A DNA stretch of 64,000 nt, taken from Fimbriiglobus ruber (GTDB lineage Bacteria > Planctomycetota > Planctomycetia > Gemmatales > Gemmataceae). The position numbers were made by a program, and so were the translations under genes. Positions 1 to 64,000 of the stretch are shown in pieces. The DNA is taken from assembly GCF_002197845.1 (NCBI RefSeq), contig NZ_NIDE01000014.1:1550001-1614000 (forward strand), read 5' to 3'. The stretch's first letter is position 1. Each line of letters begins with the position of its first letter. Under the pieces are notes generated by a model, which did no database searches, was not told where the DNA came from, and was given only the letters and a program-made list of their open reading frames with translations.

Positions 1-11
1 GGGGTTACGCG

Positions 12-395
12 TCACGCGTCGGGGAATTGCTCGGGCCGGTAGCCGCCCATGATGATGCTGCACCCGGTCACGACCGGGAGCCCGAGGTGCCGCGCCTTTT
101 CGACGACCGCCGGCGCGTCGGCCCCGGGGTTGAGGATGAGTTGGCCGACCGACTTGCTGGCCAGGGTGTCGAGTGCCGCCAGACCGACTGCGGGCGGGAC
201 GTAGAAGGTGACGCGGTCGATGCGGTCCAGTGGGACGTCGGCCACGGACTTGTACGCGGGAACGCCTTCGACGGTCGTTTCGGTCGGGTGAATGGCATAC
301 ACGTCGTACCCAGCGGCCAGATACGCTCGGACGGCTTTGTTGCCGAACTTCCGGCGGTCCGAACTGGCGCCGACGATCGCGATGGACGATTTCAT
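12..395 (-). CDS. CoA-binding domain protein (YccU-like)
   Basis: 127-aa cytosolic protein made of a single CoA-binding Rossmann domain. The N-terminus has the family pattern (AIVGASSDRRKFGNKAVR) that binds the nucleotide, and the C-terminal half has the conserved NPGAD and TGCSIIM segments. The length matches stand-alone YccU-type proteins. The ATG at 395 was chosen because the domain begins two residues later; the open frame continues upstream to 572, but that extension is Arg/Pro-rich and looks non-coding. csrA lies upstream in the same orientation. The substrate of this family is not established, so only the fold is called. Confidence 0.85.
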   Translation of the reverse strand: MKSSIAIVGASSDRRKFGNKAVRAYLAAGYDVYAIHPTETTVEGVPAYKSVADVPLDRIDRVTFYVPPAVGLAALDTLASKSVGQLILNPGADAPAVVEKARHLGLPVVTGCSIIMGGYRPEQFPDA

Positions 396-480
396 GGTAA
401 GGGAGGGCGTGCGAAGGGTCTTCCGCTCCCCCCGGGGACGGGAGAGGGAGGCGGTGCGGCGCGGAGGAATCGTGTGCCGC

Positions 481-687
481 CTAGCTGGGGCCAACGGGCC
501 CCGGGTTCGGTGCGGCCGCGGTCTTTTGACCGTGGATCGCGTCGTACACTTCTTCGCGGTGAACGGGGACATCCTTGGGGGCCACGATCCCGAGCCGGAC
601 CTTGTCGCCGCGGATTTCCACGATCGTAATGACGATGTCGTTGTTGATCACAATCGACTCGTTTTTTTTCCTGGACAGTACGAGCAT
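481..687 (-). CDS. csrA: Carbon storage regulator CsrA
   Basis: 68-aa RNA-binding post-transcriptional regulator. It opens with the classic MLVLSRKKNESIVI and continues with IRGDKVRLGIVAPKDVPVHREEV, the beta strands and helix of the CsrA/RsmA dimer that binds GGA motifs in mRNA leaders. The last 15 residues (AAAPNPGPVGPS) are a low-complexity tail beyond the usual 60-aa core. It lies 85 bp upstream of the CoA-binding gene on the same strand and may share its transcript. No flagellar genes, a common neighbour of csrA in this phylum, are visible. Confidence 0.95.
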   Translation of the reverse strand: MLVLSRKKNESIVINNDIVITIVEIRGDKVRLGIVAPKDVPVHREEVYDAIHGQKTAAAPNPGPVGPS

Positions 688-1410
688 TGGGGCCTATCTT
701 TCGATGCAGTAACGCAACGCAAGTTGGACTCGTTCTCCTGTCTGCTACGCGGAGTCGTAAAAACCCCGTCCGGAGAACCCGGAAGAAGGCCTAATCGCGA
801 GTCGAGCACATCCGACTGTGCGCCCGATTCACAACCGGCACGTCCTCCGGCGCACGACTTGTTGAGTCGTGGGGGCGCCGGGCGAACCGTGTGGGCAGAA
901 CACTTCACTAATATACTAACTGTAAAAACGGGCAATCTGCGCCGTCAAGCGGAATCCGCCGATCGAGTTCCGGAATTTCACCATTTCGCTGTTGAAATCG
1001 TCCCGAAAATTTGCATGGAGATCCGGCTTGTCACATTGTCGGCTCATTTTTCGCGGTTTTGTTGTAATTTGAAGCAGCGAATCACGGGCTTTAAGCCAGC
1101 TCGACACAGGTGAATAATCGGACGCGATTATCCTCCGTATTTCCGAAATTCAAATCCCGACCTGTAGGACACTTGGGTAAAAAGCATGGCTCATGGTATG
1201 AATGTGCGAGCCGCAGACTGTTTCGTAGCGCAGTGATCGTGGAACGCGGGGTTGCCTTGACTCGGAAAGGCGATCGACGGCGGCGTCTAGCGAGGCGCAC
1301 CCGGAATGACTCCTCCGGGATGCGGCTCGTCCGGGCCGGTTTCCTACCCGCAGGCTGCCCTCGCGCGAATAATAGGTTACTCTAGGGTGACACGCACAGG
1401 GAGTTCCGTC
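688..1410. other. Intergenic region, no gene supported
   Basis: Stretch between csrA and the small gene at 1411. It is more AT-rich than its surroundings around 890-1100 and presumably holds the csrA promoter. The open frames crossing it lack family motifs, plausible starts and consistent codon use. No convincing RNA or repeat was seen. Confidence 0.5.
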
Positions 1411-1680
1411 ATGCCACGCAAGCCGTCCCGTAAAGCGAAGAATGAGCCGACCGTCAGTGGCATCCTCGGGCTCGGGCTCGACAACGCCGACGGGGAGAAG
1501 CGGATCACCCGCACCGAAGAAATGGTTCTGGTCGGCGGGTCGCGGGAAACGCACGAGCAAATGCAGGAGACGGCGATCCGATTCAGCGAGGAACTGGAGA
1601 AGCGGGGCAAGAAAATCAACGAAGTGTCCGTCCGGGAAGCCGCCGACTTGCTCCGCGAAGCGCACGAAAAATCGCGATAA
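1411..1680 (+). CDS. Small charged hypothetical protein
   Basis: 89-aa hydrophilic protein. It has a basic N-terminus (MPRKPSRKAKN) and then mostly charged, probably helical sequence rich in Glu, Lys and Arg (EEMVLVGGSRETHEQMQETA). The ATG at 1411 follows an AG-rich stretch (CAGGGAG) and is the first start after which the sequence looks coding. No signal peptide, membrane segment or recognised domain. It stands alone upstream of the sigma factor gene; function unknown. Confidence 0.55.
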   Translation: MPRKPSRKAKNEPTVSGILGLGLDNADGEKRITRTEEMVLVGGSRETHEQMQETAIRFSEELEKRGKKINEVSVREAADLLREAHEKSR

Positions 1681-1807
1681 CCCCGTCGACCGACGCCGAC
1701 CCACCTTTCCCCCATCGGTTTCCCGACAAGATTCGCGGAGCCCGCACGAATCACCCGCCATGAAACCTTTCTCCCCGCGACCGGGTACTCCTAAGTGAGG
1801 AGGCGCC

Positions 1808-2422
1808 GTGTCCGCCGACGACGACCTCGTGCGCCGGTGCCTCGCGGGCCGGCCGGACGCCATGCGAGAACTGGTCGACCGATTCCAGGGGGACGTGTAT
1901 GCCCTGTGCGTCCGCCTGCTGAACCACGCCCACGACGCCGAGGACGTGACCCAGGAAGTGTTCATCCGGGTGTTCCGCAGCCTCGGCAAGTGGGACCCGA
2001 CCCGCCCGCTCCGGCCGTGGGTACTCGGCATCACGGTGAACCGCTGCCGGACGTGGATCGGCAAGCGGGGCCGGCTGCCCGAGTCCGTCGACTACCTGCA
2101 CGACGTACCCGGCCGCCCGCCCGACGCGCCGGCGAACGAACTGACCGCCGCGATCCGCGACGGCGTCGACGAACTCCGGGACGATTACCGGGCCGTGTTC
2201 GTCTTGTTTCACGAGCAAGGTCGGTCGTACGACGAGATTGCGGAGGCGGTCGGCCGGCCGGTCGGTACTGTGAAAACCTGGCTCCACCGGGCGCGGGTTC
2301 AAGTCCTGGCCTTGCTCCGCAAGCGCGGCCTGGCACCGGACGAGCCCCCGACCCCTGAAGCCCCACCCGCCGCGCCGGCCGAACGATCGTGCCCGGCCCC
2401 CAAACCTTCGACGCGAATATGA
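1808..2422 (+). CDS. ECF RNA polymerase sigma factor
   Basis: 204-aa sigma-70 family ECF factor. Region 2 covers about residues 18-95 and includes the core-binding helix HDAEDVTQEVFIRVFRSL. Region 4 covers about residues 120-185 and has the helix-turn-helix SYDEIAEAVGRPVGTVKTWL. The C-terminus is a Pro/Ala-rich tail. The GTG start at 1808 is preceded by a strong GAGGAG ribosome-binding site about 6 bases upstream. The stop codon overlaps the next start (ATGA at 2419-2422), so the pair is translationally coupled, as is usual for sigma/anti-sigma modules. The target regulon cannot be read from the sequence. Confidence 0.92.
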   Translation: MSADDDLVRRCLAGRPDAMRELVDRFQGDVYALCVRLLNHAHDAEDVTQEVFIRVFRSLGKWDPTRPLRPWVLGITVNRCRTWIGKRGRLPESVDYLHDVPGRPPDAPANELTAAIRDGVDELRDDYRAVFVLFHEQGRSYDEIAEAVGRPVGTVKTWLHRARVQVLALLRKRGLAPDEPPTPEAPPAAPAERSCPAPKPSTRI

Positions 2423-3186
2423 CCCCGCCACCGCCCACATCCCGCCCCGACACTTCGGCTGACCCTTCGGCCGACTGTGCCGCGTTTGAACTCGCCGTCC
2501 AGCGAGTGTTCGACGGCGACGCGGGATTCGACACACTGGCCACTACGCACCCGACCGAATGTCCGAGCTGTCGGGCGTTGGCTGCTTCGGCGGCCGTGTT
2601 CCACGCCGTGTTGCCCGGCCTCACCCGCCAACCCAGCCCGCCCACCGGGCTGGCGGCGCGAATCGTGACGGCTGCCCTCCGCGACCGGCGCAAGCGCCGC
2701 CTGCAACGAATGGCGGGACGGGTGGGAGCGCTGGCTCTGGCCGCCGCGGTCCTCGTGGCGGGGGCGGTGTTCCTGTTCGGCGGCCCGACCGGCGGGCACC
2801 CCGACGTGGCTCAACAACTGCCCCAGCCGAACCTTCCGAGCCCTACTCCCGATTCGGCCCCGGCCCCCCGCGCGGTCGCGTCAAACGCCGCCCCGCCCCC
2901 GCGCGTTGCAGATCAGGTGGCCGAAGCCGGGTCCGCGCTCGCCGCACTGACGCGCGAGGCCACGGACCGTGCGATTGCCCCGACCCGGAACCTGCTCCCG
3001 TCGACCGATACGCTCGCGCTGCCGGAGTCGGACGTGGCGGTCGTGGAGCCCGCGGTCGAGTCCCTGTCCGGGGTGTCCGAAGCGGCCCGCGTCGGGTTCG
3101 AGCCGATGACGAACACGACCCGCCGGGCCGTCAACCTGTTCCTCCGCGATGTCGGGCTCAATACCCCGGCGAAACCGAACTCCTGA
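2419..3186 (+). CDS. Putative membrane-anchored zinc-type anti-sigma factor
   Basis: 255-aa protein starting at an ATG that overlaps the sigma-factor stop. Residues 44-51 read HPTECPSC, an H-x3-C-x2-C arrangement typical of zinc-binding anti-sigma domains, which sequester ECF sigma factors. A single transmembrane segment lies near residues 97-120 (ALALAAAVLVAGAVFLFGG) after a basic stretch, so the domain would be cytosolic with a Pro/Ala-rich extracytoplasmic tail of about 130 residues. The zinc motif, coupling and topology support the call; overall sequence similarity to known families is weak. The signal sensed by the outer part is unknown. Confidence 0.75.
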   Translation: MTPPPPTSRPDTSADPSADCAAFELAVQRVFDGDAGFDTLATTHPTECPSCRALAASAAVFHAVLPGLTRQPSPPTGLAARIVTAALRDRRKRRLQRMAGRVGALALAAAVLVAGAVFLFGGPTGGHPDVAQQLPQPNLPSPTPDSAPAPRAVASNAAPPPRVADQVAEAGSALAALTREATDRAIAPTRNLLPSTDTLALPESDVAVVEPAVESLSGVSEAARVGFEPMTNTTRRAVNLFLRDVGLNTPAKPNS

Positions 3187-3223
3187 CTTGCACGTGAACC
3201 CCCTACTCCGACCCCGACGCCCC

Positions 3224-4954
3224 ATGACCCGTCCGTCGATTCGCGGCCGGCTCGCAGCCGCGCTGGTGTTCGCCCTCGGCGTCGTTCCCGTCGCGCGAGC
3301 GGCCGATCCGGCGGCCGAGGTGCTGCGACTGGTGCCGCCCGACACCGCGGTCTGCTTCGTCGCCCGCGACCTGCGGACCCACGTCAAGGAGATCGGCCAG
3401 TCGCCGTTCGTGGCGTCGCTGCTCGAATCGGCGGTCGGCAAGCCGTTCGCCCAGTCGCCCGAGCTGCAAAAATTGAAGGGGCTGGAGCAGTTCTTCGTCG
3501 CCCAGTTCGGACTGACACCCCAGCAACTACGGGACGACATCTTCGGCGACGCGGTCGTATTCGCGTACCGCCCAGGCCCGGCGGACAAGCCCGGCGACGA
3601 GACCGGCCTTGTCCTGATCCGGGCCGGAAAGCCCGACGCCCTCGACAAACTGGTCGGCAAGCTCAACGACTTCCAGCGGGCGACCGGCGAGGTCAAGTCC
3701 GCGCGCGAGAAGACGCACGCCGGGCAGACGTACACCGAGCGCGTCAAGTCGGCCGGGGCGTCGGAATACTACTGGCTCCGGGACGGCATCCTCGCGTATT
3801 CGGCCCAGGAGCAGGCGATCCGCGGGGTAATCGAGCAAGCTGCGGCTAGCGGGGCGAAAGAGGGGCGCGTGGCCGCCGCGATGACCGCGCTCGGCGTAAA
3901 CGATAAGTTCGCGGTCTGTTGGTTCGACCCGCGGGCGTTTGATGGCGAACTCCGGGCGAAGACCGAAGCCGCCAAGACCGACGACGAGCGGGCGGTCCTC
4001 GCGCACATCCGAACCCTCTGGGCCGCGGCCGACGGCCTCGCTCTGTACGCGCACCCGGGCCGCGGGTTGGAACTCGGACTGGTGGCGGCGTTCGACCGAA
4101 CCCGCGTGCCGGCCGGCGTCCGCGACCTGCTGCTACAGCCACGGGGCACGTCCGCGCTCTGGGGCGTCGTCCCGCCCGACGCGCTGGCCGCCGCGGGCGG
4201 ACGTGTCAACCTGCCGAAAATGTTCGACGCGATCGAGGCGTTCCAGCCCGCGGGGCGGAAGACCGGCCCGCGGGCGGCGATCGAGCAGCACTTCGGCCCG
4301 CTGATCGGTCGGGACAAGCTGCCCGTCGTGTTGACGGCACTCGGCCCGGACTGGATCGCGTGGGCCGCGCCGCCCGCGACCAAGGCGAGCGACTGGGTGC
4401 CGGAGAGCGCGTTCGTTTTAAAGCTGACCGCCGAGGGGAAGAGTGCCGCGGATGTGGCGGCCAGCGTGCGGCAGGCGATCGAGTTCGCCGCCCAGGTGGC
4501 GCGGGTCCAGCACAACAAGACCCACGCCGACCAGATCGATCTCGCGGAAGAAGATCAGGGCGGCGTGGTCGTCAAATACCTGACCGGCGACCAGGTCTTC
4601 GCCCCCGGCGTCCGCCCGGCGTACGCGATCAAGGACGGCTACCTGATCGTGGCGACCACGCCCGACGTGATCCGGCGGTTCGTCGCGCCCAAAGGGGCGG
4701 TTGCCCCCGCGGCGCCCGCGCCGGTCGTGCGGGTGGCCGCCAAACAGCTACGCGAGTACATCGGCCGGCACGGGAAGACGGTTGCCAAAACGCTGGCGGC
4801 CCTCGGCGGCAAGCCCGTGGAGGAGACCGACCGCGACCTGACGAACCTGTTCGCCGCGCTGGAACTGTTCGACAAAGTGGAACTGCATCACAGTGCGGAC
4901 GGCGGAAAGATCCGGTTCGTGGTCAGCATCGATTTCGTCAAGCCGCTAAAGTAG
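3224..4954 (+). CDS. Exported DUF3352-like hypothetical protein
   Basis: 576-aa protein with a signal peptide (basic start, then AAALVFALGVVPVARA before ADP). The mature part opens with LRLVPPDTAVCFVARDLR and contains repeated segments of the sort seen in planctomycete proteins loosely assigned to DUF3352: predicted periplasmic, mixed alpha/beta, no catalytic motif visible. The ATG at 3224 begins the signal peptide; a GTG at 3194 is a less likely alternative. It lies 37 bp after the anti-sigma gene on the same strand, so it may be the third gene of that operon and a candidate target or sensor. Function unknown. Confidence 0.7.
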   Translation: MTRPSIRGRLAAALVFALGVVPVARAADPAAEVLRLVPPDTAVCFVARDLRTHVKEIGQSPFVASLLESAVGKPFAQSPELQKLKGLEQFFVAQFGLTPQQLRDDIFGDAVVFAYRPGPADKPGDETGLVLIRAGKPDALDKLVGKLNDFQRATGEVKSAREKTHAGQTYTERVKSAGASEYYWLRDGILAYSAQEQAIRGVIEQAAASGAKEGRVAAAMTALGVNDKFAVCWFDPRAFDGELRAKTEAAKTDDERAVLAHIRTLWAAADGLALYAHPGRGLELGLVAAFDRTRVPAGVRDLLLQPRGTSALWGVVPPDALAAAGGRVNLPKMFDAIEAFQPAGRKTGPRAAIEQHFGPLIGRDKLPVVLTALGPDWIAWAAPPATKASDWVPESAFVLKLTAEGKSAADVAASVRQAIEFAAQVARVQHNKTHADQIDLAEEDQGGVVVKYLTGDQVFAPGVRPAYAIKDGYLIVATTPDVIRRFVAPKGAVAPAAPAPVVRVAAKQLREYIGRHGKTVAKTLAALGGKPVEETDRDLTNLFAALELFDKVELHHSADGGKIRFVVSIDFVKPLK

Positions 4955-4958
4955 GGCC

Positions 4959-6218
4959 CTACGGCTCGATCGGGACAGTTTTCTGATTCTTCCGCTCACC
5001 CCGAATGACCTTCGTTCCCTCGCCGGTCAGCCGCAGGTACCAGTCCGACGGCAGCCCCTCGTACGTAGCGAAGCGGCCCGGCGTGGGGGGCGTGTTGCTG
5101 ACCTTGAGGATGGCTGTTCCCTCATCGACCTCGTCGAACATCGCGACGTAGGCCATGTCGATTCCGAGGTCAGCGGCGGCCGAAAACTGCTGCCAGAAAA
5201 ACTCGCCTTTCATCCGGGGCATCGTGTCCCGGGTCGCGGCCCGCCCTTTCAAATTCACCCACGAGAAGCCCGGGTAAATGACCGGGAGGTACGCCATGCC
5301 CGCCTTCTTCGCCGCTTCGAGGTCGTCTTTCCAGTAACCCGTGGCCGCGTATTTGCGCCCGTCGACCCGCTCGAAGTTGCCCACGTTCCACGGGCTGATG
5401 ACGTCGAACCGGCGGAAGACCTTGGCCCACGCGAGGTCTTTCTCCGTCCGCCACGCCCACTGGCATCCGCCGACGAGCGTCACGCCGTACTTGGGGTCGT
5501 TCTTGAAGAAGTCGATGACGCGGTTCGCCAGGTCCGGCCCGAAGCGGTCGCTGTAAAAGCCCCACACGAATAAGACCGGCTTGCCGTTGTGGCGGAGATA
5601 CCGGCTATCCCCCGTAACCTTCGCCTCGTCGACGAGGCGCTTCCAGTCGGCCGTCAGTGTGTCGAACAGCTTGTCCTTCGGGGCGTCGGTCAGGTCGTAG
5701 CAGAGGGCGTACGCGCGGCCCGTCTTGGCGGCCGCCGCCCGGACGTGGGTGAGCACTTGCTCGCCCGAGCGGTTGTTCAGGTCCACGAGGAACCGCTGGA
5801 GGAAGACGCCGTCGATGCCGTATTGTTCCATCCAGCGGAAGTGCCGGTCGACGGTCTTCGGGTTGGCGGAGCTGAACAGGTGGGCGGGCTTGCCGTCCGG
5901 GTACATGAAGCCGGGGGTGGCGTACTTTTCGTCGTCGTCGTACTCGGCCATGTCCGGCCACATCTCGAACGACAGCGACCCGGCTCCGATCATCCGCCCG
6001 TTCCGGCTCCAGTGCCGCCAGCCCTGTCGGGCCGGGTCGCCGGGACAGCGGAACCACCCTTGATACCCGCAGAGAACTTTGTGATGGAGCGTGGTCGCGT
6101 CGACGGGGGATTTGATGCGAGGGGGCGGCGCTTCTTCTGCGACCGCGGGAAGGGACGGCGCGGTGAAGGTAACAATCAAGACAATGGCGCACCCGAGGAT
6201 GCACACGTGCCGCGACAT
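4959..6218 (-). CDS. Exported glycoside hydrolase family 99/71-like protein
   Basis: 419-aa secreted protein with a signal peptide (CAIVLIVTFTAPSLPAVA). The mature domain begins VLCGYQGWFRCPGD, followed by EMWPDMAEYDDDEKYATPGF, WMEQYGIDGVFLQRF, a central HNGKPVLFVWGF and VISPWNVGNF. This arrangement is typical of the GH99-like, xylosidase/arabinosidase-annotated (beta/alpha)8 proteins common in planctomycetes. The substrate is not predictable; an alpha-linked polysaccharide is the family expectation. The ATG at 6218 starts the signal peptide; upstream in-frame codons look non-coding. It converges tail to tail with the DUF3352-like gene (4 bp apart). Confidence 0.72.
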   Translation of the reverse strand: MSRHVCILGCAIVLIVTFTAPSLPAVAEEAPPPRIKSPVDATTLHHKVLCGYQGWFRCPGDPARQGWRHWSRNGRMIGAGSLSFEMWPDMAEYDDDEKYATPGFMYPDGKPAHLFSSANPKTVDRHFRWMEQYGIDGVFLQRFLVDLNNRSGEQVLTHVRAAAAKTGRAYALCYDLTDAPKDKLFDTLTADWKRLVDEAKVTGDSRYLRHNGKPVLFVWGFYSDRFGPDLANRVIDFFKNDPKYGVTLVGGCQWAWRTEKDLAWAKVFRRFDVISPWNVGNFERVDGRKYAATGYWKDDLEAAKKAGMAYLPVIYPGFSWVNLKGRAATRDTMPRMKGEFFWQQFSAAADLGIDMAYVAMFDEVDEGTAILKVSNTPPTPGRFATYEGLPSDWYLRLTGEGTKVIRGERKNQKTVPIEP

Positions 6219-6240
6219 TGATGGGCCCTTGTATTGCCAA

Positions 6241-6337
6241 GGCGAGCGGGGGACGTTAGTCCCCTGATTCTGGGGACTACATCCCACAGAGGAGAGGATA
6301 GTCTTCAGAATCAGGGGACTAACGTCCCCCGCTCGCC
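6241..6337. repeat. 32-bp perfect inverted repeat
   Basis: Arms at 6241-6272 and 6306-6337 are perfect reverse complements separated by 33 bases. It sits between the desaturase and GH99-like genes, both on the minus strand. It could fold as a long hairpin that ends the desaturase transcript, or be a copy of a mobile palindromic element. No target duplication was found at its ends. Confidence 0.85.
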
Positions 6338-6384
6338 TGTTGCGACATCGAGCGGAACGAAATGGGTCTGAATCGCTCGCCCTC

Positions 6385-7314
6385 TCACGCCGCTTTTTCC
6401 GCGTCCTTCGATTTGTATCCCGCGACCTTGATCGGCACCACCTGTTTCGCCAGCCCGACGACTTCCAGCATGCGGATGAACGTATACGTGAGGTCGATTT
6501 CCCACCAGCGGTGGCCGTGGGCGGCGCTGCGCGGGGCGGCGTGGTGGTTGTTGTGCCAGCCCTCGCCGTTCGTCAGCGCGGCCACGACCCAGTTGTTCCG
6601 GCTCCGGTCGGACGTCTCGTAGTTGCGGTAGCCCCAGCGGTGCGACGCCGAGTTCACCAGCCAGGTGATGTGCCACACGTACACGGTGCGGACCACGATG
6701 CCCCACGCGAACGCCTGAGCGGTGATTTGCACCGCGTCCTCGAGTTCGCCCGTGACCGCCCAGCCGATCACGAACGCCCCGACCAGGATGGCCGCGAGGT
6801 GGGCCAGGTAAATCTTCGCCCAGCGGTTCTTCTTGTGCAGCCACCGCATGAACCGATCGGTGAGTAGGTCCGGGACGTACTTTTCGTACGGGCCGAAGCC
6901 CTTGAACCGCTTGTCTTCAGTGTAAATCCAGCCCATGTGGCCCCAGTAGAAGTGGTCGACCGGGCTGTGCGGGTCGCCTTCCTCGTCGCTCGTCTGGTGG
7001 TGCATCCGGTGCGTGGCCACCCACTTGAGCGGCGGCCCTTCGAGGCTGCAGATGCCGCAGACGACGAAGATCTTTTCCAGCCACCCCGGAACCTGGAGCG
7101 ACCGGTGCGTGAGCAGCCGGTGGTAGCCGAGGTTGATCCCGATGGAGCCGAAGACCGCGTTCCCGATCAGAAGGATCGGAATGCCCCACCACGTAAAGAA
7201 ATAGGGCACGAAGGCGAGGGGCACCAGCGCGTGGAAGGCGATCAGGACGCCGACGTATACCGGGAGAATCTTCGGCCGAACGACGGGCTGGACCGCGACT
7301 GCGGACTGGATCAT
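6385..7314 (-). CDS. Acyl-CoA/fatty acid desaturase
   Basis: 309-aa integral membrane diiron enzyme expected to introduce a cis double bond (delta-9 type) into saturated acyl chains. The three histidine boxes are HRLLTH (residues 65-70), HRMHH (102-106) and HNNHH (254-258). They are separated by two hydrophobic hairpins (about residues 17-60 and 170-215), the standard topology of stearoyl-CoA desaturase-like proteins. Length is normal. Start at the ATG at 7314. It lies upstream of the GH99-like gene with an inverted repeat between them, so co-transcription is doubtful. Confidence 0.92.
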   Translation of the reverse strand: MIQSAVAVQPVVRPKILPVYVGVLIAFHALVPLAFVPYFFTWWGIPILLIGNAVFGSIGINLGYHRLLTHRSLQVPGWLEKIFVVCGICSLEGPPLKWVATHRMHHQTSDEEGDPHSPVDHFYWGHMGWIYTEDKRFKGFGPYEKYVPDLLTDRFMRWLHKKNRWAKIYLAHLAAILVGAFVIGWAVTGELEDAVQITAQAFAWGIVVRTVYVWHITWLVNSASHRWGYRNYETSDRSRNNWVVAALTNGEGWHNNHHAAPRSAAHGHRWWEIDLTYTFIRMLEVVGLAKQVVPIKVAGYKSKDAEKAA

Positions 7315-7506
7315 TCGCGGCCTTTCCTGTGTAAAAACGAATCGACCGTGGTAACCGTCCGCACGGCTCGATCGCGAGTGCGCGGTATTAGAAGATTAGA
7401 AAAGAACGCATTTCTTGCAATACGAAGTTGTCGGGCGAGGGTGAGAACGCCGGCGGGCGGCGCCCCCCCCGGCGCCGCCCACCCGAGAGCGGTCTCGGCC
7501 CACGCT

Positions 7507-9795
7507 TTACCCGACGTTCAGGCTCGACGCGCCGCCGAACGGGGCGAGCGTCACGTTGACGTCCGGGTCGGTCGGGTTCGCCGCGAGGTTCTTGCCGGTG
7601 TAGACGTACACCGTCCCCCCGCTGCTGACGACGATGTCCCCCTTGCCGTCCCCGTCCACGTCCTTGACCGTGATTTGGGTTCCGTTCCGGCTCGTCGTAT
7701 CGTTGTTCACGAAGAAGTCCGCGAGCTGGGACGCGTTCGCCCCCTGGTTCGCCAGGATGCCGGTCCCGTCGAACACCTCGACCCGCGGGGCCCCGCCCGG
7801 GCCGGCCGCCGCGATGAGGTCGGCGTGGCCGTCGCCGTTGATGTCCCCGACCGCGACCACCGCGCCGTTCCGGAGGCTCGATTCGAAGGCGAAGAAGTCG
7901 GCCACCAACCGCTTCGGGGTCGACCCTGGGGTCAACGACGTCCCGTCGAAGATCGCGACCCGCGGCCCCCCGCCGGTGCCGGCCGCGACCACGAGGTCGG
8001 GCGTCCCGTCCCCGTTCAGGTCGCCGACCGCCACCCGCGTCCCCCCACGGAAGCTCGGGTCCGCGATTCCCATGAAGTCCGCCAGCACCTTGGGCGTGCC
8101 CGCAGCGGCGCCCGGGAGGAACGCGGAGATGTTCAGAATCTGGATGCGGGGGCCGCCGCCGGTGTCCGCGGCCACCACGATGTCCGCCTTGCCGTCGCCG
8201 TTGAAGTCCCCGGCCGCGATGTTCAGGCCGCCGGAGAACCCGTTCTCGAACACCTGGATGCCGCCCGGGACCAGCTCGGCCCCGGTCTTCCCGTCGTAAA
8301 CGTGGATCATCGCCGTCTCGCCCGGGCCGGTGGCCGTGACGAGGTCGGGAATGCCGTCGCCGTTGACGTCGGCCATGAGAACCCGCGTCCCGGTGGCCGA
8401 GCCCGTCGGGGCGACGGAGAGGCCGGACGTCTCGGTCAGCCCGCCCGACGTGTCGGTCGTGAAGTTGTACACGACCGCGCCGGACCCGGTCCCGGACCCG
8501 ATGGCGACCTGGGCTCCCGGGGCGATGCGGATGCCGATCGGCGTGATCGTGGCGGCCGACCCGTTCTTGATGGTGAACGTCTCGCGGGTCTGCGTGGTGG
8601 CCGTGTACCCGCTCGGCGGGGTGATGACGATCTCGTGCGTCCCGTCGGAGAGGCCGGCGATGGTGAACGACCCGTCGCCCATGATCCGTGGCGTCACGTC
8701 TTGCAATACGCCGTTGCCGAACAGGTCGACCTGGACGCGGACCGGCGTAATGTTCACCTCGCCGGGGTCCTGGACGCCGTTCCCGTTCAGGTCGTTGAAC
8801 AGGCTGCCGGACACCCACCCGGGGTACGAGAGGGTGAAGTTGGCGGTGCCCGTGCTGTTCGCGGCGACGGTCACGGACTGCGAGTTCGACCCGTCCGCGG
8901 TGTTGAAGGTCGTCCCCTGTTGGGCGGCGACGCTGACCGTATCGGTGCCGGTCGGGACGTTGGCGAAGTAGTACGTGCCGGTCGAGTTGGTCGTGGTCGT
9001 CAGCTCGTTACTCGTGCTGCCGTTCAGTTCGAGTGTCACGACCGCGCCGGCGACGGGGGTGAGCGTGGTCGCCCCGTTCGCGTTGACGACGCCGGTGATC
9101 GAGGTGGACGGCTTGAAGCCGAGGTTTTCGCCGGTCTCGGTGTTGCCGCCCTGGATCGTGACCGACATCGCCGCGGTGCTGGTCGGCGTGTAGTTGACCG
9201 GGGCGGCGAACGAGACGTGGTAGACGCCGTCCGGGAGCCCGCTAAAGCTGAAGGTTCCGTCGGCGGCCGTCGTGGTGGTGGACACCACGGTCCCGTTCGG
9301 CTGGGTGAGGCTGACCGCGATCCCGGCGATGCCCGGCTCGGTGGGGTCGAGGGAGCCGTTCCCGTTCAGGTCGGCGTAGGCGGTGCCGGTGATCTTGCCG
9401 TTCGGCAGCAGCCCGAGGTTGATGCCGCTGACGTCTTGCCCGGCGATGGTCACGGTCCGGGTGGTCGGCCCGACAGGCGTTGTGCTGGGCGTCGGGACGA
9501 CGGTCACGGTGTACGTGCCGTCGGGCAGGTTGGCGAACGAGAAGTTGCCGTTGGCGTCGGTCGTGGTCATGATGCTGGAGGCCGCCCCGGTCGCGCTGTT
9601 GGCGAGGGTGACGCTCACGTTCGCGAGTCCGGGCTCGCCCGCGTCCTGCACCAGGTTGCTGTTCTCGTCCGCGAAGATGGTCCCAGAGAGGGTCGAAGGC
9701 GTCGACCGGTCTTCGAGGTGCAGGAGTTCCGGCCGCGGGGACCGAACGGGGGTCTTGGGAGTCTTGTCCGAGTGTCGAGGTCCGAGCCGCGCCAT
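7507..9795 (-). CDS. Exported SdrD B-like / FG-GAP repeat surface protein
   Basis: 762-aa extracellular protein. The N-terminus carries the planctomycete motif ELLHLEDRSTPS (about residues 27-38) in place of a classical signal peptide. It is followed by SdrD/Cna-B-type beta-sandwich modules with Ca-binding loops (FADENSNLVQDAGEPG, YADLNGNGSLDPTEPG, FNDLNGNGVQDPGE). The C-terminal 300 residues contain FG-GAP/VCBS-like repeats (VNGDGIPDLV, FNGDGKADIV, LNGDGTPDLV, INGDGHADLI, VDGDGKGDIV) that probably form a Ca-stabilised propeller. The ATG at 9795 immediately precedes the basic segment before the LEDR motif. Adhesion or matrix function is inferred. Monocistronic. Confidence 0.82.
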   Translation of the reverse strand: MARLGPRHSDKTPKTPVRSPRPELLHLEDRSTPSTLSGTIFADENSNLVQDAGEPGLANVSVTLANSATGAASSIMTTTDANGNFSFANLPDGTYTVTVVPTPSTTPVGPTTRTVTIAGQDVSGINLGLLPNGKITGTAYADLNGNGSLDPTEPGIAGIAVSLTQPNGTVVSTTTTAADGTFSFSGLPDGVYHVSFAAPVNYTPTSTAAMSVTIQGGNTETGENLGFKPSTSITGVVNANGATTLTPVAGAVVTLELNGSTSNELTTTTNSTGTYYFANVPTGTDTVSVAAQQGTTFNTADGSNSQSVTVAANSTGTANFTLSYPGWVSGSLFNDLNGNGVQDPGEVNITPVRVQVDLFGNGVLQDVTPRIMGDGSFTIAGLSDGTHEIVITPPSGYTATTQTRETFTIKNGSAATITPIGIRIAPGAQVAIGSGTGSGAVVYNFTTDTSGGLTETSGLSVAPTGSATGTRVLMADVNGDGIPDLVTATGPGETAMIHVYDGKTGAELVPGGIQVFENGFSGGLNIAAGDFNGDGKADIVVAADTGGGPRIQILNISAFLPGAAAGTPKVLADFMGIADPSFRGGTRVAVGDLNGDGTPDLVVAAGTGGGPRVAIFDGTSLTPGSTPKRLVADFFAFESSLRNGAVVAVGDINGDGHADLIAAAGPGGAPRVEVFDGTGILANQGANASQLADFFVNNDTTSRNGTQITVKDVDGDGKGDIVVSSGGTVYVYTGKNLAANPTDPDVNVTLAPFGGASSLNVG

Positions 9796-10027
9796 GATCG
9801 CTCCTGCCGAAGGCACGAATATGTCGTCCACGCGACCGACCGGCCGCACGGTTACCGTCCGTGGAATGCCCTACAATCGTTACCATCGGCAGATTCGATG
9901 GGACGAATTTAGGGAATCGGTGAGAAATCTCTCAAGTTCGGGGGGTACAGAAAGTTAGAAAGTTGGTTAGTGCTTCTAAAAGAAGCTGACCAATTTGTGT
10001 CAGGGCTGGCTAATTTGGCAAAGTCTT

Positions 10028-12631
10028 CTAAATGGTCCACCAAGACGGCTGTTGGATTTCACAATCCGGCAGAGCCTTCCTGAGCGATTCGACGCCATGA
10101 TTAGTGATTTTATGATGATGTCTTGATATTAGACTATATAGTCTAGCTATCTTGTGTTCTCTTTTGCTCTCGGGTAGATAGAGAAGGCGAAGACTTTTAC
10201 CACGTCGGAGGTGGGCTAGTCCGGCATCTGTCAATTTATCACACTCGGGTAGAAAAAGACCAAATAGCTCGTCGAGCCGTCGGAAGTGTTTAAGCCCAGT
10301 GTCCTTCACCTGACTGCATCCTGTCAGGTGAAGGTTGCGCAAAAAAGGGTAGTTTCCGATCATGGCCAGCCAAGTGTCTGTCACCTGCTTACAATAACTC
10401 AGATTGAGGCTTATAATGTAATCTCTGAAAAGGTCTAATGTCGCAGTGGTCACATGCTGGCAACTACTAAGGCAGAGATCTTGAAGCTTGAGTCCTTGGA
10501 GGTGGGCGAGCCCGGCATCTGTCACCTGCCGGCAGCCGCCCAGATCGAGGTGGGTGAGTGCGGTGAGCCCTTGGAGGTGGGCGAGCCCGGCATCTGTCAC
10601 CTGCCGGCAGCCGCCCAGATCGAGGTGGGTGAGTGCGGTGAGCCCTTGGAGGTGGGCGAGCCCGGCATCTGTCACCTGCTGGCAGCCGCCCAGATCGAGG
10701 TGGGTGAGTGTGGTGAGCCCTTGGAGGTGGGCGAGCCCGGCATCTGTCACCTCCTGGCAGCCGTGCAGATCGAGGTGGGTGAGTGTGGTGAGCCCTTGGA
10801 GGTGGGCGAGCCCGGCATCTGTCACCTCCTGGCAGCCACCCAGATCGAGGTGGGTGAGTGCGGTGAGCCCTTGGAGGTGGGCGAGCCCGGCATCTGTCAC
10901 CTCCTGGCAGCCGTGCAGATCGAGGTAAGTGAGTATGGTAAGTCCTTGGAGATAGGCCAGACCTGCATCCGTGATCTGTTCGCAATACTTCAAGTCAAGG
11001 GCCGTGAGCGCGGTGAGCCCGCGGAGGTGGGCTAGTCCGGCGTTCGTCACCTGCCTGCAGTAGCGTAGTTCGAGGTGGGTGAGTGCGGTGAGGCCGCTGA
11101 GGTGTGTTAGCCCTGCAAGATCCGCATCGACAATGTCCTTTTCAAAGCTTAATCGGTATTCTTCGCCAGACCTGATAAGGACTTCGCTTGGGTTATTTGT
11201 GGCTTTCTTCCATCGTCGACCAGGATTTCCAGCTTGGCGTCGATACCATTCCCCTCGCGCCGTAATTTGCCATGCATGGGGCGCGGGAACAGAAATGGGC
11301 GCTGTAAAAGGCGCGGGAGCGGGCAGAGAATGAGACGTGGCAGCGACTGAGCGCATAGAGCCAGGAAGCGCCTCTCGCCATGCGTTCGCATTAGCTGGAC
11401 GGTCGCTGATTTCGTCCGATACGCTGTCTCCGATCAAGTCGATCAGGGTCTGGACAATTCCGTTCATTTGTAACCGCTTTTGCCAGTTCCCTTTGACCTC
11501 CGCGTCAAGTCGTCCTGTCAACAGCTGGTACGCGAGGATGCCTAAAGCATGGACATCGTCGCGAGGGTCGGATGGTTCGCCGCCGCGCTGTTGAGGGCTG
11601 GCGTAAATCAGACTGTACGATCCGCTGAGGAGCGAGGGAAGGACGCCCCCCTTTGTCGAGGGGAAACCGTGCCTCTCCTCGCGCATCAGGAATTGAACCG
11701 CGGTACCGCCGATGCCGAAATCGGTGACACGCGGGATGCCGTCGGCCAAGAGTACGTTGGCGGGCTTGAGGTCCCGGTGAACGATCGGCGGATGAATCTT
11801 GTGGCAATGGCCGACCGCGGCGGCGATCGTGTCCAGCATGAGAACGGCTCGATTGACGCGCTCGGCCGGCGGTAGCTTCGCCCATTCGAGCATCAGGTCG
11901 GCGAGCGTACCACCGGGGACGTATTCGTACATCAGCCACGGGGCGTCGCCGGAGAGATGGCATTCCAGCAGGGGGACGATATTCGGGTGCTCCCCGGCGT
12001 GCTGCATCACGCGGACGATCAGATCTTTCTCGTGCGTCACCAGGCGGGTGCGCGCGATCGGGTCGGTGCAAAACTTGACGGCCCGCTGCTCCGGCTTCCC
12101 GTCGCGCGTTTTCCAGGCGTGATTCGCCAGCCAGACTTCGCCGAACCCGCCGCCACCGAGCTTCCTCACGAGCCGCCAGTTGTCGACGCGACCGGGTACC
12201 CACTCGCCGGCCGCGAACCGGGGCGGCGTCTGCGGCAACAGCTTTACCACATCCTCTGGCGAGCGGATCGCGTACCCGTCTGGCAGTGTGGTGCCGGTGG
12301 GGTCGTCCTTGCGCATCAGTGATGCCCGGGCCGCGTCCGGGATGCCGGCGACCCATTGCGTGAGCAATTCCTTCTCGCGCGGCGGCAGTCGCCGGGCCGC
12401 GTCCGATGCCTCGACCGCCTGCTGCGCGGCCCGGATCGCGGCGTCGGCTTTCGCCACAATCGCTTCCTTCACCTCGTCTTCCAGCTTCTTCGCGGCCTTC
12501 TTGTCCTGGTACCGCTTGTAGGCGTCGGCTCCGATCGCGTAGAGGTAATTCCCGCCGGGGACGAACTCGAAGAGTCCGCCGATGCCCTGGTGAACGACCG
12601 CCTCGACGACGCATTTCATGAGGTCGTGCAT
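10028..12631 (-). CDS. Ser/Thr protein kinase with C-terminal leucine-rich repeats
   Basis: 867-aa soluble protein. Residues 1-145 are mostly helical and uncharacterised (GGLFEFVPGGNYLYAIGAD, then an Ala/Lys-rich helix). Residues 152-420 are a Hanks-type kinase: Gly-rich loop GGGGFGEVW (159-167), Lys186, HRDLKPAN with catalytic Asp287, and DFG at 304-306. From about 490 to 840 there is a run of roughly 13 leucine-rich repeats of the cysteine-containing GLAHLQGLTALTHLDLGGC type. No transmembrane segment, unlike most bacterial PknB-type kinases. The LRR array is encoded by nearly identical 75-bp units. It is divergent from the GIDE-domain gene. The partner recognised by the LRR is unknown. Confidence 0.9.
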   Translation of the reverse strand: MHDLMKCVVEAVVHQGIGGLFEFVPGGNYLYAIGADAYKRYQDKKAAKKLEDEVKEAIVAKADAAIRAAQQAVEASDAARRLPPREKELLTQWVAGIPDAARASLMRKDDPTGTTLPDGYAIRSPEDVVKLLPQTPPRFAAGEWVPGRVDNWRLVRKLGGGGFGEVWLANHAWKTRDGKPEQRAVKFCTDPIARTRLVTHEKDLIVRVMQHAGEHPNIVPLLECHLSGDAPWLMYEYVPGGTLADLMLEWAKLPPAERVNRAVLMLDTIAAAVGHCHKIHPPIVHRDLKPANVLLADGIPRVTDFGIGGTAVQFLMREERHGFPSTKGGVLPSLLSGSYSLIYASPQQRGGEPSDPRDDVHALGILAYQLLTGRLDAEVKGNWQKRLQMNGIVQTLIDLIGDSVSDEISDRPANANAWREALPGSMRSVAATSHSLPAPAPFTAPISVPAPHAWQITARGEWYRRQAGNPGRRWKKATNNPSEVLIRSGEEYRLSFEKDIVDADLAGLTHLSGLTALTHLELRYCRQVTNAGLAHLRGLTALTALDLKYCEQITDAGLAYLQGLTILTYLDLHGCQEVTDAGLAHLQGLTALTHLDLGGCQEVTDAGLAHLQGLTTLTHLDLHGCQEVTDAGLAHLQGLTTLTHLDLGGCQQVTDAGLAHLQGLTALTHLDLGGCRQVTDAGLAHLQGLTALTHLDLGGCRQVTDAGLAHLQGLKLQDLCLSSCQHVTTATLDLFRDYIISLNLSYCKQVTDTWLAMIGNYPFLRNLHLTGCSQVKDTGLKHFRRLDELFGLFLPECDKLTDAGLAHLRRGKSLRLLYLPESKREHKIARLYSLISRHHHKITNHGVESLRKALPDCEIQQPSWWTI
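10496..10945. repeat. Six 75-bp tandem repeats encoding LRR units
   Basis: Six consecutive 75-bp units starting at 10496, 10571, 10646, 10721, 10796 and 10871, differing at only a few positions; degenerate copies lie on both sides. Each encodes one 25-residue LRR of the kinase on the minus strand. The near identity implies recent expansion or homogenisation and possible copy-number variation. Confidence 0.95.
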
Positions 12632-12956
12632 GGAAACGCCCGGGGAGGGTGGTTGATAGCGCGAGTGAGCCGTGCAAGGCTGTTCGTTCGCCGTCGTGCG
12701 AGATTGCGATTGTAACCAAAAAATTTCGGGCGTGGACTGCGTTGGGTCGGCTTTCCCCGTTGAGGCTTTTGCGCTCGGTAGGGACAGACTGGCCGCCCCC
12801 GGCCGTGAAACCGATCGGTTACCAACGTCTCGGCAGAATCTTTTCGGACAGATGGCCCTCCGGCACTGGCTTTATAGCCTCCGCAGCGGGTCATCGGTTA
12901 TACTCACGTATCCCTCTCCTTTCGTCATTCATCGAGTCGGACCGAGGGCGCGGTCG
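12632..12956. other. Divergent promoter region
   Basis: 325 bp between the divergently transcribed kinase-LRR gene and the GIDE-domain gene. An open frame on the plus strand extends upstream from 12957 through part of it, but it is unlike a membrane-protein N-terminus. No specific promoter or operator can be supported. Confidence 0.4.
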
Positions 12957-15395
12957 ATGCTCGCCGCAAACGGATCACTCATCCCACTGATCTTCGTGCT
13001 GGTCATCTTCCTGATCGGCGGGGTTGTCTTTTGCATCCTCGCGTGGGTCATTTACCGCAGTCGACGGCGGATCGCCGCCATCGAGGGGACGGAAGCGTCG
13101 GACGTCGCCGACCTGGACGAGGGGTACGCCAAGGTCCGGGGTAAGGTCGTCGCCCTGGAAGACCTCCTCAAAAGCCCGCTGGCCGGTACCAGATGCGTTT
13201 ACTTCCACATCAAGATCGAGGAACAACGGACCCGCACGGTCACGGATTACAGTTCCGGTGGCAATAACTCGTTCGGCGGAATGACGCGGACGCGGACCGA
13301 GACGTACTGGGTCACGGTCCTCGACGACAAGCAGGCCGCCCGCTGCGGGATCGAAGACCGCACCGGACTCGCGCGGGTCGAACTGCTCGACGCCGAGCCC
13401 GAACTGAACCCGACGGCCCACACCCAGTCCGGCCTCTTTTCGAGCATCTCGCCCCGGGTGAAGCGGCGTCTGGAAGACATGTACGGGTATTCGACCAAGG
13501 GCTTCTTCTTCAACAAGACCGCCCGGTACAAGGAAACGGTCATCGAGGAAGGCGACAAGCTGTTCGTCATCGGCGACGTGGAACTGACGCGGAGCGGGAA
13601 GCCCTGCTTCGTGAGAGGGTCGCGACCCTTCATCGTGTCCGACAAGACCGAGGCGAAACTGCTCGCCGCCTACCAGCGGCGCGTCCTCTGGGGCAGCATC
13701 GGCGCGGTGGCGACCGTCGTACTCACGATCGCACTGGGCGCGGTCGTCGGCGTGGTCTTCGGCGGCGGGCGGGCGGGTCAACGACAGCAGGTCGCGCAGA
13801 ACGACCCGTTCAACCCGCCGGGCTTCGGCGGGTTCGCCGACCCCGGCGGGCAAGATCAGGGCGCCGCCATCAACCGAGCCTTCGTCGACCTGGTCTCCCC
13901 CGACCCGGGCACCCGCGAGCGTGCGGCTGACGCGCTGGCCCGGATGTCGCCCGACCCGAGCCGGCGATGGGAAGTCGTTGTGCGATTGAAAATGCTCCAG
14001 GTCGACCCCGACCCGGCGACGCGCGACGCCGTGCAACGGGCCCTGCGCGTGTGGGATACGCCGGCCGTGGCGGGCGGACCGAACCTGCCCCCGCTCCCTC
14101 CCCCCGACCCCCGGCCGCCCGTCGACCGGCCCGACCCGTTCGCGGGGCCCGGTCAAGACAGGCCGGAGCCGAATCGGGTCCGCCCCGGCGCACCGCGGCG
14201 CCGGGCCGAGGACGACAACCCGTTCAAGGAAGGCAACCACTACCAGCCGAGCAACGTCAAAGAATTACCGCCGGTCGCCGTGCCGTGGACCGCAGTCGCC
14301 GACCCGGCCGCGGGCACGTTCACCGGCGCGCCGACCGTCGGCCGGGGCGTGATCCCGATGGGATTCGGTCCGCCGGATGTGGTGTTCCCGCTGCTCCCGA
14401 GTGCCTTCGTCGCCGTTTATCCGGGTAACAAAGCCGCCAGGAAGCTAAACACCGACGGCCTATTTCAGGTGTACGACCTGCGGACGATGAAGGCGGCCGG
14501 CGGGCCGTTCCGGGCCAAAACGGCGCTCGGCGAACACTTCGTTCTGAGCCCGGACGGGGCCTACGCCGCCGGCCGCGTGGTCGGCGGCACGGTCAACACC
14601 GAGATCGAGGTGATCGCCACCGGCACCAGCCGGTCGGTCCGCCGGATCGAGGCGGGGCACGACCCGAAGGAGTTCGCCTTCCCGATCGGGTTCGTGAGTC
14701 CGACCCGCCTGCTCACGAAGACCCACGAGAACCAGTTGCCGGACTTCTCCGAACTGACGCACTACAAGGTGTGGGACGTGACGACCGGCGAGGAGGTCGC
14801 CCACTTCGCTTACGACGTGGTGTACAACTCGATGTTTTGCGGCGTGTCGTCCGGCGGCCGCTACCTGACCTTTTGGGACGCCAAGACGATTCGGGGCCAC
14901 CGGCTCGTCGTCTTCGACCTGACGACCGGGAAAGTCGTCGGCGACGTCATGCTCCAGCCCCGGTCCGAGCCGCACGGCTCGTCGACGGGCATGGCGTTCT
15001 CCCCGGACGGGAAAGAACTCGCCATCCTCTGGCGGATCAGCCGGAAAACCACGTCCTGGGGGAAGATCCTGGTCTACAACGCGACGACCGGCACCCGGAC
15101 GGCGGAACTGCCGGTCGGACAACTCGTGAAGAACATGGACTCGGTTTACAGCAACGGCGGCGCGCAGACCATCCAGTACACCCCGGACGGGTCGGGCTGG
15201 CTGATCTTCGGGCACCTCGTCGTGAACCGTAAGACGGGCGAGGTCGCCCGGCGAATCGGCCCCGAGCCGAAGTGGCAGGGCGAAGTCCTCCCCCGCCGGT
15301 TCGTCGGACCGAACTACCTGACGACGCTGGTCAAATCCGGGATCGATACCGGCTTGACGCTCGAACCCGCGACCGCTTCGGCCGACGGGTTCTGA
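12957..15395 (+). CDS. GIDE-domain membrane protein with C-terminal propeller-like region
   Basis: 812-aa protein. A first transmembrane helix (residues 7-32) is followed by a GIDE domain at about 58-225, the domain of mitochondrial MULAN/GIDE E3 ligases. It shows the pattern VRGKVVALEDLLKSPLAGTR, CVYFHIKIEEQ and VIEEGDKLFVIGDVEL. A second transmembrane helix lies at about 243-268. A Pro-rich linker and a long C-terminal region with WD40/PQQ-like repeats (VYDLRTMKAAGGP, KVWDVTTGEEVAHF, VVFDLTTGKVVGD, VYNATTGTRTAELP) follow. There is no RING finger, so ubiquitin ligase activity is not implied. The ATG at 12957 sits directly before the first helix. Confidence 0.75.
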   Translation: MLAANGSLIPLIFVLVIFLIGGVVFCILAWVIYRSRRRIAAIEGTEASDVADLDEGYAKVRGKVVALEDLLKSPLAGTRCVYFHIKIEEQRTRTVTDYSSGGNNSFGGMTRTRTETYWVTVLDDKQAARCGIEDRTGLARVELLDAEPELNPTAHTQSGLFSSISPRVKRRLEDMYGYSTKGFFFNKTARYKETVIEEGDKLFVIGDVELTRSGKPCFVRGSRPFIVSDKTEAKLLAAYQRRVLWGSIGAVATVVLTIALGAVVGVVFGGGRAGQRQQVAQNDPFNPPGFGGFADPGGQDQGAAINRAFVDLVSPDPGTRERAADALARMSPDPSRRWEVVVRLKMLQVDPDPATRDAVQRALRVWDTPAVAGGPNLPPLPPPDPRPPVDRPDPFAGPGQDRPEPNRVRPGAPRRRAEDDNPFKEGNHYQPSNVKELPPVAVPWTAVADPAAGTFTGAPTVGRGVIPMGFGPPDVVFPLLPSAFVAVYPGNKAARKLNTDGLFQVYDLRTMKAAGGPFRAKTALGEHFVLSPDGAYAAGRVVGGTVNTEIEVIATGTSRSVRRIEAGHDPKEFAFPIGFVSPTRLLTKTHENQLPDFSELTHYKVWDVTTGEEVAHFAYDVVYNSMFCGVSSGGRYLTFWDAKTIRGHRLVVFDLTTGKVVGDVMLQPRSEPHGSSTGMAFSPDGKELAILWRISRKTTSWGKILVYNATTGTRTAELPVGQLVKNMDSVYSNGGAQTIQYTPDGSGWLIFGHLVVNRKTGEVARRIGPEPKWQGEVLPRRFVGPNYLTTLVKSGIDTGLTLEPATASADGF

Positions 15396-15500
15396 CAGCC
15401 ACGGCCCGCGCGACTGTCCGCGGAAATTGACTATAACTGTTCTTTTACGCGGCTCGCGCCCGGTGTTTTGGTGTCTTCGCTTCTCCCTACAGGATTCCGT

Positions 15501-16352
15501 ATGCCCTCCGTTCGCCAGGTTGTAACGGTACTTCTCCTCGGCGGGTTGGTCGCGGCTCTGACCGGCACGGCCCCGGCGGCCGAGCCGAAGGCGTTCCCCG
15601 GGACGTCTTCCAAGTGGGAAGGGTTTCCCAAGTACGACTTCAAGATCGACGGGACGGACGTGACCGTGGTCGCCCCGGCAGAACCCCTGCCCGGCCGCCC
15701 GTGGGTGTGGCGGGCCGAGTTTTTCGGCGCGTTCGCGGACGCGGACAAGGCGATGGTGAAAGCCGGGTGGCACCTCGTCTACGCCCGCACGTCGGACCTG
15801 TTCGGCGCACCGAAGGCGATGAAGAAATGGGAGGGCGTGTACGACGCGCTCGTGGCCGACTACGGGTTCCACAAGAAGCCCGGCCTGATCGGATTGAGTC
15901 GGGGCGGGTTGTACTGCATGAACTGGGCGGCCACCCACCCCGACAAGACGCTCGCGGTCTACCTGGACAACGCCGTCTGCGACTTCAAGAGCTGGCCCGG
16001 TGGTAAGCAGAAGGGCCACGGCACGGCTCAGGGGTCGGACGGTGAATGGAAGAAGATGCTCGCGGCCTACGACTTCAAGACCGACGCCGAGGCGATCGAA
16101 TACAAGTTGAACCCGGTCGACAACCTCGCCCCACTCGTGAAAGCCAAGATCCCGCTCCTGCTCGTCTACGGCGACGCGGACAAGGTGGTCCCCATCAAGG
16201 AAAACTCGGCCCTCGTGTTCGAGCGGTACACGGCCCTGGGCGGGCCGGTGAAGCAATTCGTGAAGCCCGGCCAGGACCACCACCCGCACGGGCTCAAGGA
16301 CGTGACGCCAGTGGTCGAGTTCTTCACCGCGGCCCTGGAAGCCCGGAAGTAG
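15501..16352 (+). CDS. Exported alpha/beta hydrolase
   Basis: 283-aa secreted hydrolase. A signal peptide (VVTVLLLGGLVAALTGTAPAA) precedes the alpha/beta fold. The nucleophile elbow is GLSRGG with Ser133, the acid is probably the Asp in VYGDADKVVP, and the base the His in GQDHHPHG, all in the expected order. The start ATG at 15501 has AGGA about 7 bases upstream. It follows the GIDE-domain gene by 105 bp and precedes the exonuclease gene by 54 bp, all on the plus strand. Substrate unknown; xylan or other carbohydrate esters are possible for such exported planctomycete enzymes. Confidence 0.82.
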   Translation: MPSVRQVVTVLLLGGLVAALTGTAPAAEPKAFPGTSSKWEGFPKYDFKIDGTDVTVVAPAEPLPGRPWVWRAEFFGAFADADKAMVKAGWHLVYARTSDLFGAPKAMKKWEGVYDALVADYGFHKKPGLIGLSRGGLYCMNWAATHPDKTLAVYLDNAVCDFKSWPGGKQKGHGTAQGSDGEWKKMLAAYDFKTDAEAIEYKLNPVDNLAPLVKAKIPLLLVYGDADKVVPIKENSALVFERYTALGGPVKQFVKPGQDHHPHGLKDVTPVVEFFTAALEARK

Positions 16353-16406
16353 GCGCGGCTCGTTCGGTCGGCTTTCGCCTTCCCAATCGTTCTGGACGTA
16401 TCTCGC

Positions 16407-16961
16407 ATGCCCGATGTCTTGCCGCTCCCGCCGGTCGACCGGCCGTTCGTCGCGATCGACTTCGAGACGGCCGACCACGGGCCGGATAGCGCGTGCGCGA
16501 TCGGGCTCGTGCGGGTCGAGGGGTGGCGGGTCGTCGCGCGGGCGACGGCCCTCATCCGCCCGCCCCGGTCGCGGATTCTGTTCACCTGGGTCCACGGGAT
16601 CACCTGGGACATGGTCGCCGAGTCGCCGCGGTTCGCGGACGCCTGGCCGAAGCTGGCGCCGATTCTCGACGGGGCGGCCGCGCTGGTCGCCCACAACGCC
16701 CCGTTCGACCGCCGCGTGTTGACCGCGTGCTGCACCGTGGCCGGCCTCCCGGTCCCGCCCCAGCCGTTCCATTGCACCGTGCGGCTCGCCCGGAAGGCGT
16801 GGAACGCGCGGCCGAACGACCTGGCGAGCGTCTGCCGGCGCCTGGGCATCGGCCTCAAGCACCACGACGCCGGGTCGGACGCCGAGGCGTGCGCGCGGAT
16901 CGTCATCGCGGCGGCCGCGCGCGGCGGACACGTGCCGGCTGCGGCGGCGGCCGACTGTTGA
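16407..16961 (+). CDS. DEDDh-type 3'-5' exonuclease (DnaQ-like)
   Basis: 184-aa stand-alone exonuclease of the DnaQ/RNase T superfamily. ExoI carries Asp18 and Glu20 (VAIDFETAD), ExoII is LVAHNAPFDRRVL, and ExoIII is HHDAGSDAEACA with the His and final Asp of DEDDh enzymes. It resembles the epsilon proofreading subunit but lacks the polymerase-binding tail, so it may be a repair or RNA-processing nuclease. Length is normal for a single-domain member. Same strand as the upstream hydrolase. Confidence 0.87.
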   Translation: MPDVLPLPPVDRPFVAIDFETADHGPDSACAIGLVRVEGWRVVARATALIRPPRSRILFTWVHGITWDMVAESPRFADAWPKLAPILDGAAALVAHNAPFDRRVLTACCTVAGLPVPPQPFHCTVRLARKAWNARPNDLASVCRRLGIGLKHHDAGSDAEACARIVIAAAARGGHVPAAAAADC

Positions 16962-17145
16962 AGGCCGGGGGATCGACGAAGCCATGCGTTGACGCACGTC
17001 AGGAATCGCCGGCCGTGAACAGCACCCATTCGACCGCGCCCCGGTCTGTACGCCGGCTCATAAGCGGCTTTGCCGTGACAGATTGACACCGCCACCCTTC
17101 GGTCGCGACGAACGTACCCGGCCGCAGGGTGGGAGTCCCGGTCAT

Positions 17146-17520
17146 TCATTTTTGGGCGCTCGGGGCGTACACGCGCAAGCGGTGCCCGTCCGGATCGAGC
17201 CCCACGAACGTGTAGCCGAAGTCCATCTCCGTCGGCGATTGCGCGATCGGGATGCCGCGCCCGACCCAGTCGGCATGAATCGCACCGACCGCCGAAGCGT
17301 CCGCAACCTTGAAGGCGACCTCGCCGGCCCCGGCCGGTGATGTGGCCCCGGGCTCGACCGTTTTACGGGACCACAGCCCGAGCATGACGCCGGCGCGCAA
17401 CGGCAGCATCGCGAACGTCGGCGACTCCTCGACCGTCGGCCGGTTTAAGAGGGCCGTGTAGAACGCGGCGCTGGACAACGGGTTGTCGACGTAAAGCAGG
17501 ACGAAGCTGAATTCGGGCAC
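17146..17520 (-). CDS. VOC family protein (glyoxalase/bleomycin-resistance fold)
   Basis: 124-aa vicinal-oxygen-chelate protein with two beta-alpha-beta-beta-beta modules: FVLLYVDNPLSSAAFYTALL at the start and GYTFVGLDPDGHRLRVYAP at the end, typical of PhnB/YaeR-like members. The GTG start at 17520 is chosen because AGGAGG lies 7 bases upstream; the open frame upstream of it is not conserved-looking. The YafY/WYL regulator gene is 103 bp upstream on the same strand and may control it. Enzymatic role unknown. Confidence 0.85.
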   Translation of the reverse strand: MPEFSFVLLYVDNPLSSAAFYTALLNRPTVEESPTFAMLPLRAGVMLGLWSRKTVEPGATSPAGAGEVAFKVADASAVGAIHADWVGRGIPIAQSPTEMDFGYTFVGLDPDGHRLRVYAPSAQK

Positions 17521-17623
17521 CGGAAAGCCTCCTGTCGTGTTCGTGACGTCCCGCCGGAGGGGTGGGACGAAGCACGATGATAGACAGCCCGCTGCCAAAT
17601 TCTGTCAGTAGCCTGAAACGCCC

Positions 17624-18313
17624 CTACTGCTCCGGAACTCCCTCTAACGTCTGCCATTCTTTGAGAAGTGCTTGCCGCCGGCGCGGATACCGGGCGTCCG
17701 TTTGCTTGAGGGCGTTGATGCGGTCGGTGCGGAAGTGCCGGTACCCCTGCCGCAACTCGCACCACGCGAGCACGACGCGCACGCGATCGAAAAAGGCGAG
17801 TGCGAACGGCCAGATCGTGCGCGTCGTTACGTCGCCGTTGCCGTCGGCGTAGTCGACGCGCAGCTTACACTCGGTGCGGATGGCGCGGCGAATGGCAGGC
17901 AGTTCGGCCTCGCCCGCCGCGGGCGCCCCGCCGGGCCCGATCAGTAAGTTCGACGCGTCGAGGTTCTTCTTCAGGTCGTCCGGCAATACCGCGGCTATTT
18001 TCGCCAGGGCGTTGCGCGCCGCGTCACCGAGTGGCGCGTCCGCGCGCCCCGCCACCCACCGCGACCCGAGTACGAGCGCTTCGATCTCGTCCTCCGTGAA
18101 CATCAACGGCGGCAACAGAAAACCGGGCCGCAGCACGTAGCCGATGCCCGGTTCGCCGTCGATGCACGCGCCCTGGGCTTTCAACGTGTCGATGTCGCGG
18201 TAAAGCGTGCGCAGGGACACGCCGACGGCTCCGGCGAGCGTCGCGCCGCTCACGGGCCGGCGGTGTCGACGAAAGACCTGGATGAGATCCAGGAGGCGTT
18301 GCGCGCGGGACAT
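17624..18313 (-). CDS. YafY-type HTH/WYL transcriptional regulator
   Basis: 229-aa regulator. An N-terminal winged helix-turn-helix of the HTH_11 type (residues 5-60, with VSLRTLYRDIDTLKAQGACI) binds DNA. Residues 130-200 form a WYL-type ligand-binding domain (LRVDYADGNGDVTTR, WPFALAFFDRVRVVLAWC, YRHFRTDRI). Single-domain YafY regulators of this size are common beside VOC/glyoxalase genes, as here. The inducing ligand is unknown. Confidence 0.88.
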   Translation of the reverse strand: MSRAQRLLDLIQVFRRHRRPVSGATLAGAVGVSLRTLYRDIDTLKAQGACIDGEPGIGYVLRPGFLLPPLMFTEDEIEALVLGSRWVAGRADAPLGDAARNALAKIAAVLPDDLKKNLDASNLLIGPGGAPAAGEAELPAIRRAIRTECKLRVDYADGNGDVTTRTIWPFALAFFDRVRVVLAWCELRQGYRHFRTDRINALKQTDARYPRRRQALLKEWQTLEGVPEQ

Positions 18314-18724
18314 GTGGCGACCCTTTCGGTGGCTGCAATATCCTACGCGCGCCGGTCGCTTTTTACAGGACGATCTGACCCCCGGGCCGCGCCCGAGGGT
18401 CGTGATTTGATTGATCGCCCTGCGACGCTAGGACCGGGAATAACAGGGAAACGGCGCGTCGGCCCTTATCAGCAGGCTGAATTCTCGACCCCGGGATTGG
18501 TGCGATTGGGCAGCCGGTTATTCCGTTTTCCCGGACCCATATTCCTGCACCCGATCGCAATTCGGTCCGAGAAATGCTCTGAACAGTTCTGTCTCGATTG
18601 TGCCGTTCCAGCGCATCTGAAAAGAAGGCTATTACCGGGCTTCTTTTCGATCCAATTGGAACAATGATCGGGTAACGATTCAGCATGGGACGGTGGTCTC
18701 AGTCTCAAACCCATAGGTGTTAGT
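18314..18724. other. Intergenic region, no gene supported
   Basis: Region between the regulator gene and the small DUF1328 gene. Open frames here have no plausible starts or domains. No repeat, RNA gene or terminator was recognised. Confidence 0.4.
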
Positions 18725-18898
18725 ATGGTTCAGTGGGCCATTACCTTCTTCGTGATCGCACTCATCGCCGCAGTCTTCGGGTTCGGCGGGATCGCCGGGG
18801 AAGCCGCCTGGATCGGCAAAGTTTTGTTGGTGGTCTTTCTGATCCTGGCCGTATTGTCCATGTTGTTCGGCCGACGTGGACGTGGGCCAGTCGTGTAA
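18725..18898 (+). CDS. DUF1328 family small membrane protein
   Basis: 57-aa protein with two hydrophobic helices: [20 protein letters not shown] (residues 4-23) and a second at about 32-48 ([17 protein letters not shown]). A basic C-terminal tail GRRGRG follows. This is the length and pattern of the DUF1328/YtjA family (conserved GFGGIAG and a terminal FGRR). Members are induced in stress or stationary phase in several bacteria; function unknown. The frame was read directly from the sequence. Confidence 0.85.
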
Positions 18899-19003
18899 CC
18901 GACCGGCCTCGACCGATACACAGAAGTAGTTATGAACCGCCGGCTTCAAAAGCTGGCGGCACGGATACGTTAAATCGACTTTGCTGGGCAAATCTTTTCT
19001 CAA

Positions 19004-20200
19004 TCAACGCGCATCATTGGTGTCGTCCAGTCCGCCGGTAACGCCGATCCCGTTCTTTCCCAGACTCGTGGCATCCTGATCACTCGACCCAACGATCGTC
19101 CCGACACGGCGGATGGGGAGATATTTCTGCCCGCGGGATTGGAGCCACGTCAAAAGTTGTTCCCGGATCAGGCATTGCAACTCCCATAAGTTGCCGCTGT
19201 CGCGAGCGCTCACCAACGCCCGCAGTTCGACTTTGTCCGCCGTAAGATTCGTCACTTGAAATGCTTTCGATTTTCCGTCCCACAGGTCGGTACTCGCGAT
19301 GATCTTCTCGAACTCGGCTCGAACTTCGCCGATCGGAATGGTGAAGTCGGTGTAGAACAACACCGTTCCGATTACTTCGGCCGACCCCTTCGTCCAGTTT
19401 TGAAACGGCTTCTCGACGAAGTAACTCACCGGCAGAATCAGGCGGTGCAGATCCCAAACTTTGAGAACCACGTGTGTCAGGCCGATTTCCTCGACCTCCC
19501 CGAATTCCCCTTCCGCGACCACCGTGTCACCGATCCGGAGCGGTTCCGCGAAAGCCAGCTGCAAGCCGGCGAAGATGTTGCCCACGGTCCGTTGCGCGGC
19601 CAATCCCAGGACCACACCCGCCACGCCGGCGGACGCCAGGATGCTCACGCCCACGTGCTGCACGGCCTGAAACTGGAGGCAGACGAGGGCGACGCCCGCC
19701 AGCCCGACCAGGAATTGCAGGATGCCGATCGGCACCGTCACCCGGGTCGTGATCGACCGGACGCGGCTGGCGTCCATGATCTGCCGGGTGAGGACCGCCC
19801 GGAGGTAAACGCGCACGCCGGCCAACAAGCGGATGCCGAGAAGTGACGCGGCCGCGGTGATGGTCACTCCGCAGATCTTCCGCAAAACATCCCCCGTCGC
19901 CTCGGGGAAACTCAACCAATCGACGGCGGCCCGAGCGATCAGCATCGCGATCAAAACCCGGACGGGCGACGTCAGTTCGGCCGCGAACCCTTCCGGCCAG
20001 ACGATTTGCGGAACGCGGCGTTCGACCCGATGGAGTACGAGGCGGATGGGCCAACCGACCGCCCACCCGACGAGTAAACCCCCAACGAGAGCCACCCCCA
20101 ACCCGGCCCACCGGCCGAGCGAGGCCCCCAACACGATCGGCCCGCCGAGCCAGGCGTCCGAGGGGTCGAGGAGGGAATCGATCATCTGGGATGCGAACAT
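19004..20200 (-). CDS. MscS-family mechanosensitive ion channel
   Basis: 398-aa membrane channel. Four or five N-terminal hydrophobic helices lead into the pore-lining TM3 and MscS signature (SILASAGVAGVVLGLAAQRT, then VGNIFAGLQLAFAEPLRIGD). The cytosolic beta domain (VEEIGLTHVVLKVWDLHRLILPVSYF) and the C-terminal alpha/beta domain follow. It opens under membrane tension to release osmolytes. The ATG at 20200 is used; an in-frame ATG at 20185 is an alternative. Monocistronic. Confidence 0.9.
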   Translation of the reverse strand: MFASQMIDSLLDPSDAWLGGPIVLGASLGRWAGLGVALVGGLLVGWAVGWPIRLVLHRVERRVPQIVWPEGFAAELTSPVRVLIAMLIARAAVDWLSFPEATGDVLRKICGVTITAAASLLGIRLLAGVRVYLRAVLTRQIMDASRVRSITTRVTVPIGILQFLVGLAGVALVCLQFQAVQHVGVSILASAGVAGVVLGLAAQRTVGNIFAGLQLAFAEPLRIGDTVVAEGEFGEVEEIGLTHVVLKVWDLHRLILPVSYFVEKPFQNWTKGSAEVIGTVLFYTDFTIPIGEVRAEFEKIIASTDLWDGKSKAFQVTNLTADKVELRALVSARDSGNLWELQCLIREQLLTWLQSRGQKYLPIRRVGTIVGSSDQDATSLGKNGIGVTGGLDDTNDAR

Positions 20201-20361
20201 GCTTCCTGCCCGAATAGAGATTCGCTGGAAACCGATCGGGCGGCAAAGTTAATGCCGGAATTCGGAATCACGTTCGGCGCGACAGCACAGACATGGATTG
20301 CTGTGGCCGTGAGAAAGCCGCAGTTCGGGAGACCAACGTCCGTCTCGGGCGGTGGCTGTTC

Positions 20362-20454
20362 GGGCATTAGTTTTTGCAAAACGAACCCAATCCCGTCGGG
20401 CATCCACGACTCCCATCGCGAAATTGGTAGGTTTTTGCAAAACGACCCCAATTC
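20362..20454. repeat. Two copies of a short interspersed repeat
   Basis: The motif TTTTTGCAAAACGAACCC occurs at 20371 within a longer block (20362-20400) that recurs nearly unchanged at 22408-22446 on the other side of the IS66 element. A variant with one changed base lies at 20432-20454. It looks like an intergenic repeat of the genome; the IS66 element inserted right beside the variant copy. Confidence 0.75.
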
Positions 20455-22357
20455 GTAACTTCTCAATAACTTCCTGCGACGGTCGCCGAGCAGGGGGTGC
20501 TTGCGTTTAGAAATTCCGGGTCCGTGGCGCAGCTGATCGAAGGGGGGTTTCTTATGTTGGCCGCATGAACCTTTCCGCGAGTACTGACGGCAACGACTCC
20601 GGCCGGGAGGTGGCAACACCCGCGGCGGCGTCATGGCCAGAAGTCATCGCGGGCATCCGCGACGACGACAGAACCCCTCTCGTGCTTCTCTTGCTGAAGG
20701 TGATCGAAGAGTACTCCCAACGCATTGCGGATCTCGAAACCGAACTTACGCAACTCACGGGAGAGATCACACAACTCAAGGGAGGTCCGAAGAAACCCGC
20801 GTCCAACAGCAAGCCCAGCAAGTTAAGCAAGCCCTTCACTCCTCCATTGCCCGATGGCAAGAGGCCCGGTTCGCAGAAGCGTTCGAAGACCCACGATCTG
20901 CCGATTCACGCCGAGGTTCCGGTCACGCCGAAACCGTTGCCGCCCGACGCGAAGTTGTTGCGTCGCGATGCGTTCGTCGTGCAGGATCTGGTGATCAAAA
21001 CACACAACACGCGGTATTGGTTGGAAACCTGGCAGGCGCCGACGGGGGAGTGGATTCGTGGCGAACTGCCGGCGGGAATTCGCGGGCATTTCGGTCCCGG
21101 ATTGCTTGGTTTCGTGTTGCAACAGCATTACGCGGCCCACGTTCCCCAGAGTCGCCTTCTCGAAGAATTGCGGGATTACGGCGTCGACATTTCCGCGGGC
21201 CAAGTCAACAACATGTTGACCGAGAATCACGCGGCGTTTCACGCAGAGAAGGACGCCTTGTTGCCGACGGCCTTGCAGGTTTTCACCTGCCTGAACGTGG
21301 ACGATTCGGGGGCTCCCCACCAGGGACGTTACGGTTCGTGTCTGTGCATTTGCAATGAATTCTTCACGTCCTTCCACAGCAGCGACACGAAAGAGCGGAG
21401 CAAATTCCTGGATGTGCTGCGTTGCGGTCGGATCGATTATGTGCTGAACGAGCATGCCTGGGCCTACCTGACGCGACAGGGGTTGCCTGCCAAAATCTGG
21501 CCGTTGTTGCAAGCCGAGGTGTCGACCGGCGACGTGGGGGAGCGTCCGTTCGTGACACGGACGTTCGCGGATGTGTCGGCCTGGAATCAGCATTTGGATG
21601 GCCTGGGAATCGACAACGCGAAGCATCGTCAAACGATGACGGAGGCGGCGTTGCTGGGCAGCGCGATTGCTCACGGCCTATCGCCGAACTTGGGCCTCGT
21701 CAGCGATGGCTCGGCGATTTATGCCCTGTTCGTTCATGGCTTGTGCTGGATTCACCAGGAACGCAATCTGGCCAAGTTGACGCCGTGTGGCCGTGAGCAA
21801 TGTCAAGCGATGGAAGAGGTGTTGACGGCGGTCTGGCAACTGTACGCCGACTTGAAGGCGTATCGTTTGGCGCCGACGCCGAGCCAGGCCGAGTTGCTGC
21901 GAGCGCGTTTCGATGCCATCGTCGGCCGCACGACCATCTGGCCGGAGTTGAACGCGGCGTTGCAGCGTATGGCGGGCAAGAAAGCGGACTTGTTACGGGT
22001 TCTGGATCGTCCGGACCTGCCGCTGCACACCAACACGGCCGAGCGTGATTTTCGGGACTGGGCGACGAAGCGGAAGATCAGTGCCGGCACGCGTGGCGAG
22101 TTGGGCAAGCGTTGCCGGGATACGTTTTTGAGTTTGAAGTCGACGTGCAAGAAGCTGGGAGTTCGCTTTACGTCCTACCTTCAGGATCGAATCCTGAAGG
22201 CGGGAGAGTTACTTCCTTTATCGGAGTTGGTCCGCCAGAGAGCGGCCGGTTCCGCAACGATATAGACTTCTATTCAAGCTCTCGACGCCACCGAACTTCC
22301 TGTTCGGCGGGGCACCCGCGCGCGATGCCGACGCCCGCGGGGTTATTGAGAAGTTAC
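20455..22357 (+). mobile_element. Complete IS66-family insertion sequence (tnpC only)
   Basis: 1903-bp element. Terminal inverted repeats are GTAACTTCTCAATAAC at 20455-20470 and its reverse complement at 22342-22357. It is flanked by a perfect 8-bp direct repeat CCCAATTC (20447-20454 and 22358-22365), the duplication length known for IS66. It carries one transposase gene and no tnpA/tnpB, as in the ISBst12 subgroup. The ends and duplication are intact, so the insertion is fairly recent. Confidence 0.93.
20565..22265 (+). CDS. tnpC: IS66-family transposase (TnpC)
   Basis: 566-aa DDE transposase. The N-terminal coiled region (VIEEYSQRIADLETELTQL) and a Pro/Ser/Lys-rich linker with SNSKPSK are typical of IS66. 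The catalytic core shows VFTCLNVDDSGAPHQGRYG (first Asp), VSDGSAIYALFVHGLCWIH (second Asp) and the C-terminal HTNTAERDFRDWATKRKIS containing the Glu. The reading frame is uninterrupted, so the element may be active. Fills most of the element at 20455-22357. Confidence 0.93.
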   Translation: MNLSASTDGNDSGREVATPAAASWPEVIAGIRDDDRTPLVLLLLKVIEEYSQRIADLETELTQLTGEITQLKGGPKKPASNSKPSKLSKPFTPPLPDGKRPGSQKRSKTHDLPIHAEVPVTPKPLPPDAKLLRRDAFVVQDLVIKTHNTRYWLETWQAPTGEWIRGELPAGIRGHFGPGLLGFVLQQHYAAHVPQSRLLEELRDYGVDISAGQVNNMLTENHAAFHAEKDALLPTALQVFTCLNVDDSGAPHQGRYGSCLCICNEFFTSFHSSDTKERSKFLDVLRCGRIDYVLNEHAWAYLTRQGLPAKIWPLLQAEVSTGDVGERPFVTRTFADVSAWNQHLDGLGIDNAKHRQTMTEAALLGSAIAHGLSPNLGLVSDGSAIYALFVHGLCWIHQERNLAKLTPCGREQCQAMEEVLTAVWQLYADLKAYRLAPTPSQAELLRARFDAIVGRTTIWPELNAALQRMAGKKADLLRVLDRPDLPLHTNTAERDFRDWATKRKISAGTRGELGKRCRDTFLSLKSTCKKLGVRFTSYLQDRILKAGELLPLSELVRQRAAGSATI

Positions 22358-22815
22358 CCCAATTCCTGTTATCTGGCGTTATCTCTGGTTGGTCGTCCAA
22401 AGCAACCGGGCATCAGTTTTTGCAAAACGAACCCAATTTCGTCGGGGTGGTCAGGACTATGCGCGGAAGGCATCCCGGCCATGATAGGTGTGGGAAAGGC
22501 GCTACTCCACTTTGGCGAACCAGCGATGTCAGTCACCGGGTAAGGTTTCCCCCGGAGGGACACGGGCTCGGCCAAGAACTTCGGCCCAATGAATTCCTCC
22601 AAAGACTAACTCAACTGGCGCAAGACTTGCGAAGTTTAAGCCCTTGGCTCAAGAATCCATGAAGTCGGCAGTGTATTTATTACAAGCGAACGCATGCGTG
22701 TTCTGATCGCGACTTTGAGGGGCGTTAGAGGTTTGCGGGCGAGGGAGGAAGAAAGCCACCCCGTGCGCTGCCTGCGGCAACGACTCTTAACCCCGGCGAC
22801 CATCACCAAAACTCA
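22358..22815. other. Intergenic stretch between two insertion sequences
   Basis: About 450 bp between the IS66 and IS5 elements. It holds the third interspersed repeat copy (22408-22446, TTTTTGCAAAACGAACCC). The rest has no convincing gene; it may be degraded sequence, since small frames lack starts and motifs. Confidence 0.5.
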
Positions 22816-23812
22816 GAGCCTGTTTGGGAATCTATGGGATTTGGGTGGTGGTGGTGGTGTCGGTCTGGAGAAGATCTCGACTCGGGGTATAGGCCGGTCA
22901 GCCCAATGGCCGCTTTCCCCGGAGGGATCATGCGAACGGGTTACCCGACCGACCTGACCGAGTCCGAATGGGCTCTCGTACAACCGTTCGTCCCGCCCCC
23001 GACGGGAGCCGGGGCTCCCCGAACGGTGAACTTCCGATCCGTCCTGAACAGCATCCTGTATCTCAATCGGACCGGTTGCCAGTGGCGGATGTTGCCGAAC
23101 GATTTGGGCACCCCATGGCAGACGGTGTACGCGTATTTCGCCACGTGGAAGCGGAACGGGACATGGACCCGGCTGAATGCCGCGTTGGCCGCCCAGGTCC
23201 GGGTAGCCGAAGGCCGGCCGGACCCGACCCCGAGTGCGACGTGCATCGATAGCCAATCCGTCAAGGGGACGGAATGCACGGAAAGCCCCGGATATGATGG
23301 GGGAAAGAAGATCCAGGGGCGGAAGCGGCACATCCTGACGGACACGCTCGGGTTGCTGTTGGTGGTCGTCGTGACGGCGGCCAACGTGGACGACGGAGCG
23401 GCCGCCGCGACCGTCCTCGGGCGACTCGATCCCGGGGTGTATTCGCGGGTCCGGGCGGTGTTCGCCGACCAGAAGTATCACAACCATGCGTTCGAGGCGT
23501 GGTTGTCCGGTCACCGCCCGGGGGTGCGGTTGGAGATCTCGTCCCGCCCCCCGGGGGCGACCACCTTCCAGCCGTTGCGGGTCCGATGGGTGGTCGAGCG
23601 GACGTTCGCGTGGATCGGACGGTGTCGGCGGAATAGCAAGGATTACGAGCGGACCGAATCGTCGAGCGAGGCCATGGTCCAGGTCAGCAGCATCCGACTC
23701 ATGCTTCGTCGCCTGAATAAGTGTGCCTAACGACAGACGGCGAATGACGGCCCAGAATACCTAAACTACGAGTGCAGACGGATGTAGATAGCCAGGATTC
23801 CCAAACAGGCTC
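22816..23812 (+). mobile_element. Complete IS5-family insertion sequence (IS427 group)
   Basis: 997-bp element with terminal inverted repeats GAGCCTGTTTGGGAAT (22816-22831) and its complement (23797-23812). It is flanked by the 3-bp duplication TCA (22813-22815 and 23813-23815), matching the TNA target of the IS427 group. Encodes a single intact transposase. It ends about 160 bp before the start of the phytochrome cluster. Confidence 0.9.
22930..23730 (+). CDS. IS5-family transposase
   Basis: 266-aa transposase in one frame. The N-terminus YPTDLTESEWALVQPFVPP and the segment LNRTGCQWRMLPNDL are typical of the DUF4096/IS5 N-terminal domain. The DDE core has [13 protein letters not shown] (first Asp), VRAVFADQKYHNHAFEAW (second Asp) and RWVVERTFAWIGRCRRNSKD (Glu). 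The ATG at 22930 has GGAGG 4 bases upstream; a frame extension to 22834 includes a Trp run and is not credible. Confidence 0.93.
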   Translation: MRTGYPTDLTESEWALVQPFVPPPTGAGAPRTVNFRSVLNSILYLNRTGCQWRMLPNDLGTPWQTVYAYFATWKRNGTWTRLNAALAAQVRVAEGRPDPTPSATCIDSQSVKGTECTESPGYDGGKKIQGRKRHILTDTLGLLLVVVVTAANVDDGAAAATVLGRLDPGVYSRVRAVFADQKYHNHAFEAWLSGHRPGVRLEISSRPPGATTFQPLRVRWVVERTFAWIGRCRRNSKDYERTESSSEAMVQVSSIRLMLRRLNKCA

Positions 23813-23971
23813 TCAGACGTGCTGTGGCGCAACCCAGTACACTCGTATCATCACGAGTACGATACGTTTTTGCTCCGTGTTGAAACGTCCGCGAGAATCA
23901 GTTCGGCTTACCCGGTGGACGAAATTCGGACCGTATCGTGCGATCGAAACGGTACGGTGAAGGGACGTGTA

Positions 23972-25489
23972 ATGACCGAGTCGGTAACCGCCACTCTGCT
24001 TCTCGTGGACGACAGTGAAGACAACCGGTATACGATCGGGCGACACTTGCGGAAGGCCGGCTTTCGGATCGTCGAAGCGGCCACCGGGGAAGAGACGCTC
24101 CGCCTGGCCCGCGACAATCCGGACCTGGTCATCCTCGACATCGACCTGCCGGACATGAACGGCTTCGACATCTGCCGCCAGATCAAGGCCGACCCCACGA
24201 CCGCCACCATTCCGGTACTGCATCTGTCGGCCACCTTCACCAAAACGCGGGACCGGGTCCAGGGGCTCGACGGCGGGGCGGAAGCTTACCTGTGCCACCC
24301 AGTCGAGCCGCTCGAACTGGTCGCGACCGTGAACGCGCTGCTCCGCGCGCGGCGTGCCGAGCAGGCACTGCTGGACGCCAGCCGCCGGAAGGACGAATTC
24401 ATGGCCATGCTGGCCCACGAACTCCGCAACCCCCTGGCCCCGATCCGCAACGCGGTGGAAATCCTCCGCCTCCGCGGCTCAAACGACCCGGCCGCAAACC
24501 GGGCCCGGGAGATCGTCGACCGCCAGGTCACGCACATGAGCCGGCTGATCGACGACCTGCTGGACGTGGCCCGGATCGCGCGGGGGAAGGTCTCCATCAA
24601 GAAGAGACGGTGCGACCTGGCCCAAATCGTCCGCGAGACGGTGAACGACTACCGCGGGCCGCTCGAAGCCGGCCACCTCTCCCTGGAACTCGTCGTCCCG
24701 GACCAGCCGGTGTGGGTACTCGGGGACCGGACCCGGCTCTCCCAGGTGGTCGGCAACATTTTGAACAACGCCCAGAAGTTCACCGACTCGGGCGGCTCGG
24801 TCCGGGTCGAAGTGACCGCGGGCGACGCGGGCGGGGCCGAAGTCGTGGTCCGGGATTCGGGGATCGGGATGGACGCGGACACGCTCCGCTACGTCTTCGA
24901 GCCGTTCGCCCAGGCCGACCGGAGCCTGGACCGGAGCCGCGGCGGACTGGGCCTCGGCCTGGCCTTGGTGAAGGGACTCGTCGACCTCCACGGTGGGACC
25001 GTTCGGGCCGCGAGCGAGGGACTGGACCGGGGGACCACGATCATCGTCCGGCTGCCGCTGGCCGAACAGCCCGAGCCCCCGCCACAACCGGTCCTGCTCA
25101 CTCCGGCCCCGCGGCGCGCCTGCCGGGTACTCGTGGTCGAGGACGGTCAGGACGCGGCCGCCAGTTTGCAGATGTTGCTCGAAATCCACGGCCACGAGGT
25201 CCGCGTGGCCCACACCGGCCCCACGGGCCTGGAAATCGCCAAGACGTTCCGCCCCGAACTGGTCCTGTGTGACATCGGCCTGCCGGGGACGATGGACGGG
25301 TTCGCGGTGGCCCGGGCGATGCGGGCCGCGCCGGCCACGGCCGCCGCATTCCTGGTCGCCATCACCGGGTACGGCCAGCCGGAAGACCAGATCAAGGCCC
25401 GCGAAGCCGGGTTCGACCAGCACATGACCAAGCCCGTCGAGTGGCCCGCCCTCACGGCGGTCCTGGCCGCGGTGACGCAGCGGACCTGA
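23972..25489 (+). CDS. Hybrid sensor kinase: REC-HisKA-HATPase-REC
   Basis: 505-aa cytosolic protein with no membrane segment. Residues 7-125 are a receiver with phospho-acceptor Asp56 (LVILDIDLPDMNGFD). In this receiver the usual Lys before the conserved Pro is His109 (AYLCHPVEP). Residues 139-205 form HisKA with His149 (FMAMLAHELRNPLAPI), and about 250-365 an HATPase (NILNNAQKFTD, GIGMD, GGLGLGLALVKGL). Residues 380-500 form a second, canonical receiver (LVLCDIGLPG; MTKPVEW). It is the first gene of the phytochrome cluster, 40 bp before heme oxygenase, and may relay the phytochrome signal. The ATG at 23972 follows GAAGGGA. Confidence 0.9.
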   Translation: MTESVTATLLLVDDSEDNRYTIGRHLRKAGFRIVEAATGEETLRLARDNPDLVILDIDLPDMNGFDICRQIKADPTTATIPVLHLSATFTKTRDRVQGLDGGAEAYLCHPVEPLELVATVNALLRARRAEQALLDASRRKDEFMAMLAHELRNPLAPIRNAVEILRLRGSNDPAANRAREIVDRQVTHMSRLIDDLLDVARIARGKVSIKKRRCDLAQIVRETVNDYRGPLEAGHLSLELVVPDQPVWVLGDRTRLSQVVGNILNNAQKFTDSGGSVRVEVTAGDAGGAEVVVRDSGIGMDADTLRYVFEPFAQADRSLDRSRGGLGLGLALVKGLVDLHGGTVRAASEGLDRGTTIIVRLPLAEQPEPPPQPVLLTPAPRRACRVLVVEDGQDAAASLQMLLEIHGHEVRVAHTGPTGLEIAKTFRPELVLCDIGLPGTMDGFAVARAMRAAPATAAAFLVAITGYGQPEDQIKAREAGFDQHMTKPVEWPALTAVLAAVTQRT

Positions 25490-25529
25490 CGGACGCCCGC
25501 TCGCCGCCCCTCCCCAGCCCGGTGCCGAA

Positions 25530-26108
25530 ATGATTCTCGCGCGATTGAAACAGGAAACCCAACCCCAGCACGAAGCGGTCGAGCGCCGGCTGGGGTTGTT
25601 CGACCACCCGCCGACCCGCGACTCTTACCGCACGCTGCTCCGCCGGTTCTACGGCTTTCACGAGCCGGTCGAGGCCCGGATCGGCGGACTCGCGGACTGG
25701 TCCCAACTCGGGTTCGACTTCGACCGCCGCCGTAAGGCTGCCCTGCTCGAACAGGATTTGCAGGCGCTGGGCGACACCCGGGCGACCCTCGATGCCCTGC
25801 CCCGCTGTCCCGACCTGCCCGACCTGTCGAGTGTCCCCCGGGCGCTCGGGTGCCTTTACGTGTTGGAAGGCTCGACCCTCGGCGGGCAATACATCACGCG
25901 CCACCTGGGCAAGCTCCCGGGCGGGCCGTTCCCGACCGCGTTCTTCGCGAGCTACGGGGACGAGGTGGGGGCCATGTGGAAAGCCTTCGGCGCGTTCCTG
26001 ACGGCATACTCCCAGGCTCGCGCGGACGACGATGTCATTGTTGCGTCGGCCCGCGACACGTTCGCCGCGCTCGGGGCGTGGCTGCCGGCCGTAGGGGAGA
26101 CCGCGTGA
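25530..26108 (+). CDS. bphO: Biliverdin-producing heme oxygenase
   Basis: 192-aa heme oxygenase. It cleaves heme to biliverdin IX-alpha, CO and iron, giving the phytochrome chromophore. The proximal His is probably His14 (LKQETQPQHEAVERRL), and the distal helix region reads LGCLYVLEGSTLGGQYITRHL, typical of BphO/HmuO-like proteins. Its stop overlaps the phytochrome start (GTGA, 26105-26108), so the two are translationally coupled, which is the main evidence that the product feeds the phytochrome. Confidence 0.9.
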   Translation: MILARLKQETQPQHEAVERRLGLFDHPPTRDSYRTLLRRFYGFHEPVEARIGGLADWSQLGFDFDRRRKAALLEQDLQALGDTRATLDALPRCPDLPDLSSVPRALGCLYVLEGSTLGGQYITRHLGKLPGGPFPTAFFASYGDEVGAMWKAFGAFLTAYSQARADDDVIVASARDTFAALGAWLPAVGETA

Positions 26109-28405
26109 ACGAGGCAACCGGGTACAGCATCAAGAGCGGCGAGGTCACGCTGACCAACTGCGACCGGGAGCCGATCCACATCCCCGGCTGCGTCCTCCCG
26201 CACGGCGCCCTGCTCGCGCTCCGGCGGGCGGACGCCCAAATCGTCCAGGCCAGCGCCAACACCGGTTCCCTTCTCGGCGTCGAGGCGAGAGAGTTGCTGG
26301 GTCGTAGTCTGGACGCCCTGCTGGACCCGTCTCAGGTCGACTTCCTGACGAACTTCCTGCGGACCGAGCGTCTGGAACGCAGCCCGCTTTTTGCCCTGAC
26401 CGCCGCGCCCGCCGGGGGCAGCGGGTCGTTCGACGTGTCAGCCCAGACGCAGGGCGAGATCGCCATTTTGGAATGGGAGCCGTCGACGCGGGCGACAGGG
26501 CCGGCGTCCCCGGACTACTACACGCTGGTGAAGAAGACCGTCGCCCGGCTGCAAACCACCCTTTCCTTGCGGGACTACTGCCGGTCCGTGACCGAGGAGA
26601 TGCGGGGGCTGACGGGCCTGGACCGCGTGATGGTTTACCGGTTCCTGGCGGACGGCAGCGGGTGGATCTTCGCGGAAAGCAAGCGGGACGACCTCAACCC
26701 GTACCTCGACCTGCACTACCCCCCGTCCGACATCCCCAAGCCCGCCCGCGACCTGTTCTTGAAGCTCTGGCACCGCTTGGTTCCGGACGTGCGAGCCGAG
26801 CCGGCCGAGTTGGTGCCGCTCGTCAACCCGGTCACGAACGCCCCGCTCGACATGGGCCACTGCGCGCTCCGCGGGGCGTCGGTCATGTACACCGAGTACC
26901 TGCGGAACATGGGCGTGGCGGCGGCCCTGGTCCTCCCCCTGATCCGGGACGGCCGGCTCTGGGGGCTGATCGCCACCCACCACTACACGCCGAAGTACAT
27001 CCCGCACCACGTCCGGGTCGCCTGCGAATTCCTCGCCCAGGTGGTCTCCCTTCAACTGGCGGCAGCCGAGGACCGGGAGCAGCACGAGTACAAGCTCCGA
27101 ATCCGGTCAACCCACGAAGCCCTGGTGACGAAGGCGGCGTCGACCGGCACGCCGTTGAGTTCGCTCGTCACCGGCGAGCCGGGCCTGCTGGAACTGATCG
27201 ACGCGGGCGGCGTGGCCCTCCTTCAAAACGGCGAGGTCTGGGTGGCAGGCCGGACGCCCGCGGCCGACCAGATTCGCGCCCTCGCCGGATGGGTCCGCGA
27301 GCAGAATACCGAATCCACGGGGGGGCTGCACACCCACGCCCTCCCATCCCTCTTCCCGGCGGCGGAGGCGTACAAGGACACCGCCTGCGGCCTACTGGCG
27401 GTCCCCATCTCACGGAGCCACCGCGACTTCCTCATGTGGTTCCGACCCGAACAGATCGAGACGGTCTCCTGGGCCGGCTACCCTTACGAGAAGACGGTCG
27501 AGATCGGCCCCCACGGCCCCCGGCTCACCCCGCGGAAGTCATTCGAGTTGTGGCAGGAGTCGGTCCACGGGACGGCCCCGGCATGGGCGGAGATCGAGGT
27601 CGAGGCCGCCCGCCGGTTCCGGGTGGCCGTACTGGATCTGGTCATCGGGCACGCGGAGCAACTGGCCCGGGTGAACAAGGAACTCGAAGCCACGATCGAG
27701 GAACTGGATGCGTTCGCGTACGTGGCCAGCCACGACCTCAAGGAACCGCTTCGGGGCATCCACAGCTACGCCGCGTTCCTGATCGAGGATTACGAGGGGA
27801 AGCTCGGCGAGGACGGCGAAACCAAGCTCCGGGCGATGATGCGGCTGTCGCTGCGGATGGAATCGCTGATCGAGTCGCTCCTGCACTACTCGCGGACCGG
27901 CCGCGGGGAAATGCTCGTCCGGCCCAAGGACTTGAACGTCCTACTCCGGGACGTCCGCGACACCCTCCAGGCCCGCATCCGGGAAACGGGGGCCGAGATT
28001 CGCATCCCGCGGCCGCTGCCGGCCGTTCACTGCGACCCGGTTTTGGTGGGCGAGGTCTACGCCAACCTCGTCGGCAACGCCCTGAAATACAACGACAAGG
28101 CCGAGAAGTGGGTGGAGATCGGGTACGACGAGCGGGACGAAGAGGACGAGACCGGCCACCCGACCCGGCGGACGATTTTTTACGTGCGGGACAACGGGAT
28201 CGGCATCCAGCAGCGGCACCACGACTCGGTGTTCCGCATCTTTAAGCGGCTCCACGCCCGCGACAAGTTCGGCGGCGGCACCGGGGCCGGCCTGACGATC
28301 GTGAAGAAGATCGTCGAGCGGCACGGCGGCCGGATCTGGATCGAGTCCACGGAAGGCGAGGGAACGACATTTTATTTTACGCTGGGCGAATCGCCGCCTA
28401 CTTGA
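26105..28405 (+). CDS. bphP: Bacteriophytochrome histidine kinase
   Basis: 766-aa red/far-red photoreceptor with PAS-GAF-PHY-HisKA-HATPase layout. Cys19 in TNCDREPIHIPG is at the position of the biliverdin-binding Cys of bacteriophytochromes. The GAF domain has PPSDIP (206-211), EYLRNMGV and RLWGLIATHH. The PHY tongue has PRKSF (476-480). The phosphorylated His is His543 (YVASHDLKEPLRGIH), and the ATPase ends GGGTGAGLTIVKKIVERHGG. The usual GAF His before EYLRNMG appears to be Tyr262. The GTG start at 26105 overlaps the heme oxygenase stop. The response regulator follows 16 bp downstream. Confidence 0.95.
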   Translation: MNEATGYSIKSGEVTLTNCDREPIHIPGCVLPHGALLALRRADAQIVQASANTGSLLGVEARELLGRSLDALLDPSQVDFLTNFLRTERLERSPLFALTAAPAGGSGSFDVSAQTQGEIAILEWEPSTRATGPASPDYYTLVKKTVARLQTTLSLRDYCRSVTEEMRGLTGLDRVMVYRFLADGSGWIFAESKRDDLNPYLDLHYPPSDIPKPARDLFLKLWHRLVPDVRAEPAELVPLVNPVTNAPLDMGHCALRGASVMYTEYLRNMGVAAALVLPLIRDGRLWGLIATHHYTPKYIPHHVRVACEFLAQVVSLQLAAAEDREQHEYKLRIRSTHEALVTKAASTGTPLSSLVTGEPGLLELIDAGGVALLQNGEVWVAGRTPAADQIRALAGWVREQNTESTGGLHTHALPSLFPAAEAYKDTACGLLAVPISRSHRDFLMWFRPEQIETVSWAGYPYEKTVEIGPHGPRLTPRKSFELWQESVHGTAPAWAEIEVEAARRFRVAVLDLVIGHAEQLARVNKELEATIEELDAFAYVASHDLKEPLRGIHSYAAFLIEDYEGKLGEDGETKLRAMMRLSLRMESLIESLLHYSRTGRGEMLVRPKDLNVLLRDVRDTLQARIRETGAEIRIPRPLPAVHCDPVLVGEVYANLVGNALKYNDKAEKWVEIGYDERDEEDETGHPTRRTIFYVRDNGIGIQQRHHDSVFRIFKRLHARDKFGGGTGAGLTIVKKIVERHGGRIWIESTEGEGTTFYFTLGESPPT

Positions 28406-28421
28406 CCACGGGGGACTATCC

Positions 28422-28868
28422 ATGACCCGCTCCGTCCTACTGGTCGAAGACAGCGACGCGGACAGCGAGGCGACGATTCGCGCGCTGGGCAAGTGCGCGA
28501 CCCCGCCGGCCGTCCACCGGTGCGCGGACGGCGACGAAGCGCTAGCCTACCTCCGCCAGCGGGCGGGCGCGGCCGAAGACGGCGGCCACCCGTCCGTCGT
28601 CCTCCTCGACCTGAACATGCCCGGGACGGACGGCCGCGACGTACTGGAGCAGATCAAGGCGGACGACCAGTTGAAGCACATCCCGGTCGTCATCATGACG
28701 ACCTCCGCGGACCGCACCGACGTGACCTTCTGCTACCGGCACGGGGCGAGCGGGTTCATGACCAAGCCGCTCGACCTGGAGCAGTTCGCCGCCGCGGTCC
28801 GCGACTTCCACGCGTACTGGTTCCGCGCCGTGGTCCTGCCCGACGCGGGCGGCCGCGAAGGCTGCTGA
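28422..28868 (+). CDS. Rcp1-like single-domain response regulator
   Basis: 148-aa CheY-like receiver with no output domain. Phospho-acceptor Asp63 is in VVLLDLNMPGTDGRD; acidic pocket residues are VEDSDAD; the conserved Thr is in VVIMTTSAD and Lys in GFMTKPLDLEQF. The form with LNMPGTDGR and a C-terminal FW-containing helix is that of Rcp1, the partner of cyanobacterial Cph1. It lies 16 bp after the phytochrome gene, so it is the likely phosphotransfer target. Downstream effector unknown. Confidence 0.92.
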   Translation: MTRSVLLVEDSDADSEATIRALGKCATPPAVHRCADGDEALAYLRQRAGAAEDGGHPSVVLLDLNMPGTDGRDVLEQIKADDQLKHIPVVIMTTSADRTDVTFCYRHGASGFMTKPLDLEQFAAAVRDFHAYWFRAVVLPDAGGREGC

Positions 28869-29204
28869 CGCGGGAACTGATGGGCGATCTTTTGCAACGA
28901 GTGCGATGTCGAATTTCTGAGGCGAACCGACATCATTGCGCCCATATCGAAGTTGTTCCGACTCCGGCCGACCTCGGCGCAGTCGGCTAGATACCTCCTG
29001 GCAAAGGCGGAAGTGATGCTGTCGCTTTGAGATACTCCACGCGGGCAAGAATGAGCCCTTGTAGACAGGTTAGTCTATCCCATCCGTTTCCGGGTACTGC
29101 ACAGAACTTGGGCGATGGTCCAAGCGAAGCGAGGACCGTTGCTCCGTGGTTCACCGCCGGGTAGCATCAAATTGCTATCCATCCGTCCGCAAGTGGGAGA
29201 GGCG
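28869..29204. other. Intergenic region, no gene supported
   Basis: 336 bp between the phytochrome operon and the LRR protein gene. Nothing recognisable: no convincing terminator, RNA gene or repeat seen. Confidence 0.4.
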
Positions 29205-30674
29205 ATGTTAAGGACTCTGGCGTTCGCTCTGGCTGTGTCGGGGCTCTGTCTGTGTTCGCCCCTCCGGGCCGACGACGCCGAGGACAAGGCTGTCGCGTTC
29301 GTGAAGAAACTCGGCGGGAAGGTCACCCGCGACGAGTACGCACCTGGGAAACCGGTCACCGCCGTCAATCTGAGGTACACGGCGGTGACGGACGCGGGGC
29401 TGAAGGAGCTGACCGCGCTCACGAACCTCACAACGCTCGATCTGTCCTTGACGAACGTGACGAGCCCAGGGGTGGCGCGACTGGCCGCACTCAAACGCCT
29501 CACTACGCTCGACCTGTCGCACACGCCGGTGGCAGACATGGGGCTGAAGGAGTTAGCCGCCCTCAAGACTCTCACCTCGCTCAACCTGAACGGGACGAAG
29601 GTGTCGGACGCGGATCTGAAGGACTTGGCCGCGATTCCGAACCTCACGACGCTCAACCTGGACGGCATGATAGTGGCGGGTCTGGGGGGACTGAAGGATC
29701 TGGCCGCATTCAAGAACCTCACCTCGCTCAAACTGAGCCAAACGGGCATGACGGATACGGAGATCAAGGTGCTGACCGCCCTCCCGAATCTCGTGACCCT
29801 CGACCTGAGTCGCGCGAAGCTAACGGACGCGGGGATCAAAGAGCTGACCGCACTCAAACAGCTCACTTGGCTAAATCTGGACGGCACGAAGATGACGGAT
29901 GCGGGCCTGAAGGAACTGGCCCCGCTCAAACAGCTCACTTGGTTAAATCTGGACGGCACAGAGGTGACGGATGCGGGTCTGAAGGACTTGGCCGCACTCA
30001 AGAACCTCACCAAACTCAATCTCTCTTACACGCCGGTAACGGGCGCAGGTTTGAAGGATCTGGCCCCACTCCAGAAGCTCACCGAACTCAATCTCTCTTC
30101 CACGCCGGTGACGGATGCGGGCCTGAAGGAGCTGGCCCCGCTCAAACATCTCACCACACTCAATCTGTGGGGTACGAAGGTGACGGACGCGGTCCTAAAG
30201 GAACTGGCCCCGCTCCAGAACCTCACCACACTCGACCTAGGCAATACGAAGGTGACGGGCGCGGAACTCAAGGAACTGGCGGCATTCAAGAACCTCTCTA
30301 CACTCAACCTAAGCCAGGCGCAAGTAGCGGACGCGGGTCTGAAGGGACTGGCCACACTACCGAACCTCACTGCACTCGACCTGCAGCTCACGAAGGTGAC
30401 GGACGCGGGCCTGAAGGAACTGGCCCTACTCCAGAATCTCACCACACTCGACCTGACTCAGACGCAGGTGACGGACGCAGGCCTGAAGGAACTGGCGGCA
30501 CTCCAGAATCTCACCAAACTCGACCTGACCCAGACGCAGGTGACGGACGCAGGCCTGAAGGAACTGGCGGCACTCCAGAATCTCACCAAACTCAACCTGT
30601 TCTCCACGGAAGTAACGGACGCGGGGGTGAAGGAACTCCGGCAGGCACTCCCGAAGTGCCTGATTCGGAATTAA
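29205..30674 (+). CDS. Exported leucine-rich-repeat protein
   Basis: 489-aa protein with a signal peptide (LRTLAFALAVSGLCLCSPLRA). About 18 LRRs of 24 residues follow, with the consensus KVTDAGLKELAALKNLTTLD and little else. The repeats are encoded by 72-bp units, the last ones almost identical (for example 30470-30541 and the next copy). No kinase or anchor. The ATG at 29205 directly precedes the signal peptide, with GGGAGAGG upstream. It resembles the LRR protein at 53838 and the C-terminal part of the kinase at 10028. Probably a protein-protein interaction scaffold in the periplasm; partner unknown. Confidence 0.87.
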   Translation: MLRTLAFALAVSGLCLCSPLRADDAEDKAVAFVKKLGGKVTRDEYAPGKPVTAVNLRYTAVTDAGLKELTALTNLTTLDLSLTNVTSPGVARLAALKRLTTLDLSHTPVADMGLKELAALKTLTSLNLNGTKVSDADLKDLAAIPNLTTLNLDGMIVAGLGGLKDLAAFKNLTSLKLSQTGMTDTEIKVLTALPNLVTLDLSRAKLTDAGIKELTALKQLTWLNLDGTKMTDAGLKELAPLKQLTWLNLDGTEVTDAGLKDLAALKNLTKLNLSYTPVTGAGLKDLAPLQKLTELNLSSTPVTDAGLKELAPLKHLTTLNLWGTKVTDAVLKELAPLQNLTTLDLGNTKVTGAELKELAAFKNLSTLNLSQAQVADAGLKGLATLPNLTALDLQLTKVTDAGLKELALLQNLTTLDLTQTQVTDAGLKELAALQNLTKLDLTQTQVTDAGLKELAALQNLTKLNLFSTEVTDAGVKELRQALPKCLIRN

Positions 30675-30757
30675 CCAAGGGGCTTCAACGAGTCGTTACC
30701 GAGGCGTCGGCCAGTACGCTATGAATTACCGCCCCGATTCTCAGTGGGGGCCGACCC

Positions 30758-31218
30758 GTGACGCGTATCCGTCTCACCCCAGCGGAACACCTGGACCTTC
30801 TCGACCACCACCGCCGCTCCGCCGACCCCGCTGTCGGGTACCGTGCCCATATCCTACTGCTCCTGGCAGACGGGAACCCGTGGGCGACCATCGGTGCGTC
30901 CTGTTCTGCTCGACCATCACCATCAGCCGGTGGCAGCGGCGGTTCGAGAAGGATGGTGCGGACGCCGTATTCGGCCGACCTCGGGGACGGCTGAAATCGG
31001 GCCTTCACATCTGAGCCACGCTGGTCGTGCGGTGGGTGCATACCCTCTCGCCCACTCACTTCGGATTCGCTCGCAGTCGGTGGAGTTGCGAGGCGGCAGC
31101 CATCGTGCTGCGAGAGGACTACCGGGTGACCGTGGGGCGGGAGACCGTACGCCTGTGGCTCCGGGAAGCCGACCTGGCCGTATTGCGGGCTTTGGGCGAT
31201 CCTCGCGCGGCCGAGTGA
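30758..31218 (+). pseudogene. IS630-family transposase remnant
   Basis: Broken gene in at least three frames. The first piece (from a GTG at 30758) is RIRLTPAEHLDLLDHHRRS and AVGYRAHILLLLADGNPWATI. The second (near 30895-31014) is STITISRWQRRFEKDGADAV and then a stop. The third (31027-31218) is the helix-turn-helix-like VTVGRETVRLWLREADLAV. These match the N-terminal HTH part of IS630/winged-helix transposases. The catalytic DDE half is absent, so it is a relic. Confidence 0.65.
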
Positions 31219-31264
31219 AGTACCAGCCGCGCAGCCAATCCACTTCGCTCGTCCCACAACGACC

Positions 31265-31294
31265 GCGAGCCGCGGGGAAGGCCCCGCGGCTCGC
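31265..31294. terminator. GC-rich hairpin, 13-bp stem
   Basis: Perfect 13-bp arms (31265-31277 and 31282-31294) around the loop AAGG. It lies between the IS630 remnant and the 3' end of the DUF1501-like fragment. It could terminate transcription but lacks a clear T run. Confidence 0.55.
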
Positions 31295-31316
31295 ACGTTT
31301 GTGCCTACTCTCCAAC

Positions 31317-31706
31317 TCACAAAAACAGTTCGGCGACCGGCGTGCCGTTGTCGACCAGCTTCATCGGCCGCTGGAGCGGGGTCATCACTTCCTTGTTTGG
31401 GTTGATGCCCAGGGCGTGGCCGATTGAGGCGTGCAGGTCGCTCACCTTGACCGGCCGGTCCTTCGGGCCGAACCCGCGCTGGAGGACGTCCAGCCGCTTG
31501 TTGCCACGGGTCTCGCCGATCGACGCCGGGAACGCCAGGTACGGGTCCTTCTCGCCCGGGCGGCCGACGAAGTAGGCTTCACACCGCTGGCCCAGGTAGC
31601 CGGCCTTCGGGGCCAGACCGTCGTCCCAGTTGTACTCGGCGATCCACGCATGGGTGCGGACCGCATCCCTCGCCGGCTCCCACGCCGTTTGAAGTGTGCT
31701 ACGCGA
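31317..31706 (-). pseudogene. DUF1501-like C-terminal fragment
   Basis: 130-codon open frame without a usable start, bounded by a TGA at 31707-31709 and ending in a TGA at 31317. The translation contains AWIAEYNWDDGLAPKAGYLG, AYFVGRPGEKDPYLAFPASI, SDLHASIGHALGINPNKEVM and a final KLVDNGTPVAELFL. The last block is like the C-terminus of a DUF1501 clade different from the intact gene directly upstream. It is probably what remains of a second, internally deleted DUF1501 gene. Assignment of the first half is uncertain. Confidence 0.45.
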
Positions 31707-33105
31707 TCACGCTCTTCACCACCTGCCCGGCCACGTCGGTCAGGCGGAAGTCGCGGCCCTGGAAGCGGTACGTCAGCTTCAGGTGGTCGATGCCGAGGAG
31801 GTGGAGCAGGGTCGCGTGCAGGTCGTTGACGTGGACCTTGTTTTCGACGGCGTTGTAGCCAAACTCGTCGGTCGCCCCGTAGGACATGCCGCCCTTGATG
31901 CCGCCGCCCGCGAGCCAGATGCTGAACCCGGCCAGGTGGTGGTCGCGGCCGTTGCCCTGAGCCATCGGCGTGCGGCCGAACTCGGTGCCGCACACGACCA
32001 GCGTGTCCTTGAGCATGTCTCGCTGGCGGAGGTCGGCGAGTAGCGCGGCCGCCCCGCGGTCGACCTCGGCAGCCGTGCCGGCGCTGTGGTCCTTCACCGC
32101 GCCGTGGTGGTCCCAGTCGCGGTGGTAAAGCTGGATGAACCGGACGCCCCGCTCGGCCAACCGCCGCGCGAGCAGACAGTTGCCGGCGAACGAGCCGTCC
32201 ACCTTCGAGGTGCCGTACAGGTCGAGGACGGACTTCGGCTCCTTGCCGAAGTCGAGTAACTCCGGCGCGCTCGTCTGCATTCGGAACGCCAACTCGTACT
32301 GCTGAATCCGCGTCGCGATTTCCGGGTCGTCGACCGCCTCGTTTTCGAGCCGGTTGAGTTTGTTCACCGCGTCGACCACGTCGCGCTGGCGGCCGGCGGT
32401 GACGCCCGCGGGGTTCGAGAGGTACAGGACCGGGTCACCCTTGCTGCGGAACTCGACGCCCTGAAACTTGCTCTCCAGAAACCCCGAATGCCACTGGCGG
32501 GCCGCGATCGGCTGCGCCTGCCCGAACCGGCCGGTACTCACCATCACGACGAAGCCCGGCAGGCTCTCCGTCTCGGCCCCGAGTCCGTACAGGAGCCACG
32601 ACCCGGCCGACGGGCGGCCCGGGATCATCGAGCCCGTGTTCATCAGCGTGTGGGCCGGGTCGTGGTTGATCGCGTCCGTGTGCATGCCGCGGATGACGCA
32701 CATGTCGTCGGCCGCCAGTTTGCCCAGTTGCGGCCAGATTTCGCTGAATTCCAGCCCGGACTTGCCCCACTTCTTGAACGCGTGCTGCGGGGCGAAACAG
32801 TTCAGCTTGGCCCCCTGAAGCTGGGCGATTTGCTGGCCCTTCGTGAACGACTCCGGCATCGGCTTGCCGTGCATCTCCGCGAGCTTCGGCTTGGGGTCCC
32901 ACGTCTCCAGGTGGCTCATCCCCCCGGCCATGTACAGCCAGATCACCCGCTTGGCCTTCGGCGGGTGGTGCAGCGCGGTGATCGCCCCGCGGGCGCCGAG
33001 CGCGGAATTGCGGGCGAGCAGCGAGGCGAGCGCGACCGAGCCGAGCCCGCGGGCCGAGTGACCGAGTAACGCGCGGCGGGTGAAGTGCTGGTGCCGGGAA
33101 GTCAT
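31699..33105 (-). CDS. DUF1501 family exported protein
   Basis: 468-aa member of a planctomycete-expanded family with an alkaline-phosphatase/sulfatase-like fold. A Tat-like N-terminus (TRRALLGHSARGLGSVALAS) suggests export of a folded, metal-containing protein. Conserved blocks are YMAGGMSHLETWDPKPKL, GVRFIQLYHRDWDHHGAV, TLVVCGTEFGRTPMAQ and the C-terminal HLLGIDHLKLTYRFQGRDF. These genes usually pair with DUF1549/DUF1553 cytochrome-like genes, none of which is adjacent here. The ATG at 33105 is used; a GTG 24 bases upstream is possible. Function unknown. Confidence 0.85.
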   Translation of the reverse strand: MTSRHQHFTRRALLGHSARGLGSVALASLLARNSALGARGAITALHHPPKAKRVIWLYMAGGMSHLETWDPKPKLAEMHGKPMPESFTKGQQIAQLQGAKLNCFAPQHAFKKWGKSGLEFSEIWPQLGKLAADDMCVIRGMHTDAINHDPAHTLMNTGSMIPGRPSAGSWLLYGLGAETESLPGFVVMVSTGRFGQAQPIAARQWHSGFLESKFQGVEFRSKGDPVLYLSNPAGVTAGRQRDVVDAVNKLNRLENEAVDDPEIATRIQQYELAFRMQTSAPELLDFGKEPKSVLDLYGTSKVDGSFAGNCLLARRLAERGVRFIQLYHRDWDHHGAVKDHSAGTAAEVDRGAAALLADLRQRDMLKDTLVVCGTEFGRTPMAQGNGRDHHLAGFSIWLAGGGIKGGMSYGATDEFGYNAVENKVHVNDLHATLLHLLGIDHLKLTYRFQGRDFRLTDVAGQVVKSVIA

Positions 33106-33342
33106 CGGGAGGTTCTCGTCGAAGCGCACGGGGGAGGTCGGAGCCGGAAGACGGCCAAGGCGGATTATTTAGGAGCGTACCAGAAAGGGGAGCGAGAGTC
33201 CAAAGCGTCGCGGGAAAGAATTCGGCCATTTGCCGCAAAAATTTCCCGTTTGCTATTGCAAACGCCCCCACGGCTCGGGCATAGTCCCGCGCGCACCGCT
33301 CTGGGGGGAGCGGGCTCGAGACACGTTCACAGGAGTTCTGAC

Positions 33343-33858
33343 ATGAACCGCGCCGCCTTACTCGTGGTTGCGATCCTCGTGGGCTGTGACTCGGTCCCGA
33401 AAACGCGAACGACGGCCACCACCACGACCCCGGAGCCGCCGCCCGTACAAGCCACGGTTCGTGAGTTGACCAAGAACGACATCGAAGACCTCACCCGCGA
33501 GTTCCAGAAAGACGCACCCATGGCGAAAATCCGCTTCGCGACACAGCGGTGGCGGTTCCAGGGACACGTGAAATGGACGAGTGACGACGGGCACATCGGG
33601 GTTTCGATCGAGGATCTGGGGGACGTGACGTTGAATTTGCGGCGCCCGGCGACCGCGAAACAACTCGAGAAAGAGAAGTGGTATCCGTTCGAGGCGACGA
33701 TCGTCGGTTTCGACCGCTCGACGCCGGGGGGGATTTCGATCGTCGATACGGACCTGGCCGGGCCGGCTGTTAACGGGCCGACTGATTTCGGAACCCGGAG
33801 CCTCCATCAGAAAGGCCCGCAGTCGGGCGGATCCCGGAACGGCCCGACTGGCAACTAG
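33343..33858 (+). CDS. Small hypothetical lipoprotein
   Basis: 171-aa protein with a lipoprotein signal peptide (RAALLVVAILVGC; lipid Cys at residue 15). A Thr/Pro-rich linker precedes a compact domain of about 100 residues (RFATQRWRFQGHVKWTSDDG, DLGDVTLNLRRP) with alternating beta-like strands. AGGAG lies 7 bases upstream of the ATG at 33343. It is transcribed away from the DUF1501 gene and converges on the HtrA gene. No family recognised. Confidence 0.72.
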   Translation: MNRAALLVVAILVGCDSVPKTRTTATTTTPEPPPVQATVRELTKNDIEDLTREFQKDAPMAKIRFATQRWRFQGHVKWTSDDGHIGVSIEDLGDVTLNLRRPATAKQLEKEKWYPFEATIVGFDRSTPGGISIVDTDLAGPAVNGPTDFGTRSLHQKGPQSGGSRNGPTGN

Positions 33859-33885
33859 TAGTTTTCCCGTACGACGAAATGCAAT

Positions 33886-33912
33886 GCCGCGGGGTGACGG
33901 CCACCCCGCGGC
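33886..33912. terminator. Bidirectional terminator-like hairpin
   Basis: 11-bp perfect stem (33886-33896 with 33902-33912; GCCGCGGGGTG and its complement) with a 5-base loop. It sits between the converging lipoprotein and HtrA genes, the expected place for a shared terminator. Confidence 0.65.
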
Positions 33913-33939
33913 ACAGTTTGTAACGTAGCGTGCGCCGTA

Positions 33940-35376
33940 CTATTCCGCGGTCACCAGCAGTGCGTTTTGAATCCGGCCGTCGCGGACGAAGTAGGTTTTC
34001 ACCGGGTTGAAGGTCGCCAGGTCTTTGTGGTTGAGTACGAACAGCACGTTGTCCAGATTGATCGATTCCCAGAGGTGCAATCCGATCAACACGTCGCCCT
34101 TCTGAAGGCCGGCTCGGGCCGCAGCCGACCCGGGGGAGACGTCCTGAACGGCTAACCCGCCCCGTAACTGGCGGTCGACGCGGGCGACCGAATCCGCACC
34201 GACGGGCAGGAGCCGCATCCCCGTCCGCCGCCACACGGTGTCGGCGGTCGTCGTCACGGAAGTCGTCACCCCGACGGGTTGGAGCGAGAGCGTCACGTCC
34301 GTCGCCTCGGCTTCGCCGGCCCGCCGTATCTTGACCGGTATCGACTTGATCGACCGGTCGAACAGGGCGCGTTCGAGGTCGAGCGACGTGGCCACCTGAA
34401 CGTCGCCCACTCTTTCGATCACGTCGCCGGCGTGGAGTCCGGCCTCGGCCGCGGGCGAGCCCACTTCCACCCGCTGGATGGCGACCCAGCGGTGCAGTAC
34501 GGCGTCTTCGGTTTCCCGTTCGTACTTGTCGGCGACGACGAGCCCGTGGTGAACGCCCAGCCGCCGGCGGACGCTGAGCATGTCCGCGGCCTTCGCGATC
34601 ATCGTGTCGACCGGGATGGCGAACGCGATGTTCTGGGCCCCGGCCCGGATCGCCACGTTCACCCCCACCACCTCACCCAGGCGGTTGAAGAGCGGGCCGC
34701 CGCTGTTGCCGGGGTTGATCGGGGTCTGGGTCTGGATCAGCGACTTGTACGAGATTTCCTTGTTCAGCGTCACGTCCCGTTTCATGGCGGAGACGTGGCC
34801 GACGGTGACGGTGTGCTCGTACCCGTAAGCGTTGCCGATGGCGATCACCCGCTCCGCCAGCATGAGATCAGTCGCGGTGCCGAGGGGGACGGTCGGGAGC
34901 GGCCGGGGAGGATCGATTTTGATGACGGCCAGGTCCGATTCTTTATCCGTCGCGACGACCCGGGCGGGGCAGTTGGTGCCGTCCACGAGCCGCACGCGGA
35001 GGGACTGGACCTCGTCCACCACGTGGTAGTTCGTGACGATGTACCCGCGGGGGTCGAGGACGATGCCGGTCCCCATCCCGTTCACCCGCTGCGGCTGCAT
35101 CGTCGTCACGCGGAACGGGTCGTCGGCCCCAGGGTTGACCGTCCGCTCGCTATGGATGTTGACCACCGACGCCTTCACCCGCTCGACCACCGCGACCGTC
35201 TCGTCCCGCCGCAAACTCGTGCCGGTGGGGCGGTCGTCCGCCCGCGCCGCCGAGTCGTACCCGCCCGCCAGCGCGGCCGCGAAGAAGAAAATCGGGGCGG
35301 CCCTCAGGGCCGCCGCACGGACCCTCGGACGGGCCGGTCGGCGGGCGGGACCGGCGGACGAGGTGAGCTGACGCAT
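33940..35376 (-). CDS. HtrA/DegP-like serine protease with PDZ domains
   Basis: 478-aa exported protease. An N-terminal hydrophobic signal or anchor (AAPIFFFAAALAGGY) precedes a trypsin-like domain. The catalytic triad is His118 (IVTNYHVV), Asp148 (KESDLAVIKI) and Ser225 (NPGNSGGPLF). Two C-terminal PDZ modules follow (for example VGSPAAEAGLHAGDVIERVG and PGSAAARAGLQKGDVLIGLH). Envelope protein quality control is the family role. The ATG at 35376 starts the signal region. The gene is divergent from the TPR-like gene. Confidence 0.92.
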   Translation of the reverse strand: MRQLTSSAGPARRPARPRVRAAALRAAPIFFFAAALAGGYDSAARADDRPTGTSLRRDETVAVVERVKASVVNIHSERTVNPGADDPFRVTTMQPQRVNGMGTGIVLDPRGYIVTNYHVVDEVQSLRVRLVDGTNCPARVVATDKESDLAVIKIDPPRPLPTVPLGTATDLMLAERVIAIGNAYGYEHTVTVGHVSAMKRDVTLNKEISYKSLIQTQTPINPGNSGGPLFNRLGEVVGVNVAIRAGAQNIAFAIPVDTMIAKAADMLSVRRRLGVHHGLVVADKYERETEDAVLHRWVAIQRVEVGSPAAEAGLHAGDVIERVGDVQVATSLDLERALFDRSIKSIPVKIRRAGEAEATDVTLSLQPVGVTTSVTTTADTVWRRTGMRLLPVGADSVARVDRQLRGGLAVQDVSPGSAAARAGLQKGDVLIGLHLWESINLDNVLFVLNHKDLATFNPVKTYFVRDGRIQNALLVTAE

Positions 35377-35684
35377 GGTGACCCCACGAAACCGGAGCGG
35401 CTTACCGCCCAAACGCGAACCATCCTGGGCCGTCACCAATCCTTTCGGTTCGCGCGGAAACCCGGCTGGACGCTCGATGTCGGTGAAAACCGCTCCCGGG
35501 TCGTTGACCGCAGGGTCGTACCGTGCGGGCGCAACGCGTCCGTCGTGCGGCCCCGAACGATCGGTGCGTGTGTAGCGGCTGTAGCGGTTGTGAGGGTGGT
35601 GTTCGTTACGGTCGGAGCGAATACGCTGATTGCACGGGCCGCCTTCGTGAACTTCCCGTTAGCCTCCCGACAGGACACCAGCCG
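35377..35684. other. Divergent intergenic region
   Basis: 308 bp between the HtrA gene (minus) and the TPR-like gene (plus). It must hold both promoters, but none can be defined with confidence. Confidence 0.35.
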
Positions 35685-36008
35685 ATGGCCAAGACTCCGC
35701 GCATGGAACAAATCGAAGCCATGCTCGTCGACGACCCGGATGACGCCTTCTTGCGGTACGCGCTGTCGATGGAGTACACGAGTCTGGGCGACGACGAAAG
35801 CGCGACCCGCGTGCTGCGCGAGTTGATCGCGCTGAAAGCGGACGAGCCTTACGTGCCCGCGTTCCTGCAGGCGGGGCAATCGCTGATGCGGCTGGGACGG
35901 GAGATTGAGGCGGCGGCGGTGCTACGCACCGGCGTCGAGGCCGCGCGAAAAGCGGGCGACTCGCACGCCCAGGGTGAAATGCAGGGGTTGCTATCGACGC
36001 TGGAATAA
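35685..36008 (+). CDS. Small TPR-like protein
   Basis: 107-aa soluble helical protein. The sequence MLVDDPDDAFLRYALSMEYT, ATRVLRELIALKADEPYVPA and FLQAGQSLMRLGREIEAAAV shows two to three tetratricopeptide-like helical hairpins. No signal peptide. The ATG at 35685 starts just before MAKTPRMEQIEAML, with the longer upstream frame unlikely to be coding. Protein-interaction role inferred. Confidence 0.75.
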   Translation: MAKTPRMEQIEAMLVDDPDDAFLRYALSMEYTSLGDDESATRVLRELIALKADEPYVPAFLQAGQSLMRLGREIEAAAVLRTGVEAARKAGDSHAQGEMQGLLSTLE

Positions 36009-36010
36009 CC

Positions 36011-36046
36011 CCGGCGTCGGGCACGCCGTTGCGTGCCCGACGCCGG
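36011..36046. terminator. Bidirectional terminator hairpin, 16-bp stem
   Basis: Perfect 16-bp arms (36011-36026 and 36031-36046) around the loop CGTT, in the 43-bp gap between two convergent genes. Very stable GC-rich stem; probably terminates both. Confidence 0.75.
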
Positions 36047-36051
36047 CCCAA

Positions 36052-36924
36052 TTACGGCTTCGCCGGGCCGAGTGGCACGGACGGCAGGCCGATGCCCAGC
36101 AACTTGTCGAACGCGAGGCGGACGTCCTTCGTGTCGGCGGCTTTGACGATCGCCTGATTCGCCCGGGCCAACAGATCACGTTCGAGACTCGGCTTGACCT
36201 GGCGGATGAATTTGAGGGCCGCGTCGCCCAGGAGTTTCGCGGCGTCGCCGCCCACGCCGAGGGTGTGTTCGACCTCCAGGTTCGTGTAGAACAGTTCAGC
36301 GTCGGTCACACGAACGCGGACGATGATGTCGGACAGGAACGACCCGGGCTTGCGATCGAACCGGCTGGTCAGTTCGCAGGTGAGCCGCAGCGCTGCCCGG
36401 CACTTGGCGCGGGTCTCGCCGCTGTACAACTTGGCGCCGGATTTCCAGAGTTGCTGTTCGTAAGTGATCCGCGTGTCGAGGCCGATCATCGCCTCGAACG
36501 TCGTCTTGCCCGCTTCGACGTGCTTGACGTCGCGAACCCCGACCGCCAGTGTCCGGGCCGGGTCCACGCCCTGCACGCGGATCTTTTGCCAGTGGCCGTC
36601 GTTCCGCATCGCGTGCTGGCCCTCGGCTTTGACCCGAATCGGCCCCTCCCGCCGCCACTTGAGCCCGACGAGTATCTCTTTCTGATGATCCCAGCCGTGT
36701 GCCGATTCGAGGATCGGGTCGGGCAGGTTTTGCAGAAGCAAATCGTGCAACACCTTCGATAACGCCTGGCCGTCGACGGAAGCGGCGGGTGCGAGGGCCG
36801 GGAGAGGCGAAACAGGAATCGGAGGAGGTGGAACAGGAGTGGGGGCAACAAGCGGCACCGGCTGGGCCGTCGCCAACAGCGGCAGTGAGAGCAGCACCAC
36901 GAACGGAGTGAGCAAGCGGACCAT
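36052..36924 (-). CDS. Exported hypothetical protein
   Basis: 290-aa protein with a signal peptide (LLTPFVVLLSLPLLATAQP) and a Pro-rich linker. A globular region of about 230 residues follows (VSDGQ-like start, HGWDHQKEILVGLKW, FEAMIGLDTRITYEQQLWKS, CRAALRLTCELTSRF). Near the end, KPSLERDLLARANQAIVKAA suggests helices. The pattern resembles planctomycete exported proteins of unknown function. No catalytic motif. Convergent with the TPR-like gene. Confidence 0.7.
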   Translation of the reverse strand: MVRLLTPFVVLLSLPLLATAQPVPLVAPTPVPPPPIPVSPLPALAPAASVDGQALSKVLHDLLLQNLPDPILESAHGWDHQKEILVGLKWRREGPIRVKAEGQHAMRNDGHWQKIRVQGVDPARTLAVGVRDVKHVEAGKTTFEAMIGLDTRITYEQQLWKSGAKLYSGETRAKCRAALRLTCELTSRFDRKPGSFLSDIIVRVRVTDAELFYTNLEVEHTLGVGGDAAKLLGDAALKFIRQVKPSLERDLLARANQAIVKAADTKDVRLAFDKLLGIGLPSVPLGPAKP

Positions 36925-36991
36925 CTTCGGCCTCTGTTCGTGTACCGGTTCAAAAAAATTTGGATGCCGTTTCGGTTCGGGCCGATGTCGG

Positions 36992-37381
36992 TTACCAAAA
37001 TCGCCACCAAGGTCTGCGACACACTTCCTCGGTTGGCCCGTCCGTCGGCAAATCTTCGGGCCGTGTGTACAACTCTCCGACGTCCCCTTGTACCACCGCG
37101 TTTAGCTTTTCGGCAAGTTGGAGCATTTTACCCAAGACCGCTCGGTCTGGTTGCTTGGTACTGATACGGCTGTTGTCCCAATCAAACCACTCGCTGGCAC
37201 CGTCAGAACAAAAGCCGGACCAAACAGCAAAGTAAGGCCCGTTTGATTCATCGATTCGCAGCTCCGGATCTAAGGCGATTGCTGCCAACCATTCCTCAGC
37301 TCTGATCGGCCGTTGTTCGCTGTCCAGCCAGCGAGCTGCTCGGGGTAATATGTACTTCCTAACCCAGATGCTCTCTTTCAT
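36992..37381 (-). CDS. Hypothetical protein, 129 aa
   Basis: 129-aa soluble protein with a lower GC content than its surroundings. Acidic, Trp-rich sequence (WFDWDNSRISTKQPDRAVLG; ending CRRPWWRFW). No signal peptide or recognised domain. The ATG at 37381 gives the first plausible N-terminus. The composition suggests a laterally acquired or fast-evolving gene; an immunity-type role is only a guess. Confidence 0.5.
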   Translation of the reverse strand: MKESIWVRKYILPRAARWLDSEQRPIRAEEWLAAIALDPELRIDESNGPYFAVWSGFCSDGASEWFDWDNSRISTKQPDRAVLGKMLQLAEKLNAVVQGDVGELYTRPEDLPTDGPTEEVCRRPWWRFW

Positions 37382-37488
37382 TTATGACCGATTCCAGGTG
37401 TCCAAGTTGCCCGGCTAATCCAATGAGGAGTCGAGATCGCCCAGATCCGTGCGGCTCTTGTCGGTGGTCCGTGTTTGGGTAGAAGCCG

Positions 37489-37800
37489 CTATTGCACGCA
37501 GGAGAATAAAAACGATGTCAGCCAGAAAACGAGGAACATTCCCGCCACCCACCAGCGGTCGCTACGACAACGCCAAACCAAAAATACACTTGCGATGAAC
37601 TGAAACAACAAGAGGACAGGAACAGAGTAGAAAAGCCATTCCGGCAGAAGCGGTGGCGAAGGACCGAATGTTAGCTGTTCGCCTCTCCGCCTCGAATCCT
37701 CTCGATATAAATTCCAGAACCAGGAATTGTTTATCACCATCAGAAGTCCGCCGCCAATCATACAACGAATAGGGGTCCACAGTTTCGGCTCGTGATCCAT
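37489..37800 (-). CDS. Small membrane protein
   Basis: 103-aa protein with two or three membrane segments: MIGGGLLMVINNSWFWNLY, WLFYSVPVLLLFQFIASVFL and WVAGMFLVFWLTSFLF near the C-terminus. No family recognised. Divergent from the SDR gene; low GC like its neighbour at 36992. Confidence 0.5.
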   Translation of the reverse strand: MDHEPKLWTPIRCMIGGGLLMVINNSWFWNLYREDSRRRGEQLTFGPSPPLLPEWLFYSVPVLLLFQFIASVFLVWRCRSDRWWVAGMFLVFWLTSFLFSCVQ

Positions 37801-37885
37801 GATCGTGTCACCGAATTTGTTGTCGGTTCTTTACGAAATCGTTGAAATCGACGCGGTTTATTTTACCCACTACTGGTCGTCCATC

Positions 37886-38638
37886 ATGACAACAAACCCG
37901 GTCGCCCTGGTTACGGGCAGCGGCAAGAAGCGAGTCGGGGCCGCGGTCGCTCGCGCGCTGGCGGAACGCGGGTACGCCGTCGCGGTCCACTACCATAAGT
38001 CGGCTGCCGAGGCCGAGTCAACCGCGGCCGACTTGCGCGGCCTCGGCGTTAAAGTACAAACATTCGCGGCCGACTTGCGCGACGAAGGGGCGGTTCGTGG
38101 AATGGTCCGCGAAGTGCTAGACGTGTTCGGGCGCATCGACGTGCTGGTCAACTGTGCGGCCGTCTGGCGGAGCAAGCGGCTCGAAGACGTGACCGCGGCC
38201 GACGTGCGGGACCATTTCGACGCCAACGCCCTCAGCACCTTCCTCTGCTGCCAACACGTCGGCCTGGCGATGGTCGCCCAGGATCAGGGGGGCGCGATCG
38301 TCAACATCGGCGACTGGGCCGAAGTCCGGCCCTATTTGAACTACGCGGCGTACTTTCCGAGCAAAGGGGCGGTCAGCGCGATCACCCGCTGTCTGGCCGT
38401 CGAACTCGGTACCCGTAATCCGAAGGTCCGCGTCAACGCCGTTCTCCCGGGGCCGGTGATGCTCCCGGCAGACATGCCCGCCGAAGAAAAAGCCCACGCG
38501 ATTCAGGCCACGCTTGTGAAACGCGAGGGCCGCCCGGAGAACATCGCGCAAGCCGTGATGTCGTTTATCGACAACGACTTCGTCACCGGCGCGTTGCTGC
38601 CGGTCGACGGCGGGCGGACGGTGTACGCCCCGGAATAA
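37886..38638 (+). CDS. Short-chain dehydrogenase, pteridine-reductase-like
   Basis: 250-aa NAD(P)H-dependent oxidoreductase. The nucleotide loop is TGSGKKRVG, then DLRDEG, and NCAAVW in place of NNAG. The active-site Tyr156-x3-Lys160 is in YAAYFPSK. The catalytic Ser position (13 residues before Tyr156) is Asp143 in VNIGDWAEVRPY. Asp at this position is known in pteridine reductases (PTR1/FolM), so reduction of a pterin or related substrate is likelier than a generic alcohol dehydrogenase. The ATG at 37886 begins the fold. Confidence 0.85.
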   Translation: MTTNPVALVTGSGKKRVGAAVARALAERGYAVAVHYHKSAAEAESTAADLRGLGVKVQTFAADLRDEGAVRGMVREVLDVFGRIDVLVNCAAVWRSKRLEDVTAADVRDHFDANALSTFLCCQHVGLAMVAQDQGGAIVNIGDWAEVRPYLNYAAYFPSKGAVSAITRCLAVELGTRNPKVRVNAVLPGPVMLPADMPAEEKAHAIQATLVKREGRPENIAQAVMSFIDNDFVTGALLPVDGGRTVYAPE

Positions 38639-38673
38639 CGGCTCGTCATTGCCGCCGTCGCCTGCCATCGCGT

Positions 38674-39600
38674 TCACGGTGCGTCTGTCAGAATCCGGTT
38701 GATGTACTGGCGAATTTCGCCTACCGCCGCCTCAACCCCGATCAGAGCGTTCGGCCGGCTAGTCGCCGAGCGGCGGGCGTCGACGACCATCATCCCGCGA
38801 GTCAAATCACCTTTCGTCTCAATGTCGACCACCCGGTCCTCGGCGGTGATCGCGCCGGGCAGCGCGACGGCTGCGATGCCGAGAACGTCTTTCAGGTGAA
38901 ACCCCTCGATCCCGTACAGGTGCGACGAGGCCCGAATGCCGAACGGCACGATCTTCCGAAGGAACTGACACGTCTTCGATTCCGGGTTCGGGCTGTCCAA
39001 CAGTTCCGAGGGGGAGAGGATCAGGCGGCGGGTGACGTCCAGCGGGATGATCAGGGGGTGCGCGCCCGACCGCACCGCCCGGCGGGTGGATTCCGGGTCC
39101 AGGTAGAAGTGGAACTCGCTCACCGGCCCGGCGTTACCCGGCTCTTTCCACGCCCCGCCGATGAGGACGAGGCGGTCGAGCAATCCGGGTAGTTCCGGAT
39201 CGCGGTCGAACGCGCGGGCGACGGTCGTGACCGGGCCGAGACAGATGAGGGCAACTTCGCGGGGGTTCTCGCGGATTAATTCGGCCAGAACCTTGTCGGC
39301 CGGGATCTGCTGGTGTCGGCTGGAGACGGGGAAGTTAATTCCCCCCAATCCGTCCGCGCCGTGCAGCGCCGTCCCGTTAGCTTCGTATTCGACGGGCAGG
39401 GCAGCCGCCGTTCGCGGCCACTTCGGCGGGTCGAGTTGGTCGATCAGCACCTGCACGTTCGCCGCCGCCTGCGCGGCCGACACGTTCCCGGCACACGGGA
39501 TCAAGCCGATCACGTCCAGGTTCGGGTCGTGCAGCGCGAGCGCGATGGCGAACGCCGTGTCGATCCCGGGGTCGGCCACGATAACGACTTTACGGGGCAT
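38674..39600 (-). CDS. Inosine-uridine-preferring nucleoside hydrolase
   Basis: 308-aa N-ribohydrolase that cleaves nucleosides to base and ribose. The N-terminal Ca-binding motif is ADPGIDTAFAIALAL, where the usual second Asp of DPGxDD is Thr. The middle has HGADGLGGINF, LICLGPVTTVARAF and HFYLDPESTRRAV, with RGMMVVDARR near the end. Length is normal. The changed ligand may alter activity. It converges on the SDR gene. Confidence 0.87.
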   Translation of the reverse strand: MPRKVVIVADPGIDTAFAIALALHDPNLDVIGLIPCAGNVSAAQAAANVQVLIDQLDPPKWPRTAAALPVEYEANGTALHGADGLGGINFPVSSRHQQIPADKVLAELIRENPREVALICLGPVTTVARAFDRDPELPGLLDRLVLIGGAWKEPGNAGPVSEFHFYLDPESTRRAVRSGAHPLIIPLDVTRRLILSPSELLDSPNPESKTCQFLRKIVPFGIRASSHLYGIEGFHLKDVLGIAAVALPGAITAEDRVVDIETKGDLTRGMMVVDARRSATSRPNALIGVEAAVGEIRQYINRILTDAP

Positions 39601-39941
39601 CAGAGCAATCCCTGCGGCGATGGTGGTTTTCGGAAGCGAACCGGGGCGATGCGGGTCTCGTTGGTTCTGCCGGCCTCACTCTACAGGCTGACGCGCAAAA
39701 TGTTTATACACAACCTTTTAATGCCACTGATTTTCGCGAAATCCGGTCAACGGGAAGATGAAATTTCTTCGCCCGACAACAACCTATTGTAGCCGAACTC
39801 GTTCCCGATCTCCATCTCTTGGCCGCCGCGAATTGCCGTCGATTCTGAACGGCTCAGGAATTTTTCCCCGCGCTTGGGATCATCCTGGAAGCATGTCATA
39901 TGAGCGTTCTGTTTTGTAAAACCCAGATTCAGGAGAGCGTC
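39601..39941. other. Intergenic region, no gene supported
   Basis: 340 bp upstream of the vWA gene, AT-rich around 39700-39790. It presumably contains divergent promoters. No repeat or RNA gene was seen. Confidence 0.4.
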
Positions 39942-41186
39942 ATGTCGTTGACCTGGCGGATCGGGATACCATTGCCCCGGGCATGGACTGCGGCGATCGC
40001 CCTCGGCGTCGGCATCGTCGCAGGTTGCGGCGGCGAATCGAAATCGCCTCCAAACGTAACGACCACGAAAGCCTACAACAGGGATATCGGGCTCGAATCG
40101 GAACTCCCGGCGGCGGTCGACCCTTCCAAACCACGGGTGAATTACGACAAGCTCCAGCAAGAGCAGTACGAGCATTTTGTCGACAACGAATTTCAGGCCG
40201 TCGCACAACACCCACTTTCGACGTTCTCGGCCGACGTAAACACCGCCAGTTACAGCAACGTCCGCCGGTTTCTGGATCAGGGTAAACTGCCACCCAAGGA
40301 CGCCGTCCACCTCGCCGAATTCATCAACTATTTCCCGTATTCGTACCCGCCGCCGTCCGGCGATGACCCGGTGTCGTTCACCCTCGACCTCGCCCCCTGC
40401 CCGTGGCAGCCGAAGCACCACCTCGCCCGGATCGGCGTGCGGGCCAAGGAGATCCCGGCGGCCGCGATGCCGCCGCGGAACCTCGTGTTCCTCGTCGACG
40501 TGTCCGGGTCGATGGCCCAGGACACTCGGCTGCCGCTCGTGAAGAAGTCGCTCAATCTGCTGATCGACCAGCTGACGCCCAGGGACTACGTGAGCGTCGT
40601 CGTGTACGCGAGTGATTGCGGGGTGCGGCTCGGGCCGACGCCGGGGTCGATGAAGCAGCGCATTCGGGAGGTCGTCAACGCCCTGGAAGCGGGCGGGAGC
40701 ACGAACGGCGGCAGCGGCATCAATCTCGCCTACCAACAAGCGCGGGCGAACTTCATCGAGGGCGGCGCGAACCGCGTCATCCTCTGCACCGACGGCGACT
40801 TCAACGTCGGCGTGACCAGCGAGGGCGAGTTGGTCGAACTCATCGAGAGGCAGCGGAAGGGCAACGTCTTCCTGACCGTCCTCGGGTACGGGATGGGGAA
40901 CGTGAAGAACACCACGATGGAAAAGCTGGCGAACCACGGCAACGGGCACTACGCGTACATCGATTCCGTGAGCGAGGCCCACAAGGTCTTCGTCGAGCAG
41001 GGGGCGGCGCTCGTGACGGTGGCAAAGGACGTGAAACTCCAGGTCGAGTTCAACCGGCAGCGGGTGAGCGCGTACCGCCTGATCGGGTACGAAAACCGGA
41101 TGCTCAAGCACGAGGACTTCAAGAACGACGCGAAGGACGCCGGGGACATCGGCAGCGGGCACACCGTCACCGCCCTTTACGAAATC

Positions 41187-42465
41187 CAGTAGTTCAAAAT
41201 CCCCGTGAGTGAAACCCTTTATTCTTTAAACAGTTATGTTCGCGTATCAGAAAGCGTTTCGTTGTCGTTATTTCCTTGAGCAAGTACGGCCAACATCCAC
41301 CTGAACTGGAATCGTTTCGATGCCGCTTGCACTCGCGGGTGCCTGTCCTCCCGAACCAGAGCGCCTGAAACCACACCCAAAGGTTTCGCAGCAACAGGGC
41401 CAGACCCACGAAGAACGATCGCAGGATCGGGTTCCGGGTACTGGTCCGGATTCGCGCCTGACCGAGTTGCCGATAGCTGCTTTCGATCCCGAACCGTGTG
41501 CGATACGCGTCACGCACGTCCCTCGGTGCACCCGACACACGCCAGCTGGCGAATACCAACGTCTTGGCCCGCCGCTTGTTCGTCCGGTGGTGGCGGTAGC
41601 TCTTGTAACTCACACAGACCCTCACGGTCACCTCCTCACCCTTGTGACGGTGCGTGTGACGATACCAGCCGGCGGGCTTGCGCCGGAACATCCGCCATCC
41701 CGTGGACTTCTTCCCGCGACGCGGCTTCCGCCCGCGCATCACCACGGGCATCAGGAAGGGACAGTTGCGCTCCTGGAGAAACTGCATCACGGCGACGCTG
41801 AAAAACCCCCGATCCAGAAGCAGTTTGCGAATCCTCACGCCGCTGTTCCCGACCTCGGTCAGGAGTCGTTGCAGAACCTCGACCGTCGAGTCTTCCGCCC
41901 GGACCCACGTGTACGCCAGGGTATACCTGTGCCCATGATGAATCAGACAGGCGGTGGCGTAGGTAAAAAACGTGGTCGTCCCCGAGCGTGGCTTGTTGCC
42001 CCGGACGTGATTCTTGGGACCGTGTCCGTGATACGGAATTTCGTGGTAATCGATCGCCAGATCCCGAGACCGGCGGCGCGTGTTCGGCGGCAGCGGTTCG
42101 CGCAAGGCGTGGTTCAGCTTGGCTTCGAGCGGCTTGCGCTGTTTGGGCAGACGCGACTTCAATTCGCTGCGCGCCGTCTGATCGGAGATCGTACCCAGAC
42201 GAAGGCAGGCCCCGAACAACGAGATGATGTTGGCCGCAGCCGTCAACACGACCTGGAGCAGAACCGGCGCAGAACATTTGCGCGAACTCGATGGTCTGAA
42301 GATCGGAGAGATCAGTTCCGCAGCCCGATCTTGAATTTGCCGGGAACACAGTTTAGGCTTCTTGGCAGAACGCATGTTTCGCCACTCCATGGCTAGGTCG
42401 TGCTAACCCACTATGGAGCCGAAACATGCGTTTTTTTCAAGACCACCTCCAATTTTGAACTACTG
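41187..42465 (-). mobile_element. ISH3/IS4-like insertion sequence with 5-bp duplication
   Basis: 1279-bp element with terminal inverted repeats CAGTAGTTCAAAAT (41187-41200) and its complement (42452-42465). It is flanked by the direct repeat AAATC (41182-41186 and 42466-42470). One intact transposase lies inside, transcribed opposite to the host gene. The perfect ends and clean in-frame excision indicate a recent insertion. Confidence 0.92.
41194..42390 (-). CDS. ISH3-like DDE transposase
   Basis: 398-aa transposase. The DDE signatures are LAIDYHEIPYHGHGPKNHVR (first Asp), IRKLLLDRGFFSVAVMQFL (second Asp) and YRTRFGIESSYRQLGQARIR (the Y-x2-FGIE-x2-YR signature of IS4/ISH3 transposases). A Cys-Ser-rich N-terminus may bind the ends. 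The ATG at 42390 is used; 42375 is an alternative. Family call by motif; ISH3 is favoured by the 5-bp duplication. Confidence 0.85.
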   Translation of the reverse strand: MEWRNMRSAKKPKLCSRQIQDRAAELISPIFRPSSSRKCSAPVLLQVVLTAAANIISLFGACLRLGTISDQTARSELKSRLPKQRKPLEAKLNHALREPLPPNTRRRSRDLAIDYHEIPYHGHGPKNHVRGNKPRSGTTTFFTYATACLIHHGHRYTLAYTWVRAEDSTVEVLQRLLTEVGNSGVRIRKLLLDRGFFSVAVMQFLQERNCPFLMPVVMRGRKPRRGKKSTGWRMFRRKPAGWYRHTHRHKGEEVTVRVCVSYKSYRHHRTNKRRAKTLVFASWRVSGAPRDVRDAYRTRFGIESSYRQLGQARIRTSTRNPILRSFFVGLALLLRNLWVWFQALWFGRTGTRECKRHRNDSSSGGCWPYLLKEITTTKRFLIREHNCLKNKGFHSRGF

Positions 42466-42919
42466 AAATCGTTCCGGCCGGCGTGCCGCTGACCTTGCCC
42501 GGCGTCGACCCGCTGAAGTACCAGCAGCCGACGACCGCCCCGACCGCGGTGGCCGCCACCGGGGAATGGCTGACGGCGAAAATGCGTTACAAGCACCCGG
42601 AAGCCGACACGAGCCGGGAACTCGTCCGGGCGATGCCCGGCGACGCGCTCGGCAAGTCGGCCCCGGCCGACTTCCAGTTCGCGGCGGCGGTCGCCGAGTT
42701 CGGGATGCTGCTGCGGCAGTCGCCGTACAAGGGCACGTCGAATTATGACCACGTACTGGTCGCGGCCGAGGCGAACGCCGGCACTGACCCGGGAAAGCAC
42801 CGGGCCGAGTTCACCGCCCTGGTCCGACAAGCCCGGCGACTCACGAAGGTCGCGGCCGAGGAGCCGATCGCGGGAAAGAATTGAGCCGGGAGCCGAGTTT
42901 CACGCCCATCATCGAAGGG

Positions 42920-44299
42920 CTACCCGAACAAGTCCAACACCGGCTTTCCGGCGCTCACGGGGAGGGTAAAGCCGTCCGCGCCGAGGCGGGTCTCGGCCGG
43001 CACGCCCAGGGCGTGGAACAGCGTCGCCCCAAAATCTTCCGGTCGGACGGGCGAGTCTTTCACGTACGCGGCCGTCTTGTCGGACGCGCCGTACACTGCC
43101 CCGCCGCGGACGCCGGCCCCGGCCAGCAGAGCCGAGTAACACGCCGGCCAGTGGTCGCGGCCCAGGTTGCTGATCTTCGGTGCCCGCCCGAACTCGCCGA
43201 CCATGACCACCAGCGTGCTTTCCAACAACCCACGGTCGGCGAGATCGTCGAGTAACGCGGACAGCGCCTCGTCGACCCGCGGCAACGCCCACCCGAGGCC
43301 GTACGAGCCGGTCCCGAAGATGCTCCCGATGTACGGGGCGGCCCCGGGGCCGTGCATGTCCCACGTCTGGACATTGACGAACTTCTCGCCCGGCGGGTTC
43401 CCGGTCCATGCGGTCACGGTCACGAGTCGGGTGCCGGCTTCGATCAGTCGCCGCGCCATAAGCAGGTTCTGGCCGAGGGGGTGCCGGCCGTACCGGTCGC
43501 GCAATTTCGGCGACTCGCGGTCCAGGTCGAAGGCGGCCCGCGTCTCGGGACCGGCGAGCAGGTCGACCGCCCGCTCGCGGTAGCGCGTCAGATTCGTCGC
43601 CCCCTGACCCGCCGGCGTGCGGCCGGCCGACTCGACCTGCCCGAGCAACCGGTGGCGGTCGCGCAACCGGTGGGACGGCACATCGGCGGGTGGGTCGAAC
43701 GCCTTCACCCGGAAGCCCGGCGCGGCCGGGTTATCCAGGTCGGTCCCGACGCGGAGCGGGCTGTAGGCCGCCCCGAGGAAGCCGCCCGAGAGATACCGCG
43801 GCTGGACGTCACCGGCGAGATTCTGAACCCAAACGTAGGGAGGGACGTTTCCCCCCGGCGGGCACAGTTTCGCGACGACCGAGCCGACGTATGGTGTATT
43901 CTCGGCGGGTTGCGAGTGCCCGGTCATACAGACGTGCATGCCGCCGTCGTGGCCGGGGTTGCCGTGGGTCATCGACCGGACGATGGCGTACTGGTGTGCG
44001 CGGCGGGCGAGACGGGGCAGGTGTTCACAGACGCGCGTCCCGGGGACACTGGTGGGAATCGGCCGGAACGGCCCACGAATCTCTACCGGGGCGTCCGGCT
44101 TCAGGTCGAAGCTATCGATTTGGCTACACCCGCCGTACTGCACGACAAAGATGCACGATTTCGGCGATTCTGGTCGCCCGCGAGGCGTGGCCGCGTTCGC
44201 CCGGAGCAGGTCGGGCAGGCCCAGGCCGACGGCGCCGAGACTACCGAGCGTCAGCAACTGGCGGCGAGTCACGCCGTCGGGTAGTCGGACGGGGTTCAT
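42920..44299 (-). CDS. DUF1501 family exported protein (second copy)
   Basis: 459-aa DUF1501 protein of a different clade from the one at 31699. The N-terminus is Tat-like (TRRQLLTLGSLGAVGLGLPD). Conserved blocks are SCIFVVQYGGCSQIDSFDLK, THGNPGHDGGMHVCMTG, LLMARRLIEAGTRLVTVTAW, TLVVMVGEFGRAPKISN, GRDHWPACYSALLAGAGVRG and a C-terminal ALGVPAETRLGADGF. The metal-site residues of the sulfatase-like fold appear kept. It converges on the interrupted vWA gene. Unknown function; secreted. Confidence 0.87.
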   Translation of the reverse strand: MNPVRLPDGVTRRQLLTLGSLGAVGLGLPDLLRANAATPRGRPESPKSCIFVVQYGGCSQIDSFDLKPDAPVEIRGPFRPIPTSVPGTRVCEHLPRLARRAHQYAIVRSMTHGNPGHDGGMHVCMTGHSQPAENTPYVGSVVAKLCPPGGNVPPYVWVQNLAGDVQPRYLSGGFLGAAYSPLRVGTDLDNPAAPGFRVKAFDPPADVPSHRLRDRHRLLGQVESAGRTPAGQGATNLTRYRERAVDLLAGPETRAAFDLDRESPKLRDRYGRHPLGQNLLMARRLIEAGTRLVTVTAWTGNPPGEKFVNVQTWDMHGPGAAPYIGSIFGTGSYGLGWALPRVDEALSALLDDLADRGLLESTLVVMVGEFGRAPKISNLGRDHWPACYSALLAGAGVRGGAVYGASDKTAAYVKDSPVRPEDFGATLFHALGVPAETRLGADGFTLPVSAGKPVLDLFG

Positions 44300-44591
44300 G
44301 GTGATCCCCTCGCACGAACGGGGTTGTTACCACAGTCCGTCGATCATATCCCGGAGGCGGGGACGAAGGTATCAACAAAACGGCCGCCGCGGAGCCGCGG
44401 GCCGCTCATCTCGAATGGCTTCAGTGCCTCGATAAGTCCGGAACGTCCGCGGCCGGGGTCCGCACAGAAGGGCGCTTGGGAGGTGTTTTCGGTTCGGGCG
44501 AGGGTTTTATCGTTGCTGGCGGGGGGCCGTGGTTTTACATTCTTCCACGTCACGCCGATTCCCAACCTGCTCCGATCCGGGGTTCTGACAC

Positions 44592-45983
44592 ATGACCGCA
44601 CCCGCCGCGAACGACGTCCCGAAAGGGGGCGCGTTGCGACTGAAACTTTCCATCATGTTCTTTTTTCAGTTCTTTATCTGGGGTGCGTGGTTCGAACTCG
44701 GCTTCGACTACATTCCGAAACTCGGCTTCAACAACGACTGGCAGCTTCCGCTCATCTTCGGGGCGTTCAACGTCGGGGCCCTCGTCGCCTTGTTCTTCAG
44801 CACCCAGTTCGCGGACCGGAAGTTCGCGGCCGAGAAATTTCTCGCCCTGAGCCACCTCGTCGGCGGGTTGGCGATGATCGGGCTGTTCTACATCCGACGG
44901 GAACCGGGAGCCGAAAGCGCCCCGTTCTGGCCGTTCTTCCTGCTCATGCTGTTGCACTCCGTCTTTTACGTCCCGACGATCTCCATCACGAACTCCATCG
45001 CGTTCGCCAACCTGCGAAACCCGTCGCAGGATTTCGGGCCGGTTCGGTTGTGGGGGACGATCGGGTGGATTACCGCGTCGTGGCCGTTCATCTTCATCCT
45101 GGTCGACTGGGCGAAGGTGCCGGCGTTCGGGTCGACGGGGTTCGTCGATTGGCTCGGGAAGGCGTTGGGCAGCTCGCTGGCCGGTGAGCCGGCCATGGCA
45201 CTCAAGGCTTACATCTTCCTTCTGTCCGGTCTGGCGTCCCTCATGCTAGCGGCGTTCAGTTTGATCCTGCCGCACACGCCCCCCAAGCCGGCGACCTCGG
45301 ATGCGGATTCGCTCGCGTGGCTCAAGGCCATGAAACTCCTGCGGCACCCGTTCGTGCTCGTGCTGTTCCTGGTCACGTTCATCGACGCGGCCGTCCACCA
45401 GAGCTTCTTTTACTGGACGTTCACCTTCCTCGGTCCGAAGGCGGACGGCGGGGTGGTCGACATCCCGGCCAACTGGGTCGGCCCGGTCATGAAGATCGGG
45501 CAGATCGCCGAGATCGTGACCATGCTCTTCCTGGGTTACGTACTCAAGACGTTCGGCTGGCGGACCACGATGATCATTGGCGTCCTCGGCCACGCGGCAC
45601 GGTTCGCGGTGTTCGCGTACATGCCGGAACAGTACCCCGCCATCCTCATCAACGTCGTCCACGGCATCTGCTACGCGTTCTTCTTCGCCACCGTTTACAT
45701 TTTCGTGGACGAGTATTTCCCGAAAGACGTCCGCTCCAGTGCCCAGGGGTTGTTCAACGTCCTGATCCTGGGTATCGGGCCGTTCACGGCGAACTTCATG
45801 TGTGGCCGGCTGAATGGCATTTACACGGTCGACGGCGTACTCCAGTACCCGTCCCTGTTTAAATACTCGATGGGTGCGGCTCTACTCGGTGCGGTACTCT
45901 TGCTCCTGTTCTTCCACCCGAAGAAGAGCGTCGATCAGCCGAGTTTTTCCAAGGTCGAAGAAGACGCCCCGCCAGTTGCGTGA
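44592..45983 (+). CDS. MFS permease, nucleoside:H+ symporter type
   Basis: 463-aa integral membrane transporter with about 12 helices. The first helix region is LSIMFFFQFFIWGAWFELGF. The motif PTISITNSIAFANLRNPSQD followed by FGPVRLWGTIGWITASW is characteristic of the NHS/NupG nucleoside symporter group. The C-terminal tail is hydrophilic. Uptake of nucleosides would fit the nucleoside hydrolase gene 5 kb away, but they are not in one operon. Start at the ATG at 44592. Confidence 0.85.
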   Translation: MTAPAANDVPKGGALRLKLSIMFFFQFFIWGAWFELGFDYIPKLGFNNDWQLPLIFGAFNVGALVALFFSTQFADRKFAAEKFLALSHLVGGLAMIGLFYIRREPGAESAPFWPFFLLMLLHSVFYVPTISITNSIAFANLRNPSQDFGPVRLWGTIGWITASWPFIFILVDWAKVPAFGSTGFVDWLGKALGSSLAGEPAMALKAYIFLLSGLASLMLAAFSLILPHTPPKPATSDADSLAWLKAMKLLRHPFVLVLFLVTFIDAAVHQSFFYWTFTFLGPKADGGVVDIPANWVGPVMKIGQIAEIVTMLFLGYVLKTFGWRTTMIIGVLGHAARFAVFAYMPEQYPAILINVVHGICYAFFFATVYIFVDEYFPKDVRSSAQGLFNVLILGIGPFTANFMCGRLNGIYTVDGVLQYPSLFKYSMGAALLGAVLLLLFFHPKKSVDQPSFSKVEEDAPPVA

Positions 45984-45993
45984 TGTGTGCAGT

Positions 45994-46022
45994 GTGGGGG
46001 TGCGTTTCCAACGTGCCCCCAC
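45994..46022. terminator. Terminator-like hairpin between convergent genes
   Basis: GTGGGGG (45994-46000) pairs with CCCCCAC (46016-46022), with partial pairing further in. It lies between the permease gene and the converging sigma-54 regulator gene. Confidence 0.5.
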
Positions 46023-46082
46023 AACCTTATGAGAGCGTCCGCCTGCGCCTGCTTCGCACCAGAACACAGCCGGAACGCCCGC

Positions 46083-47543
46083 TCACTCCCCCGGCTCGTC
46101 GTCCGCGCTCACCGACCGCTCGATGCTGAGGCCCAGCGCCCGGAGTTTGTGGCGGAGGCTCCCGCGGGTGATGCCGAGGATCTCGGCTGCCCGGAGTTGG
46201 TTGCCGCCGGTCCGCTGGAGGGCGCGCGTCAGTAATTGTCGCTCCATCAGCGTCAGGCACTCGGCGTACAGGTCGTGCGACCCGGCTTCGAGCCGTTCGG
46301 CGATGAAGCGGTCCCAATCGAGGGGCGGTCGCGCCTCGGCCGGCGGCCCGTTGCCGCCGGTCGGGACCGGGGGAGCCGGCTGGGTGGTGATCGTCAGGAA
46401 CTCGGGCAGCAGGACGCCGCCGCTCATCTGGAGCAGCCCGACCTTGAGTACGCTCTGGAGTTCGCGGACGTTGCCCGGCCACGGGTACACCTGGAGGAGA
46501 GCCCGCGTCTCGGGCGGCACCACCGGGACCGGCCGGCCGAGTTCGCGGGAGAACCGGGCGAGGAAGTAGTCGGTGAGTACGTCGACGTCGGCCGCCCGCT
46601 CGCGGAGCGCGGGGAGCTTGATCGTGAACACGTTCAGCCGGAAGAACAGGTCGGACCGGAACCTCCCGGCCGCTACCAGTTTTTCCAGGTCCGCGTTGGT
46701 GGCCGCGATGAGCCGGACGTTCGTCTTCACCGTCTCGGTCCCGCCGACCCGCTCGAACCGCTGCTCCTGAAACAGCCGGAGCATCTTCACCTGCGCAAGT
46801 GCCGGCATTTCGCCCACTTCGTCGAGGAAAATCGTGCCGTCGTTGCACTGCTCGAACTTCCCGATCCGCTTCCGGTCGGCGCCGGTAAATGCCCCCTTCT
46901 CGTGCCCGAACAGCTCGCTCTCGATCAGGTTTTCCGGGATCGCCCCACAGTTGATGGCAAGGAACGGCTTGTCGGCCCGCTTGCTGTGCTGGTAGATGGC
47001 CCGCGCGATGAGTTCCTTGCCTGTCCCGTTTTCGCCCAGGATGAGGACGGTCGCGTCCGTAGCGGCCACGCGGCCGATCGCCTTGTACACCTCCTGCATG
47101 GCCGGGCACCCGCCGACCAGGGCGTCGGCCGAGTCGGGCGCGGCGGCGGTCTCGGCGACCACCGCCGGCACCTGCATCAGTCGGCTGCACGCGCACGCCC
47201 GCCGGACGAGTTCCTGCATCTGCTCGTACCGGAGCGGCTTGAGCAGGTATTCGAACGCCCCGTGCTTCATCGCCTCGATCGCCAGGCCGGTGGTCCCGTG
47301 TCCCGTTACCAGGACGACCGGGATGCGGGCGTCGAACTGGCGGATACGCTCGAACGTCTGGAGCCCGTGCGAATCCGGCAGGTTGATGTCGAGGATGACC
47401 GCATCCGGCCGGTGGGCGGACAGCAGTCCGAGACCCTCGGCGGCCGTCCTGGCCGTCAGGGTCTGGTATTCGGGCGGGTGGAACGCCTTCCGGAATGCGT
47501 GCTGGATGACCGGCTCGTCGTCGATGAGAAGCAGGGTGGCCAT
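46083..47543 (-). CDS. Sigma-54-dependent response regulator (NtrC type)
   Basis: 486-aa regulator. The N-terminal receiver has Asp52 (DAVILDINLPDSHG) and Lys in EYLLKPLRYEQ. The AAA+ domain has Walker A GENGTGKE, the sigma-54 contact loop GHEKGAFTGADR, Walker B GTIFLDEVGEM and the VYPWPGNVRELQSVLK segment. The C-terminal Fis-type HTH (TGGNQLRAAEILGITRGSLR) binds upstream activating sites. The ATG at 47543 precedes the receiver; the open frame upstream to 47783 is not coding-like. No cognate histidine kinase gene is adjacent. Confidence 0.93.
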   Translation of the reverse strand: MATLLLIDDEPVIQHAFRKAFHPPEYQTLTARTAAEGLGLLSAHRPDAVILDINLPDSHGLQTFERIRQFDARIPVVLVTGHGTTGLAIEAMKHGAFEYLLKPLRYEQMQELVRRACACSRLMQVPAVVAETAAAPDSADALVGGCPAMQEVYKAIGRVAATDATVLILGENGTGKELIARAIYQHSKRADKPFLAINCGAIPENLIESELFGHEKGAFTGADRKRIGKFEQCNDGTIFLDEVGEMPALAQVKMLRLFQEQRFERVGGTETVKTNVRLIAATNADLEKLVAAGRFRSDLFFRLNVFTIKLPALRERAADVDVLTDYFLARFSRELGRPVPVVPPETRALLQVYPWPGNVRELQSVLKVGLLQMSGGVLLPEFLTITTQPAPPVPTGGNGPPAEARPPLDWDRFIAERLEAGSHDLYAECLTLMERQLLTRALQRTGGNQLRAAEILGITRGSLRHKLRALGLSIERSVSADDEPGE

Positions 47544-47730
47544 AGCTCGCGTCGGGCTGAAAGGATCGTGTCGAACGGCCGCCCCCCGACGGCAGGGGCT
47601 CATGCCCCCGACTAATATTACAGCGCGGGGAGCGAAGATACCGATGAGAGGGCATTTACGGGGACGAATCGCCGGCCCGACAGCTCGTCGTGCCGGCGAT
47701 GGGGAGTAACAGCTCAAGAAAGGAACAGGC

Positions 47731-48366
47731 ATGATCTGGCTGGTGCGACACGGCGAGAGTGAAGCCAACGCGGGCGCGGTCACGTTCGACTACGCGGCCA
47801 TCGCGCTGACTGCTCGGGGCCGCGACCAGGCGGCCGCCGTCGCGGAGATCTGTCCGGAACAGCCGACATGGGTGGGGTTGTCCTCGTACCTGCGGGCTCG
47901 GCAGACCGCCGAACCGTTCCTCTCCCGGTATCCCGGTGTGACGCCCGTCGATCTGGCCGTCCACGAGTTCACCTACCTGACGCCCGATCGCATGGCCGGC
48001 ACGTCACTCAAGGAGCGGAAGCCACTGGTGGACGATTACTGGACGCGACTGGACCCCACCTTCTCGGACGGTGCCGGTGCCGAGTCGTTCGTCGACGCGT
48101 ACGGGCGGGCCGAGACGTTCCTGAAGTGGGCGGCCCGCCAGTCTGGGTTTGGGATCGTGTTCACCCACGAGCAGTTCATCCGGGCGGTCTTACTCGCCGC
48201 GCTTTACCCGGGTGAAAGCCCGTCGGTTGACGTCATGCGGCGGTTCTTCGCGCTGCGGAGCGGAATGCCCATCCCGAACGCAGCCGTGGTGCGGCTGCGA
48301 CGTGACGGCGGCCGGTGGTGGACCGGCGGGGTGGACGTCGAACACTTGTCGGGCGTTGCCCAGTAG
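47731..48366 (+). CDS. Histidine phosphatase family protein
   Basis: 211-aa branch-1 histidine phosphatase (phosphoglycerate-mutase-like fold). The nucleophile His is in the RHGE motif at residues 6-9 (WLVRHGESEANAG); the second active His is in FGIVFTHEQFIRAVLLA. LSSYLRARQTAEPFLSRYPG is the usual helix with an Arg. Substrate unknown (sugar phosphate or phosphoprotein). It lies 55 bp before the Cys-phosphatase gene, so two different phosphatases may form an operon. Confidence 0.85.
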   Translation: MIWLVRHGESEANAGAVTFDYAAIALTARGRDQAAAVAEICPEQPTWVGLSSYLRARQTAEPFLSRYPGVTPVDLAVHEFTYLTPDRMAGTSLKERKPLVDDYWTRLDPTFSDGAGAESFVDAYGRAETFLKWAARQSGFGIVFTHEQFIRAVLLAALYPGESPSVDVMRRFFALRSGMPIPNAAVVRLRRDGGRWWTGGVDVEHLSGVAQ

Positions 48367-48420
48367 CGTAGCGCCAACGCAGATCGAGTGATTTTCGGCT
48401 CCGGACCAGGAGGTTTGGCT

Positions 48421-48960
48421 TTGGAAATCCGCATCGGGAGTTATCTCGCGGCGAGCTGGCTCCTGGAGCAGGAGTCACAGCAGTGGCACACACTCGTGCT
48501 GCTCGATTCCGGCAAAGACCCCACAGACTTCGTCGCGGCCCACGCCCGGTCGTTTCACTTCCTGCGGTTCGACGACATCGAAGAGCCCCGGTCGGGCAAA
48601 CAACTCCCTTCCAGAATGCTGATCGAGCAAGGGCTCGACTTCGCGAAAGGCAAAGACAAGCTGCTCGTGAGTTGCCGCGCCGGCCAGGGCCGGAGTGTGG
48701 CGATGGCCTACGTCATCCACTCCCGGGAAAGCGGCGCGGCGGCAGCCTCCCCACTGCTCGACCCGACACGGCACCGGCCCAACCGCCTGGTCGTGGAGAT
48801 CGGCAGCCAGCTCCTGGGAACGCCGGCCGTGCTCGATCACTTCGACGCTTGGCGTCGCACGCATGCACACATCAAACTGGCGGACTATTACGATGACATG
48901 GAACGGGAGTTCGAGGCGCTGGTCGCCCGGGGTGCCGTTAATCGGATTTGCGGGCCGTGA
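48421..48960 (+). CDS. Cysteine phosphatase (dual-specificity/tyrosine phosphatase-like)
   Basis: 179-aa soluble protein with a CX5R signature loop CRAGQGRS (Cys85 to Arg91); the residue before Cys is Ser instead of the usual His. A possible general acid is Asp51 or Asp52 (FLRFDDIEEPRSGKQLP). The fold matches small dual-specificity phosphatases. The start is taken as TTG at 48421, since AGGAGG ends exactly 7 bases upstream (48408-48413); a GTG at 48388 has no such site. It follows the histidine phosphatase gene. Confidence 0.75.
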   Translation: MEIRIGSYLAASWLLEQESQQWHTLVLLDSGKDPTDFVAAHARSFHFLRFDDIEEPRSGKQLPSRMLIEQGLDFAKGKDKLLVSCRAGQGRSVAMAYVIHSRESGAAAASPLLDPTRHRPNRLVVEIGSQLLGTPAVLDHFDAWRRTHAHIKLADYYDDMEREFEALVARGAVNRICGP

Positions 48961-49233
48961 ACCCTTCAACAGCTCCGCTCGTCTTTTGGCGCGATTCACA
49001 CTCCGGGCATGTCATGAGCCCATGCATGGCAGACTTAAAAATATGATAGTTTTTACTGATTCAGATGCTTACATCCTGTGGTGCTTGCCGGCGTCAGGCT
49101 GTGACTTGGCCTGCCTCATCCACGTATACGCGTTTGTGAACCGAGACGCGGCGCCATGCTATTACGAAATAGCGGGTTGTCTCGAACGCGCCCTTATGGC
49201 CGGAGCCATGCCGCTTCCGGTCGACGGAAAGTA

Positions 49234-50240
49234 TCAACTCAACCCCGAGTGGCAGGCGCTGATTCGTAAATGGGAGAACCAGCCCGGCCCTTCCGAGTAT
49301 GGAATGATCGATTTCGCAGAATGGCTCGTAGACCAAGAGTGGCCTGTGATCGGCCCCGTGGGATTTAAACTTAGAGCCTGTCCGGGAAGACTATTTTGAT
49401 GCAACTCTATATTTAAACGGGGATAACGCTCTTGTGGATCCATGCGATTGAGGATCAGCTGGATTGACCGCACACGGATCATGGATTCGCTGGAACTATT
49501 CAGTCGCTCATAATTACGACTCAACCGCCGGGCCCGCCCGAGCCACCCGAACGTCCGCTCGACGACCCACCGCTTGGGTAACAGGGTGAACCCCTTCACC
49601 CCGTCCGGTCGGCGGACGATGACGAGTTCCCATCCGAGTTCCGGGTGGCCGTCCTTCCACCCGTTCAGGGTATGGTTGTGATACTTCCCGTCGGCCCACA
49701 CGACCTTCAACCGCGGGTACGCCTCCCGGTCCAACGATTCGAGTACGGTCGGGGCCGCGGCCGCGTCGTCGACGTGCCCGGCGGTCACCGCCACGACCAT
49801 CAACAGGCCCAGCGTATCGACCACGATCGACCGCTTCCGGCCCTGGATTTTCTTGCCCGCGTCATACCCGTTCCCGCCCGCGTGTTCGGTCCCCTTGACC
49901 GACTGGCTGTCGATGCTCGCGGCGCTCGGGTCCGCTCGTGGCTCGGGGCGTGGACTTCCCGATACCCCTCCCGGAGGACATCCAGGAGTTCTTGCCAGGT
50001 ACCGTCGTCCCGCCACTGGGAGAAGTACTCGTACACCGTACTCTTGGCCGGGAAGTCGTGCGGGAGCATCGACCACTGACACCCCGACCGGTTCACGTAC
50101 ACGATCGCGTTCAGCACCTCCCGGAGGTCCACCGACCGGGGGCGTCCTCCGGGTCGGGCGGCCGGCAGGACGACCTGGATGATCTCCCATTGGAGGTCGG
50201 TCAAATCTGTCGGATACGGTTTGCGAACGGTCACGTCCAT
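49234..50240 (-). pseudogene. IS5-family transposase in two frames
   Basis: The first frame starts at the ATG at 50240: [49 protein letters not shown]. Near 49945-49975 the homology moves to another frame: [19 protein letters not shown] (first Asp), VVWADGKYHNHTLNGW (second Asp), RWVVERTFGWLGRARRLSRN (Glu). That frame has no stop inside the element and ends at 49234 in host DNA. Programmed frameshifting is known in the IS427 group, so this could be natural, or a plain inactivating indel. Confidence 0.75.
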
Positions 50241-50322
50241 GACTTCGCTCCTCGAGTATGAAGGAGCGACTAACTTAAAAGAGACGCACAACTTACAGCA
50301 AGGTCACTTTTCGGACAGCCTC
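49374..50322 (-). mobile_element. IS5-family insertion sequence (IS427 group), frameshifted
   Basis: 949-bp element with imperfect ends GAGCCTGTCCGGGAA (49374-49388) and GAGGCTGTCCGAAAA on the other strand (50308-50322). It is flanked by the TTA duplication (49371-49373 and 50323-50325). Same group as the element at 22816. The transposase is in two frames. Confidence 0.87.
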
Positions 50323-50421
50323 TTAGCCCGGCAGAGTACGAGTCCGCAACCGCTGGTTGCTCGCGTCGCACGTAACCGCACCTTCTACTTCGTATACCGT
50401 GTTGCGGCCTTTTCAGCGAGT

Positions 50422-50448
50422 GCCGTGCGCCTCGGCCTGGCGCACGGC
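50422..50448 (-). terminator. Hairpin downstream of DUF885 gene
   Basis: Perfect 10-bp stem (50422-50431 GCCGTGCGCC with 50439-50448) and a 7-base loop, 25 bp after the stop of the DUF885 gene. No clear T run. Confidence 0.6.
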
Positions 50449-50472
50449 AAACTGGCGGGAGAGTCCGGCAGG

Positions 50473-52218
50473 TCAAATCGAGGGGCCGTTGTGCCCCGGG
50501 ATCATCATTTTGCGGATCAGTTTAACCGGAATCCCGCCCTGGCGGACGAAATCGTCGTGAAATTTCTGGAGGGAGAAGTCCGCCCCCTTCGCTTTCTTGT
50601 AATCGTCCCGCAACTTCAGAATCTGGAGTTTACCCAGCGTGTAGTAGAGGTACGTGGGGTTGTACGTTCCCCGGCGGGCTTCCTGGAAGGCGATTTCCGG
50701 CTCGATGAAGCCCTGTTCGACGAAGAACGCCTTCCCCTGCTCGACGGTCCACCCCTCGGTGTGCAACTTGATCCCGACAATGTACCGGCAGTCGCGGAGT
50801 AGGGCTTCGCTCAGCTGCGCGAGCCGGACCCGCGGGTCGCCGCCGCCGTACCCCTCGTCCACGATCATTTGTTCCGAGTAGTGTGCCCACCCTTCGACGT
50901 TCGTGCCGCAGGTGTAGAGCTTGCGGACCTTGGTGGGATACTGTTTGGCGTTGAGGAACTGGAGGTAGTGCCCGGGGAAGGCTTCGTGGATGGTGATGAT
51001 GTCCATGCCCGTTTTGTTGAATTGCCGCATGAACTCGATCTTCCGCTTCGCGTCCCACTCCTTTTCCGGCGGCGTCACGTAGTAGAACGCTTCCTTGGCC
51101 TTGGTCTCGAACGCCCCAGGCGTGTCCATTGAGGCGAACCCGCCGGTCCGCATGAAGGCCGGCGTCTCCTCGATCGTCGGCCGCACCTCCGACGGGACGG
51201 TAACGATCTTGTTGTCGATCAGGAACTTCCGGGTCCGCTCGATCGTGCCCCGGGTGGCGCCGACCAGGTCTTCCGGCTTCGGGTAGTCGTCGGTGAGCAG
51301 GGCGAGGGCTTCCGCGGGGGTTTTCTTGGGATCGATCTTCTTCGCCGTGGCGATGAACTCCGCGCGGTCCTTGGTCAGGTTGGCCTCGCCGATGGCGAGG
51401 AGTTTGTCGAGCGGGATATCGAGCATTTCCTCGACTTCGAGCTTCCGCTTGAACGCGGCCGACCCGATCGCGTAACTCCCCTTCGCCTTCGGCAGCAGGT
51501 CGCTTTCGATCCACGCCGCCGCCCGCTCGAACTCCTCGATCACCGGCTTGTTGGCCGCTTCGAACGCGGCCAGCAACTTCTCGTCTCCGCCGGCCGCGGT
51601 CTTGGCCCAGGCTGGGAGGTCGGTCCGGAAGTAGGACATCGACCCCTTGGCGACGATCAACCCGAGGTCGGCGAACTCCTTCGGCGGGTTGGTTACGTTC
51701 GTCTTCATGGCCGCGAGAATCGCGGGTGCGGTTTTCAGCCGGCCGATCACGCTCTTGAGTCGGTCGGCGGGCGGGGCGAACGACCGCTTCATGATCAGGT
51801 CGATCGCCTCGGCCGGCTTGCCCAAGTAAACGACCGGGTTCCGCTTCCAGTCGCGGACCGCTTCGATCTCCAACAACTCCGCCCGGATCGACATTTCGAG
51901 CAGTTCGGCGTCCGTCGCGTCCGTGACGGAGAGCGACCCGGCCCGCAACTTGGCGAGGCGCTCGACCAACTTCTTGAGCGATTCGGCCCGCTTCTCGAAT
52001 GCGGCCGCGGACCGGTCGGGCAGCACGTCGTCGAAGTCGTGGATGCCCGCGGCCGTGGCCTGGCTCGGGTCCCACGCGAAGAGGCCGGCGTAATACTCGT
52101 CAACGAACGCGGCGAAGGCGCCGTCCGCGGGCGGATCGGCCGCCGGTGCGGGGGAACCGACTGCCACCGTCAACGCGACGGCGGTCGAGTAAAAGAGACT
52201 GCGGAATCGACTGGTCAT
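50473..52218 (-). CDS. DUF885 family exported metallopeptidase-like protein
   Basis: 581-aa protein with a signal peptide (SLFYSTAVALTVAVGSPAPAA). The zinc-binding motif HEAFPGHYLQ (H-E-x2-PGH) is followed by VEGWAHYSEQMIVDEGYGGG, whose Glu may be the third ligand. DUF885 resembles gluzincin carboxypeptidases. The N-terminal two-thirds are helical, and length is standard. The ATG at 52218 starts the signal peptide. Periplasmic peptide degradation inferred. Confidence 0.88.
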   Translation of the reverse strand: MTSRFRSLFYSTAVALTVAVGSPAPAADPPADGAFAAFVDEYYAGLFAWDPSQATAAGIHDFDDVLPDRSAAAFEKRAESLKKLVERLAKLRAGSLSVTDATDAELLEMSIRAELLEIEAVRDWKRNPVVYLGKPAEAIDLIMKRSFAPPADRLKSVIGRLKTAPAILAAMKTNVTNPPKEFADLGLIVAKGSMSYFRTDLPAWAKTAAGGDEKLLAAFEAANKPVIEEFERAAAWIESDLLPKAKGSYAIGSAAFKRKLEVEEMLDIPLDKLLAIGEANLTKDRAEFIATAKKIDPKKTPAEALALLTDDYPKPEDLVGATRGTIERTRKFLIDNKIVTVPSEVRPTIEETPAFMRTGGFASMDTPGAFETKAKEAFYYVTPPEKEWDAKRKIEFMRQFNKTGMDIITIHEAFPGHYLQFLNAKQYPTKVRKLYTCGTNVEGWAHYSEQMIVDEGYGGGDPRVRLAQLSEALLRDCRYIVGIKLHTEGWTVEQGKAFFVEQGFIEPEIAFQEARRGTYNPTYLYYTLGKLQILKLRDDYKKAKGADFSLQKFHDDFVRQGGIPVKLIRKMMIPGHNGPSI

Positions 52219-52362
52219 AGGGCTCTCGGTCGGGCGGAGGTGGTCGGTGGAGAGTGACGTGAAGATACGGCCACCGGGCCAGCTTCCGCAACTGCTTTTG
52301 ACTTCCCGCGTCGTCTATACTGTGATTTGTGTACCGGGTGGAACCCGTCTTTTACGTAAGCG

Positions 52363-52426
52363 ATGGCACAGCGAGTCCGCCCGGGAGTTCGCGAAGCGTA
52401 CCCCCCGGGCGGACTCGCTGTGCCAT
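52363..52426. repeat. 23-bp perfect inverted repeat beside IS701-type element
   Basis: Arms 52363-52385 and 52404-52426 are perfect reverse complements with an 18-base loop. The right arm ends exactly at the TTAA target of the adjacent IS701-type insertion. A strong hairpin; it may be a terminator or an intergenic palindrome used as an insertion target. Confidence 0.85.
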
Positions 52427-52429
52427 TAA

Positions 52430-53799
52430 CAGTACAGCGCAGTAATTTAATAGGATGGGAGGGAAGGATTTAGGAGGAATCACATGACCGAGCAGGAAAT
52501 CGTGGGCGTCGGCCCGGCGTTCGCCCGGTATCTGGGCCGGTATCGGGACGTGTTCCGGCAGGACCGCACGGCCGCCCACTTCGACACGTATTGTCGGGGC
52601 CTGTTATCCGACCTGCCGCGGAAATCGATCGAACCGATCGCGTTGGCGAGCGGGACGACGGTCCGTACCCTCCAGTTGTTCGTGACGACCTCGGTGTGGT
52701 CGTACGACGAGGCCCGGACGCGGTTGCACCGATTCGTGGCCGATACGCTGGCCGATCTCCCGACCGATCCCGTCGGAACGGTCGGGGTGATCGACGAGAC
52801 GAGCAGCCGGAAGTGGGGGGATCACACTCCGGGCGTCCAACGGCAGTACCTGGGGTGTGTGGGCAAGGTCGACAATGGGATCGTGACCGTCCACGTGGGG
52901 GTCACCAAGGGCACCTTTCGTACCCTGTTGGACGCCGACCTGTTCCTACCCGAGTCGTGGGACGTGGACCGCGCGCGGTGTCAGGCGGCCGGCATCCCGG
53001 ACACCGTCCGGCACCACCCGAAGTGGCGGCTGGCCCTCGACCAACTCCTCCGGGCGAACACGAACGGGATCACGTTCGACTGGCTGACGTTCGACGAAGG
53101 GTACGGGGCAGCCGTCCCGCTCCTGACCGTGTTGGGCGTGATGGGACAGCGGTTCGTGGGTGAAATCCCGACGCATTTCGCCGTCCGGGACGCGGCCGGG
53201 GGCCCCTCCCGGCGGGCCGACGAGCGGTTGACCGGGGGTCACGCCGAGCGGGGGCGAGTGTACCGGTTGACCCGCCAGACGACCCGCCCGTCGGTCTGGC
53301 GGGTGGCCACCGCCATCGTCTGGGTGGCCGACCGCAAGCACACCCTGATGGTCGCCCGCAACGACGCGACCGGGGAGATCAAGTACTTCCTGACGAACGC
53401 CACGGCCGAGCCGGTGGCTCGGATTCTCGCCGTCGCCTTCCGCCGGTGGACGGTCGAGCATCTATTCCGGGTCGCCAAACAGGAAGTCGGACTGATGCAC
53501 TACGAGGGGCGGGATTACACGGGGCTGATGCGGCACCTGACCCTGGCCGTGGTCGTCCTCGGATTCGTCGCCGCCCACACGGAGCGGCTCCGGGGGGAAA
53601 AACCCAGACGTGACGATGGAGCAGGTGTGCCGGGCGCTCAACGTCCGGTGCGCGATCCTGTTCCGGCGGCGACGGGGAACCGGGGCCACCCAACATACCA
53701 GCGACGTAATTCAATACCACCAGCGGCGAAACAAGCAAGCCACCCGATCTCATAAGAAGCAGCGGCACAAACGTGTTACGTAAAATACGCGCTGTACTG
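52430..53799 (+). mobile_element. IS701-family-like insertion sequence
   Basis: 1370-bp element with inverted ends CAGTACAGCGC (52430-52440) and GCGCTGTACTG (53789-53799). TTAA flanks both ends (52426-52429, 53800-53803), matching the 4-bp YTAR target of IS701. The 5' leader with GGATTTAGGAGGAATC is shared with the relic at 61432. It ends 38 bp before the LRR gene at 53838. Confidence 0.83.
52484..53755 (+). CDS. IS701-like transposase, probably frameshifted near its end
   Basis: 423-aa reading frame beginning after AGGAGGAATCAC. The N-terminal RYRDVFRQDRTAAHFDTYC and LPRKSIEPIALASGTTVRTL match IS701. The DDE core has VGVIDETSSRKWGDHTPGVQ and QYLGCVGKVDNG, then FDWLTFDEGYG, and the C-terminal RRWTVEHLFRVAKQEVGLMH. 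After about residue 372 the translation loses homology. A +1 frame from about 53600 gives PDVTMEQVCRALNVRCAILF and a stop at about 53782. The shift lies at GGGGGGAAAAACCC, so a one-base indel or recoding is possible. Confidence 0.8.
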   Translation: MTEQEIVGVGPAFARYLGRYRDVFRQDRTAAHFDTYCRGLLSDLPRKSIEPIALASGTTVRTLQLFVTTSVWSYDEARTRLHRFVADTLADLPTDPVGTVGVIDETSSRKWGDHTPGVQRQYLGCVGKVDNGIVTVHVGVTKGTFRTLLDADLFLPESWDVDRARCQAAGIPDTVRHHPKWRLALDQLLRANTNGITFDWLTFDEGYGAAVPLLTVLGVMGQRFVGEIPTHFAVRDAAGGPSRRADERLTGGHAERGRVYRLTRQTTRPSVWRVATAIVWVADRKHTLMVARNDATGEIKYFLTNATAEPVARILAVAFRRWTVEHLFRVAKQEVGLMHYEGRDYTGLMRHLTLAVVVLGFVAAHTERLRGEKPRRDDGAGVPGAQRPVRDPVPAATGNRGHPTYQRRNSIPPAAKQASHPIS

Positions 53800-53837
53800 T
53801 TAAGAAAGAAATAGACATATATCTATCCAATACAAAT

Positions 53838-55022
53838 TTGGTGGATTGTCTAGGTATTCGGCATGCCGCTTGGGCCGTTGGAATCCTGCTTATTCTCAGC
53901 CCAACCGCTCCCGCGGACGATGACCGCGTGACAGCCAAACTCGACGAGTTGGGCGCTTTTGTGGGTCGCGACGAGACCAAGCCGGGTAACCCGATCGTGT
54001 CCGTCGAGATACTGGGCGTTTCCGAGCGAAAACTGACCGACTCGGACCTGGAGGAACTCGCCCCACTCGATCACCTCCGCACCCTCAGTCTGGTTTACAC
54101 CAAGATCACAAACGCCGGCCTGAAACACCTGGCCCGGTACCCGAAGCTCGACCGCCTGTCGCTCTTCGATTCCGAGGTCACAGACGTCGGGTTGAAACAC
54201 ATATCCGCTCTCAAGGAACTCAGGGAATTAAGCCTGTGGCGAACGAAGATCACCGACGGCGGCGTGAAGGAACTGGTCTCGCTCGCCCGGCTCGAAGGAC
54301 TGACGCTGAACGATACGGGCGTAACGGATGCCGGCTTGAAGCAGTTGGCGGCGCTCCCACGCCTGAACGACCTCTCGCTGTCGGACACCAAGGTCTCGGA
54401 CGCCGGGATCAAGGATCTGGTAACAATCCAAGGGCTCGCGAAGTTGAATCTCGACGGAACAGGAGTGACTGACGCGGGGATAAAAGTGCTCGCTGGCGTA
54501 AAAACTCTTCGCATGCTGAACATCTCGAAAACGAAAGTGACCGACGCCGGCCTGGGTGCCCTGTCCCGGTGCGAGGCACTGGAAGAACTCGTCATCAACA
54601 ACACGACGCTATCCGACGCCGGGCTGAAGGTCATCGGCCGGCTCAAAGGGCTCCGCGCGCTCTACATGGCCGGTACGAAGATTACGGACAAAGGGCTGAA
54701 GGATCTGACGGCCCTGAAAGACCTCCGGGTCCTGGGGGCTGGGTTCACGGCGGTCACGGACGCCGGTATTGGAGAACTGACAGCATTCTCGCGCCTGGAG
54801 GAGTTGTATCTTCAAAATACCAAGGTCACAGACAAAGCCGTCCCCACGCTGGTCAAGTTGAGCCGTCTCCGGGTGCTGGATCTCGCCGGTTCCAATGTCA
54901 CCGACGAAGGGCTTGGGGAGATTCGCACTCGGTTGCCCGATTGCACCTTCCCGTATTACCCACCACTCCCCGAACCAGCTCCAACGAGCAAAACTTCCAG
55001 CCGCGCGACAACTTCACCATAA
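53838..55022 (+). CDS. Exported leucine-rich-repeat protein
   Basis: 394-aa LRR protein with a probable signal peptide (AAWAVGILLILSPTAPA). About 14 repeats of 24 residues follow (LDHLRTLSLVYTKITNAGLK, LAGVKTLRMLNISKTKVTDA), more diverged from each other than in the protein at 29205. The start is a TTG at 53838 or GTG at 53841; no good ribosome site is seen. The IS701-type element ends 38 bp upstream, so the original 5' end or promoter may have been lost. Confidence 0.75.
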   Translation: MVDCLGIRHAAWAVGILLILSPTAPADDDRVTAKLDELGAFVGRDETKPGNPIVSVEILGVSERKLTDSDLEELAPLDHLRTLSLVYTKITNAGLKHLARYPKLDRLSLFDSEVTDVGLKHISALKELRELSLWRTKITDGGVKELVSLARLEGLTLNDTGVTDAGLKQLAALPRLNDLSLSDTKVSDAGIKDLVTIQGLAKLNLDGTGVTDAGIKVLAGVKTLRMLNISKTKVTDAGLGALSRCEALEELVINNTTLSDAGLKVIGRLKGLRALYMAGTKITDKGLKDLTALKDLRVLGAGFTAVTDAGIGELTAFSRLEELYLQNTKVTDKAVPTLVKLSRLRVLDLAGSNVTDEGLGEIRTRLPDCTFPYYPPLPEPAPTSKTSSRATTSP

Positions 55023-55066
55023 AGAACGCCGGGAGACCGCGACGGACGAGTTCATGCCTACGCCGG

Positions 55067-55384
55067 CTATTTCCAGCTGCCCAAGCAAAGACACCAGACC
55101 AGAGTCCAAATCAGGCACCACGCCAGCAGAGTCATCCCGCCGAACAGGATCAGGCACAGACACCCGTGAAAAATCCACCGGGGAACAGCCTGACTGACGA
55201 CCCACCGCCAATCGATTCGTCGGTCATCGGGAGTCGTCCGATCCTCAGATGGGAGCGGGTATTTCGGGAGTGAAGACAAGTCCATACCGATTCCTTCCTC
55301 GTTCGGACCACCCGAACGAGAAGTCGCTAAAATGATCGGTGTGCCTTCGGGATCGGAAGAGCGAAAAAGGGCCTGCCAATTCAT
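55067..55384 (-). CDS. Small membrane hypothetical protein
   Basis: 105-aa protein with an N-terminal soluble half and one C-terminal membrane segment (LCLILFGGMTLLAWCLIWTL), ending VWCLCLGSWK. No family recognised. Opposite strand to the LRR gene; the start at 55384 has a weak ribosome site. Supported mainly by its clear membrane segment. Confidence 0.45.
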   Translation of the reverse strand: MNWQALFRSSDPEGTPIILATSRSGGPNEEGIGMDLSSLPKYPLPSEDRTTPDDRRIDWRWVVSQAVPRWIFHGCLCLILFGGMTLLAWCLIWTLVWCLCLGSWK

Positions 55385-55488
55385 TAACTGTTGAGACCGT
55401 TCCGGCTTTAACTCGGTTGCCGCGATTTTGTGACGCGAGGCGGTAAGCGAGACGTGTCGGAGCGCGATTTCGACCGGGGGTCATCGAC

Positions 55489-55857
55489 ATGCGGCCAGAG
55501 TTTCCCAGTCCGCCCTCACCCGAGGGCGCGGGAGCGGACAGCCGGTGGACCGAGTACCTGGCCCGGTATGATCGGGCTCTGGATCTTTACGTCCGGTATC
55601 TCGATCAGAGAGCGGAGCACAATCGCCTCTACGCGGAAAGTGTGCGGCAGCAGGAAGAGGCTAACCGCTTATACGCGGAAAGCGTGCGGCAGCAGGAAGA
55701 GGCGCAACGATTGCAGGAAGAGGCCCAGCAATTCCAGGAGCGGCAGGCGGAAAAGCAACTGCGGTTGTCGCGTTGGCTTTGTATTGGGTTATTCTGTCTT
55801 CTTCCTGCGCTGTTTATATTCCTCGCCGTGAAGGACGCCATCAAGGGCAGCGGGTGA
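55489..55857 (+). CDS. Coiled-coil tail-anchored small protein
   Basis: 122-aa protein. Residues 46-73 contain a duplicated 14-residue unit RLYAESVRQQEEAN/Q encoded by a 42-bp tandem repeat (55624-55665, 55666-55707). A Gln/Glu-rich coiled coil follows, then a C-terminal transmembrane helix (LCIGLFCLLPALFIFLAV). Its form suggests a tail-anchored membrane protein with a cytosolic coiled coil. Function unknown. Confidence 0.65.
   Translation: MRPEFPSPPSPEGAGADSRWTEYLARYDRALDLYVRYLDQRAEHNRLYAESVRQQEEANRLYAESVRQQEEAQRLQEEAQQFQERQAEKQLRLSRWLCIGLFCLLPALFIFLAVKDAIKGSG
55624..55707. repeat. 42-bp tandem duplication
   Basis: Two adjacent 42-bp units, differing at a few bases, inside the coiled-coil gene at 55489. 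Confidence 0.85.
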
Positions 55858-55882
55858 GGGTGGTCGTCCCCCCGAAAGCCGG

Positions 55883-55912
55883 GCCGGTGAACGGCTCAGA
55901 TCAGCCGCAACT
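55883..55912. repeat. 30-bp direct repeat, copy 1
   Basis: Matches 57394-57423 at 29 of 30 bases. This copy lies just downstream of the TlpA-like gene; the other overlaps the 3' end of mutY. Confidence 0.85.
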
Positions 55913-55919
55913 TTCGGCG

Positions 55920-57281
55920 TCACTTCTTTTCCAACAGTGCCTTGATCTGGCGGCCGACGTCTTCCCGCAGGGTCGGGGCGTACCCGACGTGAATGTCGTG
56001 AACCTGGCCCTGCTGGTCGATCACGATCAGGGTGGGGAAGCCCTGGACGCCAAACTTCTCGGGCAGGCCGGTCGCCTTCAGGGTCGGGTACTTCAGGCCC
56101 ATTTTCTCGATCACGAACCGGGCGTCCTGTTCTTCCTGGTCGGTGTTCATCCCGAAGACCGCCACCGGCTTGCCGGCGAAATCCTCGGCCAGCCCGTTGA
56201 TCTGAGGCATCGCCTTGATGCACCATCCGCATCCCCGGTACCAGAAATCGAGGACGACCACTTTCCCCTTGAGGTCCACCAGCTTGACCGATTTACCGTC
56301 CAGGTCTTTCGTGTCGAACGCCTCAGCCGGCTTCCCGACGACCTTGGCCCGCCGGGCCGCCCTCTCGATCGTGTACTTGGCCGTCTGGGCTTGCTCTTTG
56401 AGCCGGGCCGCCAGGTCCGCCTTCAGCGCGGGGTGGGTGACCGCCGCGTTCGTGGATTTTAGCTTGGCGACAGCCGCTTCCAACTGCTTCGAGACTTCGT
56501 CCGGGCCCGCCACTTCGGCCGCCTGCAGCTCTTTCTCGTACGCGGCGACGCTCTCGAAATAGCGCCCTTCCTCGGCGGCGAGTTGCTTGCCGAGGACCGG
56601 GTCAGCGTCTTTGACACCGAGCAATTCCGTGGTGCCGGTTCCCTTGCCCTTGAACCCGTACCCTTGAGTGCTGGTGGTCGCCACCGCCGAGACGAAGCCA
56701 CGGGCCGGGTCGAACGTGTAGGTAGACGTGCTGGAGCCGAGGTAAATGACGTTCTTCAGCGATTCAGATGTCGTCTCGAACCGGAAGCCCCCGCCCGCCT
56801 TCACCGGCCTGGCGATGAGCTTTTCGTCGTCGTCCTCTTCCCACGTCCACCCGCGCGCCGCTTCGGCCGCGTCCTTCGGGAGTCTGGGGAAGATCCGTCC
56901 GGGATGGCCCTGGTATTTGATGGTTTCGTTCGAGAGAATCCGGCCGTCCGGGAAGACGTCGGCATACACCAGGCGGTGGCGGGTCGGTTGCTCGTTCTTC
57001 TTACCGCTGAAAATCTGATAGAACGTGTTGTCCTGCTGAATAATGAGGCGAAAACTCCCGTCCTGGTTGGGTCGGACGACCCACACGGTCCACTCAGTCC
57101 GCTTGCCATATTCGCCGGCGGTCTTGTCCTCGCCGTATTTGAAGCTGGTAGCGGTGCGGTAGGTCAGTTCCCGGCCGGGTTCGAATTTGTACCGCGGCAC
57201 GGTCGGGGATTCGGCAGCCGTGGCGAACCCGGCAAGACTCAGGATCGAAGTGATACAGACGAGCAGTCGAGAAGTGGACAC
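55920..57281 (-). CDS. Exported TlpA-like thioredoxin-fold protein
   Basis: 453-aa protein with a signal peptide (LLVCITSILSLAGFATAAES). The N-terminal 290 residues form a planctomycete-specific beta-rich domain (YKFEPGRELTYRTATSFKYG). The C-terminal 150 residues are a TlpA/ResA-type thioredoxin domain with active site CGWC (LDFWYRGCGWCIKAMPQING) and the cis-Pro segment FGVQGFPTLIVIDQQG. Thiol-disulfide exchange in the periplasm is the family role. Flanked by a 30-bp direct repeat (55883-55912 and 57394-57423). Same strand as mutY. Confidence 0.87.
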   Translation of the reverse strand: MSTSRLLVCITSILSLAGFATAAESPTVPRYKFEPGRELTYRTATSFKYGEDKTAGEYGKRTEWTVWVVRPNQDGSFRLIIQQDNTFYQIFSGKKNEQPTRHRLVYADVFPDGRILSNETIKYQGHPGRIFPRLPKDAAEAARGWTWEEDDDEKLIARPVKAGGGFRFETTSESLKNVIYLGSSTSTYTFDPARGFVSAVATTSTQGYGFKGKGTGTTELLGVKDADPVLGKQLAAEEGRYFESVAAYEKELQAAEVAGPDEVSKQLEAAVAKLKSTNAAVTHPALKADLAARLKEQAQTAKYTIERAARRAKVVGKPAEAFDTKDLDGKSVKLVDLKGKVVVLDFWYRGCGWCIKAMPQINGLAEDFAGKPVAVFGMNTDQEEQDARFVIEKMGLKYPTLKATGLPEKFGVQGFPTLIVIDQQGQVHDIHVGYAPTLREDVGRQIKALLEKK

Positions 57282-57393
57282 GGCTGGACCCTCGTGTGAA
57301 AATCCGGACTCGTCACATGGTAATCTCTAAACAAGACGGTGCCCAGGAACTCTTATTCCTCCTTCGCGGGGCTTGCGGGTAAGTTGGCCTACT

Positions 57394-57423
57394 GCCGGCG
57401 AACGGCTCAGATCAGCCGCAACT
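57394..57423. repeat. 30-bp direct repeat, copy 2
   Basis: Matches 55883-55912 at 29 of 30 bases. Includes the last codons and stop of mutY. Confidence 0.85.
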
Positions 57424-58531
57424 GCCGGCTCGCCCGGGTCAGCTCGTCAGCCAGGCGGCGCTGGGGGGAGCTGACGGGGTAGTCCTTGAGGTCGTGCGGG
57501 TCGACCCACCGGCCCTCGGCGTAGAAGTCCGAGTGGTACGTGCCAGCCTTGCGGATCGCCTCCAGGCAGGTCATGGTGATCGCGAACCGCGTGACGCCGT
57601 GGCGGATCGTGACCAACTCCGGGCCGGAGGTCACGTCCAGTCGCGTGAGTTCGCGGGCCACCCGTCGGACGGCCGCCTCGACCGTTTCGCCCGCGACGGC
57701 CTCGCCGTGCGGCACCTCCCACATGTTCGCCCACCGGCTTGCGTCGGGCCCGCGGCGGCAGAGCAGAACCTTCGCCCCGTCGCGGATCACCACCGCCACC
57801 TCGCGGACTTCGACGGTCTTCTTGGCCTTCGTCGCGGGCGGGATTTGTGCCTGGAGCCCGAGGCGGTTCGCCTCGCACCACTTCGCCACCGGGCAGGTGC
57901 CGCAGGCCGGGGCGGTCGGCGAGCAGACGAGGGCGCCGAGTTCCATCAGCGCCTGGTTGAAGTCCCCGACCCGGGCCGTCGGGAGGACCGCGGCGGCCGC
58001 CTTCCACACCCACTTTTTGCCCGCCCCTTCCCGCGGGTCGCCGCGGTAGCCGAACCACCGGCTCAGCACCCGCAGGCTGTTCGCCTCCACGATCGGGAGC
58101 TTCCGGTCGAACGCCTGCGACATCACCGCCCCGAGGATGTACGGCCCGACGCCCGGCAACTCGGCCCACACCGCCGGGTCGTCCGGGAGTGCGTCCCCGT
58201 GGGCGGCGGCCAGGTCTTTCGCGGCCCGGTGCAGGTGGCGGGCCCGGCGGTAATACCCGAGCCCTTCCCAGTGACGCAGCACCGCCTGCTCGTCCGCCGC
58301 GGCGAGGGCGGCGACCGTCGGGAACGACGCCAGGAACCGCTCGAAGTATGGGACGACGGCCGCTACCGTCGTTTGCTGGAGCATGACCTCACTGACCCAA
58401 ATGCGGTACGGGTCGCGGTCGGCCCGCCACGGCAGGTCGCGGCGGTGGGCGTCGAACCAGGCCAGGAGTTTGCGGCGGACCGCGGCGAGGGTGCGGGACG
58501 TCCAACCGGCGGGCAAAACGAACTCGGGCAC
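57407..58531 (-). CDS. mutY: A/G-specific adenine DNA glycosylase MutY
   Basis: 374-aa base-excision repair enzyme that removes A opposite 8-oxoG. The helix-hairpin-helix is LPGVGPYILGAV. The catalytic Glu48 is in WVSEVMLQQTT. The [4Fe-4S] ligands are Cys203, 210, 213 and 219 (C-x6-C-x2-C-x5-C). The C-terminal NUDIX-like 8-oxoG recognition domain has MWEVPHGEAVAGETVEAAVR. The Asp normally found after the HhH (VDGNV) is Glu149 (IVEANSLRVLSR). Length is normal. Start at the ATG at 58531. Same strand as the TlpA-like gene. Confidence 0.93.
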   Translation of the reverse strand: MPEFVLPAGWTSRTLAAVRRKLLAWFDAHRRDLPWRADRDPYRIWVSEVMLQQTTVAAVVPYFERFLASFPTVAALAAADEQAVLRHWEGLGYYRRARHLHRAAKDLAAAHGDALPDDPAVWAELPGVGPYILGAVMSQAFDRKLPIVEANSLRVLSRWFGYRGDPREGAGKKWVWKAAAAVLPTARVGDFNQALMELGALVCSPTAPACGTCPVAKWCEANRLGLQAQIPPATKAKKTVEVREVAVVIRDGAKVLLCRRGPDASRWANMWEVPHGEAVAGETVEAAVRRVARELTRLDVTSGPELVTIRHGVTRFAITMTCLEAIRKAGTYHSDFYAEGRWVDPHDLKDYPVSSPQRRLADELTRASRQLRLI

Positions 58532-58575
58532 GGGCGGTTCCGTACTTTCAGAAAGGGCGGCGCCAGGCGGTAACG

Positions 58576-58605
58576 AAAAAAGGCCCCGGCGCGAGCGCCG
58601 GAGCC
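58576..58605 (-). terminator. Intrinsic terminator of the FHA gene
   Basis: On the minus strand a GC-rich stem (GGCTCCGGCGC ... GCGCCGGGGCC) is followed directly by TTTTTT. It lies 30 bp after the FHA gene stop and before mutY. Confidence 0.8.
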
Positions 58606-58634
58606 TCCGGGAGAGAGAGACCAGGGTAAGCCAT

Positions 58635-59474
58635 TTACTTGTTCGTGTTGGGCCGGCGGGCGTAGCGGCTCAGGGCGTCGCGGGCTGCGCCGGAGGCGTC
58701 CGGGGCGGCGATCTTCTTCTTGGCCTCCGCCTCCTTGGCGGCCGCCGCGAGTTTGGCGGCGTCGACGGACGGAAGTTCCATGACGGTGCTGCCTTCGGGC
58801 ACCTGCGGCTCGGAACCCGGCGGATCCTCGTCGCCCATCCCAAGGAGCATCGCAGCCGCGTGGTCGTCGCCGTCATTGTGGGCTGTCGGTACGGGCGCGG
58901 GCGGCGGAAGTGGCGAGACTGGGGTGGGAGCTTTCACGGGTTCCGGCTTCGGGCCGGCCGACTTCTGGGTCGGGGGCTTTGAAGGGGCCGCAGGCTTTTT
59001 CTCGGCCGTGGCGCCGTCGAGCGATACGTGGTTGGCCGACGACCCCGTCGAGTGGGCGGTCGGTTTTGGTATGGCCGTAACATTGGGCTTGGGCGGTGCG
59101 ACCGGCTTCTGCGCGGCCGACGACCCGCTCTTCACGGCTTTGAGCGCGTCCGGCAACGGGGTGCTGTCCGACGGTCCGCCGGGGGAGAGTGCGATGGTGA
59201 ACTCGAGCGGCCCGAGCCGGAGGCGGTCCCCCTGTTTGATCTCGCACTCGCCCTCGATCCGCTCGTCGTTGACGAACGTCCCATTGGTACTGCCCATGTC
59301 CTTCGCGAACGCTTTCCCGTCGCGAACGAACACGACACAATGCTTGTTACTGATAAGCGGGCTGGCCGGGCGCAGGTGGCAGCCCTCGTCCCGGCCGATG
59401 ACAAACTGGGCGCCAGGGACGTCGATCGCCTTCCCCTTGTGAACGCCCGCGGCCACAACCAATTGAATCTTCAT
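58635..59474 (-). CDS. FHA-domain protein
   Basis: 279-aa soluble protein with a forkhead-associated domain at residues 1-100, which binds phosphothreonine. It shows FVIGRDEGCHL, PLISNKHCVVFVRDG and MGSTNGTFVNDERIEG. The rest is a Pro/Ala/Lys-rich disordered region and a short Ala-rich C-terminal helix (AAKLAAAAKEAEAKKK). It could read out Hanks-type kinases such as the one at 10028, but no link is shown. Monocistronic, with its own terminator. Confidence 0.9.
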   Translation of the reverse strand: MKIQLVVAAGVHKGKAIDVPGAQFVIGRDEGCHLRPASPLISNKHCVVFVRDGKAFAKDMGSTNGTFVNDERIEGECEIKQGDRLRLGPLEFTIALSPGGPSDSTPLPDALKAVKSGSSAAQKPVAPPKPNVTAIPKPTAHSTGSSANHVSLDGATAEKKPAAPSKPPTQKSAGPKPEPVKAPTPVSPLPPPAPVPTAHNDGDDHAAAMLLGMGDEDPPGSEPQVPEGSTVMELPSVDAAKLAAAAKEAEAKKKIAAPDASGAARDALSRYARRPNTNK

Positions 59475-59668
59475 GGGTTCTGATTGCCTCCGACACGCCG
59501 GCTACCGGGACATTACGGGACCGCTTGGCGTCGACCTGGGCGGAGCCGCTATGGGGAGTAACCCGGGACGGATGTGTCCCGTTGAGTCCTTCTGGGTTCG
59601 TTTCGCGGACCTAATTAAATTAGTGTCAGAAGCGAGCCTACCTTCCAAGAATTCTACCACTACGGCTG

Positions 59669-61240
59669 ATGATTATGCAACGACTAGTTTTTTCCCACCT
59701 TACCAGAATTCTCAACCCCGGGTCGGCCGCCGGTCCCGGGCGCAGCTGGTGGGGCGGTCTGGCGGTGGTCGCCGCCGTGGCGGTCGGCGCGCTCGGGTGT
59801 GGCGGCGCGACGGCCCCGCCGCCGGCCGCGGGGGGCGCGGACAAGCCCTTCGCCGGGGTCACGCTGACGGCAACCTGCCCCGATGAGACGTTCGCCAGGG
59901 AACTGACCGCCCGGTGCGCCGCGTGGGCCGGGCGGACGGGGGCGAAGGTCGTCGTCGAATCGAAGCCGCGGGCGGACGCCGGGCGGGGGGACGTCGTGGT
60001 CATCCGGCCGACCGAGATCGGCGCCTTCGCGGCCAAGGGCGACCTGCTCCCGCTGCCGTCCTCGTATCAAGGGAGCGGGCACGCCCTCCAGTGGCCCCGG
60101 ATTGTCGACATTTACCAGAAGAGCCTTTCCGGCTGGGCGGGCGAGGTGGTCGCCTTGCCGCTGGCCGGGGACGGGTACGTCCTGGCGTATCGGGCCGACC
60201 GGTTCGCGGACAACGCCCACCGGGCGGCGTTCCAGCAGAAGCACGCACGCCCGCTCGCGGCCCCGGCGACCTGGGAAGAAGCCGCTGAAGTGGCTGCCTT
60301 CTTCGCGGACGCGGACAAGAAGCCGAGCCTCCCGCCCGTCCCCGCGGACCCGGCCCGCTTGCTGACCGAATACCACCAGGTCGCGGCCTGTTACGACCGG
60401 GCGAAGGTCGCCGGCGGCGCCGAGTCCGCCGACCCGCACGCGACCGAGCGGGCGCTGTCGTTTCACATCCAGGCGGAGACCGGGCGGCCCCGGCTGTCGG
60501 CCCCGGGGTTCACCGCCGCGGCCGCGTGGCTGCACGCCGCCGTCCCGTTCCGCGCGCCGCTTGGTGGGCCGGGCGGAACCGACCCGGTCTACGCTTTGGA
60601 CCAGGGGTCGGCGGCGCTGGCCGTCTTGTCGCTAGCCGAAGTCGGCCGGCTCCCGCGGGACCCGTCCGGGGTCGTCGCGGCCCGGTTCCGGATCGCGAAT
60701 CTTCCGGGCACCCGGACGTACTTCGACCCGACCGGCCAGCGCGTGCCGGCCGCCCGGGACGCCGGCCCGCAGGGGAACTTCGTCCCGTACCTCGGATCGG
60801 GCGGGTGGGTCGCCGGGGTGGCGACGGGGTGTGCCGCGCCGGACGCCGGGTGGGATCTACTCGCCGAGCTGGCCGGCGTGACCGCGAGCCTGGCGACGAT
60901 CGGCGAGCCGACCGTCGGTGCCGGGCCGTTCCGGATCGAGCACCTCGACCCGGCCGCCTGGATTCGCTACGGGTTCGACAAGAACCGGACGGTCGACCTG
61001 GCCCAGGGCATGCGGCACTACCTGGGGACCGACGTGACCAACCCGGCCCTCGCGCTGCGGACGCCGGACCAGGCCGCGCTCATGGCCGCGCTGGAGACCG
61101 AAGTCCGGGCCGCCGCCACCGGCAAATCCGACCCGGCAGCGGCGATCGCCCGCGCGGTCGACGCGTGGACGACGCACGACGCCGCACAGAAGCCCGAGGA
61201 TCTGACCAAGTGGCGGCGGAACGCGGTGAATCTGAAGTAG
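59669..61240 (+). CDS. Extracellular solute-binding lipoprotein
   Basis: 523-aa lipoprotein. A Trp-containing hydrophobic leader (LAVVAAVAVGALGC; Cys44) precedes a fold like ABC-transporter sugar-binding proteins (FAGVTLTATCPDETFARELT, DVVVIRPTEIGAFAAKGDLL, WAGEVVALPLAGDGYVLAYR). No permease or ATPase genes are beside it, so transport partners must be elsewhere, or it has a sensory role. ATGs at 59669 and 59675 are both possible starts. Confidence 0.78.
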   Translation: MIMQRLVFSHLTRILNPGSAAGPGRSWWGGLAVVAAVAVGALGCGGATAPPPAAGGADKPFAGVTLTATCPDETFARELTARCAAWAGRTGAKVVVESKPRADAGRGDVVVIRPTEIGAFAAKGDLLPLPSSYQGSGHALQWPRIVDIYQKSLSGWAGEVVALPLAGDGYVLAYRADRFADNAHRAAFQQKHARPLAAPATWEEAAEVAAFFADADKKPSLPPVPADPARLLTEYHQVAACYDRAKVAGGAESADPHATERALSFHIQAETGRPRLSAPGFTAAAAWLHAAVPFRAPLGGPGGTDPVYALDQGSAALAVLSLAEVGRLPRDPSGVVAARFRIANLPGTRTYFDPTGQRVPAARDAGPQGNFVPYLGSGGWVAGVATGCAAPDAGWDLLAELAGVTASLATIGEPTVGAGPFRIEHLDPAAWIRYGFDKNRTVDLAQGMRHYLGTDVTNPALALRTPDQAALMAALETEVRAAATGKSDPAAAIARAVDAWTTHDAAQKPEDLTKWRRNAVNLK

Positions 61241-61282
61241 CCGGACCGGGCCTGTGACCACACTTTTTACACATGAGTGATC

Positions 61283-61307
61283 GCAGGTTCGATCCCTGTA
61301 GACCCCA
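61283..61307 (+). other. tRNA-like 3' fragment
   Basis: GCAGG-TTCGATC-CCTGT has the size and loop of a T-arm and is followed by AGACCCC-A, like an acceptor strand and discriminator base. No 5' half or anticodon arm precedes it. It may be an attachment-site remnant of an integrated element or chance similarity. Confidence 0.4.
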
Positions 61308-61431
61308 TTATTAAATCCTGATTTTACAATAATTACAAGCCTTTTCCGCCAGTCCCGCAGGTCGACAAATGCTATTCCCGGCCGTGGCGGAGCGGCCGGT
61401 GGTGGTGTCTCTACGCGCGAATCCGACGAGG

Positions 61432-61490
61432 CTAACAGTACGGCACAATATTTAATATGATGGGAGGTAAGGATTTAGGAGGAATCGCAC
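61432..61490 (+). mobile_element. Left end of an IS701-like element (relic)
   Basis: CTAA (YTAR) then CAGTACGGCAC and a leader with GGATTTAGGAGGAATC that matches the 5' part of the intact element at 52430. It stops abruptly at 61490, where an IS66-like element begins. The rest of this copy is missing. Confidence 0.8.
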
Positions 61491-63355
61491 GTAAGCATTC
61501 GGTAACCCCCCCGGTCGCATTGCCGGGTCGTGATCGGGCTTGCGGAAGAGCGGGATGGGTGGGTTCAATGGCGTGTGCATGGACGCAACGCGCGCGACCG
61601 CCGTCCCCCGGGCAACCGGGCACGATTCCTCTCCGACGAGGGAATCGTGCCCGGTGTGCCCGCGCATCGCGCGCGAATTCGAGGGCGGGCGACAGGCCGC
61701 GTACTGGAAGGCTCAGCACGGTCGCGCGGTCGAACGCGAGCGGTGTGTGAGCGAGCGCATCCAGGACCTCGAAGCCCAGAACCGGTTGCGTCAGCAAACG
61801 ATCTTCGGGACGTCGTCCGAGGCCACGGTCGGTGCGGACACCCCCGCCGAGGGCGGCCCCCGGTCCGCCGCCGCTCCCCCGCCGCTCCCGGGGCCAACAG
61901 CCGGGGACACCGAGCCCGGCCAAGCGCACGCACGATCCGTTGCCGGCCGTTGACGAGGTTCGCGACCTGCCCGCCGACCCGCGCCAGTGTGGGTGCTGTG
62001 GGCGGCCGTTCGTCGCGTTCCCCGGGACCGAGGATTCGACGATCCTGGAGGTCGAGGTGAAAGCCCACCGCCGGGTGATCCGCCGTCGCCGGTCTCGGTC
62101 GGGTTGTTCGTGTCCGGGGAACGCGCCCCTCGTGACGGCCCCGCCGGCCCCCCCGGGTCATTCCTAAGAGCCGCATCGGCGTCTCGATTTGGGTCCATCT
62201 GCTCCCCGACAAGTACGTGTTCCAGCGGCCGACGTACCGCTTGCTGGACGCCTTCCGGTTGCACGGCCTCGACCTGTCGCTCGGAACCCTGACCGACGGG
62301 TTGAAGCAATTGGAACCCCTGTTCACGCCCTTGTACGACGCCCTGGTCGGGCACTCGCAGGAGCAGACGTTCTGGCACGCCGACGAGACGCGGTGGCAGG
62401 TGTTCGTCACGGTCGAGGGGAACGCCGGTCACCGCTGGTATCTGTGGGTGTTTCCTGCGGCCGACGTGGTCGTATTCGTGCTCTCCCCGACGCGGGGCCG
62501 GGAGACCCCGGACGCGCACTACGGGGACGACGCCGAGGGAACCCGGGTCGTTGATCGGTACTCGGCCGACAAGGCGATGGCGGCCGTCCAGAGCGGGACC
62601 CTCGTCCTGGCGTTCTGTTGGGCCCACGTCCGCCGAGATTTCCTCCGCGTCCGGAAGGGACGCCCGGAACACACCGCGTGGGCCGACGGCTGGGTCGCCC
62701 GCATCGGTCGCCTGTATCACCGGAGCGACGAGCGACGGAACGCGACCCCCTCCCGGCGGCCGTTCCGCGGCCCCGGACGGAGGCCGACCAGCGGGTGCGA
62801 GACCACGTCGAGGCCATGCGGACCCAACGTGACGACGAGTTGGCCGACCCCCAGTTGCCACCCGCCGAAAGGAAAGTCCTGCAGAGTCTGACGAATCACT
62901 GGGCCGGATTGACCGTGTTCCTCGACCAACCGGACGTGCCGTTGGATCACAACACGGCCGAGCGGGCGCAACGGGGGCCGGTCGTCGGTCGCAAGAATTA
63001 TTACGGGTCCGGGGCCGAGTGGAGTGGCCGACTCGCGGCCATGCTGTTCCGCCTGTTTCAGACCCTGTCCCTGGCGAATCTCAACCCGCACGCGTGGCTG
63101 ACGGCGTACCTGACGGCCTGCGCGGAGGCCGGAGGGGAAGTACCCGCGGACGCCGAACGGGATCTCCCCTGGAACCTGTCGGACGAGCAGAAACGCGCGT
63201 GGTCGCAGGATCGCGAACCCCACCCGACGGACACGTCGTGACATCATCCCGGTAAGCCATCCGACCGTCGTCCTTCGAGGCTCATGCCTCCGAAGACGGG
63301 CACGTACGCACCGAACGGACGTAAAATGTAGGAGATGGGTTTACCGAATGCTTAC
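61491..63355 (+). mobile_element. IS66-like insertion sequence, degraded
   Basis: 1865-bp element with inverted ends GTAAGCATTCGGTAA (61491-61505) and its complement (63341-63355). The flanking 8 bases (AATCGCAC and GACCACTC) do not match, so one side has been rearranged. Its transposase is frameshifted. Different ends from the IS66 element at 20455. Confidence 0.82.
61540..63241 (+). pseudogene. IS66-family transposase pseudogene
   Basis: Homology runs through four frame segments. 61540-about 61900: AHGRAVERERCVSERIQDLE-like coiled N-terminus. About 61900-62165: VRDLPADPRQCGCCGRPFVA (zinc-binding). About 62165-62750: FWHADETRWQVFVTVEGNAG and LVLAFCWAHVRRDF (DDE core). About 62780-63241: PLDHNTAERAQRGPVVGRKN and YYGSGAEWSGRLAAMLF. 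At least three frameshifts; inactive. Confidence 0.85.
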
Positions 63356-63656
63356 GACCACTCTTTCACAGCGGAGAGGGAGGGATTCGAAGCTACCCTC
63401 TCCGAGTTGGGGTCGCATGGCTCCCGTCTCGCGATAACGTCGAAACCGCTGGGAAATCCTCAATTCCGTTGGCCGCCAGGCTTCTGTGAGATTGTATTCG
63501 TAGGGGGCTCGTGCGGGCAGTATTGCCCCCACATTGCCCCCACATCACCTTTTTGAAGCCATGCGGTGGGCAGAGCCAACCGGCGACCGAGAGCGGGGCT
63601 GTCAACGCCCGCGATCGCTTGGGTAGCCGCACACTATGGAACGGAATCCTTGCCGC
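63356..63656. other. Intergenic remainder at right end
   Basis: Apart from the tRNA-like fragment at 63371-63391 and a doubled TTGCCCCCACA motif at about 63522-63547, nothing coding is convincing. Degraded sequence between the IS66-like element and the ggt remnant. Confidence 0.4.
63371..63391 (-). other. tRNA-Ser-like 3' end fragment
   Basis: On the minus strand TTCGAATCCCTCCCTCTCCG resembles the T-loop and acceptor end common to bacterial tRNA-Ser. The full tRNA is absent. Such 3' ends are typical attachment cores for integrative elements. It lies 16 bp from the right end of the IS66-like element. Confidence 0.45.
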
Positions 63657-64000
63657 TCACCCGGCGATCTTCCAACCGACGATCTTACCCGTCTTTGGGT
63701 GGACTCAAACCGTGTGGGTGTTGCCCTGGCCATACGGCGAGCCGATTCAGTTCCCGAGTCCCTTGGGCCCTTCGACCAAGTCGGCTGGCGATCGCCGGTT
63801 CGATCCGGACGCGGTCTGGGAGCCACTTATGGTGGACCAGCGAGGCGTCGATCGCCTCCCGAGGGCCCGTCTCGAAATCGACGACGTTTACTACTACGCA
63901 CAGCACAGCGTTGATGATTGTCCGCCCTCCCGAGCGCCCGGATATGAGGAGCGGCTTCCTATCTTTGGCCACGATCGGCGGGCACATCGAGTTCAGCATA
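63657..64000 (-). pseudogene. ggt: Gamma-glutamyltransferase 3' end, broken and cut by window
   Basis: On the minus strand, entering from the right edge, the translation gives MCPPIVAKDRKPLLISGRSG, GRTIINAVLCVVVNVVDFET and EAIDASLVHHKWLPDRVRIE, typical of the small subunit of gamma-glutamyltranspeptidase (glutathione breakdown). After this the homology moves to another frame: SPYGQGNTHTV, a TGA where Trp is usual, then VHPKTGKIVGWKIAG and a TGA at 63657-63659. The frameshift and nonsense codon make it a pseudogene, unless the rest beyond the window differs. Confidence 0.8.

What the first reader, a model, noticed from the sequence alone, without database searches (positions are those of the whole stretch)
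10028..12631. Cytosolic Ser/Thr kinase fused to a recently expanding LRR array
The kinase has all catalytic motifs but no transmembrane segment, an uncharacterised helical N-terminus, and about 13 LRRs of which six are encoded by nearly identical 75-bp units. Such sequence identity predicts slippage or gene conversion and hence variable ligand recognition, in the manner of immune or self/non-self receptors. That role is speculation.
Basis: partly seen in the sequence, partly recalled or inferred. Interest (0 to 1): 0.58.

Follow-up and report, generated by a model that had tools for sequence, protein, structure and literature searches.

The report
Bacterial sensor kinase with copied repeats
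A planctomycete gene encodes an intracellular signalling enzyme whose front half belongs to a family that keeps swapping its back-end module, and here that module is a stack of binding repeats, six of them recent DNA copies of one another; similar young repeats are common in these bacteria and nothing found shows an immune role.

Summary
ORF 10028-12631 (-) encodes 867 aa: helical N-terminal domain (NTD), Ser/Thr kinase with all catalytic residues, beta cap, 13 LRR motifs, no membrane segment. Six central 75-bp units are young copies: five differ by 1-6 nt (0-2 of ~20 synonymous sites), the sixth by 6-12. Outer units, and those of the closest full-length homologue (L049), are old. L049 also has 13 LRRs, so copying is shown and net expansion is not.

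The NTD is no orphan. NTD+kinase is a Gemmataceae family (35 of 149 genomes searched, own included, E<=1e-60) with interchangeable tails (FGE-sulfatase, WD40, LRR, Sel1, others). Tail type changes at least 16 times on a 63-row tree; the window kinase's sister has an FGE tail. At a syntenic kinase-LRR locus of the wider family, kinases are 86-91% identical in three genomes while LRR parts are 44-61% identical and differ in length; another kinase-LRR there is conserved throughout.

Adjacent LRR units of >=90% identity also occur in 5 of 21 own-genome regions (window included) and 10 of 30 relatives' loci, mostly not kinases as far as checked; this block is the longest. Young differences look neutral. 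Best reading: cytosolic sensor kinase with a plastic LRR module; an immune role lacks specific support.

The parts
10028..12631 (-). whole gene, 867-aa NTD-kinase-cap-LRR protein
   Evidence: start aligned with the ATG starts of relatives
12197..12631 (-). N-terminal helical domain plus the conserved segment before the kinase (aa 1-145)
   Evidence: matched at E<=1e-8 in 37 of 102 genomes searched, own included
11366..12187 (-). Ser/Thr protein kinase domain (aa 149-422)
   Evidence: Pfam PF00069, invariant catalytic residues, model
11282..11365 (-). linker of low model confidence (aa 423-450)
   Evidence: pLDDT below 50 at 428-451
11099..11281 (-). beta cap before the LRRs (aa 451-511), conserved in many LRR-tailed relatives
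   Evidence: strands 452-455, 461-466, 483-486, 490-496; phmmer matches in relatives
10118..11083 (-). LRR array, 13 motifs (aa 517-838)
10484..10933 (-). homogenised block: six near-identical 75-bp units (aa 567-716)
10049..10483 (-). diverged C-terminal LRRs and end of the solenoid (aa 717-861)

Best explanation
It is a cytosolic Ser/Thr sensor kinase. Shown: a conserved helical NTD and a kinase with complete catalytic residues form a chassis family in Gemmataceae, on whose C-terminus different modules have been exchanged; in this member the module is a beta-capped LRR solenoid whose middle six repeats were recently copied from one another. Inferred: the LRR concave face binds a cytosolic protein or peptide; binding changes the spacing or oligomeric state set by the NTD, so that kinases phosphorylate each other and then a downstream target. 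Unequal exchange between 75-bp units (slippage or homologous recombination) replaces units and can change their number, so the binding surface drifts quickly while the kinase stays fixed. The drift is probably mostly a by-product of repeat DNA.
For: Chassis family: NTD+kinase matches at E<=1e-60 in 35 of 149 genomes searched, own included; only about 11 candidates per genome were scored, so this is a lower bound. Catalytic residues invariant in all 24 aligned sequences. NTD tied to kinases: of 11 NTD matches absent from the list that I fetched, 10 have the kinase in the same frame and the eleventh is a spurious weak match. Tail exchange: of 66 tails scanned, FGE-sulfatase 11, WD40 9, LRR_6 6, Sel1 4; by local phmmer 22 of 68 have cap/LRR tails; at least 16 changes of tail type on the tree (59 of 63 rows labelled), with P0001 beside an FGE-tailed sister (L014), then LRR-tailed L049, then L015 with another tail, these three nodes starred. 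Cytosolic: 0 of the 22 LRR-tailed members has a membrane-like segment in the tail (threshold 1.9), against at least 16 of all 68. Unit copying. Turnover at a fixed locus: kinase 86-91% with 0 gaps, LRR 44-61% with 29-112 gap columns, frames on both sides matching in order; control in the same three genomes: an NTD-kinase-LRR with kinase and LRR both 95-99% and no gaps.
Against: No ligand, substrate or activity is known; sensing is inferred from architecture. The NTD fold has no informative match, so an oligomerisation role is a guess. The syntenic trio has a kinase only 48% identical to this one and a different N-terminus, so it speaks for the wider family, not this gene; its control locus is also slower overall (kinase 95-99%). 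None of the fetched NTD-kinase relatives has adjacent units of 88% identity or more (195 loci of all sorts scanned; the hits were own-genome LRR loci and one unrelated 60-bp case), so young blocks are not usual in this family. LRR number equals that of L049, so no count change is shown here. The unit number rests on one assembly; the longest exact repeat is 111 bp, which short reads could mis-assemble.
Confidence: 0.62

Rival explanations
1. Plastic recognition receptor: the kinase is an intracellular immune or self/non-self receptor, and unit exchange is selected because it makes new specificities, as described for fungal NLRs with highly conserved repeats.
For: FGE (there FGS) tails have been proposed as invader sensors, and LRR and WD repeats are named there as recognition platforms of STAND proteins (PMC8195603 passages). 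Species-level turnover of an LRR array on a conserved kinase. The block resembles the fungal class of highly conserved repeats (over 85% identity over at least 100 aa; PMC4986451 passages): mean amino-acid identity of the six units is 87.7%, minimum 76%, over 150 aa.
Against: Equally young adjacent units occur in LRR frames without a kinase, among them ones with apparent signal sequences and one that reads as a Roco GTPase, and in 10 of 30 relatives' LRR loci. Replacement:silent 6:2 is near the neutral ratio. No STAND domain or other effector among Pfam hits; the two flanking genes show no defence-type domain; PADLOC and NCBIfam give only kinase-type and internalin-type hits, those with cut-offs below them. 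No population data.
Confidence: 0.13
2. The LRR tail is a constitutive targeting or substrate-docking arm, not a ligand sensor; the kinase is regulated by the NTD or not at all, and unit copying is neutral.
For: Many LRRs are plain docking surfaces (established knowledge, recalled); a related NTD-kinase-LRR is nearly unchanged across three genomes, as expected for a fixed partner; neutral-like differences.
Against: Exchange of the tail for FGE, WD40 or Sel1 modules fits varied inputs at least as well as varied targets; turnover at the trio locus does not fit a fixed partner.
Confidence: 0.2
3. Young composite or decaying gene: a C-terminal part of foreign composition was joined to a resident kinase and has little function.
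For: GC3 falls from 0.78-0.90 (aa 1-320) to 0.38-0.55 (aa 401-520) and 0.28-0.57 (aa 721-867), with the array at 0.70-0.80.
Against: L049 aligns along the whole length including cap and LRRs (52% over 877 columns), so the layout is old; the frame is intact, and pairs with the old units 517 and 542 keep Nd/N (0.12-0.27) under Sd/S (0.34-0.78); L049 shows a milder GC3 fall.
Confidence: 0.05

Closest known systems
Multidomain Ser/Thr kinases of Planctomycetota (PMC11032199; passages read)
   Same: Gemmataceae kinases with C-terminal WD40, TPR or sulfatase-modifying-enzyme (FGE) domains; 98-140 STKs per Gemmataceae proteome there, 150 Pkinase matches (fragments included) here
   Different: The words leucine and LRR do not occur in that paper's main text; it sees no sign that similar architectures form highly supported clades and places FGE mostly on membrane-spanning kinases, whereas here a shared NTD+kinase defines one family across tail types and the LRR-tailed members look cytosolic
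Highly-repetitive (young) WD40 proteins of bacteria (PMC5587647; passages read)
   Same: About 20% of prokaryotic WD40 proteins put down to recent or young repeat duplication; enriched in Planctomycetes; many fused to kinases
   Different: Beta-propellers, not LRRs
Fungal NLRs with highly conserved repeats (PMC4986451; passages read)
   Different: STAND NTPase core and no LRR repeats; there repeat-number polymorphism among isolates and diversifying selection are reported, here neither is shown
CC-LRR / GL-LRR repeats (PMC2244805; passages read)
   Same: Repeats of this general type are reported from Gemmata
   Different: Often tied to F-box domains there; here fused behind a kinase
Plant LRR receptor-like kinases (recalled, from no call)
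   Same: LRR plus kinase in one chain
   Different: LRR is C-terminal here, with no membrane span

Membership tests
Planctomycetota multidomain Ser/Thr kinase | Pkinase domain with complete catalytic residues | tested here: met
Planctomycetota multidomain Ser/Thr kinase | accessory repeat or sensor domain at the C-terminus | tested here: met
   LRR
NTD-kinase chassis family (defined here) | conserved NTD in the same frame as the kinase | tested here: met
CC-LRR subfamily | Cys-containing LRR consensus | tested here: inconclusive
   25-residue units with Cys at position 9; compared by eye with the published description, no profile run
Plant-type LRR receptor kinase | transmembrane segment between LRR and kinase | tested here: not met
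   best hydropathy mean 1.19
NLR/STAND receptor | NACHT or NB-ARC NTPase domain | tested here: not met
   no such family among the 12 Pfam hits at E<=1
MAD6 (MADS defence kinase) | NCBIfam equivalog score above cut-off | tested here: not met
   66.6 against 460 bits; the PADLOC mad6 model matches at 3.7e-31 on residues 148-374 only
PD-T4-6 defence kinases | specific similarity beyond the kinase domain | tested here: inconclusive
   matches shown (25 of 33 families) start at or inside the kinase and end at or shortly after it
DGR-diversified receptor | reverse transcriptase beside the gene | tested here: not met
   16 RVT_1 matches in the genome, none on contig C14; action from elsewhere in the genome is not excluded by this
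HeLo/MLKL-like kinase | N-terminal HeLo four-helix fold | tested here: inconclusive
   no informative structural match, which excludes nothing
Fungal-type NLR repeat evolution (works like) | repeat-number polymorphism among isolates | not testable with these tools
   no second isolate or reads; species-level variation in a relative only

The most novel reading that the evidence does not exclude
Gemmataceae carry a family of plug-in receptors: one conserved NTD-kinase signalling core onto which recognition modules are swapped, with LRR versions that renew their binding surface by exchange between near-identical units, a bacterial counterpart of fungal NLR repeat evolution that uses phosphorylation in place of a STAND switch.
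Probability: 0.14. Interest if true: 0.75.

Novelty: new variant of a known kind. Interest (0 to 1): 0.42.

Why it matters
It gives a tractable case of how a bacterial kinase may get new inputs: a conserved core, modular tails, and repeat arrays that turn over at the DNA level at one locus while another kinase-LRR locus in the same genomes stays put. Strain sequencing could tell whether fast LRR turnover in bacteria is selected, as reported for fungal receptors, or a neutral property of repeat DNA.

Tried and rejected
Rejected: (1) orphan N-terminus: it is a conserved domain. (2) NTD as a free-standing effector-associated adaptor: 10 of 11 extra NTD matches are fused to a kinase, the other is spurious. 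(3) Unit sharing between loci: no close copy elsewhere in the genome. (4) A DGR at the gene: no RVT_1 match on contig C14. (5) A known fold for the NTD: 0 of 6 Foldseek matches at E<=0.001, best VIA-align Z 2.6 among 39 chains; Pfam matches of the 14 members weak and scattered (best 0.0067), best PDB sequence match 0.0032 to a coiled-coil protein. (6) Shared gene order with L049: outside the kinase gene the matches are LRR regions, another kinase frame, antisense frames of the gene itself and three frames that all hit the same two places in the window, so no synteny is shown.

Weak points and errors: I read minus-strand loci on the wrong strand; those rows were redone and the wrong ones are not used. 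In one search the 'Nterm' boundary was misplaced (it ran into the kinase) and is not used. The 20 own-genome LRR regions were picked by hand from the matches listed, which was itself a cut list; the 30 loci scanned are those the tool returned, and three of the ten positive ones (L228, L237, L245) come from one gene cluster and one (L244) is the trio gene L249. The LRR counts are hits to simple motifs that miss diverged units. The 97 distinct frames remain of 114 after dropping frames under 150 bits and repeats of the same start; 68 have the NTD; two tails under 60 aa were left out of the Pfam scan (66 scanned); 62 of the 68 plus P0001 went into the tree. The label 'other' lumps unlike tails, so 16 changes is a lower bound; the tree is a quick one with several long branches. 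In one case (L018) the tail began after its membrane segment, so 16 of 68 is a lower bound. Tail names EVE-like, Hsp70-like, beta-helix and prenyltransferase-like, and Roco, FHA and signal sequences, are my reading of sequence from recalled motifs, not tool hits. I dropped an argument for gene conversion from incompatible site patterns because it depends on where the unit boundary is set. I did not scan the flanking genes against PADLOC.

Literature: five answered searches concerned planctomycete kinases, LRR or Gemmata(ceae) (one search found no paper) and two repeat evolution; none of the titles shown describes this NTD-kinase family or young LRR arrays on bacterial kinases. I saw passages only of PMC11032199, PMC2244805, PMC8195603, PMC4986451, PMC5587647 and PMC1262709; the last, of 2005, mentions one LRR-bearing kinase, in Pseudomonas aeruginosa.

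Full report
What is there. The minus-strand ORF 10028-12631 encodes 867 residues: a helical NTD (1-145), a Ser/Thr kinase (149-422), a linker of low model confidence, a small beta cap (451-511) and an LRR solenoid with 13 motifs (517-838). Catalytic residues are complete and invariant in all 24 aligned sequences, the window and 23 relatives. No membrane segment is predicted. The genome is 12.36 Mb in 20 contigs with 150 Pkinase matches, fragments included; the nearest paralogue reaches 36% identity. Contig lengths identify two members of its family as Zavarzinella formosa and Gemmata sp. IIL30, so the family is Gemmataceae by inference.

The repeats. Units at residues 567-667 differ by 1-6 of 75 nt, and the sixth (692) from them by 6-12; 517 and 542 differ from the six by 14-28. 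Among the first five, synonymous differences are 0-2 of about 20 sites; pairs with 517 or 542 give 0.34-0.78 per site. The variable sites among the five are 6 replacement and 2 silent (my count on the alignment) at about 55 and 20 sites, a neutral-like ratio; pairs with the old units have Nd/N 0.12-0.27. The array has no close copy elsewhere in the genome (next best outside the gene 79% over query bases 248-304), so the copying was local.

Homologue test. The closest full-length homologue is L049, from a Planctomycetia MAG contig, the same gene as G149:C890: 52% identity over 877 columns, a homologous cap, 13 LRRs, C-termini that end alike. Its in-register units are old (Sd/S 0.40-0.98 in ten pairs) and TRF finds no array in the gene. 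So the long array is probably ancestral to both; in the window gene its middle was recently rewritten by copying, with no evidence of net growth. More distant relatives share the layout (L035, L142, L143). Two same-genus genomes (86-87% complete) lack the NTD at 1e-8.

How unusual is it? Scanning adjacent units at periods 60-83, 5 of 21 own-genome regions (20 picked by hand plus the window) reach at least 90% identity; the four others carry the repeats in frames without a kinase motif, including short LRR proteins with apparent signal sequences and one that reads as a Roco GTPase. In nine relatives, 10 of 30 LRR loci do. The stretch here is the longest: a run of 309 windows at period 75 (about 458 bp), against 158 at period 69 for the next own-genome array and 95 at period 72 in relatives. 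Against generality within the family: among 195 other fetched loci, most of them relatives of the kinase, adjacent identity of 88% or more appeared only in own-genome LRR loci and in one unrelated 60-bp case.

The family. NTD+kinase matches at E<=1e-60 in 35 of 149 genomes and the NTD alone at 1e-8 in 37 of 102, own genome included both times; only about 11 candidates per genome were scored. Of 11 NTD matches absent from the list that I fetched, 10 are kinase fusions. Of 66 tails, Pfam finds FGE-sulfatase in 11, WD40 in 9, LRR_6 in 6, Sel1 in 4; 22 of 68 match cap/LRR exemplars by phmmer. None of those 22 has a membrane-like segment, against at least 16 of all 68. On a 63-row tree tail type changes at least 16 times among the 59 labelled rows; the window protein's sister L014 has an FGE tail, then come L049 (LRR) and L015 (another tail with a membrane-like segment), these nodes starred.

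Turnover at a fixed place. A wider-family kinase-LRR with a related cap (phmmer matches to the window cap in the two members tested, L185 and L186) lies at a syntenic locus in G081, G065 and G090: frames on both sides match in the same order. Kinases are 86-91% identical with no gaps, caps 53-78%, LRR parts 44-61% with 29-112 gap columns; motif hits are 11, 7 and 6; one of the three has adjacent 66-bp units at 97%. These kinases are 48% identical to the window's and have another N-terminus. In the same genomes the NTD-kinase-short-LRR proteins L024, L023 and L027 have kinase and LRR parts both 95-99% identical with no gaps; that locus is slower overall, but its LRR keeps pace with its kinase. 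So fast LRR turnover belongs to some loci, not to the architecture.

Mechanism. Shown: kinase chassis, tail exchange, unit copying. Inferred: the LRR binds a cytosolic partner and gates the kinase, with the NTD setting oligomeric state. An immune role is possible but has no specific support: the two flanking genes are an SdrD/FG-GAP-type protein and a GIDE-domain protein, Pfam shows no STAND domain, PADLOC gives only matches on or around the kinase among the 25 of 33 shown, NCBIfam nothing above cut-off, and the unit differences look neutral.

Known work. Planctomycetota STKs with WD40, TPR and FGE-type domains are described (PMC11032199, passages); young WD40 repeats in bacteria are described (PMC5587647, passages); FGS domains have been proposed as invader sensors (PMC8195603, passages); fungal NLR repeats with high internal identity and number polymorphism are described (PMC4986451, passages). 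The NTD-kinase family and the LRR case were not in the titles shown by my searches.

Noticed in passing
G000:C1:557502-561494, L200:1002-4995 (-): A protein that reads as LRR-Roc-COR (Roco, by eye) with some 20 LRRs, adjacent 69-bp units up to 100% identical.
   Followed up: partly
L255:4001-5347 and 5542-10518 (-) (G000:C17, about 1.415-1.4215 Mb): A 448-aa ORF at an RVT_1 match lies about 195 bp downstream, on the same strand, of a 1658-aa kinase-LRR with an apparent membrane span.
   Followed up: no
window 29054-30671 (+): LRR frame of 539 aa with an apparent signal sequence and 72-bp units; adjacent units up to 98.6% identical.
   Followed up: partly
window 10028-11500: GC3 drops from 0.78-0.90 in aa 1-320 to 0.28-0.57 in the stretches flanking the array; L049 shows a milder drop.
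   Followed up: partly
G000 contigs C6, C9, C17, C18, C20: Five RVT_1 matches with identical scores, three of them within 5 kb of a contig start: perhaps a multi-copy retroelement that broke the assembly.
   Followed up: no
G000:C12:11293-11778 and 44416-44901: Two kinase matches with identical score and frame length on a 45.6-kb contig, perhaps an end overlap or a duplication.
   Followed up: no
L265 (G000:C7:77000-79800, -): A diverged NTD followed by what reads as an FHA domain and then a kinase (FHA by eye).
   Followed up: no
window 12960-15395 (+): Divergent neighbour with a GIDE (E3 ubiquitin ligase) domain match, 38.1 bits over a 23.6 cut-off, in a bacterium.
   Followed up: no
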